DNA from: Daucus carota subsp. sativus | Taxonomy: Eukaryota; Streptophyta; Magnoliopsida; Apiales; Apiaceae | NCBI RefSeq assembly: GCF_001625215.2 | Contig: NC_030387.2 | Coordinates: 33,627,606-33,691,605 of the forward strand | DNA length: 64,000 nucleotides | Reading direction: 5' to 3' | Part shown: positions 1 through 64,000 of the stretch, piece after piece | Layout of the letters: every line of letters starts with the position of its first letter | Position numbering within the stretch: the stretch's first letter is position 1 | Notes under the pieces: model-generated | What the model saw: the letters and a program-made list of their open reading frames with translations, nothing else | What the model was told of the DNA's origin: nothing | The model's database searches: none | Program-made: the position numbers and the translations under genes

Positions 1-3000
1 AACTTTGCCCCAATAACACTAACCATGTTGGGTTCCTCACCCACCTTACCTAAAAGTGTTCTTCTAGTCTGTAGATGAAAGTATGACAAAAGAGTAATTT
101 AAAAGTAGTACCACCACAATATACCAAATTGAAAAAATTGTGGGTAGAAGTTCACTGATTCAAAGGTTTTTCAACAGATTGCAGAGAAAGGTGCATCATG
201 CGCAAGCTGATCCCAAGTTCTGTCCAGAGTGCAGAATAACTTTGCGTTATAAATATAAACATTCTCATGAGCTTAAGTATGAATAAATACGTAGCCAGAT
301 ATTAGACATCAAGATATCAATAAAAGATCATTAATAATCAATATTAAGCACCTAATGAAGTCGAATTTAAACTTTACAGTAAATACCCGCTTCACGGTTG
401 TCAGAGTTCCTGACAAAATTAAATCTTTGCCACCTAGAGCAGTTCTCCTACGGCATCGTCCTATGACAGACAAAAACCAGTTCAATCAAATTCGAAAACA
501 GTCCATAAGATGTAAGAATTTGTTTAAGCCAAAATATGAAGTTCATAACCTGATCCTTCCAAATCTGATCTTCCTTATCCAGAAACTGTTTTCTCTGCAA
601 CATTCAGACATATATGACTTCGATAAAAAATAAGACTCAGATAGGATGCATTAAAGTTGTCATATTTTAATCTGAATCGAGCATTTAACCAATATTCTAC
701 AGATGATCATGAGACATAATTTGCAAGCCTTCACATGAACACATCAAAGAGAACATTGAAATAACTTAAGAGTACTAACCAAATTGATTCCTTTCCATGT
801 ATGTTCAGTAACAAAACTCAATTCAAATTTCAAATATACATGATAGCAATAGTCTTGATAAAGCAGTTGAGTTTTTCTCCCGTGAAATTTGCAGCAGATG
901 ATAAAATGAAAAATTAGGTTAACCCAAATCATATGGGTAAACCCGAAAGCTTGCAGATCCAATTCAAATTCAAAAATGAAACGTGAATCTGCATATTAAT
1001 TTAAGAGTACCACTAATAGTATTCTACTATACAGGACATACAGAAATAATAAAGAACAAATTAGATGATATACCCAATGCCTGCCTTGGAACGGATGTTA
1101 TGTTCAGATCCAAATTCAAGGAAATTATAACAAAACGCATCACCTTGAAACATGTGTTTTCCGGACCTAACATTTTTAAGTCTAAGTTGTTTTAATTGTG
1201 GAGCAATCATTAAGACCTGCTACTTATATTAGATCATCCATAAATTGTACTTCTCAGTTATGATTCTTGGCTCCAATTGGCTTGCTCTGAAAGATACATG
1301 TCATAGGACTATAATAAGTAACATCTACAAATCAGATTTGAGAATCAAAAATAAAATATGTGTTTAGGAGTTATACTAATAGGCCAAATGAGTCCTACAT
1401 AATCCATCTATTCAGAACCAACACATATGTAATCAATAATTTCAACAGCTCCTTATAAATAATATGATTTATCTTGGTAATAGCCTGTAAAAAATCAAAG
1501 TGATCCATCTTCTGTTGGAATGACACATTTGAATCTGATCGAGCACATTTTTTCAAGGAAATTTTGAATGCGGAAGTAAACTTCTTTCATTCGTGCATTT
1601 GATCAAACACTTAAATGGAATAGTGTATATCAAAATCATAAAAGAAATAAATCAACATGCATAATAACAATAATATATCACAAATCAGGAGATGAAGCAA
1701 GTTAAAAATTGTTAATAATACATACCCGTGGTTTTATTTTCTAATGATTCTTGCACCTCGCTTTTCCACAATTCTGTAACTTCTCTTTTTCCGAGTAACG
1801 TAATTCTGCAAAAAAAAAATGAATAGGTAAAGAATGACGGCAATGAATCAATCAAGAATCATTAGAAACTCATGCCATTTGTTCTTTGTTTTATTTGTTT
1901 TATGAGTGTGAAAGGTGGAGAGTAGAATGTCAGTAGATATGGTGCCTAAACTCATGCCATTAGAAACTCTCCGAGAAAATCAAAAAATAGGTGATTTCAT
2001 CAACAGATTCAAGAATATGATGGGTGATCAGAAGAGTTTGAAAATAAAAAATTCAAATTACACGGCTAAATCACAGAAGATGACAAATAATCACGTACCA
2101 AACCAATCATAGGGAAGGAATCCTTGCGATCAATACCGGCCGCTTGAAGAAGAAAGACTAACAAAAAATTATCCACAAAATTATCAGTGTTCAAACCCGG
2201 ATGAGTAAGAGTTAACCCAACTTTGCACCTACATAGATGGTTAAGCATAATAAGACATCGGCAAAGATGGTTAAGCATACCAGATGCATCCATAGCAACT
2301 GCTTACACTCCGACGAAAACAGAAGATGGCTTCAGTTCAATGTCCCCGGTGAAGGATTTGAATTAATGTCGCCGCTGAAAGAATTTGAATTAATGTTAAA
2401 TGGAATCATGGAAGCTAAATTAGCGGGGTGATTGGAGGAAGTGCTGAGGATTGTGATAACTGAACAACCAATTCAAAATTAAAAATCTCAATGGATCACC
2501 CGGAAAACCTCAGATCCTCATGTAATTCACGCAAGCTTCAAATGTAAAATGTCCGGGTCAGTACCCATTTTGAAATGGATGGTCCAATCTGATTGTGCAA
2601 TTACTCAGAAGACCCCAGGCTGTGTATGATTATTTGTAGAGAAAGGGTAAAAAACGTAATTTTGAAAATCTTTTGTATTCACAAATTAGGATTATATAAA
2701 TTATCATTCAAATTGTGATTTTTTTTTCTAATTTGGAGTCCGGTTTATGGGAATCGTAACCTCAAATCCATGTAATAGTTTTTGGATTAGTCATTTTGTG
2801 CTTCTACTTGATGGGTACATCATTCCATCCATACCCTATAGGATAATCATTCTCGTACCCCATATTCACATACCTCTCATTTTCATTCCCGATTCTCATT
2901 CACATTTATCATCCAGACGCCCTCAAAACATTATTCAGAAGTCGGGAATAGTTAGATAATAAAATTTTAATAATACATGAAAAGAGCTAGTCCATGAAAT

Positions 3001-3101
3001 GACGAAGACACCCAAATAAGTTGTCTCGTACGTGCCACATCAAATATCTAAAAGAGGGGGAACACTTTTTTTTTTCTGGGGGAGAAAATTTAGCCTCTTA
3101 A
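1..3101. other. Left-edge non-coding DNA, no recognised gene
   Basis: AT-rich sequence in which I recognise no gene. All open frames are short and lack a familiar motif. A few pieces look splice-like on the minus strand. A 13-nt start exon at 2293-2281, an exon at 2142-2099 ending at a GTACGT donor, and an exon starting at 1805 after a T-rich acceptor could be joined into a basic peptide of about 42 residues. A 27-base unit containing GAATTTGAATTAATG is repeated around 2355-2395. This could be the end of an unrecognised minus-strand gene or simply decayed intergenic DNA. Confidence 0.3.
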
Positions 3102-3510
3102 GAGCATCTCCAACGGCGTTGACTATAATCGTTGGCTAAATTAGACCTGAAAGACATTATGTAAAATTTGCTGAACCTGTAAGACATTTTAATTCAATGA
3201 TATTGGCTATATTGGTTGGCTATAATTTAAAAATAGTATGTTATTAACATTTTAAATTGTTAAAATAGAACTGATATATTCCTACATTTTAAATAATGTA
3301 GGAAGATTGTACATCATTTATTACCATATCGAACTGATATATTCTATTTTAACAATTTAAAATATTAATAACATACTATTTTTAAATTATAGCCAACCAA
3401 TATAGCCAGTATCATTGAAGCAAAATGTCTTACAGGTTCAACAAATTTTACATAATGTCTTACACGTTCAATTTAGCCAACGATTATAACCAACGCCGTT
3501 GGACCTGCTC
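3102..3510. mobile_element. Foldback MITE (long palindrome)
   Basis: Two arms of roughly 190 bases form a near-perfect inverted repeat. The left arm starts GAGCATCTCCAACGGCG at 3102 and the right arm ends in its reverse complement (CGCCGTTGGACCTGCTC) at 3510. The centre lies near 3287-3303. The ends resemble the GAGCATCTCCAA termini of plant PIF/Harbinger (Tourist-like) MITEs, but I see no clear target-site duplication. A transcript would fold into one long hairpin. Confidence 0.75.
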
Positions 3511-4338
3511 CCATGAGAAGATTGTAGTAAATGGTTAAGCCTGACACTCCATTATCACTAGTATCCCAGACGCAACGAGTAACCCCAGGAGACCTATCCG
3601 CCACTGAAACATTGCATTAGAGCCGATAAATTAAAAATCTCTTTTACAAATAATCTGGACAGTTTGGGAATTTTAGTTTTATTTGGAATTTTAGAATGAA
3701 TCAAATAATATTTTTGGACATAGTTTTTACATGCCTTCTAAAATATTAAAATGATAATTCAAATTACGTGAAAATCCATATCTAAAAAAATGGACTACGA
3801 ATTCCGAAAGACCTAAAAACATTTTAAACTAGCACAATTCGAATTTGATTCTTAAAAATTAAATTTCGAAAGACCGGAAATCGAACCGAATAGACCTTCA
3901 TAAGCCATGAAAATTGTGACCGATTATTTCAACAAGAAAGCACACGAAATAGTTAAAGAGTGCAAATAGGGATTTATTTGGTATGGTCCAGTTATGATCA
4001 CACAAGTCACATGTACAAAATGAAATTTTATATAGTTCCAAATAAGAGTATGATTTAGCGTAGATATGGTTGTCTCATTGTGTGCCTTGTTTTGTATATA
4101 AATCACCAACCTGTAGCAGAAGGTCCAAAGAGCATGGTCCTTCCCTTTCCATGTTTTCCAATGTTAATAGCCTCTAGTTTATGTTGAAAGATGGACGTTT
4201 GGTACTAGTTGCCTTGCTTGTTGCTCTCACTTAATTTTCACTAGCTTAGCTCAAATTGCATATGTGCAGCCACATTTTTCTCTTTCTTTTTATGCCACCT
4301 CCGTTTCGATTATCTTGCAACAATAAAAATGCAGACTA
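3511..4338. other. Intergenic, nothing recognised
   Basis: AT-rich spacer between two MITEs. No coding frame of note, RNA gene or repeat was recognised. Confidence 0.5.
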
Positions 4339-4688
4339 CTCCCTCTGTCCCTCCCATTTCTTTACAGTTTTTTCACACTGCTCGACACACATTTTAATGC
4401 GCATATAAAACATAGTTTTATGAGTTAATTATCAAACTCATCACCGAAGTTGACAAATGGTATCAACTTCATCATTGATCTCCATGGGGTCTCAAGTGGT
4501 TAATTATCAAACTCATCACCGAAGACTTATTTTTAAAATTTTCCTTTTTTATGAAAATTTAAACATCAAATTTTTATTCAGAAAAAAAAAGTTTAAAATA
4601 ATTTATCAAACTACGTATTACGAAAGCATTAGAATGTGTGCCGAGCCCTCATTCCCCCGATGTAAACGAATGAGATGGACGGAGAGAG
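4339..4688. mobile_element. Stowaway-like MITE, copy 1
   Basis: Terminal inverted repeats read CTCCCTCTGTCCC on the left and the complementary GGACGGAGAGAG on the right, flanked by TA (4337-4338 and 4689-4690). That is the signature of Stowaway (Tc1/mariner-derived) elements. Inside, a segment containing TTAATTATCAAACTCATCACC occurs twice, near 4427 and 4499, so the element carries an internal duplication. It shares internal sequence with the copy at 31894-32137 (TGCTCGACACRCATTT). Confidence 0.8.
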
Positions 4689-4848
4689 TATTATGAAGTC
4701 AAATATTCATCGAGTTGTTATCTTTTTCGGATTATATTGAGCAGGATAATATTTTTCCGAATGCTTTCTATAATTCTACTATAATGAACCCAGTGAGAAT
4801 GGGGAGAAAAGGTGAGGCGGGGCAGGGAGGAGGGGGCAAAATGCAGTG

Positions 4849-5608
4849 CAGGAAATTAGGGCTGTAAAATGATCCGGGTGATCCCGGGTACCCCTCTGCT
4901 CAAGTACCGGATCATATTATTTTTAGCCTGTCCAGATTTGGGTTCGGGATCGTTTTATTCGGGTATAAACCGATCCCGGGTATTTGAGATTCGGATCTAA
5001 ACCGGATATGATCCAGTATCGTATTTTCTATTTTTTAACCGGGTAGTTTATGATCCATCGAATATGAGCCGGATATGATCCACTAACATCAAATATCATT
5101 ATTATTTCAGTTGTTCAAATAATTATCATTTAGTCTAAGTAAACATAATATTATAAAGTATAATAATTTTGAATTAAAACTTATAATTATATGTTGGTAT
5201 ATGTCATATATTAAATATATATGAAGATAATAAGCATGGTCACATTAAATAAATCATATTTTATGAAGATATAAACCTATATAAGATATTATAATTTTAT
5301 AAAATGATAACTATTTATTTGCAAATATGATGGTGTTAAATTATAATATGTGTATGAGTTTGAATCGAATATGAACCGTGGACCATATTCGGTTATTCGG
5401 GTAGGATCATATTATGAAAAATTATATGAGACCGAATCTGAGCGGATATAGGTGTGCTCGTATCCGGGATCATATATTATACGGGCTTAATTTTTCGGCC
5501 ATATTTGGATCGTTTTCAAAACGGATATGAGACATGTATCATATTTTCGAGCCGGATATGAACCGAGACACCGGATAATCGGTATCGATTTACAGCCCTA
5601 CAGGAAAT
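4849..5608. mobile_element. Non-autonomous hAT element with 8-bp target duplication
   Basis: The element body is 4857-5600. It begins TAGGGCTGTAAA and ends TTTACAGCCCTA, a perfect 12-base terminal inverted repeat. It is flanked on both sides by the 8-bp duplication CAGGAAAT (4849-4856 and 5601-5608), the length typical of hAT transposons. Subterminal regions are dense in GATCCGG and GGATATGA-type motifs in both orientations, as expected for hAT transposase binding sites. It has no coding capacity, so it depended on an autonomous relative. Confidence 0.88.
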
Positions 5609-7060
5609 TAATAATGTAGTGATGATGGGTGGGTTTGGGGTTGGTACTCTCATGGTACTAGGCACCTCGGCGTGCGCTTAAACAGTGTTCACGCCTGTGG
5701 CCTTCTTCTTTTTCCGCAGGACCCAGCCCCCGGCCCAGCCATAATAATCATATATCATCTCGCTCTATCTGGATAACTATGTCTATAACTAATCACTTGT
5801 TCCCTTTGGAGATAACTATGAAAAACCAAAGAGTAACTCCAAAGAGCTCTCTAAACAAGCTTTTAAGTCTAAATTTTAGAAGCAAATCAAAATTTAGTAC
5901 TCCAATGGGTGCTCTTTAAAAATTGAGGAGCCTATTCGTTCTCTCTTTTCTTTTAAAGACCATCTAGTATATCTTAACTCAATATTATATTAATCTCCCT
6001 CCAATCTTCTCTCTCTTTTAGTTAAGTTTTTCCTCTCATATATATAAAATAAATATAAAATGTGAATAAAGAGCAAGTATAAAGAGTAGCATTGGAGTTC
6101 CCACGTTTTCTAATGTATTAACTTACTGAGAGCCATATTTTATATTATTGTTTAATGAATGATTTAGGAGCACCATTGAGATGCTCTAAACAAGTTGATT
6201 TTGACACTTTATTCTAACATATAGGTGGTCGAGGAGTCCGTTTCTCAACATGTATTTATATTAACATTTGGATTTATATTAGCATTAACATTTGAATGAC
6301 TGAATTTTAAATGGAACAATTTATTTGATCAAATTTAAAATTTTAAATGAAATCAAAATTTTCAAACGGATCATATTATTATTTGAAATGATAAATCAGG
6401 TTACAATATATGAATTTGAATTTTTGAGCTACCCGTTTTGATATGATTGAGTACGAACAAGAGTATATTTGATTTTTAAAAAATAGGGTTATTAATTTCA
6501 ACTAATTTAATTATTTATAATGATATCTGTAAATCAAATCAACTTACTTGGAAGCCGTTTGGGTAAACTTGCTTAAAGTAAAGAAGTTGACCAACAATGA
6601 AAAATAAACTTATAAGTGATTAAACTGTCCAGAGAAGAAGCATAAATTCTCAAACAAAAGCCAACATTTCCAACTTTTTATAAATACTTCTGACTTTTTA
6701 CACAAACATATTAACAAATATAGAAATCGGTTTCCTATCAAAAGAACCCAGAAACACTGCGTGCCAAAGAGACACTTAAAATATTTTAAATACAAATGAA
6801 CAAATAGTTTGCAATTCATATCCTACACACCGATAGAATTTACACTCCAGCTAACGGCGAAGGCTTGATTTGGACAGTTCGGGCTTATAGGCCCGCCCGG
6901 AAATCTTATGAGTCTATCTTTGGTTATAGATGCGACAGCACATCAAGTAATCGTCCTGCCCTATGCACCTATTGCCTAGTCTAGCTTTTGCCCCACACCT
7001 AATCAGTAGCCGTTACCCATTTTACTTCTCTCTTTTTTTCCCCTGCTCAATCCGGATCAC
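5609..7060. other. Intergenic with a probable decayed MITE
   Basis: No gene recognised. Around 5829-6186 there are MITE-like ends: GAGTAACTCCAAAGAG on the left and GGAGCACC...GAGATGCTC on the right. Internal pieces (GAGTAGCATTGGAGTTCC near 6085) look like a second, inner terminus. No convincing target duplication was found. A fragment at about 6548-6590 (GCCGTTTGGGTAAACTTGC) resembles the ends of a family also seen near 13541. Confidence 0.4.
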
Positions 7061-7063
7061 TTA

Positions 7064-7830
7064 GAGCATCTCCAAAAGCCTCCTTGTTGGCTCTTAAATA
7101 TAATATAAAAAATGTGGCTCTTAGACCATTTCCAAGAGCCTCTTTGTTGGCTCCTAAATATAATATAAAAAATGTGACTCTTAGCAATTTAGAACAAAGT
7201 TAAGAGTGTAAACTCCAACAATACTCTCTACATCTCTTCTCTATTTCATATTTTATTCATATATTGGGCTCCACTACAACAAAAGAGAGTGAAAGATGGA
7301 GGTGAATTGGATGGAAAGATTTTTTTATTGTAAAAAAATAAGTTAGGAGCCATGAGGTGACTCTTAACTTTGAAGAGAGAGGAGAGAGAAACAAGAGGCT
7401 CTTAAGATTTAAGAGCCACTTAAGAGTCTCTTGGAGCAACATTTTTCCTCTCCCTCCTCAAATCTCAAGTTAGGAGCCTAAATGAAGAGCCTCTTGGAGA
7501 TGCTCTTAGCAATTTAGGACAAAGTTAAGAGTGTAAACTCCAACAATACTCTCTACATCTCTTCTTTATTTCATATTTTATTCATATATTGGGCTCCACT
7601 ATAACAAAAGAGATGGAAATATGGAGGTGAATTGGAGGAAAGGATTTTTTTATTGTGAAAATATAAGTTAGGAGCAATGTAGTGGCTCTTAACTTTGAGG
7701 AGAGAGGAGAGAGAAACAAGAGGCTCTTAAGATTTAAGAGTCATTTAAGAGTCTCTTGCAGCAACATTTTTCTTCTCCCTCCTCAAATCTCAAGTTAGGA
7801 GCCTAAATGAAGAGACTCTTGGAGATGCTC
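7064..7830. mobile_element. Tourist/PIF-Harbinger MITE with internal tandem duplication
   Basis: The ends GAGCATCTCCAA and TTGGAGATGCTC are perfect inverted repeats. They are flanked by TTA on both sides (7061-7063 and 7831-7833), the 3-bp duplication of PIF/Harbinger elements. The inside is duplicated at two scales: a 60-bp unit (start 7071, repeated from 7131) and a unit of about 325 bp (start 7181, repeated from 7506). There is no open reading frame of interest. The 767-bp length is therefore a smaller MITE enlarged by tandem duplication or by nested insertion. Confidence 0.8.
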
Positions 7831-8225
7831 TTATTATTTACATGAATATTTCGCGTGCAAAAAATTGAAACTGATCCGATGATTAATTGAAAATCTTTCA
7901 ATAATTGAATTTTTTTTATGAACATCATTAATATTAATATAATGATAAGATATCTTTTTAAGAATTAATGAGAGATTTAAAAGATTTTTCAGTAAATGAC
8001 GGATCCTAGAAATCTGACATCTAGTAAATATATTATGTCATATATCAATTTTCTTTTAGATAATCATCCTTATTTAGAGTTTGATTTTTTTTTTCTTCTT
8101 TCATTTTTTATAGGAACTTGTAAACTTACAAATCGGATATATTCTAATAAATTAAAAAATAATTAAATTTATATAAAATAAATTTTTGATCAATCCATCA
8201 AAAATGACACACGAAAAATAGTGAG

Positions 8226-8233
8226 TATAAATA
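8226..8233 (+). promoter_or_regulatory. TATA box of the APT gene
   Basis: TATAAATA lies 122 bases before the start codon of the adenine phosphoribosyltransferase gene. It predicts transcription from about 8255-8265 and a 5' leader of about 95 bases that is mostly purine (GA) repeat. The position is inferred from sequence only. Confidence 0.5.
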
Positions 8234-8308
8234 TGAGCAAGGAGAAGACAGATGTGTAAACTGCAGAGTGAAGTGTACACATATATACACAGAGTTTGGA
8301 GGGAAATT

Positions 8309-8354
8309 AGAGATAGAGAGATATAGAGAGAGAGAGAGAGAGAGGGAGGGAGAG
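8309..8354 (+). repeat. (GA)n tract in the APT 5' leader
   Basis: A pure-purine GAGA run ends immediately before the APT start codon at 8355. GAGA tracts in plant leaders are known binding sites for BPC/GAGA-binding proteins. It is complementary to the (CT)n tract in intron 1. Confidence 0.85.
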
Positions 8355-8450
8355 ATGTATGCAACGAAGAATGGGCTACATGAAGAGCAGAGGTTGAAAA
8401 TCATAAGAGATTCCATACGAGTCGTCCCTCACTTCCCCAAACCAGGTCTC

Positions 8451-8485
<35 letters not shown>

Positions 8486-11400
8486 CCCCTCCCTCCCTCC
8501 CTATCTCTCTCTCTCTCTCTCCATCTCTCCATAAAACACGCATATGTATGTGTAATGTGTGTGTCTCTATGCTACTTAAACTGTTGATAATTGTGGCAAT
8601 TGTTCAGGAATAATGTTTCAAGACATTACCACGCTGTTATTGGATCATAAAGCCTTCAAGCTTACCGTTGATATTTTTGTCGATCGTTATAGAAATCAAA
8701 ACATCTCTGCTGTTGCTGGTACTCTCTCTCTCTCGGTGAATTTTGCCTGTCAAAACTATTAACACTCTGAATCCTAAAAATACTAATATTATGTGAGACA
8801 TAGCAACAAGATGATTCTTTAGCTTAAGTATGAGTTTCGTTTTTATTCAAATTTATAATCTCGCAATTCATCAATGAATTACTATCGGCAAAACTTTACG
8901 ATTATGGACTTCGGGGTTTAACTAATTACGTTTATTGATTTATGCTCTCTGGTTACCGTTTCTAATTTTCAACAAGTTTGAGAGTAAACTAAATGTACTT
9001 GTACTCATTATTACAAAAGAATAGTTGGTGTTACTTGTGCAATTGTTCCATCACAATTTCACAATATTTGCTCCACAACTGTTCCGTATCGTGCCTAGAT
9101 CGTTTTGTAACTCCACAACGGAATTTCACACAATCTATCCAAAAATGTATTTAAAATAAATATTTAGATATTCCTTATTTAATATACTACTGTTATTTTG
9201 AACAAGTCATAAACCTTATAACAAGGCATTGCTACGATAAAACTTATTATGTATACTCTTCATTAGGAGCAGCATATTGGTTGTTTTTTTAATTGTTATA
9301 TATCATTCTGTCATCATGATTCTGGAATCCTAGGACTTGGGAGAGTCTTCCACTCTTATACTTTAATTTGAAAGCAACATGCAATAAGATCTCTTTTAGT
9401 AAAGTCTTTGCTAAAGACAAACAAAAGTAATAATAATTAGTACTAATGCTGTTATATATATATATGTATGTATGTGATTGTAGAAACTGTATAGATAATA
9501 TAGGATAGCCATGTGATCATTATCAAACTAACAAAGGAGAAAAGATAAAAAAAATAGGTTGAGTGGCATTTCCTTTTTCAAGAAACATTCATAGTACATT
9601 TTTGTTTATTAATTTCCAAAGAAGTCTTTGTCTGATTCCCAATTAATCTTCTAGAATGTGCGTAACTTTGTTAACCAGTGTTTTTTGGGTAGTTGACATA
9701 ATCTTTTAATTGTAAGGAGATAAGAAGTGACTAATTAGGATACAAATCCATGAACATGCTGGAGGAGAGAAGGGGGGTGGGGGTGGGGGAGGAAAATACG
9801 CCTTTGCCACTCGGATATCCTGAATCTTGTTCTTCCTATTTAAATCATCTTTGCAGTGCTTATATTCTTATACATTTATACTGTTGTAGGAGTTGAAGCC
9901 AGAGGATTTATGTTTGGCCCTTCTATCGCGCTGGCCATTGGTGCTAAGTTTATTCCTCTACGTAAACCGAGGAAGTTGCCAGGTTATCTCATAAAACTTT
10001 AAGCATTTAATGTCGAAGTAAAATGTAAAAAAGATGACTGGTCAATGAATTATAAGCCTTCATCTGTGCAAGGGCTTTAATGGTGTTAATTTTGACGAAG
10101 TACAAGACACACACTCAGCAGATTATGAACTAGTTAACAACCTTTAGGTGACTTCGAAAGTACAGCTGTCCATCTTGAACTCTCAACTTTTTTTAAGTCT
10201 CTGGATGAATGAAATAAGTATTACTTGATGTATTTTCATGTGATAAATCGTTCCTACTCTACTAAATCCATGATGCTAATACTCTCGAGTATATAACATG
10301 TGTAGGTGAAGTCATCTCTGAAGCATATGTACTGGAGTACGGTACTGATTGTTTGGAGATGCATGTTGGGGCTGTTCATCCTGGGGAACGTGTGCTGGTT
10401 ATTGATGATATAGTGGCGACAGGTGGGACCCTCTCTGCAGCCATCAGACTCTTAGGTAAAGTCATGTGGACATCCTTTAATTTGTTCTTGAACCCAACGT
10501 CTCTGCCTATTTCAATGAATTGATTTGTGAAACTTGCTGACGTAATTGTTGTTTTCATCAACTTAGAAAGAGTTGGAGCGGAGGTAGTCGAATGTGCATG
10601 TGTTATTGGAATACCAGAGCTGAAGGTATTTTTTGCTTCCATGATCATTTTTGCTGTTATAACAATATAGAATCTCTACATTAGCTTTGGCATAACATTA
10701 AAAATTGCAAGTCTAGCTTGGCCCTTAGGTGGGTAGAAAAATTTTGAACTGACAATTTCAGGCATCTAGATATTTTAATCCCGTCACTTATAATACATCA
10801 TCAAGTGACATACTTTGTACTGAATATTGCTGGTGTTGAATAAAAGATAAAAAAACTGCAACAGAAGAAAGTGAGAACAACAGAATACAATGACCCTGAG
10901 TACCTTATTATATAAAATCTGATGTTCCTAATATTGAATCACAGTTTTGTTACGAATATGATAATAAACAAATGTCTATGACCTTTGTGAAGCTAGGAAG
11001 ATATGATAAACATTTCTCCATAATTCTTTGGCAAAAGAATTGTATAGTCATCTTAATGGGGAGACCTTATCGCTAGTCTAAGGCTATCGTCAATTAAGTC
11101 TGATATTTATTTATTTCAAAATGAAAGAGGCCTACTAGTTGTTTCATACTCTTTTACAATTTCTTTGTTACGCCATTGTTGTGTGAACTGCGTTAGGAAC
11201 TCAACAATGCCTGTTGTCTTCCTAGTTCCTAGTTTCCTACATGAACAATGAAACAGAAGTCTGTGGGACAAAGTATGAATTAAAAATTAACCTAGAATAC
11301 AAATTTAAGTTTCAAATTTTTTTCTCAAGTGGGATTCTAGCCTTCAGTGCACATAGCGTACATGCTATTAAGGTTCCTGATTATGTCTCCCAAACTTTCG

Positions 11401-12358
11401 GCTCAAAGAGGTTCTGTCAGAAATATTTTCTATCAACTATCAATCCTCAATAAAAAAGACTTTTTTGTTGCAGAGCCATGGAATTGACTATGTGGATGTT
11501 TATAGTTCATCTCAGATTTATCTTTAGGTATCAAACTTGTTGAATTTGAAATTATACTTGTAGTCTAATACCACTAATTTCGATGTTCTTCTTGGGTGAT
11601 AGTAACATTAATTCACAAAAAGGTTCACCTGCATTACCACGAATTTGATATTCTTGACAGGGGGCAGAGCAATGTGTCACTCAGGGTACATACAGGCCCG
11701 TGTAATTTAGCAAGATTATGGGTTGACAAGGTTATGGTTTTTGTTTTGTGTTCTGGGTGCCCCAACTCTTGGGTTTTAATCATGCCAGCACAAGACTAAT
11801 ACAAAAAGAAAAGTGCTGTTTATATTAATATTTGGAAGTGTTAGCATTTCAAATACCAAGGGGGTATTTGGATCATGGTTAATGACCCCCTAAATCTCTC
11901 TATTCTTATCTGAAGCAAAATCAGCAAATGACTCAATTTTTCCTGTTTGGCTTCCGTTTCTATATACTATATTTTCCCGTTTAATTGATAGTTATTAATT
12001 TAAGTTTTGGTGCTGAATGGAGGAGCTTCAAAATATATCCTTAATAAAAATTAAAAACAATATAACAAATGTCTAAACTTTTATTAAAATGATAACAGAT
12101 TTTGTTGCTAAATTACAGAATCTATTATTTTGTTAGTGTTGATAATAGTTGAGAATAAAGTGCAGTGCTAATAAGTATACCAGTTAAACTGAAATATCAA
12201 TGAAAGTAATTAAAGCAGCTTTATGGGGTCTGTTTTTTCTTGACTTTCATTCCATGGACCTTTGCAATTGTATGCGGGTGTAAAATCTGTTCTTTACGCA
12301 GGGTATTGGCAAGTTGAACGGGAAACCACTGTATGTTCTAGTGGAGCCTCGCCAGTAA
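8355..12358 (+). CDS. APT2: Adenine phosphoribosyltransferase, six exons
   Basis: Salvages adenine with PRPP to AMP. Plant enzymes of this family also act on cytokinin bases. Exons: 8355-8445, 8608-8718, 9890-9982, 10306-10455, 10567-10625 and 12302-12358, giving 186 aa with all phases consistent, close to the usual 180-190. The start follows a GA-rich leader and opens [14 protein letters not shown]. The PRPP-binding motif [14 protein letters not shown] is in exon 4, and [11 protein letters not shown], the other family hallmark, is in exon 3. The C-terminus is [12 protein letters not shown]. No transit peptide is visible, so a cytosolic location is inferred. The symbol rests on similarity to Arabidopsis APT2 as I recall it and on the neighbouring DnaJ gene; it could be another cytosolic APT paralogue. 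Intron 5 is long (1.7 kb). Confidence 0.93.
8447..8530 (+). repeat. Poly-C/(CT)n microsatellite at the APT intron 1 donor
   Basis: A C-run followed by CT dinucleotides and CCCT units starts only a few bases after the GT donor at 8446. It is complementary to the GA tract just upstream of the start codon, so the two could pair in the pre-mRNA around exon 1. Confidence 0.9.
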
Positions 12359-12362
12359 AGAA

Positions 12363-12540
12363 CTTGCCTTGGTACTGTCTTACTGCTATAATCAACATTT
12401 ACATACGAGCTGCTATAGAGAAAAGCTTTTTTGTAACTTGACAGGGATTACACTTGCCTTGGTACTGTCTTACTGCTATAATCAACTGTTATCTATGAAC
12501 TGCTATAGAGAAAAGCTTTTTATAATCTGACAGGGTGTAA
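12363..12540 (+). repeat. 90-bp tandem duplication in the APT 3' region
   Basis: Two adjacent copies, from 12363 and from 12453, both begin CTTGCCTTGGTACTGTC and contain CTGCTATAGAGAAAAGC. The array starts five bases after the APT stop codon, so it most likely lies in the 3' UTR. Confidence 0.85.
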
Positions 12541-14490
12541 TCCGCTCCTGTATATCCTCTCTTGTTATCTTCCTGTTATTGCAGTTATCAGTGTTACTGT
12601 GCAATTGATGTATGATATTATATTAGTAAAATATGTTACCCGTTTAGGTGGAAGGCGGAACTTTTTGTTTCCACTTTGTACAGAAATTTGACAAAGTTGG
12701 CATTTGTGTACTGAGATAATTTGAAATAAGTGAGTTATAACTACTTGAAACTAATACTATGTTTTACTCTGGCTCGCTATTTTATTTATCTCGTGTTTTC
12801 TTAAAATGCATTTTGAAAGTAGAAGAGTTTGCAAATGTGATAAAATATTCTGCGCTGTGCTAGTTAGTTTGGAACTTTGGATATATAGTTATTGCTCATC
12901 AAAATACATCAGACTAATTATTTTGTCTAGTGAATGGTGATGACATATATGTGTAGCAGTAAATCTTGTAGCAAACTACTTACGAGCTCATGTTCTGGCC
13001 TAGAAAAGCAGTGGGAGTTGATGAAGCTTGGTCGACGGTGTTGCATCTAAAATTAGTCTGCAAGTCTTGATTTATAGGAGCTTCAAAGGAGGAATTGTGT
13101 GTAAGGGATGATTCTTTTTTAAAAGAAAACCGTCCCAGAAAATGGGTAGTCCTTAACAAGTTTTCAGGAGCACGTATAATAATGATTCCAGAGGCTGGCA
13201 GAAGTGTTCTTATGCTCTGGGGATCTTAGAAGTCATCTTCTCCGCACTGGACCAGGTCGATTAAACAAGCTGATTTTGTTTTTGGCACAAAAATATTTTG
13301 TAATGCATTCTTGTGTATATCTTCTTCTTTTGGCTCTGGATTAGCTTTCTGGTCGCATTTTCCTGTCTGGATTACAACGTAACTGATGCTTCTTCTCTGC
13401 CTATAAGTTGTATACTGTATATGGTTTTACTATTTAATTTTTATTTTTTGGGGGACAACCAAGACAAGATATTAAGTGGGTGTTTGACTGTGTGGCTTCT
13501 GGGCTTCAAAGCTTGAGAAGCCCACTTCAGCTTTTATACGGTCCGTTTGGCAAGAAAAAGAAGCTCTTAATTAAGCGGAAATAAGCCCAGCAAAAGAAGC
13601 TTTGAAACCTAGCTTATTTTTCAAGCCCCGACTTCTGCTTCTTTCGTTCTGATTATTGTGGGGGCTTTTTGCTATTTTGACTTCCCAGTATTTACCAGAC
13701 TTGTTCAACATCAAACATCTAATTATTTGATTTGCTTAGCTGACTTTTTCATGGCAAAAATAAATCTCATCCCCATTATAATCATGTGTTTTCTGATATA
13801 TGAAAATTAGAGTTTCTTGTACATTGTTGTGTTGTTAGTGTATATTGATGGCATCAGTATTCCTTTGATTGTTTTAGACAAGTATTAGATGCCTCTTCAC
13901 TGCAAGGACCTAATTGCTTGCTAAAATTACTGGTCTCTGCAGTAGCTAGTTGGTCTGAGACTCCGGACTTTAGTAATCAACAATCAGATACAAATTTTAT
14001 TATTTATTACAGTACATTTTTTTATCATATTCTTATAGCTGATTCTCAGTAATCGCTAGTTAATTATAATTAATTTTTTAAAAGAAACAGATTATTTATA
14101 TTATAAAATTACCAAACTAATATCAACTTATAAGTTAAGTTATCCAAACACTTAAACTTCTGGGAGCTTATGAGTCATGGTATCCAAACACTTCTGGTAG
14201 CTTATAAGTTCAAACCAACTTATAATTTCTAAACCACTTCTTTATTTTAAGCAATAAGTCACTTCTTTTAAGCCCAGCCAAACGAGCCCTAAGTCTAACT
14301 TCTCAACTTCTCACTCATAAGTCTTATATTAAATTTTGTCTTACTTTAATCATTCTAATAAGTACAAGGATTAAATTGGCTGTGTCGTTTTTGGATATCA
14401 TAAATTTGAAATAATGATGAGAATTATAAACGATGTGATGTGGGTGTACACGAAGTGTTTAGCATTTTCATTGAATATGCAAAATGCTAA
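12541..14490. other. APT 3' flank and intergenic DNA with a possible transposon relic
   Basis: No gene recognised. Between about 13541 and 14292 the ends (GTCCGTTTGGCAAGAAAAAG and, inverted, GCTCGTTTGGCTGGGCTTAA) suggest a decayed terminal-inverted-repeat element. Its right half repeats TATCCAAACACTT and AGCTTATAAGTT-type motifs. The final 26 bases (14465-14490) match 17829-17854 and form the left flank of the Helitron. Confidence 0.4.
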
Positions 14491-14928
14491 TCTTTATATT
14501 TATATAAAGGAGGGTCTTCATAGGCTGACGTGGCGGCTTCCAGAGCTCTGCTTCTATTTTTCCTCGATTTCTAGAATTTCACTATCTTTTTTATCAGTGC
14601 TCTGAAATTATGAATCTTTATATTTATATAAAGGAGGGTCTTCATAGGCTGACGTGGCGGCTTCCAGAGCTCTGCTTCTATCTTTATATTTATATAAAGG
14701 AGGGTCTTCATAGGCTGACGTGGCGGCTTCCAGAGCTCTGCTTCTATTTTTCCTCGATTTCTAGAATTTCACTATCTTTTTTATCAGTGCTCTGAAATTA
14801 TGAATCTTTATATTTATATAAAGGAGGGTCTTCATAGGCTGACGTGGCGGCTTCCAGAGCTCTGCTTCTATTTTTCCTCGATTTCTAGAATTTCACTATC
14901 TTTTTTATCAGTGCTCTGAAATTATGAA
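14491..14928 (+). repeat. Four tandem copies of the Helitron 5' terminus
   Basis: Copies start at 14491, 14615, 14681 and 14805. Three are about 124 bp and the second is cut to 66 bp. Each starts TCTTTATATTTATATAAAGG and contains TTCATAGGCTGACGTGGCGG. Short open frames across the array come from the repeat and are not genes. Confidence 0.92.
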
Positions 14929-15050
14929 ATTAAATTCTCCGTTGAAATTGAAAGGTCCACAACTTAATTACTAAGCTTTATTACTTCGGTTGGGAATTCA
15001 TAAAATCGGAAGTCTAAAGTTTTAAGCTCCAGTTCACTCCAAAACTAACA

Positions 15051-17445
15051 ATGGCAGTGGCACCCGGACCTTCTTGGGATTTGAAGAATTCTGACCCTAA
15101 AGCTGCGATTTCGCTATTTTCTACTCTTACAAAAATTACACTAATCAAGAAAATCCCAACGGTGCTCTTACCGATTTTATTTTTGGAAGTTCTGATCGCG
15201 CAAGCAAGTCATGGGGCACCAATGGCTACGGCTAATCGGTGTCGACTAGCGGCAGTGTTGGCTCTCCTACAACCGGGAGTGAGGCGATTGGCAACACTCC
15301 CCCAGTGATAAGACTTCTATTAGGCTTAATCATATAGATGCTCATGCTGATAATGTTGCATCTCAAGCTACTGACATGTGAGTGCTTAATTTGTTGTATT
15401 TTTGAGTGTTTTGCTTTTGCAATTGAGACCGGATTATACGGTGATTTGATTTTTTTTATTAGGATTTGGAGCAATTTTGTCATCATTGGATGGTAATTGT
15501 TGAATTTGGAAAAGTGGGTGATTTTTCTTTTGGGTTTTTGGACTAATTGCTAGCGTCTGATCATAAATTTTGCTAATTGTATGCATAAAGCTTTTTGCTA
15601 TATTCTGAGCTGTGTTGTGAGGAGACAGTGCAGGGGACTCCGCCAATCGAGCATGAAAGGTTTGTGCCTTTGTCATTCTATGTTGCGATAGTAATTTTCT
15701 ACATATGTTGTTTGATATATAGTTGATATTTAACCAAGAGTGCCTGTACTGATCAATGGGTGTATTATTTTGTATTGTCGATAGTTTATGAGAAAGTGCA
15801 AAGCAAGGGAAGAACTACTTATAACGAGGTCAGTTCATTTTACAGATTGCTTCCTTCTTTTACAATTATGTTCCATACTTAACTTGTGCCTAATACATGA
15901 CTGAATCCTATCAACTGGTCTATGTTACAACAATGTTATATTTTGGCCTCTAAAGTTCAAGCTGCCTATCGGAAAAATTGTTAGTCTCTACTCAAAAATG
16001 AAATTTGATTATATTGTCATGTGATTATGGTTCTTTAGCTACAATGGTTGGTTGTTTGGCGTCAAACTTATTCTTTTTTCCTGATTGTGTTGGTCAATTT
16101 AGTTTATTATTTTTAGGATTTTGATTATTTTTTGTGTTTGCTTTATAATATGATTTGGGGGTGTGTGAATATTAGCTTTCTTGAACGCGATGTCTGAGGG
16201 TTTTGTTCAATATGATCAAATTGATTGAATTGCTTTGTGATAGGTTGAATTTTTAGCAGATGGGAGATTAGGAATTTGATGAAGTTTTTGTTAACTTTCG
16301 CGTGTTGACTTGATTGTTAGGAGCTTGCACGTTCAAGACTTGCAAGTTCAGACCTATTGTGTCCCTGGCCATCTCTAGGCTCTCTGTGGTCAGGAATCAG
16401 CGAATTTGGTTTGTTGGATTTAGTCTTATTATTTTCTTAATTAAATTTTGAATAGAAAATAAAATTATAATCTATAAAAATCAGTTTCAAGGATTGTAAA
16501 AGGAATAGGATTCTTTTTCAAAAATTAGTCTCATAATCAATATAGAATTGTTGGAATTAGTCTTATAATTCTTAATTAAATTATAATTTAAAAATCAGAT
16601 TCAAGGATTGTGAAAGGAATAGGATTTTTTTTTTCAAAAGTTAGTCTTACAATCAATATTTTCTTAAATTTCAAATACATAATATCATCATGCAGTGTTA
16701 TTTATTTTAATCTTTTGATTTTGGCTATGAATTAATTGTATAAAGTATACTATAGCATATATTCATAAACAGGTCCCCGTGGCCAAATAAGTTGGTTCAT
16801 ATTTCTGTATGTTTTTTTAGGTGTGCATACATATAGTTCTCGGATCTAGAAGGAAAGGTAGATGGCCATGCTAATAGTGACTGAGGAATTCAAAAGGGTC
16901 CTACTCCTATGAGTCACTTGCCTGCTCAAAATCAGAGAGCCCAGAATGGTTTCCTATTGGTTCCACCTGTAGACAATTCACAACAGCATTCTGCATCAGG
17001 CCCTGTTGAAAGAAACAAGATGTAAAGAACTTCTTCGATGCAGTGAGTGGCTTGCTTGGAGCATCTTCAGAAGCGGATCCGTGGAGGTGTAAGCTCATCT
17101 GAGGCCCTGGCCAGTGGTAAATAGTATACGGTAGCCAAGAGACCTTGAAATGTGAGGATTAGCCAGAGGTGCTGGTGTGCTTCTATTTCAGCAACCTTTG
17201 CTGGTTCATAGTAATGGAAATCCTCATCTCATCATAAGTTAATGCTCGGTGGTCCTGTGGATACAAACCCATTTCCCCAATTTAGACTATGTGGAGTTGC
17301 TGATAAGAACACCATCTTCCTCAGATTAATGATTTCAGCTCTTTCTTTGGTATTTCACTCTCTGTGTGTTACAACAAGCTTTTACCCGGTCCTTTTAATC
17401 TGCTTAGTTGGGCAGGCATGCATTTACATAATTTTACTTTGCTAA
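15051..17445 (+). pseudogene. Broken gene fragments inside the Helitron
   Basis: I do not recognise the parent gene. An open frame starts at 15051 (MAVAPGPSWDLKNSDP...) in a good start context. The coding-like signal then moves to another frame, reading CDFAIFYSYKNYTNQENPNG from about 15105 onward, and meets a stop near 15235. It resumes as SVSTSGSVGSPTTGSEAIG up to a GTGAGT donor-like site near 15376. A further piece around 16890-17090 reads [19 protein letters not shown] and, after a shift, FFDAVSGLLGASSEADPW. Stops and frame changes between exon-like pieces indicate a captured and decayed gene. Splicing into a chimeric transcript cannot be excluded. Confidence 0.55.
16425..16670 (+). repeat. 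Two-copy direct repeat, period about 114 bp
   Basis: The segment containing CAAGGATTGTAAAAGGAATA occurs at about 16489 and, slightly diverged, at about 16603, with matching flanking AT-rich sequence. It lies inside the Helitron. Confidence 0.7.
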
Positions 17446-17638
17446 AACGTTTTATATTTTTAAATTTTCTCACTCGCGCGAAGCGCGTTTTTTCCACTTC
17501 ACATAATAAAAGGATTTTCTTATATTTCAACTAACAATTACAGAATAAAAGGATTCGAAAACTATTGATCATAATTTTTTTTAAATGTCTTACATTCCAA
17601 CTTTTTATCACTCGCGCGGAGCGCGTTTTTTTCACTAG

Positions 17639-18704
17639 TTAAACCAATATTTATAAGTAATATTTGAGTCCATTGTATTTAAAATTTAAGAAAAACATTA
17701 TATCGTTTAGCATTAAGTCTATTTTATTTTTTAAAAATCAAACAAAACGTGATATCATGTAATGTTTTTTACTTTGAACACGACATGACTACTTAAACTA
17801 ATATTTATAGGTGTGTTTGAGGTCATTGTTTTCATTGAGTAGACAAAACACTGTTTAAATTAATATTTATAAATGATACTTGAGGTTATTATTTTCGATT
17901 GTGATGTTCAGGAAATTTCAATTTTAATGATCTTGATGTTAAGATATCGTTAAAGGAGATTCTTTTATGTCCGTTTTTCTTAATATTTTGTAAGAGCCCG
18001 TTTATATATTTCTAGAGTTACATGAGTTTTAGGATTTTATGATAATAAAATGTTCATATGTTGGTGGTTTTAATCCCGAATTTGACAACAAATCATCTCG
18101 ACTTAATGAATTCTATACCGAATCATGATCGCTTCACTTGATTTACCATTTATTATCCAATAGAGCTTTATTATGTATATGACAAGTCCGTGTGATGTCA
18201 CGGTGTCCGGATATTGAAATGAAGGATGGTGACCATTTAAATGAAACCTAACTTAATTATTTATAACATATATTATAAATGTAAATATATAAAAATTTGT
18301 TTATCAATTTATAATCGAGTATAATACATTAAAGTTATCAGATCAATCAAATCAAAGTAATGAGAATTATTAAATTGAAGTTGGGATCTCTTCAACAACC
18401 TATCAAAATAAATTATTAATTTAAATACATATAAAAATTATTGATTATCAATATATACTCATACATAAGTACATTACACAATATACCATTATAAATTATT
18501 AATAAAATTATTAATTATTTATTACCCATCTATCACCGACCCACTCATATAATTTATAAATACTTAGCTCGAGGGCACTCGAGTATTGAAAAAACAAAAA
18601 AGTGAAAAACAGGATAAATGCATAAAACTGGAAAACATAAAACGTGCTAAAATGGAGAAAAATAAAACAAAATGGCACACAATACAAATAGATAAACGCA
18701 GGTG
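17639..18704. repeat. AT-rich repeat copies and DnaJ upstream region
   Basis: A unit containing TTAAAYYAATATTTATA followed by TTTGAG/CTTGAG occurs from 17639, about 17793 and about 17855. The first copy was split by the Helitron. From 18000 to 18700 I see only AT-rich sequence and no gene. Confidence 0.6.
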
Positions 18705-18715
18705 TATATATATAT
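18705..18715 (+). promoter_or_regulatory. Probable TATA element of the DnaJ gene
   Basis: An alternating TATATATATAT lies 170-180 bases before the DnaJ start codon, followed by a CT-rich leader containing CCCTCTCTTC and GAAACCCTAGC. The placement is plausible but rests only on position and composition. Confidence 0.4.
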
Positions 18716-18884
18716 CGTGTAAGCCCGTCCTGGCACCACATCCTCCTCCCTTTTCATCCATTAAAAACCAAACCCCCTCTCTTCAATCTTCGACAAGCTC
18801 GTCCAAATGAACAAATTAAAAAAAATCAAACACTTTCACTAGCTCTTTCTCCTCGAAACCCTAGCTATTGTCTCTACTTTATTA

Positions 18885-21800
18885 ATGGCTGCAGCATTGG
18901 CTTCGACGCCCACGTCATTCTCCCCCATCCCTAGCTTCGTCTCCGAACGTTCTAGATGCTTGCTCCTCTCCAGTTCCTCGTTTTTTGCTGGCGGTGCTCA
19001 AATTTGGGGACAGAATTGCTTCATTTCGGTTTCGACTTCGTTTAATTGTACTGAATTTAATAGGAGTAGGATTTGTGTTAAGCGAGTCAGGACTGTTGTT
19101 TCGGCTTCAGCTGATTATTATTCGACTCTCGGTGTTTCTAAGTCTGCGGATAATAAGGAAATTAAAGCCGCGTATCGGAAGTTGGCTCGGCAGGTAGTCC
19201 TTGCCTCCCTCGGTATAATGCCTAATGATGTTGTTATATCGAAATTAGTTTTGTTTTGCATTGTAATTTAATAATCAATTCACTGTTGTATTGATCTTAA
19301 TTTTAGTTTAGTTTCCACTAGTCTGTTTAGGTATTGGAAAATGCGGAAATGCTATCGGTTAGATGTTAGATTGCTTTATGTTTCTTTGTGGTGCTTGTGC
19401 TTGAAACGTGAGGTGGAGGAGTGGCATTTTGATGTTTGTTTTTAAGAGATAATGGGGTTGCGCTCACTTAGATAGAATGGAATGAAATGGAAAATTATAA
19501 AGAAGTTTAATGGCGGAAGAAGAAAGAGGGAGACAATAGTGACTAAATATGAGTGAGTCCAAATTTCTTATGATGAATATTGCAGGGACACATGATGAAG
19601 AAGTGGAATGAGCATTTCTTCCTAGACATGTGAGTTAGATTTCTAGTTCAAATAGTTGGAATGGAATGATTGAAGAAATGAAAATTATAGACATTGTCTC
19701 TAATTAACCGCAACTGAGAGTACAAGTTTCATTCCATTATCATTGCATTCCATTCCATTCCATCCAAGTGAACACATCTTGAGGATTTAGGAAGGATCAC
19801 TTGTAACTGATAGACATTGGCGGGAAAAGGAAAACAAGTGATTATACTGAAAGCAAATGTGTTTTTAGTAACTTGTGATGTGACGTGCAGTTGTACATGA
19901 ATGTTATGCTACAACTTCCCGTGGATAGTGAATACTGATACCTCCTTATATGTTGTGGAATGGAAGAAATAAGGGTCACTGTACAGTTCTTAGTTTTATT
20001 ATAGCAAGTTAGGGATTTGGTTGGCTTTTTAGTTTTTATATATTGATAAATTTAGTAGTTCTTAGAGCAAGTCCAATAGGTTACCTATATAATGTGCTAA
20101 ACTCACATTTAGGTAATGTGTCAAAAAAATGCGCTCCAACACTATTCTAGTGGTTACCTAAATCACTAGCACAACCTCAAATCTCTTAGCCATTACCTAT
20201 TTATAAGTAACCCCTAGCCATTAACTATTTAATATTTATGAATAAAATAATCATCTCTCTCCTTCTTTCTTTGTCTTTTCCCTCTTTTTCCCATTCTCTC
20301 TCTTAAATTTATTATTAAAATAATCTTAAGAGAACAAATATAGGGATTGCTATTGGAGTTGACACTAAAATTAAATTACCTAAATCACTAAGACTCACTA
20401 GGATTCATTATTTTATATTATTAATAAGTAATGAGATAGGTAACCTATTGGACTTGCTCTTAGTTGTTACGTTCTTTTAACGATACAGTCATATATATAA
20501 ATTTGTAGCTTCCATAATGTATATTTTTCTTCTCATATATGCTGCCACGATGCTATATGGAGGCGACGCCATGTGAAAAACATGTTTGATATGATGGATT
20601 TTGTATTGAAGTAATCTCAATTCCATTATGGGTGATTCTATGATCATTTTACCTGCTTAAAATTTGGTAATATTTTGAATTAGTAGAGTTAAGTAGAAAT
20701 TTTACTTTCTAGATGAGACCGAGCTGAGGTAAATCTTCTATATCTGTGATACTGATTCTCTTTTCTGGCACATGCTGATTTGCTACGTGTTCAGTTCCTT
20801 TTGACTTCTTTTGTGTTGCTTAAAAGCGGTTTGATTCACCTTTTATGTCTGGAAATGGTATGCGGTAGAAGCCTGTATAGCTAACCATGCAAAACTTAAT
20901 GCTGTAACTTTTCTTAAAACTTCTGATATATCCTTATGCGTGTTGCGTTATAGTATCATCCCGACGTCAACAAGCAACCCGGAGCTACGGAAAAGTTTAA
21001 AGAGATTAGTGCTGCCTATGAGGTATGTATAAAGCTACTAATTTACTCATGCTTGATATTATATGTCTGATTTTGTTATCGAAGACTCATAGGTTGTGAA
21101 ACAGGAAAAACCATTATAATGGATCCCTTGCTGAAACACAATGCTTTTATATTCTACATTCACATATCCTTCTCTGCATATGAAAAAATGCTAAAAATTA
21201 ATTCTTATTTAACATGGACAAACGTAACCATTTCTATGGTTATGGCCAATTTTAGCCTTTCAGATACGCATTTGCCAAATGAGATACCCATTTTGTATGA
21301 GATACTCCATCCATAAATGTGCATCTCAATTTTATTATAAAAAATTGCTACCCATTGCCAAATGCGTATCCCATCAGCTGGAAATGTCTAAAAAATTGAA
21401 AATGCTTATCTTCGTCAATTTTGTTTCACAAAAAGGCTAAAGTCGTTCTCACCTTATATGTATGTCCTGACCCTAAAGAGCTTCATGCAGAGTTTAGTTT
21501 CCAACTTTTATATTGTTATTAGCTTTGAAAGCAGTTACCCGGTATTCTTGTTGACCTAGCGATGTATTGTTGCTAAAATCCTGAACACGAGACTTAGCAT
21601 AACAGCTCGCAAATTTCATACCATAATATCTCTATCTGTTTTACCGTAAGCGTCACAGCATTAAGATTGTAAATGCCCCACGAGCATATGAAAAACTGAA
21701 ACGAGATCCAAAAATAAAACCCCCCATTAAAAGCTCAGGAAAATGAATAAAATTCCGAGAAACCTACGTTTGTGATTCAGTCTAATAGAAGCTACATACA

Positions 21801-24800
21801 GTTTACTGCTTTATTTATCCTAATACAGTAATATTTATAACTTGCAGCTTAATTGGGAATAATATCAACTCTCTTTTTTTTTTTTTTGGAAGAAAATAAA
21901 CTTATTTATGGATTTTCAGCTGTATATATTGAGATTGTTGTTATATAATATGAGCATACTAATAAATCCACGCACATGTAGTTCCTATATACTTGTAGAT
22001 TTACATATCACTTAATATAAGAAAGCTTAAAAGTAGGGGTCATGCTTATCTTAATTCTATGAATCCAATAATTGCAGCCCATTGTCTTAGGAGTTAGGAT
22101 TGATAACATTTGGCCCATGTATGGAGTGACATTCTTATTCCTATTCTTAAAATATATAATTCTTGGATTAATCAACATGGATACTATGATCTCATATTTC
22201 AATACAGCCCAGTGTTCATTATTTGCAAATTACAAATATCAACTTTTGCAAACAGTTTTCTCATATTGAATTGACCACATGAACATTTATATACGCAACA
22301 GTGCAGACTTGCATGTTCTTTCTATCAGAAGTAATTGTGTTATGTGGAGTATCTCTTCTTAGCTTTAAGAACCACTTGCATTTCATCTTGTCATGAACAA
22401 GTTGGAAGATTTAAAGTCCTTGAGTTTTTAAGTTGGTGACACCCATTCACCCATTCATTATGTGATTCTGAAGTGCAAAATTGTCAGGTGTTATCAGATG
22501 ACAAGAAGAGGGCTTTATATGATCGGTATGGTGAAGCCGGACTTAAGAGCGGTGTAGGGGCACAGGCTGGTGCATACACGGTACTGCCTTTTAAAATAAT
22601 TTTTTCATCATCTAATTTTACTCATTGAACTGACTTAAGACAGCATATTTTAGCATAGGGAATTCTGAGACTATTGCCTTTTTATTACAGAGATAATTTG
22701 CACATGTGAAGAGTGAGATATAGAGCTTCATTACCAGTACTTGGGTGGCCAACCTGAGCTTTATCACCCATTTACAGCATGAACTTGAGTAATCAAAGAA
22801 AAATATGCAAAAAACAAAAAGACCTCGTATAACATACAAATTACAGTCGTGTGAGGCCTTAAACCATGATTCCATGAAATATACTTGGCCTTTTCATCTA
22901 TTTATCATTTATGATTTTTTTCTCTCTTACGACTCAACAGTTATTTTCTCAAATTCCGGAGATGTACAATGATGACATAAATCCTAAATGTGGTCTAACT
23001 TTGAAGTTTATAATTATTGCAGCAGTTGCATTTGCTGCTGGTTATTCACTTAAACATTTGTTGTCTTCTAGGTAGACAATTACGCATGCCGAGCTTTTAT
23101 ATTCATGCATTACATCATCCATCATAGAGGAAATAAAAAGCTGAAATATTAATTCAATTACTAGAAGACGTGACCTTGTGGTTTCCTTTAAGTAAATTAA
23201 TATAAGATTTTGAAGAACTTTTCATTCTTCCTTCTAAGGTTTATGCTGCTTGTTACTCTGCTCATTGAAATATATACACCCCCTACCCAAAAAGAATTTA
23301 TGGGCATACAAGCTCTCTGCCAAAGTATGTGGAACCGTGTATAGTTATGCAGTAGATCTTTAGGAAGAAATAGTTTCCTTGAATTTTGAGAAATGGTAGT
23401 CAAGACATTTATGAAGGATTCAGAGGGCACTTGCCAGTGGATCTGGTAAATAATGCAATAAAAAAAGGGGTTTACCCTAAAGCAGATATTCAACATGGCT
23501 TGCATATCCAAATCATGGAAGTGGAAATTTTTTACTGAAACAATTTTGCTGCTGCAAAAAGTTCAATCAGAGCTAGCTTGTTGCTTGCATGCATGCCATG
23601 GCCCTTCTACTTTGGCTTATAAACCTTTTATTTCGCTGCAGACCAATCCTTTTGATTTGTTTGAGACATTTTTTGGCTCTAACATGGGTGGTATGGGTGG
23701 TGGCTTCCCTGGTATGGATTCTGCTGGGTTTGGAACGCGTGGTCGTACTACTGTTACTAAAGGCGAAGATATACGGTGAATATATATTGTTGCAATTCTT
23801 TGGAAATACTTAATTTGCTAGGATTTTTAATTTTGTGCATATATAATCAGTTATCAGGATGTGTATATTTTGTTGTATTAAAATTATCGTACATTGTCAT
23901 CGATTTCGAATTTACACCTTATGGCTGCAACATAGATACCAACAACTAAGGCTGAAACTTTCTCATCTACCAGGCTTCAATTGATTGTTCCAATATCTTC
24001 TTATGATGTTTGAATAAATGGTGAAGTGTCTTATTTGCTTCTTATTGTCTTGAAGTGTCATGTGTAAAAAGCCTGGCCCACGTCTGAATTCTAAACATTT
24101 TACCATTTTAGCATTTGTGCTTGCTTCTTCTTATTGTGCCATAGTCTTTGACAAATAAAATCTTTTTATCAGTTTTTCTCTGTTAAGAAGCTGCATTATG
24201 TCTTACTACCATTGCTTAGTAATTTCTATTGCAGCAAATGACCATGTTAATCTTAGTTGATATTTGGTTTGATTTTAAAAGGTTTGTCTACTTGCGAAAA
24301 TCTGGAGAGTTTGTACAGTTGAAAACTTACCTTTGTCTATAATTACAAAACCTAAGAGCAACTCCAACCCAACACTATAACGCTATTATAGTGCAAAGCC
24401 AACTCCAGTGCAACACTAAAATGGTGTAGAACTTGCACCGAGTGGATAGTGTGATATCAAATTTGGGGTCAAAAGTACATTTGGTGTTCTTTTACACCAA
24501 ATTTGGCGTTTTTTTTGTAATTCCAACAATGCCCTTGTTTTTGTTAATAAACTAATTTGTTCCCTTCATATCATTGATAGAATCCTTTTAGTGTAAATTA
24601 TAGTATCAATGGGTTGGAATGCATTTTATGAATGATGTGAATTTGACACTAAAATAGCGTAAAAGTTGCACTACTGTAGTGTCGGGGTTGGAGATGGTCT
24701 AATAGTGTATGTACCTTTTGTACCAGTTATGACATGACACTGGAATTTGCAGCTGCTATATTCGGAGCAGAAAAAGAATTTGAACTTTCACATCTTGAAA

Positions 24801-27800
24801 CATGTGAAGTGTGTGCTGGTACTGGAGCTAAAACTGGCTCCAAAATGAGGATATGCTCAACTTGTGGCGGCAGAGGTCAAGTTATGCGAACTGAACAAAC
24901 TCCTTTCGGCATGTTTTCGCAGGTGATGTAATATAATTATTTTCCTTTCATTGCTCAAAGATTAACAAATGTGTACTTCTCACATTGAAATCAGAGCTGT
25001 TTCCTTTATCTTTATCATATGTCATAATCAAACTCAAAATCATCTCTTACATAGTTAAAGCTAGCTACAGTTATAGGTATTTGTGATGTACCTTTAGTAA
25101 ATGGATTAATCCTATTTAGCATGTGGAAATTAGCATGTACATATATCTGTTTATACGCGACCCTAGTAGTTGATCAGATATGTAGGGGCTTATTTGTGAT
25201 AAAGAGAATAAAAAAGGATCAGAATTAAATGATTGATGGATATATTTCTCCATTCAAACGAAAAGGGAAAAAGGATGAAACAGAAATCATGGATCAATTA
25301 AGCCCTCTCGGGGACTTTCTTAAGAATAAGAAAGAGGAACCTTATATAAATACCATGGAATAAGGTTTAGTCCTAATCATGGAGATTCCGTAAATATTCT
25401 CCATTCTGAAAATTGAAAGTTCGAAACAATTGGGATTTTGGTTTGGAAATTGGATGCAGTTACTAATTCATGATCTGGCATGTACGGAACGAAAACTTCA
25501 TTCTCGATTCTAGATAATATTTATGGAAGTCTTTCATTTGCTTCTCTTCGATGGAAGTTTGATTTTCCAGAATGTATCCTAATTTTTGGCCTAATTTTTC
25601 TTCTGATGATCGATTCAACCTCCCAATTGTAATTTTATTACTAATGTTTATTCCCTATCAATTGTAATTCCGAACATATCATTTGAAGGCTTGACTATTG
25701 TGATCTATCGTATATTAAAATGAGTCTCTTTGTTGTCCATCTTAATTTATCCCTTATGCAGTTGGGAAACCCTTGCCGTATTTTAATTTTTTGAGATTAA
25801 TCAACTCAGGTTCATCCTTGTATTGACTTTCCCTGTCCATAGTTTCTCTAGTCACTTCCTGCATCATCATTTTATAATTCTTTTTGTACCTGATATACAT
25901 TATTCAACAACTCTGTATTCATTACATTGATAAGTGGATTCTGTTGCTGGTTCTTTTGTTTACTCTCTGCTTCTACATAATATAGGTATCTGTATGTCCG
26001 AAATGTGGTGGCAATGGTGAAGTGATTTCTGAGTATTGTCGTAGTTGCTCTGGGGAGGGACGTATACGTGTTAAGAAGGATATTAAAGTCAAAATTCCTC
26101 CTGGAGTGGGCAAAGGTAGCATTCTCAGAGTTGCCGGAGAAGGTGATGCTGGACCAAAGGGGTATGTAAAGGATCAAAAGTGTAATTTAGAGCTCTTTTA
26201 TCTCAAACTCGTGATAATATAAATTGGAATATAGATGATACTACACACACACACACACACGACTTCATGTAAATGTTGCCATATGAACCCTGCTCTGTCC
26301 GAATTAGCGCCCTTGCTGTGCTGTAACAACCTTAGTGTCAGGTTCAAGGAATTAAATGTAGAAAGCAAACACACCTCAATTTATAACGAGTTTCCATAAA
26401 ATATGAAACTGTACATTGTACTGCACTTTCTATAAGAATTACGATATGTTAGGAAGGCACTAGTAGAGTAATCATAATCTTCTGAGTAAAACAGTGAGTT
26501 TCTTATACAATTGCCAGTAGTACTTTACAGAATAGGAAGTCTTTAAATTGTCCTTTAGATTGTAATATCTGTTATGTTGCATTTTATAAAAAGTAATGCT
26601 AACTTTGTTTTGCACTTTCTCTTCTAACCTCTGTGAAGATCTTTACATATCTTTGTTTACTCATCTCTATTAAAATTCAGTAGATTCTACTTGCTTTTAC
26701 TGCATTCTTAGCCTAAAAACACTGAAAATCACAAAGACATCAAAGAAACTTTAAACAAGAAAAACAAAAGGTCAGTTCCTGGAACAATAGTACGCCGATA
26801 GGGAGGATTTTATGAATAATGGACTTATGTTGTGATCCGAAATAGAAAAGAATCCTGCCCCTACATTATCTCCTGAAACAATAATTTTTTTTTTTCATTT
26901 GTCCTACTTTTTTCCTGCATACCTTCACAAACTGTCTTCCAGGTAAGCGCGCTGCATGAAAATATGTTGAATTTAGTCGCCAAATGCTTAAGATCTCAAA
27001 TGTAGAAGTCTGTTTTAGATCCATAGTATTTGTGGCCTGGTACTCTGAATTTATGATATTGAGACTATTATCTCTCTTGTTATGGGTTTCAATCCAAACA
27101 AATCTTTCTCTTCTATGGTAGAGAACTCCTGGGATCTTCTGAGGTTGGATAATCGGGGCTAGTAGTTTTCCTGAAATTTATCCATTAACATCTATCCTTT
27201 TTCTCGTTCTTATAGCTTGTCCTACATCAAAGTGGCCTAAAAATGTGATTGCACTCTATTTACAAGTTTAAAAACCTGCCAATGTTGATGCCTCACGGGT
27301 GTAAATCAGCGATCCTAACTCATGATGACCTTTAGATACTCACGATATAAGGATCAACCTTGGTACTACTGCAAAATATTGTTACTCCTATAACTTTAAC
27401 TTTTAATGTGAAGGACAACTCATATTTACATCGAAGGATAGATTACAATTAGATGTGAAAACTTTTTTTAGTGGACTATAGGGCTTTGGCACAACATATC
27501 TTTGAAAAATGAATTTGTTAAGAACTAAATGATGTGATCACATTTCAAGTGCAGACAGTGAAGGAAATAAAGTATAACATTCAAGTTTTAGATTCTGTGT
27601 GGCAGATATATGAATATATGATTCACTCAAGATTGACTATGCACTTGTTTAACTTGAAATAACTTGCTAGTTCATATAGTATAAACATACATAACTAGCA
27701 TTGGAGTTCTCTTCTTCTCTGTTTTATAGGGGCCCTCCTGGAGATCTTTTTGTCTACCTTGATGTTAAAGAGATACCAGAGATCCAAAGAGATGGTATAG

Positions 27801-30019
27801 ATCTATACTCAACAGTCTCAATTAGTTATCTCGATGCAATATTGGGAACAGTTGCTAAAGTAAGTCTATGACTCCTGTCTATTCCTAGAAATAATTACTA
27901 ATATTGCTTGTATTAATTCTTGACTCATAGGTAGCTGTGCATGTATGCAGTCTCATCTAGGAATCATGTAAAGTCACAATTTCTTGACTAATTGTCTTGA
28001 ACAGGTGAAGACAGTTGAGGGGACTACTGAACTCCAGATCCCTCCTGGTACTCAACCTGGGGATGTGCTTGTCCTGGCAAAGAAAGGTGCACCTAAGCTG
28101 AATAGACCATCAATACGCGGTGACCACTCATTTACTGTGAAAGTCAGTATACCAAAACGCATCAGGTGTGTGACTGTTTGTGCCAATTGCCATTAAGCTA
28201 ACATCATAGTTTTTGTCATCTAATGGTGGTTGCTGAATCAATTCTACGTTTTGCATTGATTTCGTTTCTTACTTTTAACAAGATGCATGTAATCTTAAAA
28301 TTGATTGTGCGGTTTTTGGATTGCGTGAAAGCTACAGATACATATACGTTTTCTTTCTAACATTACACAAGACGTATGTAATCTTAAAAGTCATTGTGCA
28401 GCCTTTGGATTGCCCAAAAGCTATAAATATGTACACACTTTCTCTTATTCACTTTTCTCCGTACCAACTACCAACAACACAGACCCTGAAGAAGCGGTTT
28501 ATTTAGCTGTCACCAACAGCAAGTGCTTAAACATATCGTGCCTTTCAGGCCGTGGCCCGTGTAGATCTTTGCATCTGAACTTTTATTCTTGGAGTGCAAT
28601 ATATCAGTAACTCGGTGTGCCATTGAGCTACATTTTGTTAATTAGTCGGTTTTATGATTCCTAATATATCAAATTACGCGCTGGAGTTGATATAATTTCA
28701 ATATTAACAAAAGTGTATGTAAACTATGATTCATTGTGCATTTTAGGCGGAACAAAAGCTATACACATTTTCTTTGAATTCTTTTTCTCTGTACTCACAA
28801 ATGTGCATATGCACACAGATCCCCCCCTCCGTGCTCAATTACATACACCGGTTAGAAGGAGTTCATTTAACTCCAACCATCATTAGCTAGAGCTTGAATG
28901 TCTATCTACTTTTTAATATTCAGAATCGAGTATATCATGGAATATTGTATTTGTGTATGTGTTTTAATTTCTGTATGTTCAATATGTGGTACTCCCTGTC
29001 CCCATAGTGATGACCATCCCAATAAGTCAGAGGTGCTCTGGGAAGACGTGACTATGGTCTTTGGTGGCACTGAAAGTTGTCCACGATTACTTCTGCAATG
29101 AGTCACCAAGATATAATATTGAAGCAATTAGATTTTATTTCATATTGCTGATGGACTTCATGCAAACTTCTGATTAGTTCTCTCTTTTCCCTTTAGCACT
29201 AAAGAGCGCGACCTACTTGAGGAACTTGCCTCACTTAATGGAACCCCAACTAGCCGTACACAGAGTCGTTCTAAAGTTCAGCAAGCTGGTAAATCTCTAT
29301 AACAATAAACCATCATACTTTTTAAATACGGTGGACAATGTTTATTTCATTTTTCCTGCATAAACTTGCAATGACTTTCTTTCTGTGTGTGGAATGATAT
29401 ACATATAATAAAACGAGTTAGTAAGGATTTTAATTTGGAAGATCAACCTTCCCCTTCTTGCAGCTAGTGTTGCAGAAAGTCAAAATGGCTCGATAGTTGA
29501 AGAGAGTGAGGAATCAGGTCAAGATGATGTATGGAATTCATTAAAAGATTTAGCTGGGTAATATTCTTCGCCTTTACAATACACATTCTTCCCCTTTATG
29601 ATACACAGACTATCTGTTATGTGGTCCCTAAAAACACTAACTGGATACATTTGTTATATAGTAGCTTCTAAAGAAGTACAGTAGATTACAATAATCATCC
29701 TCAAAGCTTAAGTATAATATCTGGATTGATAGTCTGATGTGGATAGAATTAAGGCTGGTCACTAAAATAGCTATGCTAGCATATGGCTCAATTGATTTAT
29801 GAATCAACTTTTTTTTTTTGGTTTCCCATGACACCTACCTGAAGGCTGAACGATAGCTTTAACTTTTGCAATGCAATGCAGACTTACGGGTGGTTCTTAA
29901 TAACTTTAGGTGTGCATATCTTAATTATCTTCATGTGAAGGAAATTGTATTTGAATTTGTAAATGCAGTAGAAACTACAACTCAGTTATCTCATATTCTA
30001 ATTTTTCACAACTTATGCC

Positions 30020-30051
<32 letters not shown>

Positions 30052-30606
30052 AACTAATAATAATAATAAATAAATAAATAAAATTTAGTTGTATGACCTG
30101 CTGGATTTTATTTGTGAACTGGTTTATGCAAGGCAATCTTCTTTCCTAATTGTGTTGTGTGGCATAACCTTATAAGCTGGGAAATTTCATTTTGTTAAAG
30201 TGGTTTTGATTGAATTGTAAATCCCCTGTGTGCACTTGGTGTTTGATAATTACATATTACCACTGCTAAATAAGGGCTCGTGTGTGCATGGTTTGCATCG
30301 CAGCTTGAGGGTTTAGTAAGGTTTGTCTAGTATGTATCCATATTGATGTTTTTGTTTTCACTCTGGTCTTTAGTTTTGGGAATTTTTTCGTAATGTCCAG
30401 TGCATGTGTTAACTTGTTTATTCCATGTCCAATAATGACCAAAGCTATTCAGGACATGGCTTCTCTAGCCATGCGAAGGACAAAACTTAAGGTGTATTTA
30501 ACGTAATTATCATAAGTAGTGATGTATATACTAATCTATCTAGTTGCGATGTTTTGCCAGGACTGTAGCAAATGGAGTTGTAAAGTGGTTTAAAGACAAC
30601 CTGTAG
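18885..30606 (+). CDS. Plastid type-A DnaJ (Hsp40) chaperone, 11 exons
   Basis: A J-domain co-chaperone that stimulates Hsp70 and binds unfolded clients, probably in plastids. Exons: 18885-19193, 20954-21022, 22488-22580, 23642-23775, 24727-24922, 25986-26161, 27730-27859, 28005-28165, 29197-29288, 29464-29557 and 30561-30606, giving 499 aa with all phases closing. A Ser-rich, acid-poor stretch of about 75 residues looks like a transit peptide. The J-domain begins ADYYSTLGV and carries HPD at 105-107. A Gly/Phe region ([12 protein letters not shown], then Met/Gly-rich) follows. Four CxxCxGxG zinc-finger repeats start at about 228, 245, 271 and 285, then the substrate-binding C-domain. Length and neighbours match Arabidopsis At1g80030, recalled from memory. 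It is also close to the plastid DJA5/DJA6 type. At least two MITEs lie in its introns. Confidence 0.93.
19457..19779. mobile_element. Probable MITE in DnaJ intron 1
   Basis: The ends are imperfect inverted repeats: GCTCACTTAGATAGAATGGA on the left and TCCATCCAAGTGAACACATC on the right. Both lead into ATGGAATGRAATGG-type sequence. No target duplication was identified. Confidence 0.5.
20065..20460. mobile_element. Tourist-like MITE in DnaJ intron 1
   Basis: The ends GAGCAAGTCCAATAGGTTAC and their complement at 20441-20460 are flanked by TTA on both sides (20062-20064 and 20461-20463). This is the structure of a PIF/Harbinger MITE. It lies wholly within an intron and has no coding capacity. Confidence 0.85.
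24356..24699. mobile_element. Tourist-like MITE in DnaJ intron 4
   Basis: The ends GAGCAACTCCAACCC and GGGTTGGAGATGGTC form inverted repeats. They are flanked by TAA on each side (24353-24355 and 24700-24702). The element ends only 28 bases before the exon 5 acceptor, so it supplies sequence to the branch-point region of that intron. Confidence 0.8.
26243..26260 (+). repeat. (AC)n microsatellite in DnaJ intron 6
   Basis: A short run of about eight AC dinucleotides near the start of the intron. Confidence 0.8.
30018..30080 (+). repeat. C23-A10 homopolymer pair and AAT/AAAT repeat
   Basis: Twenty-three consecutive C (30018-30040) are followed by ten A and then TAA/AATA repeats, in the last DnaJ intron. 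The true length may vary between individuals or be affected by sequencing. Confidence 0.85.
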
Positions 30607-31893
30607 CCCACATTTTTGATAGAACACAGAGAAATTGTTGTTTGCCATTCAGAGCATGGGATTTCCAACTCTGGATGTTAGTCAGTTGGTTATAATATTC
30701 ATATGGGCCTTCATAAACCTTTTTTCCGTAAATATTTTTTTAACTAAAACTGTAGATTAAATTATAACATACATAAGCATATCAACCATGATATTATGGA
30801 CACTTGAGATTTGGCAGCAGGTATTTAAATTATCAACTCTCGGATATATGTATACAAGTTCTGCAGTAGTTATTTTTGCTTAGTTTGTGCGCTTATTTTT
30901 TAATAATAAGCAGGACGGGCATTTAACAACTTTATATTTTTAATAATATATATGTTAAGTTTAATTTAGATGTAAGTTAATGTTGGGTTAAAATTGCGCA
31001 ATGAATAAGCAACATCACAATCTTCAAATAAAGTATTTTATACAATAGCAAAGTGGCGCCCAACACCCCCTCTATCACATGAAATGGATTTAGTGTCCAA
31101 TTATGAAATCCTTGAGAAAAAGAAAATGATTCGAAATATAACTGCTACATCAAGACTTGGTAAAAAGAATCAACCAAATTGTCCTGGCAAATAAATCAGG
31201 AATATAGAAATAAGAACATCAATTGGACCAAAAACTGCAATTGTATTATAAGATCGTGATCGAACACATCAATTAACATAACATAAAGTCTGTAAGTATC
31301 AAAGGGCAATAAAAGACAAACCACCTAATTGACATCACGGATAAATTTTTTAAATTAACATAAAATAAAATCTATTAGCATGAAAGCATCAAAGGGCAAT
31401 AAAAGTCCTCAAATCACCTAATTGACATCACTGAAAAAAAAAATCTCTTACGTTTTAGGATCTCATGATACATCAAAGAATGTGCTAAACTATTAATATG
31501 ATCAAATTAACATAAAATGAAACCTATTAGTATGAAAACATCAAAAGGCAATAAAAATCCACAGACCACACAACAAAGAATGTGCTAAAACTATTGGCAT
31601 GATTATACAAAAGTATAAATTACTAACGTTCTTATCATAAAACATTTAATTGTGCGCTTTTATTTATATTTATAAAATATGTAAAATTATTTAATTTGTT
31701 TTAGAATGAATTTTAATCTTTTATAAAAAATATTAAATTATACGAAATTGTGATATGTTAAATTATTTTAACGGATATAGATAAAGATCAGATTAAATAA
31801 ATGATCAAAATTTAACACAATTTCAAAATAATTTTTATATATGTGTGTGTGTGTAAATTTAAAATTTAAATTTGATCTGATCCGTAAATGATA
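30607..31893. repeat. DnaJ 3' flank with degenerate direct repeats
   Basis: No gene recognised. Three related units beginning AATTAACATAA and containing CATCAAARGGCAATAAAA start near 31271, 31352 and 31505. GAATGTGCTAAA is also repeated near 31478 and 31577. The rest is AT-rich 3' flanking sequence. Confidence 0.6.
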
Positions 31894-32137
31894 CTCCCTC
31901 TGTCCCATTTAATTCTATACGTTTCTTTTCAACTGCTCGACACGCATTTCAATGCTCTTATAAAATATAGTTCCGTAACTTATTTTTGAGATTTTCTTTT
32001 TTTTATAAAAATATAACATCCAAACTTTAATTCAGAAAAGAAAAATTTTAAAAATAGATTGCACAACTACACTTTGCAGGAGCATTAAAGTCCGTGCCGC
32101 CGTCCCCAATGTATACTACTCAGGGGGACGGAGGGAG
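31894..32137. mobile_element. Stowaway-like MITE, copy 2
   Basis: CTCCCTCTGTCCCA at the left end is complementary to GGGGGACGGAGGGAG at the right end. The element is flanked by TA (31892-31893 and 32138-32139). It lies about 285 bases upstream of the SRP54 start codon, so it is in or near that promoter. Confidence 0.88.
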
Positions 32138-32422
32138 TACATATTATTTGCCTCTCGGGGCAAGATTGCAAGAATATGTTTTTTTGTTTATGAACGGAGA
32201 TAAAGTTACTGTTAAAAGAAAAATTTATTATCAATATAACGCTACTTAAATGAAAAAGATTGTGCTGCAAATTGCAATAAAACCCCGGCCGATGATTGTG
32301 AAGATTAGGTTTCCGAAATCAAAAAACCCAACTCTCCCTTCCAATTACAAAATCAAAGCTCCCGTTTGATCCTGATCAGAAACCACCGATCAATCGAATA
32401 AGCAAAAAGCAGGCTAATCAAG

Positions 32423-37881
<5,459 letters not shown>

Positions 37882-38686
37882 CATCTCCCCTGTTTTTTAA
37901 TTGCAACCTGTCTTGCGCGGGTTGTTATACTCTCTGTAAGCTGGAACCAAACAAATCGAATGCTAGAACATAGTGACCGTGTTGTTAAAATTAAGTTATT
38001 CTTTTTTGGCGTACCTCTAGCTCAAAATGCTTTCCAAACTTTCTCGGGTTAGTTTAGTATATTAAAGTGTTTTATGCTGACAGTTCCTTTGGGCTTTGGC
38101 TATTACTTTTGTGTGATTCTTCGTGACTGTAACTTCCACACCACAATTAAGGATCATGATCCTAGTTGTGCTCGAGTCATGGGAACATAAAATTGCCAAT
38201 GCTTCCATTACACAGGATTATAATTTGTGTCTAATTTCTGAAGATTTGGTTTTTGTATCAAATATGCAATAGTTAGTGTACCAATCAACCATTAACTCAT
38301 CTGTTTCTTTATCAAGTTTATCAAGTACTTATGATAATTAGTATTCTTTATTGTATAAAAATAAATATTACGATTTTCAGTGTTCTTTATTTTATAAAAC
38401 AATTTTTTTTGAAGGTACATATTAGTTATATATAGTTTTCTAGACTGAGTTATTATTGCTTAAAAATTAAGTACGCCATACTTGACGCCTCAGTTTCTTG
38501 AGTAAATTTTGAGAACTAGATACTGTAATTCTGTAAATACATTAGTAGAGAAGGAATGTACAAACATCTTAATATTTTCCTTAGTCATTATGATATTTTG
38601 ATTTAGTTAACCCTAATATGAGGATGTTGCTTTGCTTAGACTCAAAACAAAAGGTTAAAAAAAAAAAAAATTGTACATCAACATTA

Positions 38687-38989
38687 CTCCCTCCGTCTCA
38701 ATTTATAGGTCCAGTTTGGAAAAAAAAATTGTCCCAAAATACTTGTCCCTCTCTTCTTTCAATACAAATTTATCTACATATTAATTGTGATTTTTTTGAA
38801 ACTCAACATTATTTTCATTTCTCAATGCACTAAATCACTATATTTATTGTGATTTTTTTGAAACTCAACTATATTCTCACTTATCAATACACTAATTAAT
38901 GATACATGAGATAAGATTCCATCTAACCAACTTTTTTCTTAATATGTGTGTTTATTCCAAAATGGACCTATAAATTGAGACGGAGGGAG
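38687..38989. mobile_element. Stowaway-like MITE, copy 3
   Basis: The inverted termini CTCCCTCCGTCTCAATTTAT and their complement ending at 38989 are flanked by TA (38685-38686 and 38990-38991). A sub-unit with TATTGTGATTTTTTTGAAAC is duplicated inside (about 38788 and 38847). Confidence 0.9.
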
Positions 38990-39118
38990 TATTTTTCAGA
39001 AAAGCTAAACCCAGTATAAATGTGTAATAACAAAAACCCAGTATTACAATCTACAACCACTTCATGTTTCGACTTCATTAGAAAAAACTGACTGTTAAAA
39101 AAAAAAAAAAAAAAAAAA

Positions 39119-40140
39119 TGTAACAACCGAAATGTTCGGTTTCGGATCTAAATCCTGTTGGCTGTTCTCTACTGTTAAAACCGAAAAGTTCGGGTCGGTT
39201 TCATTTCATGGAAATAAGAATCGAGAGGCTCGGTTCGGTTTCAGAAAAACAAGAACCGAAAGACGATGGTGTTTACAGCGGTTTTAGAAAAACAAGAACC
39301 GAAAGACGATGACGAACTACATCTGCCGGTTTGGACTGACAAACCGGAGCGAAATTTTGATGACTAAAATCAAGCCAGAACCGACTGACTACTTCAGCTG
39401 CTGGAGTTTGGAAACTCAAACAGACCCGAAAGCGAACCGGAATCAGCTTCTCCTGAACTTTGCAAACACGAACCGACCCGAAACCGAACCGAATATTTCA
39501 GCTCCTGAAGCTTGAAAACTCAAACCGACCCGAAACCGAACCGAACATTTCAGCTTCTGAAGTTTGGATACTCAAACCGACCCGGAACCGACCCGAAAAT
39601 TTCAGCTTTTGATCTCAAACCGACCCGCAACCGAACCGGAATCAGCTTCTCCTGAACTTTGCAAACACGAACCGACCCGAAACCGAACCGAACATTTCAG
39701 CTTCTGAAGTTTGGATACTCAACCGACCCGGAACCGACCCGAAAATTTCAGCTTTTGATCTCAAACCGACCCGCAACCGAACCGGAATCAGCTTCTCCTG
39801 AACTTTGCAAACACGAACCGACCCGAAACCGAACCAAATATCAGCTTCTGCAGTTTGGATACTCAAACCGACCCGGAACCGACCCGAAAATTTCAGCTTT
39901 TGAACTCAAACCGGCCAGGAACCGACCCGAAAATTTCAGCTTTTGAACTCAAACCGACCCGGAACCGACCCGAAAATTTCAGCTGCTAGACCCGGAAGAC
40001 TCAAACCGACCCGGAACCGAATAACCCTAAGCCAAACCGTCAGAAAGCGGCAATGCACAACATTCAGAAACCGAAAAAGGCGACGTATCGGTTGGTTTGG
40101 CTGCTCAAACCGAACCCGAAACCGGATGAAATGGACTTGA
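39119..40140. repeat. CCGAACCGACCCG minisatellite cluster
   Basis: About 1 kb is built from a unit of roughly 50-55 bases containing CTCAAACCGACCCGAAACCG and TTTCAGCTTCTGAAG. Higher-order repetition is visible because GGAATCAGCTTCTCCTGAAC recurs near 39439, 39638 and 39784. The opening 39119-39300 has related AACCGAAA/TTCGGTTTCGG motifs in both orientations. All frames open through it are repeat artefacts. It may be the expanded subterminal region of a transposon whose ends I cannot define. Confidence 0.8.
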
Positions 40141-40426
40141 ATCGACCCATTCTCACCTCGAACACCATACCGTTCTGGAAATACGATATTAAAGAGGGAG
40201 GGAGCGGAGAGAATGACACTAGGAGCATGTGATTGAGAAGGCAGCAGCTTGTGTGGTGGGTATAAATTTTACAAACTCAAACAAATACTACCAAATCAAC
40301 AATCACGATACAAAGAAATACATCAGATTAATTTAGTTGTTAAGATGATCAAGTAGGAAGAAAGAGAGGGTCTGAGAAAGGTGAGAGAGTGAGAGAGTTT
40401 TGTGCATATGGTTTCAGGCTTTTAGC

Positions 40427-41133
40427 ATCAAGCCTAGGGATGGGCATCGGGTCACTTCGGGTCGGGGAGCGCTATAACCGGCCCCGATCCCCGAATCCTA
40501 ACCCAATCCTCATCCCCGGCCCGATCCCCATCGGGGATTATTTTTCGATCCCCATCCCCGGCCCGATCGAGATTCGGGGATATCCGCGGGGATTCGGGGA
40601 TTTTTAATTTAAACCAAAATTTCTAATTAAATACTTAAATTCATAATTATGATTAGTTTTTAATATGTCTTACCTCATTATTTTAATTTATCTTCAATGA
40701 TTTAATTATGACCTTTTTAATTTTAAGACTTATTTTAATAAAATTAAATATTAACATTTAATTCAATAAATTTGATTATATTAAATATATAATTATAATA
40801 TATATAATATATAAACAAGTGATGACTAAAGTTGCACCTAAAGAGGTATATAAACATATTAATAAATAATTATAATATATATATATATGTATATAATATA
40901 ATATAATATGATAATCGGGTCGGGGATCGGGCCGACAATCGGGGAAAATCGGGTCGGGGATCGGGCCGGGGGAATGTGAAAAACCGTACCCGACCCGATC
41001 CCCGATATTTTTTTAAAGTCGTCCCCGTTCCCCGGCCCGTACCCGAAAAAATCCTCGAATCCCCGCACCATTCGGTGCGGGGATCGGGTCGGGATCGGGC
41101 GGGTCGGGATTAATGCCCATCTCTAATCAAGCC
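40427..41133. mobile_element. Non-autonomous hAT element, second family
   Basis: The body is 40435-41125. It starts TAGGGATGGGCA and ends TGCCCATCTCTA, and is flanked by the perfect 8-bp duplication ATCAAGCC (40427-40434 and 41126-41133). GATCGGG/CCCGATCC and GGGGAT motifs crowd both ends in opposite orientations around an AT-rich core. It resembles the element at 4857-5600 in layout and TAGGG termini but has different subterminal motifs. Confidence 0.92.
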
Positions 41134-42100
41134 CAGACACAACATGTCCTTTACACAATCTGATGAAGAAATTATTATCATATAAAAAATAGTTAAACAC
41201 ATATATTTATATATTTTAATAATTTGGTTCAATTATTTCCTAACAAAAATATTCTAATCATCTTTACTCTCGAAATTATCATACTAAAATACGAGTACTC
41301 TAAAACTTCCATATGCATAAAAAATATTAACAACTATATTTTTGACATAAATTTCACATATATATGATTGGATCAATTTCCATCATCAACATTATGATCA
41401 TTGAAAAATGAATACTCTACAACTTCAACATGCAAAATAACACTTATTATTTTTCAAATAATTTTCACATTTACGTGATATGTGTAAAATGAATATTTTT
41501 ATAATAATGATATATATACTATTAGATTATGATATTATTAAATTTTTTATTCAGTATACTGTTTTCTCTTAAATTGGTTACTATTATTAATAAATCATTA
41601 ATAAATTGTACGATTATGAATATAAGTTACACATGTATAATTTTTTTATTGTATGCTAAGTTTATAAATAGCGACGACCAACCTTATATTAGCTAATTAT
41701 AACTGGATCGCAATTATCTTGTGACGGATTTCAGAAAGTTGAAGGCTATCTTGTTTAATCCTCCAGAAATGTTCTGTCCAGACCAACCAGCATTCCCATA
41801 ACTTATTTAGCCTTCTTGTCAAGTTTCTGATGACGTCTGAGTACATCTTGACGATCGTCCCCATTACTGCTAATGACTACTCCAAATTCCTGATGATGTC
41901 TGAGTATATCTGACGATCATCCCCATTACTGCTAATGACTACTCCCAAGATCCTTCCACCATCCATTTGAGAACTCAATGTACTTGCATTCCACCATATC
42001 AAAATGGTATAAAATGACTAACAATTAGAAATGAAATTTTGATTTGTTGCGGTACATTAATTATCAGTTAAAATGTAATCACAAATAGAAAGATCATGTT
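41134..42100. repeat. Intergenic with a 63-bp two-copy repeat
   Basis: AT-rich, no gene recognised. From 41827 and again from 41890 a unit starting CTGATGAYGTCTGAGTA and containing CCCCATTACTGCTAATGACT is tandemly duplicated with a few differences. Confidence 0.65.
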
Positions 42101-42257
42101 TTTTTTTGTTGACGAATATGGCTTATAGCCTTACACATGAGTATCTGTTCTACGAAACTCTCGGGGTGAGCCAGGGTCGAACCCATGACCAGGGACGACA
42201 GAGGATAAGCTCTTTACCACTGAGCTATCCAACCGTGCTCAATAGAAAGATCATGTT
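42084..42257 (-). mobile_element. tRNA-derived SINE with perfect 17-bp target duplication
   Basis: The body 42101-42240 lies on the minus strand and is flanked by identical AATAGAAAGATCATGTT (42084-42100 and 42241-42257). On the minus strand it starts GAGCACGGTTGGATAGCTCA and carries an RNA polymerase III box A (TAGCTCAGTGG, 42227-42217) and box B (GGTTCGACCC, 42183-42174). It ends in an A-run. The long duplication and A-tail show insertion by LINE-type reverse transcription. The perfect duplication suggests a fairly recent event. It is not a functional tRNA because the 3' half does not fold back as an acceptor stem. Confidence 0.93.
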
Positions 42258-42727
42258 AATTGATCCTAAATTGGATATATATTAATAAAAATCTTAAATT
42301 CAGCCCTATTAGTATATCTTAACGCTCAATATAATTTCTAAATTATATATCAGATATATGATGATAAAAGATGAATTTGTCGCGCCGTCATTATATCTTT
42401 AGCGACACTTTAATACACATTCATAAATAAATATCAATTTAACCTATAACATCTTAATTTTTTTTAGATAATCTTTTCTTACCTTCTTTGTCATGACATG
42501 ATTTATGTGTTGAAGCTAGTGTTATCAGCAGAACACATCAGGATTCCTTATCTCAAAGAAGCAAGTGAGTCCATCGATTAAAATACACGTACAGGGGAGT
42601 CGTTGTCACTGTTATCGTAATTATCTGTCATTCAAGTTATGTTTCGACTGTTCTGATTTCAGTTTAATATGTTCTTCATGTTTGATATTTATGTGTATTA
42701 TTTAAAGATTTCTTCAGAATGTTAATG

Positions 42728-42999
42728 TTGTGTTTGGTTAAGAAGAATAAAATGAAATGATAAAAAATAAATGAAGAAGATAATAGAAGTACGAGAAAAA
42801 TCTAAAAAAAATTTAAAAAGTGTAAATTGTTAATCATATTTAAAAAGAAATTAAATATACAAGGGAAGGAGAGAATGGAGTATTGCGATCCATGGTATGG
42901 GATAAGGAATGAAACGAAGGAATTAATGAAATTTATATGTATAACATAATTCAAATTTATTCCATTCCTTTCATGTTCATTCACTCGAACCGAACACAA
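42728..42999. mobile_element. Probable MITE
   Basis: TTGTGTTTGGTT at the left is mirrored by AACCGAACACAA at the right. Both are followed inward by ATGAAATG/CATTCCTTTCATG-like sequence. No target-site duplication was resolved. Confidence 0.55.
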
Positions 43000-43338
43000 T
43001 ACAAGAGAATCAATTGACATTATCAGGAGAAGGAAGTGAGTACATATAAGCTCGTAATCTATGAATTCTCGATGAAATATATATATTGAATGCACTTTAA
43101 TTTAGGGTTATCATCCAAGAGATCTGAGTGCCCTAGACGACTTTTGAAAATGGCGCTCCTATTTTTCAAGATCGTAAAAAAAAAATTACATACATTCAAA
43201 ATTTCAAAGCAATATACAATGACATAATCAAAAATATTATTTAACATTAAAACCACAATTAATTCAAATATATGTAAATATATAAATTCATCAATTTATC
43301 ATTATATACTACATATGCATAGGTTTTATCATGTCCTG

Positions 43339-43476
43339 GGATAGTGGTGCCTAGGCGTTCGCCTTGGTCGCCTTACCCAAGGGCGGATAGTGGTGTCTAG
43401 GCATTCGCCTTGGTCGCCTTACCCAAGGACGGATAGTAGTGCCTAGGCGTTCGTCTTGGTCGTCTTACCCAAAACC
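43339..43476. repeat. 46-bp minisatellite, three copies
   Basis: Units start at 43339, 43385 and 43431 with GGATAGTGGTG and contain the palindrome-like CCTAGGCG/GTCTAGGCA, then CGCCTTGGTCGCCTTACCCA. There is no spacer variability or repeat-spacer alternation, so it is a plain tandem repeat. Confidence 0.9.
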
Positions 43477-44261
43477 CGGCCTGATCCTTAACGTTCAACA
43501 TAACAATAAAAATGCTTCGTCATAATATCTTAATCATAGTTAAATATATATTTAAATAAAATAATTAACCTATTACATTTTAACTTTTTTCGACAATATT
43601 TATGCGTTTAAAATAGCAGATCAAATCTAAGAATTCTCATACCAAAACCAAAAAGATAAGTGAGTTAATTTATTATTAAAATACAATTATGATGGACAAT
43701 TGATATCAATGCTATCATAATTATTATTATTTAGTGCTATGTGGTGGGTTTTAATTGGCTGGTTGATGTAAATGCAGGGAGCCCATTCCAATTAAAATTC
43801 AACACATGTCAATATATACAAAATTTTGTACATATTTATGTGCACTAAGCATTTTCCTTATCATAATCATGATTTAATAATTTTATAATGGACGGTTGTT
43901 GTCTTTTTTACCATCAACTAATTCATCTACTTCAAAAAAAAAAAAACTAATTCATCAATTTTATGATCGACGATTTTCATTTATATTACCGTAAATTGCC
44001 TTATAAATTTGTTTCAATCATTTTAACTTCAATTTCAGAAAACATGTTGTCCTGTCAAATATTTATTTATATTACCCAAAAACCCCTAATCAAGTATCAT
44101 AATTTAGGAAAAGAGTGAGCAGCTCGTAATTCACTTGTAATTTGTTAATCCTCGAAAAAATATATTATTACAAAAAGCACTTAAATCACACGACACCAGA
44201 TTATAATAATTAAAAAATATGCACGGGGAAAAAGGGGGAAACCATTTTTTGGGCGAGGGCC
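43477..44261. other. Intergenic DNA upstream of the hAT-derived gene
   Basis: AT-rich spacer with no gene recognised. It presumably contains the upstream promoter of the gene whose TATA box is at 44262. Confidence 0.5.
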
Positions 44262-44269
44262 TATAAATA
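44262..44269 (+). promoter_or_regulatory. TATA box of the hAT-derived gene
   Basis: TATAAATA, followed about 30 bases later by a probable start site near 44295. The first, non-coding exon would end at 44359 before a GTATGT donor. The next acceptor is TCAG at 45529 or TTTTAG at 45539, just before the start codon. The gene therefore appears to have a 1.2-kb intron in its 5' UTR. Confidence 0.6.
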
Positions 44270-45545
44270 CACATAACACAGACACACAACACAAGAGATC
44301 GTATGTCGACAGCCGCATAGTCCAAGCCCTCCAAAGCTACAAAAGCCTCGTGGTTTCAGGTATGTCCTTAAAGCCCACCATCTTCATCGTCTTAAACCCC
44401 TTAAACCCCCTGCTAATACATGTTTAATCTTTAATCTAATCTTAATCCCCCTTTGTTTTAATATTTGATCATCGTTTTTTCTTATACATGTAAGCTCTTT
44501 TTTCGATCTCTCTCAATCCTGTTATGCGCTGATTCAAACAATTAATGATATTAATATAGATATAAGTGTGTAAACTAATCGATTCTGTTGTGTATATAAT
44601 TGGCCGAGTTAACAGAATTTTTTATTGCTTGATTATTCTTGTTTGTTGTTATACCATATCTGCATTGTTATATTTTTGTGAAAATCAGGGATTAAATTTA
44701 TGATTGGGATTATGGTATACTGGGTACGTGGTTTTTTTATATATAATGAAAATAATGTAGACTTTAATAGCAGCTTTGAAATGAATTTACGTGGGTATAC
44801 AGTATACTCCCAGTACTAGCAGATGGGTGAGGTCTGATGAGCATATCTCACTCTTCATGCACCCTACTTTCGAGTTACGAGTGCGATATACGAGGCATGT
44901 TTGGAGTATTGAAATGATTGTTGAGACAAAAGACAATCAACTTCAGAAAGTTAATTTTATGTGGTTATGCCTTTTAGACTTTAGGCTCTGTGCATGAAAA
45001 TGAGCATGTTTAATCAGAGGGAATTACATTCCGATTTTAATCAAAAATGCAATATCTGAACGAAGAACGAGTTGTAAGTGTTTGCAAATCTGCGGACTAT
45101 TTGTTTTATTAATTTGCTCCTCAGTGTTTTGTTTTGTTCTTTCTTATATCACCAGTGACGGTGAATCCATAATTGTTGCATATTGTACATGAGAAATTGG
45201 CTGCGTGCATTACTTTATATAACATTTAATTTCGCGCCATGGTACTGGAATATGAATTTAGCGCTATTCTTGATACAAGTAATTTAATTAATGCGGTATT
45301 TGGTCGTTAATTCTTTAAAATGTTCATTTTCCGTTTAATATAATTTACTTGTAATCAATCATCAATGATGTTGGGCTGCAATTGTGTGTATTGTATGTTG
45401 AGAAGTACTTTACACCAAAACTATATTGCACTCCTGTGCTGAGAGGGAAAATTTGTGATTTATTTGATGTGCATATACATATATATGTTAAATGCTCTAT
45501 TAACTGATATACTGTATTTTGATAATCAGAATCTTTTAGCTAAAG

Positions 45546-47489
45546 ATGGAAACGGCTAATGAGAATAATGAACAGCCCAACAGTATCAAGAGAAAGAAGT
45601 CTATAGTCTGGGACTACTTCACAGTCCAGGAAATCAGTACTGACTGTAAGAAGGCTTTCTGCAATCAATGCAAAAAGTCATTTGCTTACGTTACTGACTC
45701 GAAGCTTGCAGGAACAAGCCATCTAAAGAGGCACATTAAGGATGGGATCTGCCCAGTTGAACGACAGAAAAATCAGGGGATGACTCAGGTTAATTCGTCT
45801 ACCCCTTTAAAGACTGATGGTGAGAAACGTACAACCTTACCCAGAAAAAGGGACACAAGTATGCCTGTATCAGCACCAGTCCATGAGATTGCCAGAATGA
45901 TAATGCTTCATGAATATCCACTAGATATGGTGGAGCATACTGGATTCAATGAATTTTTACAAGCTATGCAGCCTCAGGTCAATATGTTGAATACTGATTC
46001 TATCCAAGAGGAGTGTCTCAGTATTTACGCCAGTGAGAAGCAACGCATATCAGACCTTCTTAATGGGAGTTTGGGACGTGTTAACCTTACTTTGGATCTG
46101 TGGGCATCACAACGAAGCCTGGGATATGTACTTTTGACTGGCTACTTCATTGATAGCGATTGGAAATTGCAAAGGCGGATTCTTAATGTTGTCATGCTAC
46201 CGTTTCCTGATTCAGAATCTGCCTTCAACCATGCCGTTGTAGCTTGCATAAATGATTGGGATTTGGATGATAAGCTATTTTCGCTAACCTGTGACCAATC
46301 TTTTGCAGCTGAAGCTGTGAGAAGGAATCTCAGAGGTCTCCTCTCAATTAAAAACCCTCTTGTTCTCGGGGGTCAGCTGTTACTTGGGAACTGTTATGCT
46401 CGGGTCATAAGTCATCTTGCTCTGGATGCTTTAAGTTCAATGGTGAAAACCATAAAGAAAGTCCGCAATAGTGTTAAGTACGTGAAAACGGCAAAAGGTT
46501 GTGAAGCAAAGTTTATAGAATTGAAGCAAAAGCTTCAAAACCCTAGCACCAAGAGCCTTATCATTGATGACCGAACAAAATGGGACACTACATATCATAT
46601 GCTGGTGGCTGTTTCCGAATTGAAAGAAGTATTCTCTTGTTTGGATACATCAGATCTAGACTACAAACAAACGCTGTCGACAGAAGAGTGGGAACAGTTA
46701 GAAATTCTCTGCAGTTACTTGAAGCTTTTCTTTAATGCTTCTAATATTTTAACTTCTCCTGCCTGTCCGACTTCTGATATATTCTTCCATGAGGTGTGGA
46801 AAATTCATCTAGAATTGACTCATGCAGCAGTGAGTGTGGATACTTTCGTTAGCAATCTGGCCAAACCTTTGCAAGAGAGATTCAGTGAATATTGGAATGG
46901 TTGCAATCTAATTCTTGCAGTTGCTGTGACTTTGGACCCGAGGTCAAAACTGGAGCTGGTGAAATACTCTTTCTCTAAAATTTATGGCAAGGATGCTGGA
47001 ACTTGGGTCAAGACTGTAATTGAAGGTATTCACGAACTGTTTCTTGAATATATTGCGCTATCGCTTCCTGCACCAACCTTTGTGGTTGAAGACTGTAACA
47101 ATATTGAAAGTGAGATGACCCAGGAAGATGCTCTTGTTCCTGCTGGTGAGGATGGTATGTCTGATTTCGATGTCTATATATCTGAGATAATGAGTAGCCA
47201 ACACATGAAATCAGAGTTAGACTTGTATCTGGAAGAGCCTCTTCTGCCAAGAACAGAAGAAGGTTTTGATATCTTGGCTTGGTGGAGAGAAAACATGCAG
47301 AAGTACCCTACTCTCTCTAAAATGGCAGCTGATATCTTGTCCATTCCAGTGTACACAGTTGCTCCAGAATCAGTTTTCGACACTGAAACTAAGAAGATGA
47401 ATAGCTATCAAAGCTCTCAAAGACCATCGATGGTTCAGGCTCTTATCTGTGCAAAAGATTGGCTGAAGTACGGGCCATTAAAGGTTTAA
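45546..47489 (+). CDS. Domesticated hAT transposase (BED zinc finger protein)
   Basis: A 647-aa protein in one coding exon, of the DAYSLEEPER/RICESLEEPER type: a nuclear DNA-binding protein derived from an hAT transposase. The BED zinc finger lies at about 20-70 (W22, F25, C39, C42, H59, H63). The transposase core follows, with LTLDLWAS (D184) and SLTCDQS (D250), then LDPRSKLELVKYSF at about 464. The C-terminal dimerisation domain (about 556-642) contains SELDLYLEEPLLPR and DILAWWRENMQKYPTLSKMA. The usual RCxAHxLNL motif is altered to NCYARVISHLALD, and the VASESxFS motif to VAPESVFDTETK. No terminal inverted repeats or 8-bp duplication flank the gene. With its 5'-UTR intron and TATA box, this points to a host gene. 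I recall an hAT gene at the matching place in Arabidopsis (At1g80020). Confidence 0.88.
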   Translation: METANENNEQPNSIKRKKSIVWDYFTVQEISTDCKKAFCNQCKKSFAYVTDSKLAGTSHLKRHIKDGICPVERQKNQGMTQVNSSTPLKTDGEKRTTLPRKRDTSMPVSAPVHEIARMIMLHEYPLDMVEHTGFNEFLQAMQPQVNMLNTDSIQEECLSIYASEKQRISDLLNGSLGRVNLTLDLWASQRSLGYVLLTGYFIDSDWKLQRRILNVVMLPFPDSESAFNHAVVACINDWDLDDKLFSLTCDQSFAAEAVRRNLRGLLSIKNPLVLGGQLLLGNCYARVISHLALDALSSMVKTIKKVRNSVKYVKTAKGCEAKFIELKQKLQNPSTKSLIIDDRTKWDTTYHMLVAVSELKEVFSCLDTSDLDYKQTLSTEEWEQLEILCSYLKLFFNASNILTSPACPTSDIFFHEVWKIHLELTHAAVSVDTFVSNLAKPLQERFSEYWNGCNLILAVAVTLDPRSKLELVKYSFSKIYGKDAGTWVKTVIEGIHELFLEYIALSLPAPTFVVEDCNNIESEMTQEDALVPAGEDGMSDFDVYISEIMSSQHMKSELDLYLEEPLLPRTEEGFDILAWWRENMQKYPTLSKMAADILSIPVYTVAPESVFDTETKKMNSYQSSQRPSMVQALICAKDWLKYGPLKV

Positions 47490-47984
47490 ACAAACTGTTT
47501 TTTTTTCGTTGGATTGCAAAATGATCCATAGATATAGTCAGTCTACAGTATCAACATACAGACATGAGGTTACAATGTCATTTTGTGGATTTATACTTGT
47601 GGTTTAGCAAACAGATCAGATGTTTGACTTTTTTTAGCTGGGATTTTGTTTTGTATTCTAAACTTTGCTTATGAAAGATCATGACAACTTCTTTGTTTTG
47701 AAACTTTAGATGAAAGAGAAACAGCATTTTGCTTCCTTGCTAAACCATTTCTTGATTTCCCATCTTTTTCAGTTTCATAGTTTAATTATTTATCTAATTT
47801 TCAATACTAGACAGCCAAGTATTTCCTTCGATACACAATAACATGTGGTGACGAGAAATGCAAAAGTGTAATCTGGAATCTATTTTTGTTACCTTCATAT
47901 AGATCTCATGACTTCAATTTTTTTCCTCTCGTCGCTCTCGAGTTTAAATCCGTGTTTGTGTTTGAAATTTTTTTTCTTTCTTTT
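47490..47984. other. 3' flank of the hAT-derived gene
   Basis: T-rich sequence consistent with 3' UTR and downstream DNA. No other feature was seen. Confidence 0.5.
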
Positions 47985-47989
47985 TGGCA

Positions 47990-48405
47990 GACTGGAAAAT
48001 AGTTTCCGGGGATAAGTTCTATGAAAACCACGTTTTCAATTTGGAGACCACTTATGTACTGCAACTAAAATACTCCATAAAAACATTGCAAAACGTATTA
48101 TTTTTCGAATCATGTTCTACAAAGATCATTATTTTACTGACAATCTTGCAAATTTTATACATTTGGCAATTTAACATTAACAAACATATTATTTTACAAA
48201 ACCATGTTTAGTGTGCAGAACATACATGTTCTGCTTGTTTAGCATAAATAATTTTCAACATTTTTAATGAAATAGTGATATTTATCGAATGTACTTTGCA
48301 AAACAATAAATTTGGTAATGTTTTAATTGCGGAATATAAGTGGTCTCCAAAGTCTACGATGAAAACATGGTCTCCATAAAAATTTTCTCTAGTTTCCGGT
48401 TGATC
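47990..48405. mobile_element. Foldback element with long inverted arms
   Basis: Sequence from about 48024 (ACCACGTTTTC...GGAGACCACTTATGTA) reappears inverted up to about 48366 (ATAAGTGGTCTCC...GAAAACATGG). The arms are about 170 bases and the centre is near 48215. Open frames on the two strands are therefore related to each other and are not genes. No target duplication was resolved. Confidence 0.6.
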
Positions 48406-49011
48406 TTTTTGTGTACAAAGAAAGAATAATATTTTCAAGGGGGAGTAAATTTTGCTTTAAAAAATTGATGAATTTTGAGATTATGGATTCTGTCTTCCAA
48501 AATGAACAACTTACTTGATGAGCAAAATAAATGTTGTTCTCCGTAAAAAATATTCTGATTTTTTTTCTTCCAAAATCAAGTTTTCTTTCGACAAACAAGT
48601 AAACAAACGTGCCTAGTGAAATCAGAAATATTTTGAAGCAAATATTCCCTCACTACACTGAATTGTATATATCAGATTGGGAGACGCGACATGCACTCTA
48701 ATATTTTTGTAAGAGATAGTTTTATAAAAAATTTAAAAGTAAATTATAAAACTATATTTTAGCATTAAAATGTGCGCTGAATAATGAAAAAATGTATAAA
48801 ATGAGTGACGAATGAAAATAAATGTGTAAAAATGAGTGAGACCGTGAAAGTATATCTAACTTCCTTTGAATAAAAAAGTAATTAGAAACATCCAAAACAA
48901 GTATCTAAGTATCTAACTCCCTTTGATATTATTTTTTAAAAAAAAAACATCATGTATAAATACATACACAAACATCAAGGTACACTAAGTATTGTGTATG
49001 TATAACTTTAT
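48406..49011. other. Intergenic between convergent genes, with a possible decayed MITE
   Basis: AT-rich. 48690-48850 has motifs (GTTTTATAAAAAATTT, CATTAAAATGTGCGCTGAAT) resembling the inside of the Stowaway copies at 4339 and 31894, but without clean ends. Nothing else was recognised. Confidence 0.4.
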
Positions 49012-51015
49012 TTATAGCATTAGTGCTTCTAAATCATGAACTCTATGAACTGAATCTTCAATTGCCTGCAAAGCAGCCTTGCAGTGTTCCTTTGAAATCA
49101 CCCCCTCCTCCACAACTTGCAATGCACTTCTATAAAGGTGAGCAACCTTTTGAATCTGGTTGGCAGCATCATTGTAATTGGACAACTGATCTGGAAGAAA
49201 TGTACGCTTGTAATCTTTCCTCCATCTTGATAGAATGTATGTCCAAGGGATCTCCTCCACCCCGTTAAAGTTAAGCACTGACAATGCATGGCGACATAAA
49301 TAACCATAGAAGTTAAAACAGCTACATATGCAGCGAACTTCTGATGCTGCTCTATTGTACAGAACTTCATAATCCCTAATCTCTCTCCTATTTCCTTCAG
49401 CCAAGACACGCTCCTTCACCAAGAATATTATAATTGCCCCGTCAACATGCACTTGGGTAGTACTGAAGCAAGAATACATTTCCTCGACTTCTAACTGAAA
49501 CTTCTTAAAGATTTCACTAGTATACACTTTCGATAGCTGAACTTCAAAAGAACATCTTGTTTTCAGTGTAGGAATTGACTCTCTCGATTCCTGATCTGCT
49601 TGTACTTCCTCCTTGTGCTTCTTGTGTAAAGCTAATTCGTACTTGTCCAGAAACTCTTTCAAAGGAGTTTGTTTATGGACATATTTATCAAAAAATGCAT
49701 TGTGGGTCTCACCGGGTCGTGCAGCAGCCATTCCAGCAAAATAAGTTTCTTTTAGGTAAGCAGGAACCCACCGCATTCGATCGTCATACAAGGACCGAAT
49801 CCACTCATGATCACCAACACCAAAATGCTGAATCATAAATGCCCACGAAGCTTCAAAATCAAAAGGTTTCAAGGCCTCATAAACTGCTTTAGTTAATGCC
49901 TTTCTAATAGCATCATAGTTGCGGAGTCCTCCCAACTTTTCTGGAACTTTTTTCATGATGTGCGACAAACCAAAACGATGTAGAGCATTTGGAAATACCT
50001 CCGCAACTGCACTCTGCAAAATCTTGCATCTCTCAGTTATTATGGTCTGGGGAGATTGTCCAGATGTGCAGGTAAGCCATGCATTAAATAGCCAAACATA
50101 AGACTCTATGGTCTCACCAGCAAGCAGGCCACAACCCAGTAATACTGATTGACCATGCTGATTCATTCCAACAAATGCCACGAGCGGGATTTCATATTTA
50201 TTTGCCAAATATGTATTGTCAAAAAAAACTGCATCATTAAAATAATTAACTGCAGCCTTACACCTAGCATCTAACCAGAACACGTTTCTCAGACGCCCAC
50301 CACTATTAAGATCCGTCACATAAAAAAAGTTTGGGTTAGTCAACTGCATACGACAAAAATAATTGTAAATGGCTTGAGTGTCACCTTTCCTCAAGTTCAA
50401 GTGATCAGGATGATCAGAACAACTTCTATCTTCTCTAGCATCAGACTTGGAGTTGCTAGTGCCTCCTGCATCTATAACAAGTGCTCTATACAACTTTATT
50501 GTCTGTGTTTCTGTATCAGAATTTGTATGCAGCTTCCTCTTGCTTCCAGGGTTCATCTTCTTCGGTGACTTGTAGGCCTTTGTACCTAACGAGTGGTTAT
50601 GGTCGAGAGTTACTTCAATTATCCTCCACCTCTTAGAATCCACTAGTTTCATCCTTAGCATTGCAGGACAACCGGTTCTTGTTTCCCTTCTTAAACGGTT
50701 GACATCTTTAATTCTTTTGAAACCCTGACTGCTGCAGCATAAAACTGCACCATACTTCTCTCTACTATTTCTTTTAAACCATGAATTTTTAACTCTTACA
50801 CTAAACCCCGCCTCCTTCGCGTAACAATTATAATAGTTGTAAGCATCATCATATGACTCAAATTCCATGCCTGCAGCAGGTGGGACAAACGCCTTCCTTT
50901 TTTCATTGTCAACATTTTGAGCATCTATAGGAACTTCCTCACCATTTTCCTCTTCCATAGCTTCACTGGCCTGACCCAAAGCCGCTTGATCTCCATCAAG
51001 CGGAAATTCCTCCAT
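49012..51015 (-). CDS. FRS6: FAR1-RELATED SEQUENCE protein (FRS6/FRS8 group)
   Basis: A 667-aa transcription-factor-like protein derived from a Mutator-like (MULE) transposase, related to FHY3/FAR1 of phytochrome A signalling. The FAR1 zinc-binding DNA-binding domain spans about 50-145 (GMEFESYDDAYNYYNCYAKE, CC at 93-94, C116, H139, H141). The MULE transposase domain is at about 255-350 with FFDNTYLANKYEIPLVAFVG. The SWIM zinc finger CICSCFNFYGYLCRH (C562, C564, C574, H576) and a C-terminal tail with VVEEGVISKEHCKAAL follow. The first catalytic Asp is kept (D266), but the position near TIITERC has Glu where FAR1-type proteins have Asp. The coding region is one exon; a 5'-UTR intron ends exactly at the ATG. 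Placement in the FRS6/FRS8 pair is from memory and from the neighbours. Confidence 0.9.
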   Translation of the reverse strand: MEEFPLDGDQAALGQASEAMEEENGEEVPIDAQNVDNEKRKAFVPPAAGMEFESYDDAYNYYNCYAKEAGFSVRVKNSWFKRNSREKYGAVLCCSSQGFKRIKDVNRLRRETRTGCPAMLRMKLVDSKRWRIIEVTLDHNHSLGTKAYKSPKKMNPGSKRKLHTNSDTETQTIKLYRALVIDAGGTSNSKSDAREDRSCSDHPDHLNLRKGDTQAIYNYFCRMQLTNPNFFYVTDLNSGGRLRNVFWLDARCKAAVNYFNDAVFFDNTYLANKYEIPLVAFVGMNQHGQSVLLGCGLLAGETIESYVWLFNAWLTCTSGQSPQTIITERCKILQSAVAEVFPNALHRFGLSHIMKKVPEKLGGLRNYDAIRKALTKAVYEALKPFDFEASWAFMIQHFGVGDHEWIRSLYDDRMRWVPAYLKETYFAGMAAARPGETHNAFFDKYVHKQTPLKEFLDKYELALHKKHKEEVQADQESRESIPTLKTRCSFEVQLSKVYTSEIFKKFQLEVEEMYSCFSTTQVHVDGAIIIFLVKERVLAEGNRREIRDYEVLYNRAASEVRCICSCFNFYGYLCRHALSVLNFNGVEEIPWTYILSRWRKDYKRTFLPDQLSNYNDAANQIQKVAHLYRSALQVVEEGVISKEHCKAALQAIEDSVHRVHDLEALML

Positions 51016-51719
51016 CTGACATGACCAAATTTATAAGAATTACACGATGATCTATGAGTAAGAAGACCTACAAAGACACAATATTTCAAACACCACGGAT
51101 ACTGTCATAAAGCAAGAAACAACTACGACAGAGGTCCACCAAACACCTTTGTAAGTCACAGAAAGGATTTCGAAGAATACTTAACAACAATTTCATATAA
51201 TTCTATCATAGCAATGCCGGTACTCCTCATGTGATCCAATTCGATTTAGTTTAAATAACAAATTCCCCTAAGTTTTCCCACTTACATAAAATAAACACAG
51301 GAAAATTCCACAAACAAAAAAATCTAACCAAACAAATCGCAAGTTCATGTCCCTCATATAGTCATATGACTGATATACAACCAAAAATTGTCCCGCAGCC
51401 ATGTACAAAATGTTGTTGAATTTTCAATTACATAACTAAAGAGCAACTTAAGCAAAGAACCAAATGATGCAATAATATAAATACATCAGCTAAGAAAGAG
51501 CTATAAAAATTAAATCTTGATAGAAACCCACGAATTAAAAACAGAACCCAAGTCGTAAACATAATCAAAAACAAATATTTATGATGGTTTTGATACATCC
51601 TCAACTCTGAGCTGGGTTAATAAGAATTAAGGGAAAATGCAGTGTATGGGGTGAAATGAAATGAGAATAGAGTGAAGTAAAAGCTACAAGAAAGAGATGA
51701 ATTAATAGGAATTACTTAC
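51016..51719 (-). other. Intron in the FRS 5' UTR
   Basis: On the minus strand a GTAAGT donor at 51719 follows a non-coding exon of about 100 bases. The acceptor CATGTCAG at 51023-51016 touches the start codon, so the coding exon begins with the A of ATG. The intron is inferred from splice signals only. Confidence 0.65.
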
Positions 51720-52523
51720 AAGTGCAATTCGGGGATTAGAGATTTCAGCAATTGATGCTCCTGTGTGTGTTTTCAGGTGAGAGCTTCTTCTCTTCCGTTC
51801 TTCGGTGTTCTTGTTGCCTTTGTTTATGTTACAGTATTCTGTGTTTCGTTTTGTAAATTTCTTTTTTAAATTTTTATGTCACCGACTCAATCGAATTTAT
51901 TATTTCTTTAGATTTTTATTATAAATATATTCTTGATGGTAAATTAATATTATCAATCAGAAAAAGAGACGGAAGGGAAGAAGTGTTACACACCTGCTGT
52001 GTATTTAATTAAAATTTTAAATATTATTTTTTTTATTTATAAAATTTGGGTATTAAATTCGGATTTTAGAAAAAGATATTTCTAGTACCAGTGTGCGCTC
52101 ATAAACAAGCACCAAAAATCACAATTTTGGAATATTCATTTGAAAATTTAAATTATACTATAAAATATGATATTATATTCGATGTAGATTTTAAATTATA
52201 CTTAAACATCTGATATTATTCGGATACTAATGGATCATAAAATGATGATTTTTTATAAAATTATTTAATATATTTTAAGTTTTTTGAAATTCTCATCAAA
52301 ATGAGATTTTGAAATATTTTACTTAAATTTTAATTTGCATAAAATTGAAGTGTTTTTCTTTTCACTTGAAGAAGAAATTATATAATCTTTAGTGATATGG
52401 AAATGCTGTGTTACATTTGTGGCTCACATGAAGCAGAGAAAGAAGATTCAGCACAAGTGGTGATGATGTCTCCAAAACAAAGAATGAATGACAAAAATGA
52501 AATGAACTAAACTAGTTTAGCCA
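51720..52523. promoter_or_regulatory. Shared upstream region of divergent FRS and hydrolase genes
   Basis: Holds the first non-coding FRS exon (minus strand, about 51720-51840) and the upstream region of the alpha/beta hydrolase (plus strand). The genes are divergent, so up to about 0.7 kb must serve as promoter for both. No clear TATA boxes were identified; the DNA is AT-rich. Confidence 0.5.
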
Positions 52524-55500
52524 ATGGCTTCAACTCTCCTCACTCCTCTTCTCAATCTCCCAACTTCATCTTCTCATTCTTCTACAACAACTTCCTACTT
52601 GACATTTACTAATAACATTAGTAATCATCATCCTGAGCCAGTTTTCAGCACATGCTATGGTTTCTGCAGGACAAAACCTTCACAAAAAAACAGGAGACTA
52701 ATCAGTGTCAAAGCTTCTGACAATAAAGAAAAAGCAGCAGAGGAAGAGTCCGCTCCAGCGTTTAATCCTTTTGGCTTTGTCACTGATAATGCTTCCAGCA
52801 GGACTGCCATTCAGCTCCCTGAAGTCCCTGCTGAGGATGGCAACGTCGGCCAAGTTCTTTATGTAACTAACTAAACATTAGTCGCTTTTTTAGTTTCAAA
52901 TTATTAGTTTCACACTTAGTACTTAAAGTTCAAAATTTTAAGCCTGTAATGTATTTTTTAGTTGAACTTTATTTTTCTGTTCAGATCATATAAAATTGTG
53001 CATTGAGTGAATTCTTTATGATATTGAAATGTATGCATATGGATGTTAATTAATTCATCGACGACTTGAGAATCTGCAATTGGTGTTTAGGTATTATGGT
53101 TTTATGAAACTACTGATTTCCAAGTCTTTTTCTATATTAGAGGACCGAAGACAAAGGGAGGGAATATGGTTCCTATATTAAAGCAGGAGAGTTTAGATGG
53201 TTTGTGAGAGAAACAGGTATTTCTTTGCTTTATCATAAATTTATGCGGTTTCTTGGTAGAATATTGACATTTATTATTTTACCATACAGGCTCAGCTAGA
53301 AGTGATCGTGGTACGGTTATTTTTATACATGGCGCTCCAACACAGTCCTACAGCTATCGAGTTGTAATGTCTCAAGTATGAGCCCTAATCTGTATTCAGA
53401 TCATCAATTATATAAATGAAATATTTATGTACTACCTTTTCCCCATTGCCACTTTCACTTCAGTTATTTACAGTTACAATGTTTAGATTAAGACTTCTTA
53501 ATATAATACTAAAACAGATGGCTGATGCTGGCTTTCGCTGCTATGCACCTGATTGGTTAGGGTTTGGTTTCAGTGAGAAGCCGCTGCCAAAATACGATTT
53601 CGACTACACTGGTTTGTAATTGTTTTGCAGGGTTATGCAGCATTAATCATAGCATTTTTATGAAGCTAATTCTCCAATAATAATATTTCAGTAACTTATT
53701 GTGACAGAGATAGAGTTCCACAAGGAACTTGATAAATTACTGGATGCGCTTGAAGTTAATGCACCTTTTTACCTAGTAGTTCAGGTCTGAATGAAGTCTA
53801 ACAAAGCCTATACATCTGTAAATATTATCTTTATCCTTGGTCTTGGGCACTTCCATAATAGATTTACATTTGCTGTAGGGGTTTCTGGTGGGTTCATTTG
53901 GATTAACTTGGGCATTAAAAAATCCAGCTAGAATATTGAAGCTTGCAATTATGAACAGTCCATTGACAGCATCCTCTCCCATTCCTGGACTATTTCAACA
54001 GCTCAGGTTCAATTGCTATGCTGTCTATTTCTGAAACGCGTAATTATGTATTTTCTTCCCTTTTCTGTTGGCAGATCATTTAAAGTTCTTCAAATTTTCC
54101 CTGTTTCCGCAGAATTCCACTCCTTGGTGAATTTACCTGCCAAAATGCTGTAATGGCTGAGCGCTTTATTGAAGCAGGTAGCGCGTATGTATCCAAAATT
54201 GCAATTTATCACTTTAGAAATTCATCTACATATATCTTGGCATGGATTCTGAACTATCTACAAAAAGAATTCTCCTTTATTGGTATCTGGTTTTGCTAAT
54301 CCTAAATTGTCTCACTTTATCATAGTAGATAATATCATATCACCTGTTATTAGTTTTCATTGTCAGACTCCCAATAACACTTGTGGACACACAATGCTAA
54401 AATTTTCTCCAGACCAACTGCATGTGACTTGATAATTCTCTCAAATGTATGTTTGAATAAGATAGTCATGATTCTCAAAATTCAAATTCTTAAATTCTTT
54501 GTAATACCAATTACAGAAGATTTGGACTGTACTTTAAATTTGGAGAAACTTTATTGCAACTATAGGCTATATCACTGTTGACAGCATCGGAGAAGTCAAT
54601 TAATTATTCTACAGACGACTAAACACATGGTGTTTTTCTTAGTATGCTCACTAATGCCACAATTCATGATGCTCCTTGGCAGCTATGTCCTAAAGCTGGA
54701 GAAGGCTGATGTTTATCGGTTACCATATTTGTCAAGCAGCGGGCCTGGTTTTGGTTTGTAGTTCCATCTTCTCTCCTTTTTCCCCTCTCTTAAATAGGAA
54801 TTTGTTGACTTTATATATGAATATATGCAATGCAATTGCCCTTGCTGTCCAAAAATACCTTTAGCATATTTTTTAAAGTTTTAAGTATTTTTTGAGTTAT
54901 CAAGCTTAATCTTTTCCTTATTATAATAAGTGTCTTCGTCGGGATAGTACATATCTTAATCGTTATGGCAATGTTAATATACAAATGTGCCAGGAAGTCA
55001 TGTCCTACCCGTTGTTGCTTGAGCATCTGTGATCAGGCTTGTGAAATGTTGACAAATGATTCCTCCACCTAGCCACATATAATGCAGTGTCTACATTTTA
55101 TCGATTTCCAATTTTCCAGAATTATTAGGTATTTTTGCTTGGAATATCCATATTTGCAGGTTCTACCAGCGACTCCTACCTTAAATGTTAAAAATAACTT
55201 GATATTCTGCTATCAATACTGGTTGTCCTTGATTTGCCTTCCTAGATTTAGTTGGCTAAATTTGGCATTACTGCATCGTGTATTCCGGCTTTGTAATATC
55301 GCATTCACATTAATAAAATCAATTATACACACTTCCAGAAGTACTGAGATTTCAGTAACTCTGCTGTATTATACATTGCAAAAAGTAACTTGAGCTGTGG
55401 CATAAATTTTAGCATTGATCAGGGAAACTGTGTGACTTTTAGTTTAAAATTAAATAAAAACCAATCCTAGTTAAAATCAATATCTTTATATAGGTTAATT

Positions 55501-56276
55501 ACTTAAAGAATCTGAGAAATGGTGATTTGTTTTCATATTAGCTTGTCTAATATCTGTTCTTCCCTTGTATGTTCAGCTTTGCTTGAAGCAACAAAAAAAA
55601 CCAACTTCAGAGATGTCTCAAGTCAAATAGCAGATGGCTTTGCATCAGGAAGGTATAATGGCATTATTCATTTCTTTTAAGCCTATATATGGCCATAGTA
55701 TGAGGAATCAACTTAATTCAAGCCTATTAAGGATCAAGTTGCTGCAATGTATTCCTCATTCCCCAGCAATAATAAAACGACTGTTCCTTTTCAAATATAG
55801 TGTCAGCTTCTAAAGCTTGCATAGTAGATAATAGGTGGCCAACTTTGACAGACGCTGTTTTCACTTGATACTAATATATATGATTGCCGAAACTACCATA
55901 GAGTTAACAGCTCAATTTTCATAAGCCAAAGTACGTAGATAAGTTGATACAGGAAAGCACGTTTTTAAGTATAGTTTCCAGCAAACCAGCCTAATGATAA
56001 TCTATTTTGGTTTCAGGTGGGACAAACCAATCTTACTTGCTTGGGGGATTTCAGACAAGTATCTTCCTCAGTCTGTGGCAGAAGAGTTTCAAAAAGTAAA
56101 TCCTGCTCTTATTCAGCTAAAACTGATTGAAGGTGCTGGCCACATGCCTCAAGAGGACTGGTAAGAACTTGACCAGTGTTTATGTTTAAACAAAAGCCAT
56201 TTCATAACTCCTTTCTGACTGATTGACATTGAACAGGCCTGAGAAAGTCGTTGATGCTCTAAAATATTTCTTCTGA
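52524..56276 (+). CDS. Plastid alpha/beta hydrolase, 11 exons
   Basis: A 400-aa alpha/beta-hydrolase-fold protein of unknown substrate, resembling haloalkane dehalogenase/epoxide hydrolase sequences. Exons: 52524-52862, 53141-53216, 53290-53375, 53518-53611, 53708-53784, 53879-54006, 54113-54184, 54683-54753, 55577-55652, 56017-56160 and 56237-56276, with all phases consistent. The first 65 or so residues are Ser/Thr-rich and end in KNRRLISVKAS, a likely transit peptide. The oxyanion-hole motif IFIHGAPTQSYSYR is in exon 3. The nucleophile elbow is QGFLVGSFGLTW (Ser), the acid is in WGISDKYLP (Asp) and the base in EGAGHMPQED (His), giving a full triad. I recall a close Arabidopsis relative next to FPG1 (At1g52510). 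Substrate cannot be predicted. Confidence 0.9.
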
Positions 56277-57506
56277 TCCCGTTCATGAAGTGTGTTCATG
56301 CAACCATACAGTTATTGCATGGCTTGTACAAATGAAGGAAGAAATTATCAAAAATATAATTATTCCGGAATGAATCCATCATTTTGTTCCTTGTATTGCG
56401 TGATTATACATTAAGTTCATACATGACCAAATCGAGGTAATTATCTCAACAATAGTTAGCTCCAATGGGAACTATTATCTACCTTGATAAGTTGTTGGGA
56501 TGCTTTTTAGTGTTCAACATAAGAATGAAGTAGGCCTTGTAAAGTTGTTACAAGTAAACATTTGAGATTGGTTTTGTTTTTGTAAGAAGAGAATAAGCAG
56601 AATCTATGTCAATAGGGGTAAATTTTACCATATAAACCAAGAAAAGGATTATATCAAGCATGGTTTCAGAAATGGTTGCTGTTCTTGTGTTGCTGGTTTA
56701 AATTCCAGAAAGTCTAAGATAGAAAATCTCAAGTTTGTTACAGACTTATAGTCTGTCTTCTACTGCTGGACTAGGAAAAACAGCTGATTCAGAACATACG
56801 AATGGTACTAGTATATATCTAAAGGAAAAAAAGCGTCAAACGTGAAGAACGGATGTGCGAAAAAAAGAGCGTGCAAAAAAAAAAAGCGTTAGGATGTGAA
56901 AAATCTAGAACGGGACAATTTTCTGCTGAATGATACTAGAACACCCCGTGTATATATAAAAAGAAAAAATTGTAGCACCCCATGTATATATATAAAAAAA
57001 AAAAAAAGAGAAAATTTTAGGATTAACCTACGTATGTTACTAACATACATATATGAGAAACCCAGACCCTGTATATATTTGAGCATCTGGCACCACAGAA
57101 TTCGAACAATAATACCTTACCCTAGTTCATAGCACATTTTATCTGTAATCCTGGGCATTTGGTCAAAGCCATTCATGATAGCATTTTATCTTTCATTTAA
57201 GCGCTTAACTTAAGCCATACATGATTTACAATTACATATATTGTGAGTGAAAGTTATGAACAATAAAGGATATGGAAATAAAGAACTGTTCGCTAAGCAG
57301 CATAAGATTGCGAGTCAAACATAAAATTTACAAACTCGTGTCTTCGCATGGGCCATAGAGGCCGCTGACAGTTTGATGGGCACCTGGAGAATGTAGGTGA
57401 AAAGATGAGAGAACTATGCTCTACTTCCACTTAACACTTTACTACATCACTTTATAGCAAAAGACTTTTAATGTTCCAAAACATGAGATGCAAGGGGTAG
57501 TACAAA
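56277..57506. other. Convergent intergenic region with A-rich simple repeats
   Basis: No gene recognised. 56820-57015 contains A-runs and two related segments (CACCCCGTGTATATATAAAA and CACCCCATGTATATATATAA), a small local duplication. It lies between the 3' ends of the hydrolase and the DNA glycosylase. Confidence 0.55.
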
Positions 57507-60500
57507 CTATCTTGATCTCTTCTTTGGCTGCTTGCCCGTTTTGCCTGTTTCCTTCTTTGCCTTGCTTTTTTCTTCCTTTATGATCTCTTGATCCTCCTTG
57601 TCATCATCCCTATCAACACCATCATCATCATGCTCGTCATCACTTTCCAGCGACTTTCTTTTTGCAGGCAATTTCTTACCTCCTCGGGTTTTCTTTTTCT
57701 GGTCTACAACATCCTTTTCATCTTCCTGATGTTTTCCTTTTGTTGAAGGATTCTTGCCTCTACTTCGCACTTCAACAGCGGCTCCCCTGCTATCATTTAC
57801 TGTATTCTTTTCCTTTGCAGGAGGCTTTTTGCCTTTCTTGGTAGTGTTTTTTCCTTTCAGCTCCACATGTTTTGCATCCTCCTGAACTTGTTCTTCAGGA
57901 CCACCGGCGTCGTCACTATCATCCACATCCTCGTCTTTCATAGGGGTTTTACGAGATCTAACTGGTGCTTTAGCAGCTTGACTATCAGGCAATTTTTGCA
58001 ACTCTGGTACAAAAGCTGATGTCTGCAAACATGAGAAGCACGCTTCCTTATATTACCAAATATATATGCATGGAAACAACAAAGGAAAATGTTTACCAAA
58101 CACGTACTCTGCCTCCAGCATTAATAAATTCGATTTTCTTCCCTGCCACAAAATGCAAATCCATAAAAAAAATCATGAGATCCACCTCTGGATATATAAA
58201 ATTTGGGAACGATATAGTGATATAGAGGTTGAAACTTAACACATATACACAAGTAGACTCTGCTGAGCATGCACTAGGTATAGGTGTGCTTAAGAATCAC
58301 AGCTTGCAAGTCTAAAACAAAACAATATAATTAGGAATATCATGTCTATAAAGGGATAGCATAGCCAAGAGATGTGACCTTGTGTTTATTTAAACTAGGT
58401 TTTCTTCAATACTTGTGTATTTAGTAAGTTATAGACTGCAGGCGCTATACAGTTATATTAAGGATAGGATCTAAAGTTAGCATAAAAAGGATCTCCTGTC
58501 AGCAGTAATTGGAAACTAGCGCAAGTTATGTAATATTTCTTATTGCTCTCCTGTAACAACCATAAAGCAAAAAAAATGTCACTTTTCCTCTCCCTCTATC
58601 AAGTATTGTGAGTAACAATCAGCACAACATATGTTCATACTCTGCTACTGCTACATGTGCTGACATAAACATACATGAGCAAATTTGTGATTGCTATCAA
58701 ACTATTGTTAAAATATTTTCTTTTCAAATTAATTAGTGTTGAGATATTAAATTGTAAGTCCATATATTACCAACTTGACCAACTAGGAAAAAAAGTAACA
58801 AATGAATTATATTTTCTACACAAGATTTACATAAGAATGTCAAGACTCAATTTAAAGAAAAGTAGCCAGATAATTCCAAGCCATGTAAAGAGTTTGAAAT
58901 AGTTTGGAAATCAAACCATCAACAAAAGCTTTGCCAGGCTTTTTTTCACGAGAATGAAATATCCAACTACTTGGAAACTGACTGCTATCAGCCCCAACTT
59001 CGACAGCTTTTTCAATAACCTGTCAAATGAAATGATTTTGTCTTAATGATCACAATTTTACTAACCACTTATTTTTCCAGGTTTTTTGCCCCATCGAAAA
59101 TGAAACAACCATTGATTTGGAAAACGGCCGCAGTCAGCATCAACTTCAACCGCAAACTGAATAACCTACATAAATTGTCTTCTACACTAATATAATAAAA
59201 AGATCCTAATTAAAACCAGACAACAAGAGTTATGATATAAAACCGCACCTCTTTAATGCACTGGTGCAGTGCGAAGCAACTTTCTTTCGATATGCTTGCA
59301 CTGATTTGCAGTGGATGAATTCTTGCCTGTATTAAGGGGGATAAAAAAAACATTGGTAAAGTTATAACGTAAGCAAGACCACCTATATGAATGAAACATG
59401 AACTATAAAAACAGAAAACTACACCACACAATCAATAAATTTTTACATCCCAATTAGTACTACAGTGTAATAACTTTTCACTGGGTAAGGTAAAATAAGT
59501 AAATGCCGAATGTATGCTTGTAAGAATTTTGGCAAATAATAATACAGCACCTACTTGAACTTAATATTAGATAGAACATGAAAAGAAAGTGGAGAAGTAA
59601 ATGATGACAAAATTATTCGCAAGGGAGCGTCATAAAACTAACTTGGTATAACACTTCATCAGCAATCCAATTGCCAATGCCTGAAATGTAACTCTGCAAG
59701 AATATGAACAAAAAGAGATTAGTATTATTGAAATTACATAAAAGGTTCATTATAGGGTCGCATTCGATTTCATTCCTATTCTAGAGAAGCTTCTAGTAGA
59801 TGTCAAGCACCCAGATTCAGTACCCTGGATATCCTAAGCACATTGGTCTATAAGTTAATTTATTACCATTATCGTTTGATAGCATTTAGAATAGTGCAAG
59901 TTGCAGATAATATGTATCTACCTGGTCCAGTAGAAGAGCTTTAATTCCAGTCTTTTTACTGCTAAGAGATTTAAAGAAGTCTTCTGCTGTCATAGGTTCA
60001 AAGAGTGCATCAGGACCAAGCTCAGATATAGGTAACGCAGAGACTGGCTGCATAAATTACATCAGAAGAAACATTAGAATACTGAAACTACATAAGAAAA
60101 ACTGATTCAACATCCAACAAATAGGAAAACAAGTTTAAAATACATTTTCGAGTAAGCGAACTTTAGCAAACCGCCTCTTATCAGTGAACGATAACTCCAA
60201 ACCATCATCAAGCTGCCAAAGGAAAAAAGAGAATAGATCAATGTTATAAATGAACCGAATACATAATCATCTACTATGATCAACTAATTGAATACCCCAA
60301 TTAAGAAATCACACAACTAAAGCACCAAAGATATTCAATTAAAGTTTGATTGAAATCCGAGAATTTATTTAGGCATTAAAATCACTTCTATAATTCTATA
60401 AACTACCACAACGTAGTAATTTCTTAAATGACGGCAACTAACTGGCTCATACTGATGGATCTCCCAAGATAGAATAATCATAACACGAAGTTTAACAGTC

Positions 60501-61155
60501 CAAGTACATATACCTTTTAAACAACAACTGCGCAAGTAGTCAATTATTGACAGACTCCAAAACATGCAATAAATTTCTAATTGCCGAAAAAGTTTTTTGA
60601 AAAAATAGAATAGAAGCTCTTACTTCCATAAAAACCTTGGAATATTTGGAAGGCCACTCATCAGTGTCATTCACAGCAGACCTATAAACAGCAACATTAT
60701 AAATTAACTCGGTCGATTTTACAAAAAACCATATCCGGAGGTTTAAATATTGAGAGAGAGGGGGGGGGGAGGGAGAGAGGACCTCTTATATTTAGTAACA
60801 GCAACTCCTTTAATATATATAGCTCCAGCCATACCTACAATGTATAAACCCTAAGATGTTATATCACACACATTATATATTGAATTCGAGAAAAACAAAT
60901 GAAACAAATGATTTAGGGTTTAGTACCGAATTGAAAGGTAGGAAAAGGAGGTGAATCGAGCTGGAGCCACATGTTTTTGCCTTTGCGATGAGCGGCGACG
61001 ATTGTTTTGCCGACGAGAGAGGCTTGGAAATCGGAAGGAGAAACGGCGTCGATCACTTTGGAATCGTCGGCGATCAGAGCTCGGATTATCTTTTTTCCGA
61101 TGCAATTATCTTCGATGGCTCTTCGAGCCGCTTCTACCTCTGGGAGCTCTGGCAT
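57507..61155 (-). CDS. FPG1: Formamidopyrimidine-DNA glycosylase (Fpg/Nei family), ten exons
   Basis: A base-excision-repair enzyme removing oxidised purines and cutting the abasic site. Exons on the minus strand: 61155-60927, 60834-60783, 60681-60624, 60212-60144, 60047-59922, 59693-59643, 59326-59249, 59019-58917, 58142-58108 and 58022-57507, giving 438 aa with phases closing. MPELPEVEAARRAIE carries the catalytic Pro2 and Glu3. The helix-two-turn-helix region is LLLDQSYISGIGNWIADEVLY. The C-terminal finger has no zinc cysteines (GKKIEFINAGGRTSAF), as in the plant and NEIL1 zincless finger. A Lys/Asp/Glu-rich tail of about 150 residues, probably nuclear-targeting, follows in the last exon. 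A second in-frame version of exon 8 lies at 59066-59165, so at least two proteins are likely. It matches Arabidopsis FPG1/MMH (At1g52500), from memory. Confidence 0.94.
59066..59165 (-). CDS. FPG1: Alternative exon 8 of the DNA glycosylase gene
   Basis: A 100-base sequence between exons 7 and 8 reads VIQFAVEVDADCGRFPNQWL then FHFRWGKKPGKIS, clearly related to exon 8 (VIEKAVEVGADSSQFPSSWI then FHSREKKPGKAFVD). It has its own acceptor (TTTATGTAG) and donor (AGTG|GTTAGT). It enters in phase 0 and leaves in phase 1 exactly like the 103-base exon 8, so either can join exons 7 and 9. Using both would shift the frame (203 bases), so mutually exclusive use is implied. Plant FPG transcripts are known to be alternatively spliced. 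Confidence 0.85.
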
Positions 61156-63230
61156 TGTTGTGTTTTAATGGAGTTTCGCGCGCTTTTTAGCTTCTTCACT
61201 CCCTGCTTGTGTTCTACGCTTTTTGAGAACTACAGCATTGAGTTTAGATGTGAGAGACTGAGTGGGTGGGCTGGACCGGGTCAGTTATCAGTGTGGGCCT
61301 CTAGGGTGGATCGATGAAATTGTCATTTCCGGCTTATTACTTTATCACCGTTCCGTTAAAAATTAATATTAAGAGAAAACTTACTTTAGAATTTTTATTT
61401 TATCAGAAAAGTGTAATAAAATAAGCAATTATAATAGTTGCAGATTTAAGCACAGGAATTGAGCTGACAAATCAAATAGGTAAAGACTCTCATTTAATTA
61501 AAGATAAAAAATTAACTTGCTAACAGACTCGACGAGGAAATATGAAGAGAATGAAGAGCACAACAAATACAGCTAAAAATAATGATCTGGCTAATGATAT
61601 CAATCTGTTTTGGGAACAATCAATGTTCGGTTTTTCTAGTGTGCCTATGAATTTTCTAATGTGCACCATGGATGATTTTCATTGGTTTCTACTTCTTTAT
61701 AATGATAGATCCCGACAAATTCACCAACTAAAATTCACCGAATTTATTGAATTTAATGTTTGATATATGCACAGAAGCACACACTAGACAAATCCATCGA
61801 TGTTCTCTGGCCAGAAAAACTCGTGGCTGCAGCCTGCATGAAGTTTAAACCGTGGCCAAAATTATATGAACAGACACCATTATATTTTCTCAAAAAAAAA
61901 AACAGACATCATTATAGAAACTTTTTTTTGACTATGTGAATGTATGTTATACTTGGACAGATGTTTTATTATTCTGTTTCAGTTTTTTCTTAAATAATTG
62001 CAAACAAATACATACGCATCTTTTTTCATTCTTTATCCTATTATTACTGTTTCCACGCCTTGTGATTCTCAAAACAGATTATTGTTACATTTAACTGACC
62101 TTGTGAACATTAAAAAAAATCAGCTTACAATAAGGCTATTTGGCAACACTTTTTTTAAAATGATTCTGGACTCTTTTTTTTAACTTTTTAAGTTGCTTCT
62201 ATTTTTTATGTAGTGATTGGCAAAATAAATGGAAGTGCATTTTTTTAGATTTTTACATGTTCATTTTGATTTTCCAGAAGTCAAATTGACTAATTTTTGA
62301 CTAAACATTACAAATTATCTGTTCATTATTTGTAAAATCTGAAAAATACATATTAATATAGACTAAATATACTTTCGAATGATATAATTCTTATTATTAT
62401 TTTCAATTATATGATATATGTAAATTTCAGTCAAAACATAATCAATTTGATTGGTCAGAATGGGTGGCAATATCAGACACGACCCGAACCCACAACCCGA
62501 TTTACTGAGACAAAACCCGAAAATCACCCGATTGACACAAAATGGACCCGAAATGACCTGAAATTAGAATTTCATTTTTAATAACTTCAATTTTCAGTTT
62601 TATTTTATATTAAGTGATTTTAGTTTTACCCGAAATCGACCCGATTGCTGACACGAACACGACCCGTTACCTGAAATTGCGCACCCCTCAAACATGTAAA
62701 AGGGAACAGAGGAATTACCATTTTACAGAATAGCTTTGTCATGTGCACTCTGTCAAATTAGTCCAACTTTTTTTTCCTTGAACAATGAACTTGGCTTACA
62801 TGCCTACAAATCCGTTGCAAGAACGTTGGAGAAACTAGATGATAAATCTCTATCATTTAGAATATATGGTGCTGCAAATCTAGTTCATATCTAAAATTTC
62901 CTGACCAAACATGGAAAATATATCTTTACATTAGTTTGTCGAGCAGCCACTGCCGCACGTCCATATGTTTTTCAAGGTATGGCTCCTTAAAAAGCGAAAC
63001 AGAGTATGGGCTCTCTGTTTCCTGTCTACCAGTCTACTGTTAAGCATCGGGTATGATTTCTATTATTTTGCCATTCTTAAACATTTCAGTGGGAATTCTA
63101 AGAATACATAGTAGTTTCCTCAAATTTTTAACCACAAGTAAGATGCCCTAAAACCCAAAACTACATATTTATTAACTTAATCACATGAACTTAGCTATCA
63201 AACCATGATGGTTGTCCTTTAATCACACAA
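61156..63230. other. Intergenic region with a possible hAT relic
   Basis: No gene recognised. 61156-61330 is the upstream region of the DNA glycosylase. At 62461-62688 the ends TGGGTGGCAATAT and TTGCGCACCCCT are imperfect inverted repeats. They enclose CACGACCCG/GACCCGAAA motifs typical of hAT subterminal regions, but no 8-bp duplication is visible. Confidence 0.4.
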
Positions 63231-63286
63231 ATGCCATACATGAATGGATATGATTCAAAAACAAAACACAGAAGAAGACTGAATTT

Positions 63287-63532
63287 CTATAGAGATAGAT
63301 CAGCCAAGTCAAAAGTCCTGGAAACGGCTTTGCACCATGACTCCACCTTTTTCTTTCTCTTTTCCTCCTCTAAAATTGGATTGAAAGTGGTAGCAATCTT
63401 CATCCTCTCACCCGAAGAGAATATCTCCTCTTCTTTCCAGACCCCGACAGCTAAACCAGCCGCGTATGCAGCTCCGAGAGCCGTTGTTTCAATATCTGCT
63501 GGTCTTACCACTGGGTTACCCAATATATCTGC
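63287..63532 (-). CDS. GLI1: Glycerol kinase, last exon (gene continues past the right edge)
   Basis: The final 81 codons of a glycerol kinase, which phosphorylates glycerol to glycerol 3-phosphate in the cytosol. The exon follows an AAATTGCAG acceptor at about 63540-63533. It reads ADILGNPVVRPADIETTALG and AAYAAGLAVGVWKEEEIF, the conserved C-terminal FGGY-kinase region, and ends KKKVESWCKAVSRTFDLADL. The preceding exon (expected to contain a DGG-type motif) is not in the window, so the sequence is partial. The Arabidopsis homologue is GLI1/NHO1 (At1g80460, from memory), on the same chromosome arm as several neighbours' homologues. Confidence 0.88.
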   Translation of the reverse strand, partial: ADILGNPVVRPADIETTALGAAYAAGLAVGVWKEEEIFSSGERMKIATTFNPILEEEKRKKKVESWCKAVSRTFDLADLSL

Positions 63533-64000
63533 CTGCAATTTATAACATAAGAAAAGTTTGATTATCCACTCGCTCATTAGAGTCGAGGGTCATTAGTAAC
63601 TAATTAATACTGGCAGGAATTGATAAAAATGCAACATTGCCACAGAAGGTAACATAGTTTGTCCCCAAACAAAAACCAAGTGCACCACTTTATTATCTGC
63701 CACTTTAATTTGAGTTAATAAATATTCTAGATAAAAGCATCAAAATTTAACTGTTGAAGAAACAGTTTCTGATCTTTGACAATAATTATCTTTTCAAGTC
63801 AGTGAGAGTTTAATTGTTTCGAGAATCCACTACCAAAGATCACATTCGGCATCCACTTTTGATCTACCTTTATGAAGAATGGCTTGAAGTTTACTACATG
63901 TTCGACACAAGAAAGTAACTATGTAATTCATTTTTTTTGGTAATTAAAACGAGTAACTTAGCAAAAGAAAACAGCTTGATAATAGACAAGTGAAACTACT
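63533..64000 (-). other. Intron of the glycerol kinase gene
   Basis: Sequence upstream (minus strand) of the last exon. No further coding exon could be recognised before the window ends, so it is read as intron. Confidence 0.6.

Follow-up and report, generated by a model that had tools for sequence, protein, structure and literature searches.

A carrot Helitron with four tandem 5′ ends and a single-ended sister copy: possible rejoining of the 5′ end in cis

Introduction

Maize Helitrons often carry multiple termini, which have so far been explained by nesting of one copy within another. Among maize helA elements, 28.7% carry multiple termini and 17.6% carry multiple 5′ termini, and 99 of 100 sampled internal pseudo 3′ termini were without an intact CTAG (PMC3288121). 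In Fusarium oxysporum, the duplicated 5′ part of FoHeli elements is typically shorter than 200 bp (PMC5148889). For Helraiser, a Helitron reconstructed from bats, it is reported that cleavage falls precisely before the TC and that the TC is joined to an A, that AT is the preferred target while TT, AC and AA are used too, and that the 5′ end is needed for transposition, which still proceeds at about 24% without the 3′ end (PMC4778049). Multiple 5′ termini of Helitrons are thus already published from maize and Fusarium, and the kind itself is ordinary. How, then, can a Helitron gain additional copies of its 5′ end?

Here we describe a carrot locus where the unusual feature is a clear pair of nearly identical copies, of which one has a single 5′ end and the other has four. 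Such a pair, together with junctions at TC at several loci, allows the origin of the arrays to be tested, and this in a crop of which many accessions have been resequenced. Should the arrays have formed in cis, failed transpositions could be read from them, and they would point to a transposase that was active until recently. In the sections of the literature that were covered, we recognised no proposal of formation in cis for multiple 5′ termini. The window means in the following the whole stretch of 64,000 nucleotides that was analysed (C7:33627606-33691605 of Daucus carota subsp. sativus), and the searches covered one genome of 441 Mb in 11 contigs.

The element and its termini

Positions 14491-17638 of the window are a non-autonomous Helitron of 3148 bp on the plus strand. 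Its 5′ TC at 14491 adjoins the host A at 14490 and its terminal CTAG (17635-17638) adjoins the host T at 17639, that is, the element is inserted between A and T. A GC-rich hairpin, CGCGC-GGA-GCGCG (17613-17625; stem of 5 bp, loop of 3, z-score -2.4), is separated from the CTAG by 9 nt and lies 13 bp from the end, within the 10-15 bp at which such a hairpin is looked for in canonical Helitrons. No exact target duplication was found at the element ends when lengths of 1-15 bp were tested, and the two ends match as inverted repeats at only 5 of 30 bases, in agreement with the lack of terminal inverted repeats in Helitrons. A strict scan of the window for a perfect GC-rich stem followed by CTAG returned this place alone on the plus strand and none on the minus strand; the same scan gave 1 match in 10 simulated strands. 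A looser scan, which accepted CTRR and one stem mismatch, returned two further places on the plus strand and three on the minus strand, so that the hairpin by itself is not decisive.

At the 5′ side, the terminus is repeated in tandem with starts at 14491, 14615, 14681 and 14805 and with zero mismatches among the copies. The outermost copy (14491-14614) has 124 bp, the second (14615-14680) consists of the first 66 bp only and ends in CTTCTA, the third (14681-14804) has again 124 bp, and the fourth (14805-14928), also of 124 bp, runs into the interior (14929-17472) as the single 5′ end of the sister copy does. A 20-bp terminus pattern, allowing up to 3 mismatches, matches the window four times, at these four ends, against 0.05 matches expected. 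Toward the 3′ side, a pseudo 3′ end (17475-17500) has the hairpin CGCGC-GAA-GCGCG (17475-17487) followed 9 nt further by CTTC instead of CTAG, and it is present in the sister copy as well. The element thus combines more than one 5′ end with one functional 3′ end, as Helitrons with multiple 5′ termini do. A first-pass annotation made from the letters alone had described the TC start, the hairpin nine bases before CTAG, the insertion between A and T with no target duplication, the four 5′ copies including the one of 66 bp, and the second, decayed hairpin at 17475; all of these were recovered to the base.

The interior does not look like that of an autonomous Helitron. The longest stop-to-stop frame has 126 aa, and no Pfam family, and hence no RepHel gene, was seen in 10 of the 51 frames and in two stitched translations, for which reasons the element is classed as non-autonomous. 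From about 15051 onward the interior resembles a gene, and a plausible 5′ splice site lies at 15378; when one stitched translation of the two was compared with solved structures, three weak matches (E 0.44-0.89) were returned. Two exact terminus patterns had no match in viral contigs, and neither Rfam families at gathering thresholds nor tRNAs were found in the window.

A DnaJ-domain gene starts (ATG near 18885) about 1.25 kb downstream of the element's end. The window also contains an open frame of 649 aa at 45540-47489 with BED, hAT RNase-H and hAT dimerisation domains, which by its domains is probably an intact or domesticated hAT transposase, and a frame of 672 aa on the minus strand (49012-51030) with FAR1, MULE and SWIM domains, of the FAR1-related type. 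A tandem array with periods of 43 to 199 bp, in which AACCGACCCG is abundant, occupies 39407-39984. A Helitron has been described to disrupt the Y2 candidate DCAR_730022 on carrot chromosome 7 in DH1 and in 97% of orange accessions; the figure legend gives that insertion as 17-kb, a size which tells that it is not the element described here (PMC10581907).

A paralogous empty site next to the element

When the left flank (14465-14490) and the right flank (17639-17674) are joined, they align without any indel to a neighbouring repeat (17829-17890), which acts as a paralogous empty site: 19 of 26 bases match on the left (to 17829-17854) and 28 of 36 on the right (to 17855-17890), both counts being reproduced here. 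The best plus-strand match of the left 26-mer in the window is at 17829, just where the right flank predicts it, and other registers within ±15 give at most 11 of 26. At 30 bases, the left flank is not unique in the window, being tied at 20 of 30 elsewhere and reaching 21 of 30 on the opposite strand; therefore, the strength of this empty site lies in the agreement of both sides. When both borders are slid together from -8 to +1, the score stays at 57-59 and is best, 59, at -6 rather than at 0. As sliding changes the score by no more than 2, the alignment fixes the length of the element, but the borders only to about 8 bp and not to the exact base. The exact base is set by the TC and CTAG termini and by the sister copy, which has equal borders in unrelated DNA. 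The claim of a built-in empty-site control made by the first-pass annotation thus holds for the two-sided match free of indels, not for base-level borders, while the identity as a Helitron and both borders are borne out by the termini and, independently, by the sister.

No empty site was found elsewhere in the genome. The 400 bases of the right flank gave 3 genome matches including itself, with all candidates scored. The 400 bases of the left flank gave at least 40 including itself, from the best 40 of 1561 candidates; the other 39 listed span only 14091-14309 of the window, and over the remainder of the flank this search could have overlooked a weak match. The sequence at 14091-14309, left of the element, is a high-copy repeat with at least 39 other copies at 86-92% and is probably a MITE.

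A near-identical sister with a single 5′ end

The sister copy lies 7.4 Mb away at C7:26260093-26263160 (locus L009, 5594-8661). It is bordered in the same way, by A|TC and CTAG|T, and the 300-base flanks of the window copy have no match on either side in the 9.9-kb locus of the sister; thus, equal borders are found at two unrelated sites. Over 2829 aligned sites the two copies differ by 17 substitutions; in addition, there are four small gaps and an insert of about 235 bp. This insert (about 7912-8148 of L009), which starts with CTCCCTCCGTCCCATTTTAA and ends in a near inverse of it, resembles a mariner-type MITE. Plant DNA changes at a rate of 7e-9 substitutions per site per year, with which the split of the two copies would date to about 0.4 million years ago.

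The sister has only one 5′ end, identical to that of the window element over 124 bp, and it has both 3′ hairpins. A more distant relative, about 94% identical in the interior, likewise carries a single 5′ end on the element's strand. Since both relatives are single-ended, one end looks ancestral, although extra 5′ ends may instead have been lost in the sister. The two 3′ ends of the window element are alike at 77 of 112 bases, whereas the 5′ copies are identical. The simplest reading of these comparisons is that the second 3′ hairpin predates the split from the sister and that the 5′ array postdates it. In the first-pass annotation, the second 3′ hairpin had been counted as part of the array; because the sister has both hairpins beside one 5′ end, a single event for the two was rejected, and the second hairpin arose before the 5′ array and apart from it.

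The assembly also holds other copies: beside the sister with its equal borders, at least 46 places that match the 5′ end and at least 43 that match the 3′ end were listed. Full 124-bp units at 100% occur, among the 46 matches listed, in the window (three) and in the sister (one) only, with 40 of 82 candidates scored in this search. Exact 24-bp termini occur only in the window (four), in the sister (one) and at a further locus, L012 (four). The four-end array was thus found at one locus and its sister is single-ended, in a lower-bound search of one genome.

How the array can be assembled

If the first 124 bases of a single-ended element are duplicated, and then the first 190 (124 + 66) of the product, exactly the observed 3148 bp are obtained, as was calculated by a script. 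Each of these two prefix steps starts at the outermost TC. The junctions of the array read GAA|TC and CTA|TC, and either can be slid by 2 bases; the events may also have followed another order, but any order requires both junctions. It was considered whether local hairpins set premature 3′ ends, but the hairpin energies just upstream of the prefix ends at 66 and 124 rank merely 30 and 20 of 149 positions, and this idea was rejected.

Could the four copies be a mis-assembly of one? The array is just 438 bp long, PacBio and Nanopore reads stand behind carrot DH1 v3, if that is the assembly used here (PMC10581907), and further arrays with units of 76 to 886 bp exist in the family, which together make an artefact of assembly extremely improbable.

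Junctions of 5′ arrays across the family

The terminus pattern, again with up to 3 mismatches, matches 90 places genome-wide against 11 for a reversed control. Grouped at 1 kb, the 5′ ends of the family form 75 loci, 7 of which hold two or more ends on the same strand; grouping at 2 kb gives 8 of 73 and grouping at 5 kb gives 10 of 71, whereas about 0.011 neighbours within 2 kb would arise by chance per genome. It is to be noted that the pattern begins with TC, so that duplications restarting inside the terminus can be missed, as at L063.

Altogether 18 junctions were noted, with repeats of one junction within an array counted once, and 8 of them, at 6 loci, are resolved on both sides; the other ten are unresolved or contrary. 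The eight are those of 190 and 124 bp in the window, 76 and 886 bp at L012, 872 bp at L013, 855 bp at L056, 144 bp at L076 and 175 bp on C2, the last two loci being judged by eye. L012 (C6:20777500-20785500, minus strand) is a Helitron of the window element's family in which a 76-bp prefix, with 1 mismatch, is followed by three copies of an 886-bp unit that are free of mismatches; its 3′ end reads CTAG|T. L013, whose terminus was detected by similarity and not by the pattern, has two identical copies of an 872-bp unit and a single-ended relative of its own at 97%. The 855-bp unit of L056 is present twice with 8 mismatches, and L076 has a prefix duplication of 144 bp. The C2 array (C2:39843143-39845451, minus strand) has six 5′ ends on the same strand, spaced 645, 175, 645, 175 and 645 bp; an 820-bp compound unit containing the 175 bp is repeated there, by the same logic as 124 + 66 in the window.

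All 8 resolved junctions restart exactly at TC and all 8 prefixes end in A (p 3e-5 under base composition). Such regularity is hard to reconcile with ordinary tandem duplication by slippage or microhomology-mediated repair in which a transposase takes no part: for the two window junctions alone, the rough chance of restarting at the terminus is (3/124) squared, 6e-4, and upstream host DNA is included in 0 of 8 junctions, though the terminus search would also catch duplications of that kind. Because they are anchored at the terminus, the duplications point to a transposase rather than to random slippage. Ordinary duplication would explain that the units are exactly tandem, that the junctions share microhomology of 1-3 bases (partly judged by eye), and that the duplicated 5′ region of L063 restarts at base 20 and not at TC, which, once included, leaves 8 of 9 restarts at TC. 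On balance, we consider it improbable.

The base following the terminal A of the prefix is T in 5 of 8 junctions, A in 2 and G in 1, and T given A is not significant (p 0.11). A^T was therefore weakened as a proof of joining by the transposase, since the A may itself be microhomology with the host A. The same prefix ends, at A in all and at A^T in 5 of 8, meet the target rule equally well if a copy was nested into another copy.

Among the ten junctions outside the count, that of 177 bp at L056 has 13 nt of extra bases. A second end at A|TC with the prefix end not identified is seen in the 645-bp spacing on C2, in 387 bp at C3:48.86 Mb, in 3055 bp at C4:28.22 Mb, where the junction sequence alone was inspected, and at L012, where a 36-bp 5′ fragment lies 1168 bp further inside. 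The second TC is absent from the 834-bp junction at C7:11.59 Mb, the second end is altered in that of 1757 bp at C3:12.46 Mb, and L075 is too diverged; the 4132-bp junction at C8:2.14 Mb and L063 complete the ten.

Some further observations were made on the family. Long unit lengths cluster (886 at L012, 872 at L013, 855 at L056 and 834 bp at C7:11586143-11586977), which may be coincidence; the ends of the units at L012, L013 and L056 lie in differing sequence. Within 0.5 Mb of C9 (C9:28547750-29019136), eleven 5′-end-like matches at 77-78%, most with identical scores, occur on both strands, perhaps as part of a larger repeat containing a Helitron 5′ end, and weak 5′-like pairs are seen within these C9 loci. 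Opposed pairs of family 5′ ends, C8:2076980 (+) with C8:2079311 (-) and C8:2695407 (+) with C8:2697125 (-), suggest that one copy was inserted into another in reverse.

A possible mechanism and its rival

How could prefixes be added at the terminus of a resident element? We favour, with a probability of roughly 0.6, that the array was formed once the element and its sister had separated, on arrival at this place or later, by a transposase that rejoined the nicked 5′ end to its own copied prefix. A member of the family, which has dozens of 5′ and 3′ ends in the genome, would have inserted here between A and T. The RepHel transposase, supplied in trans, might then nick the element at A|TC, and the 3′ end of the host strand might be extended over the first n bases of the element. 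If the transfer was left incomplete, the enzyme could attach the displaced TC end to an A of the new copy, often the A of A^T, and each abortive round would leave a tandem prefix starting exactly at TC. In this way, the outermost 5′ end would have been duplicated twice as a prefix, first of 124 bp and then of 190 bp, and the other arrays of the family might be explained by the same rejoining. The first-pass annotation had proposed repeated rolling-circle initiation; the restart of all eight resolved junctions at TC agrees with this, and the duplication at L063 does not. Also counted against formation in cis are the microhomology of 1-3 bases, which could explain the shared A, and the extra bases at L056.

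The main rival is nested self-insertion. Insertions into another copy, first at 124 and then at 190 bp inside it, would have been followed by transposition to this place of the whole stretch bounded by the outer TC and the inner CTAG. Nesting is the published explanation for multiple termini in Fusarium (PMC5148889) and maize (PMC3288121), and Fusarium copies with several 5′ ends are described at different places, apparently moved by transposition (PMC5148889). However, two nestings and re-transpositions would have to fit within the time of the 17 substitutions that separate the sisters. Nesting also predicts intermediates, and no two-ended copy of the element is among the matches listed from this genome. 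It predicts further a remainder of the recipient at the site of nesting, while none follows the CTAG here and the right flank aligns straight to the empty site. Nesting therefore appears to us unlikely at this locus, and rejoining in cis is what we infer in place of nesting and re-transposition. It is to be noted that intermediates of array formation of any kind were not seen in these lower-bound searches of one genome.

More tentatively, and with odds somewhat against it, multiple 5′ termini of plant Helitrons in general might be footprints of abortive rolling-circle re-initiation in cis, sealed onto the TC at an A. If so, the arrays would record visits of the transposase to a fixed insertion, and nesting would be unnecessary.

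Comparison with known systems

The termini of the carrot element are those of well-described Helitrons. The Xuan-Feng Helitrons of wheat likewise have TC and CTAG ends, a hairpin near the 3′ end and an AT target, and they include a non-autonomous partner, as the element here is; the hairpin length quoted there is 16-20 nt, longer than the 13 nt of the carrot hairpin, and they are active, with multiple 5′ ends not among the features described in the sections consulted (PMC13286980). Helraiser likewise joins TC to A and CTAG to T at an AT target, but it is an active experimental element, and 5′ prefix arrays are not among the features described in the consulted parts of its reports (PMC4778049, PMC5876387).

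Tandem arrangement itself has its parallels. CentHel of rice consists likewise of truncated Helitron sequence in tandem, although with hundreds of elements, unlike here, the likeness being one of general description (PMC10095026, PMC5148889). In FoHeli of Fusarium oxysporum, the first 31, 65, 73 or 85 nt are duplicated; it is a non-canonical fungal family, however, and its multi-end copies lie at different places, while the four-end array of carrot was found at one (PMC5148889). Maize helA shares both multiple 5′ termini and pseudo 3′ ends without CTAG, the latter represented here at 17497-17500, and the explanation given there is nesting, worked out for 3′ ends (PMC3288121). Unlike in the maize account, the 3′ duplication of the carrot element is probably older than its 5′ array, and it can be compared with a sister that has one 5′ end.
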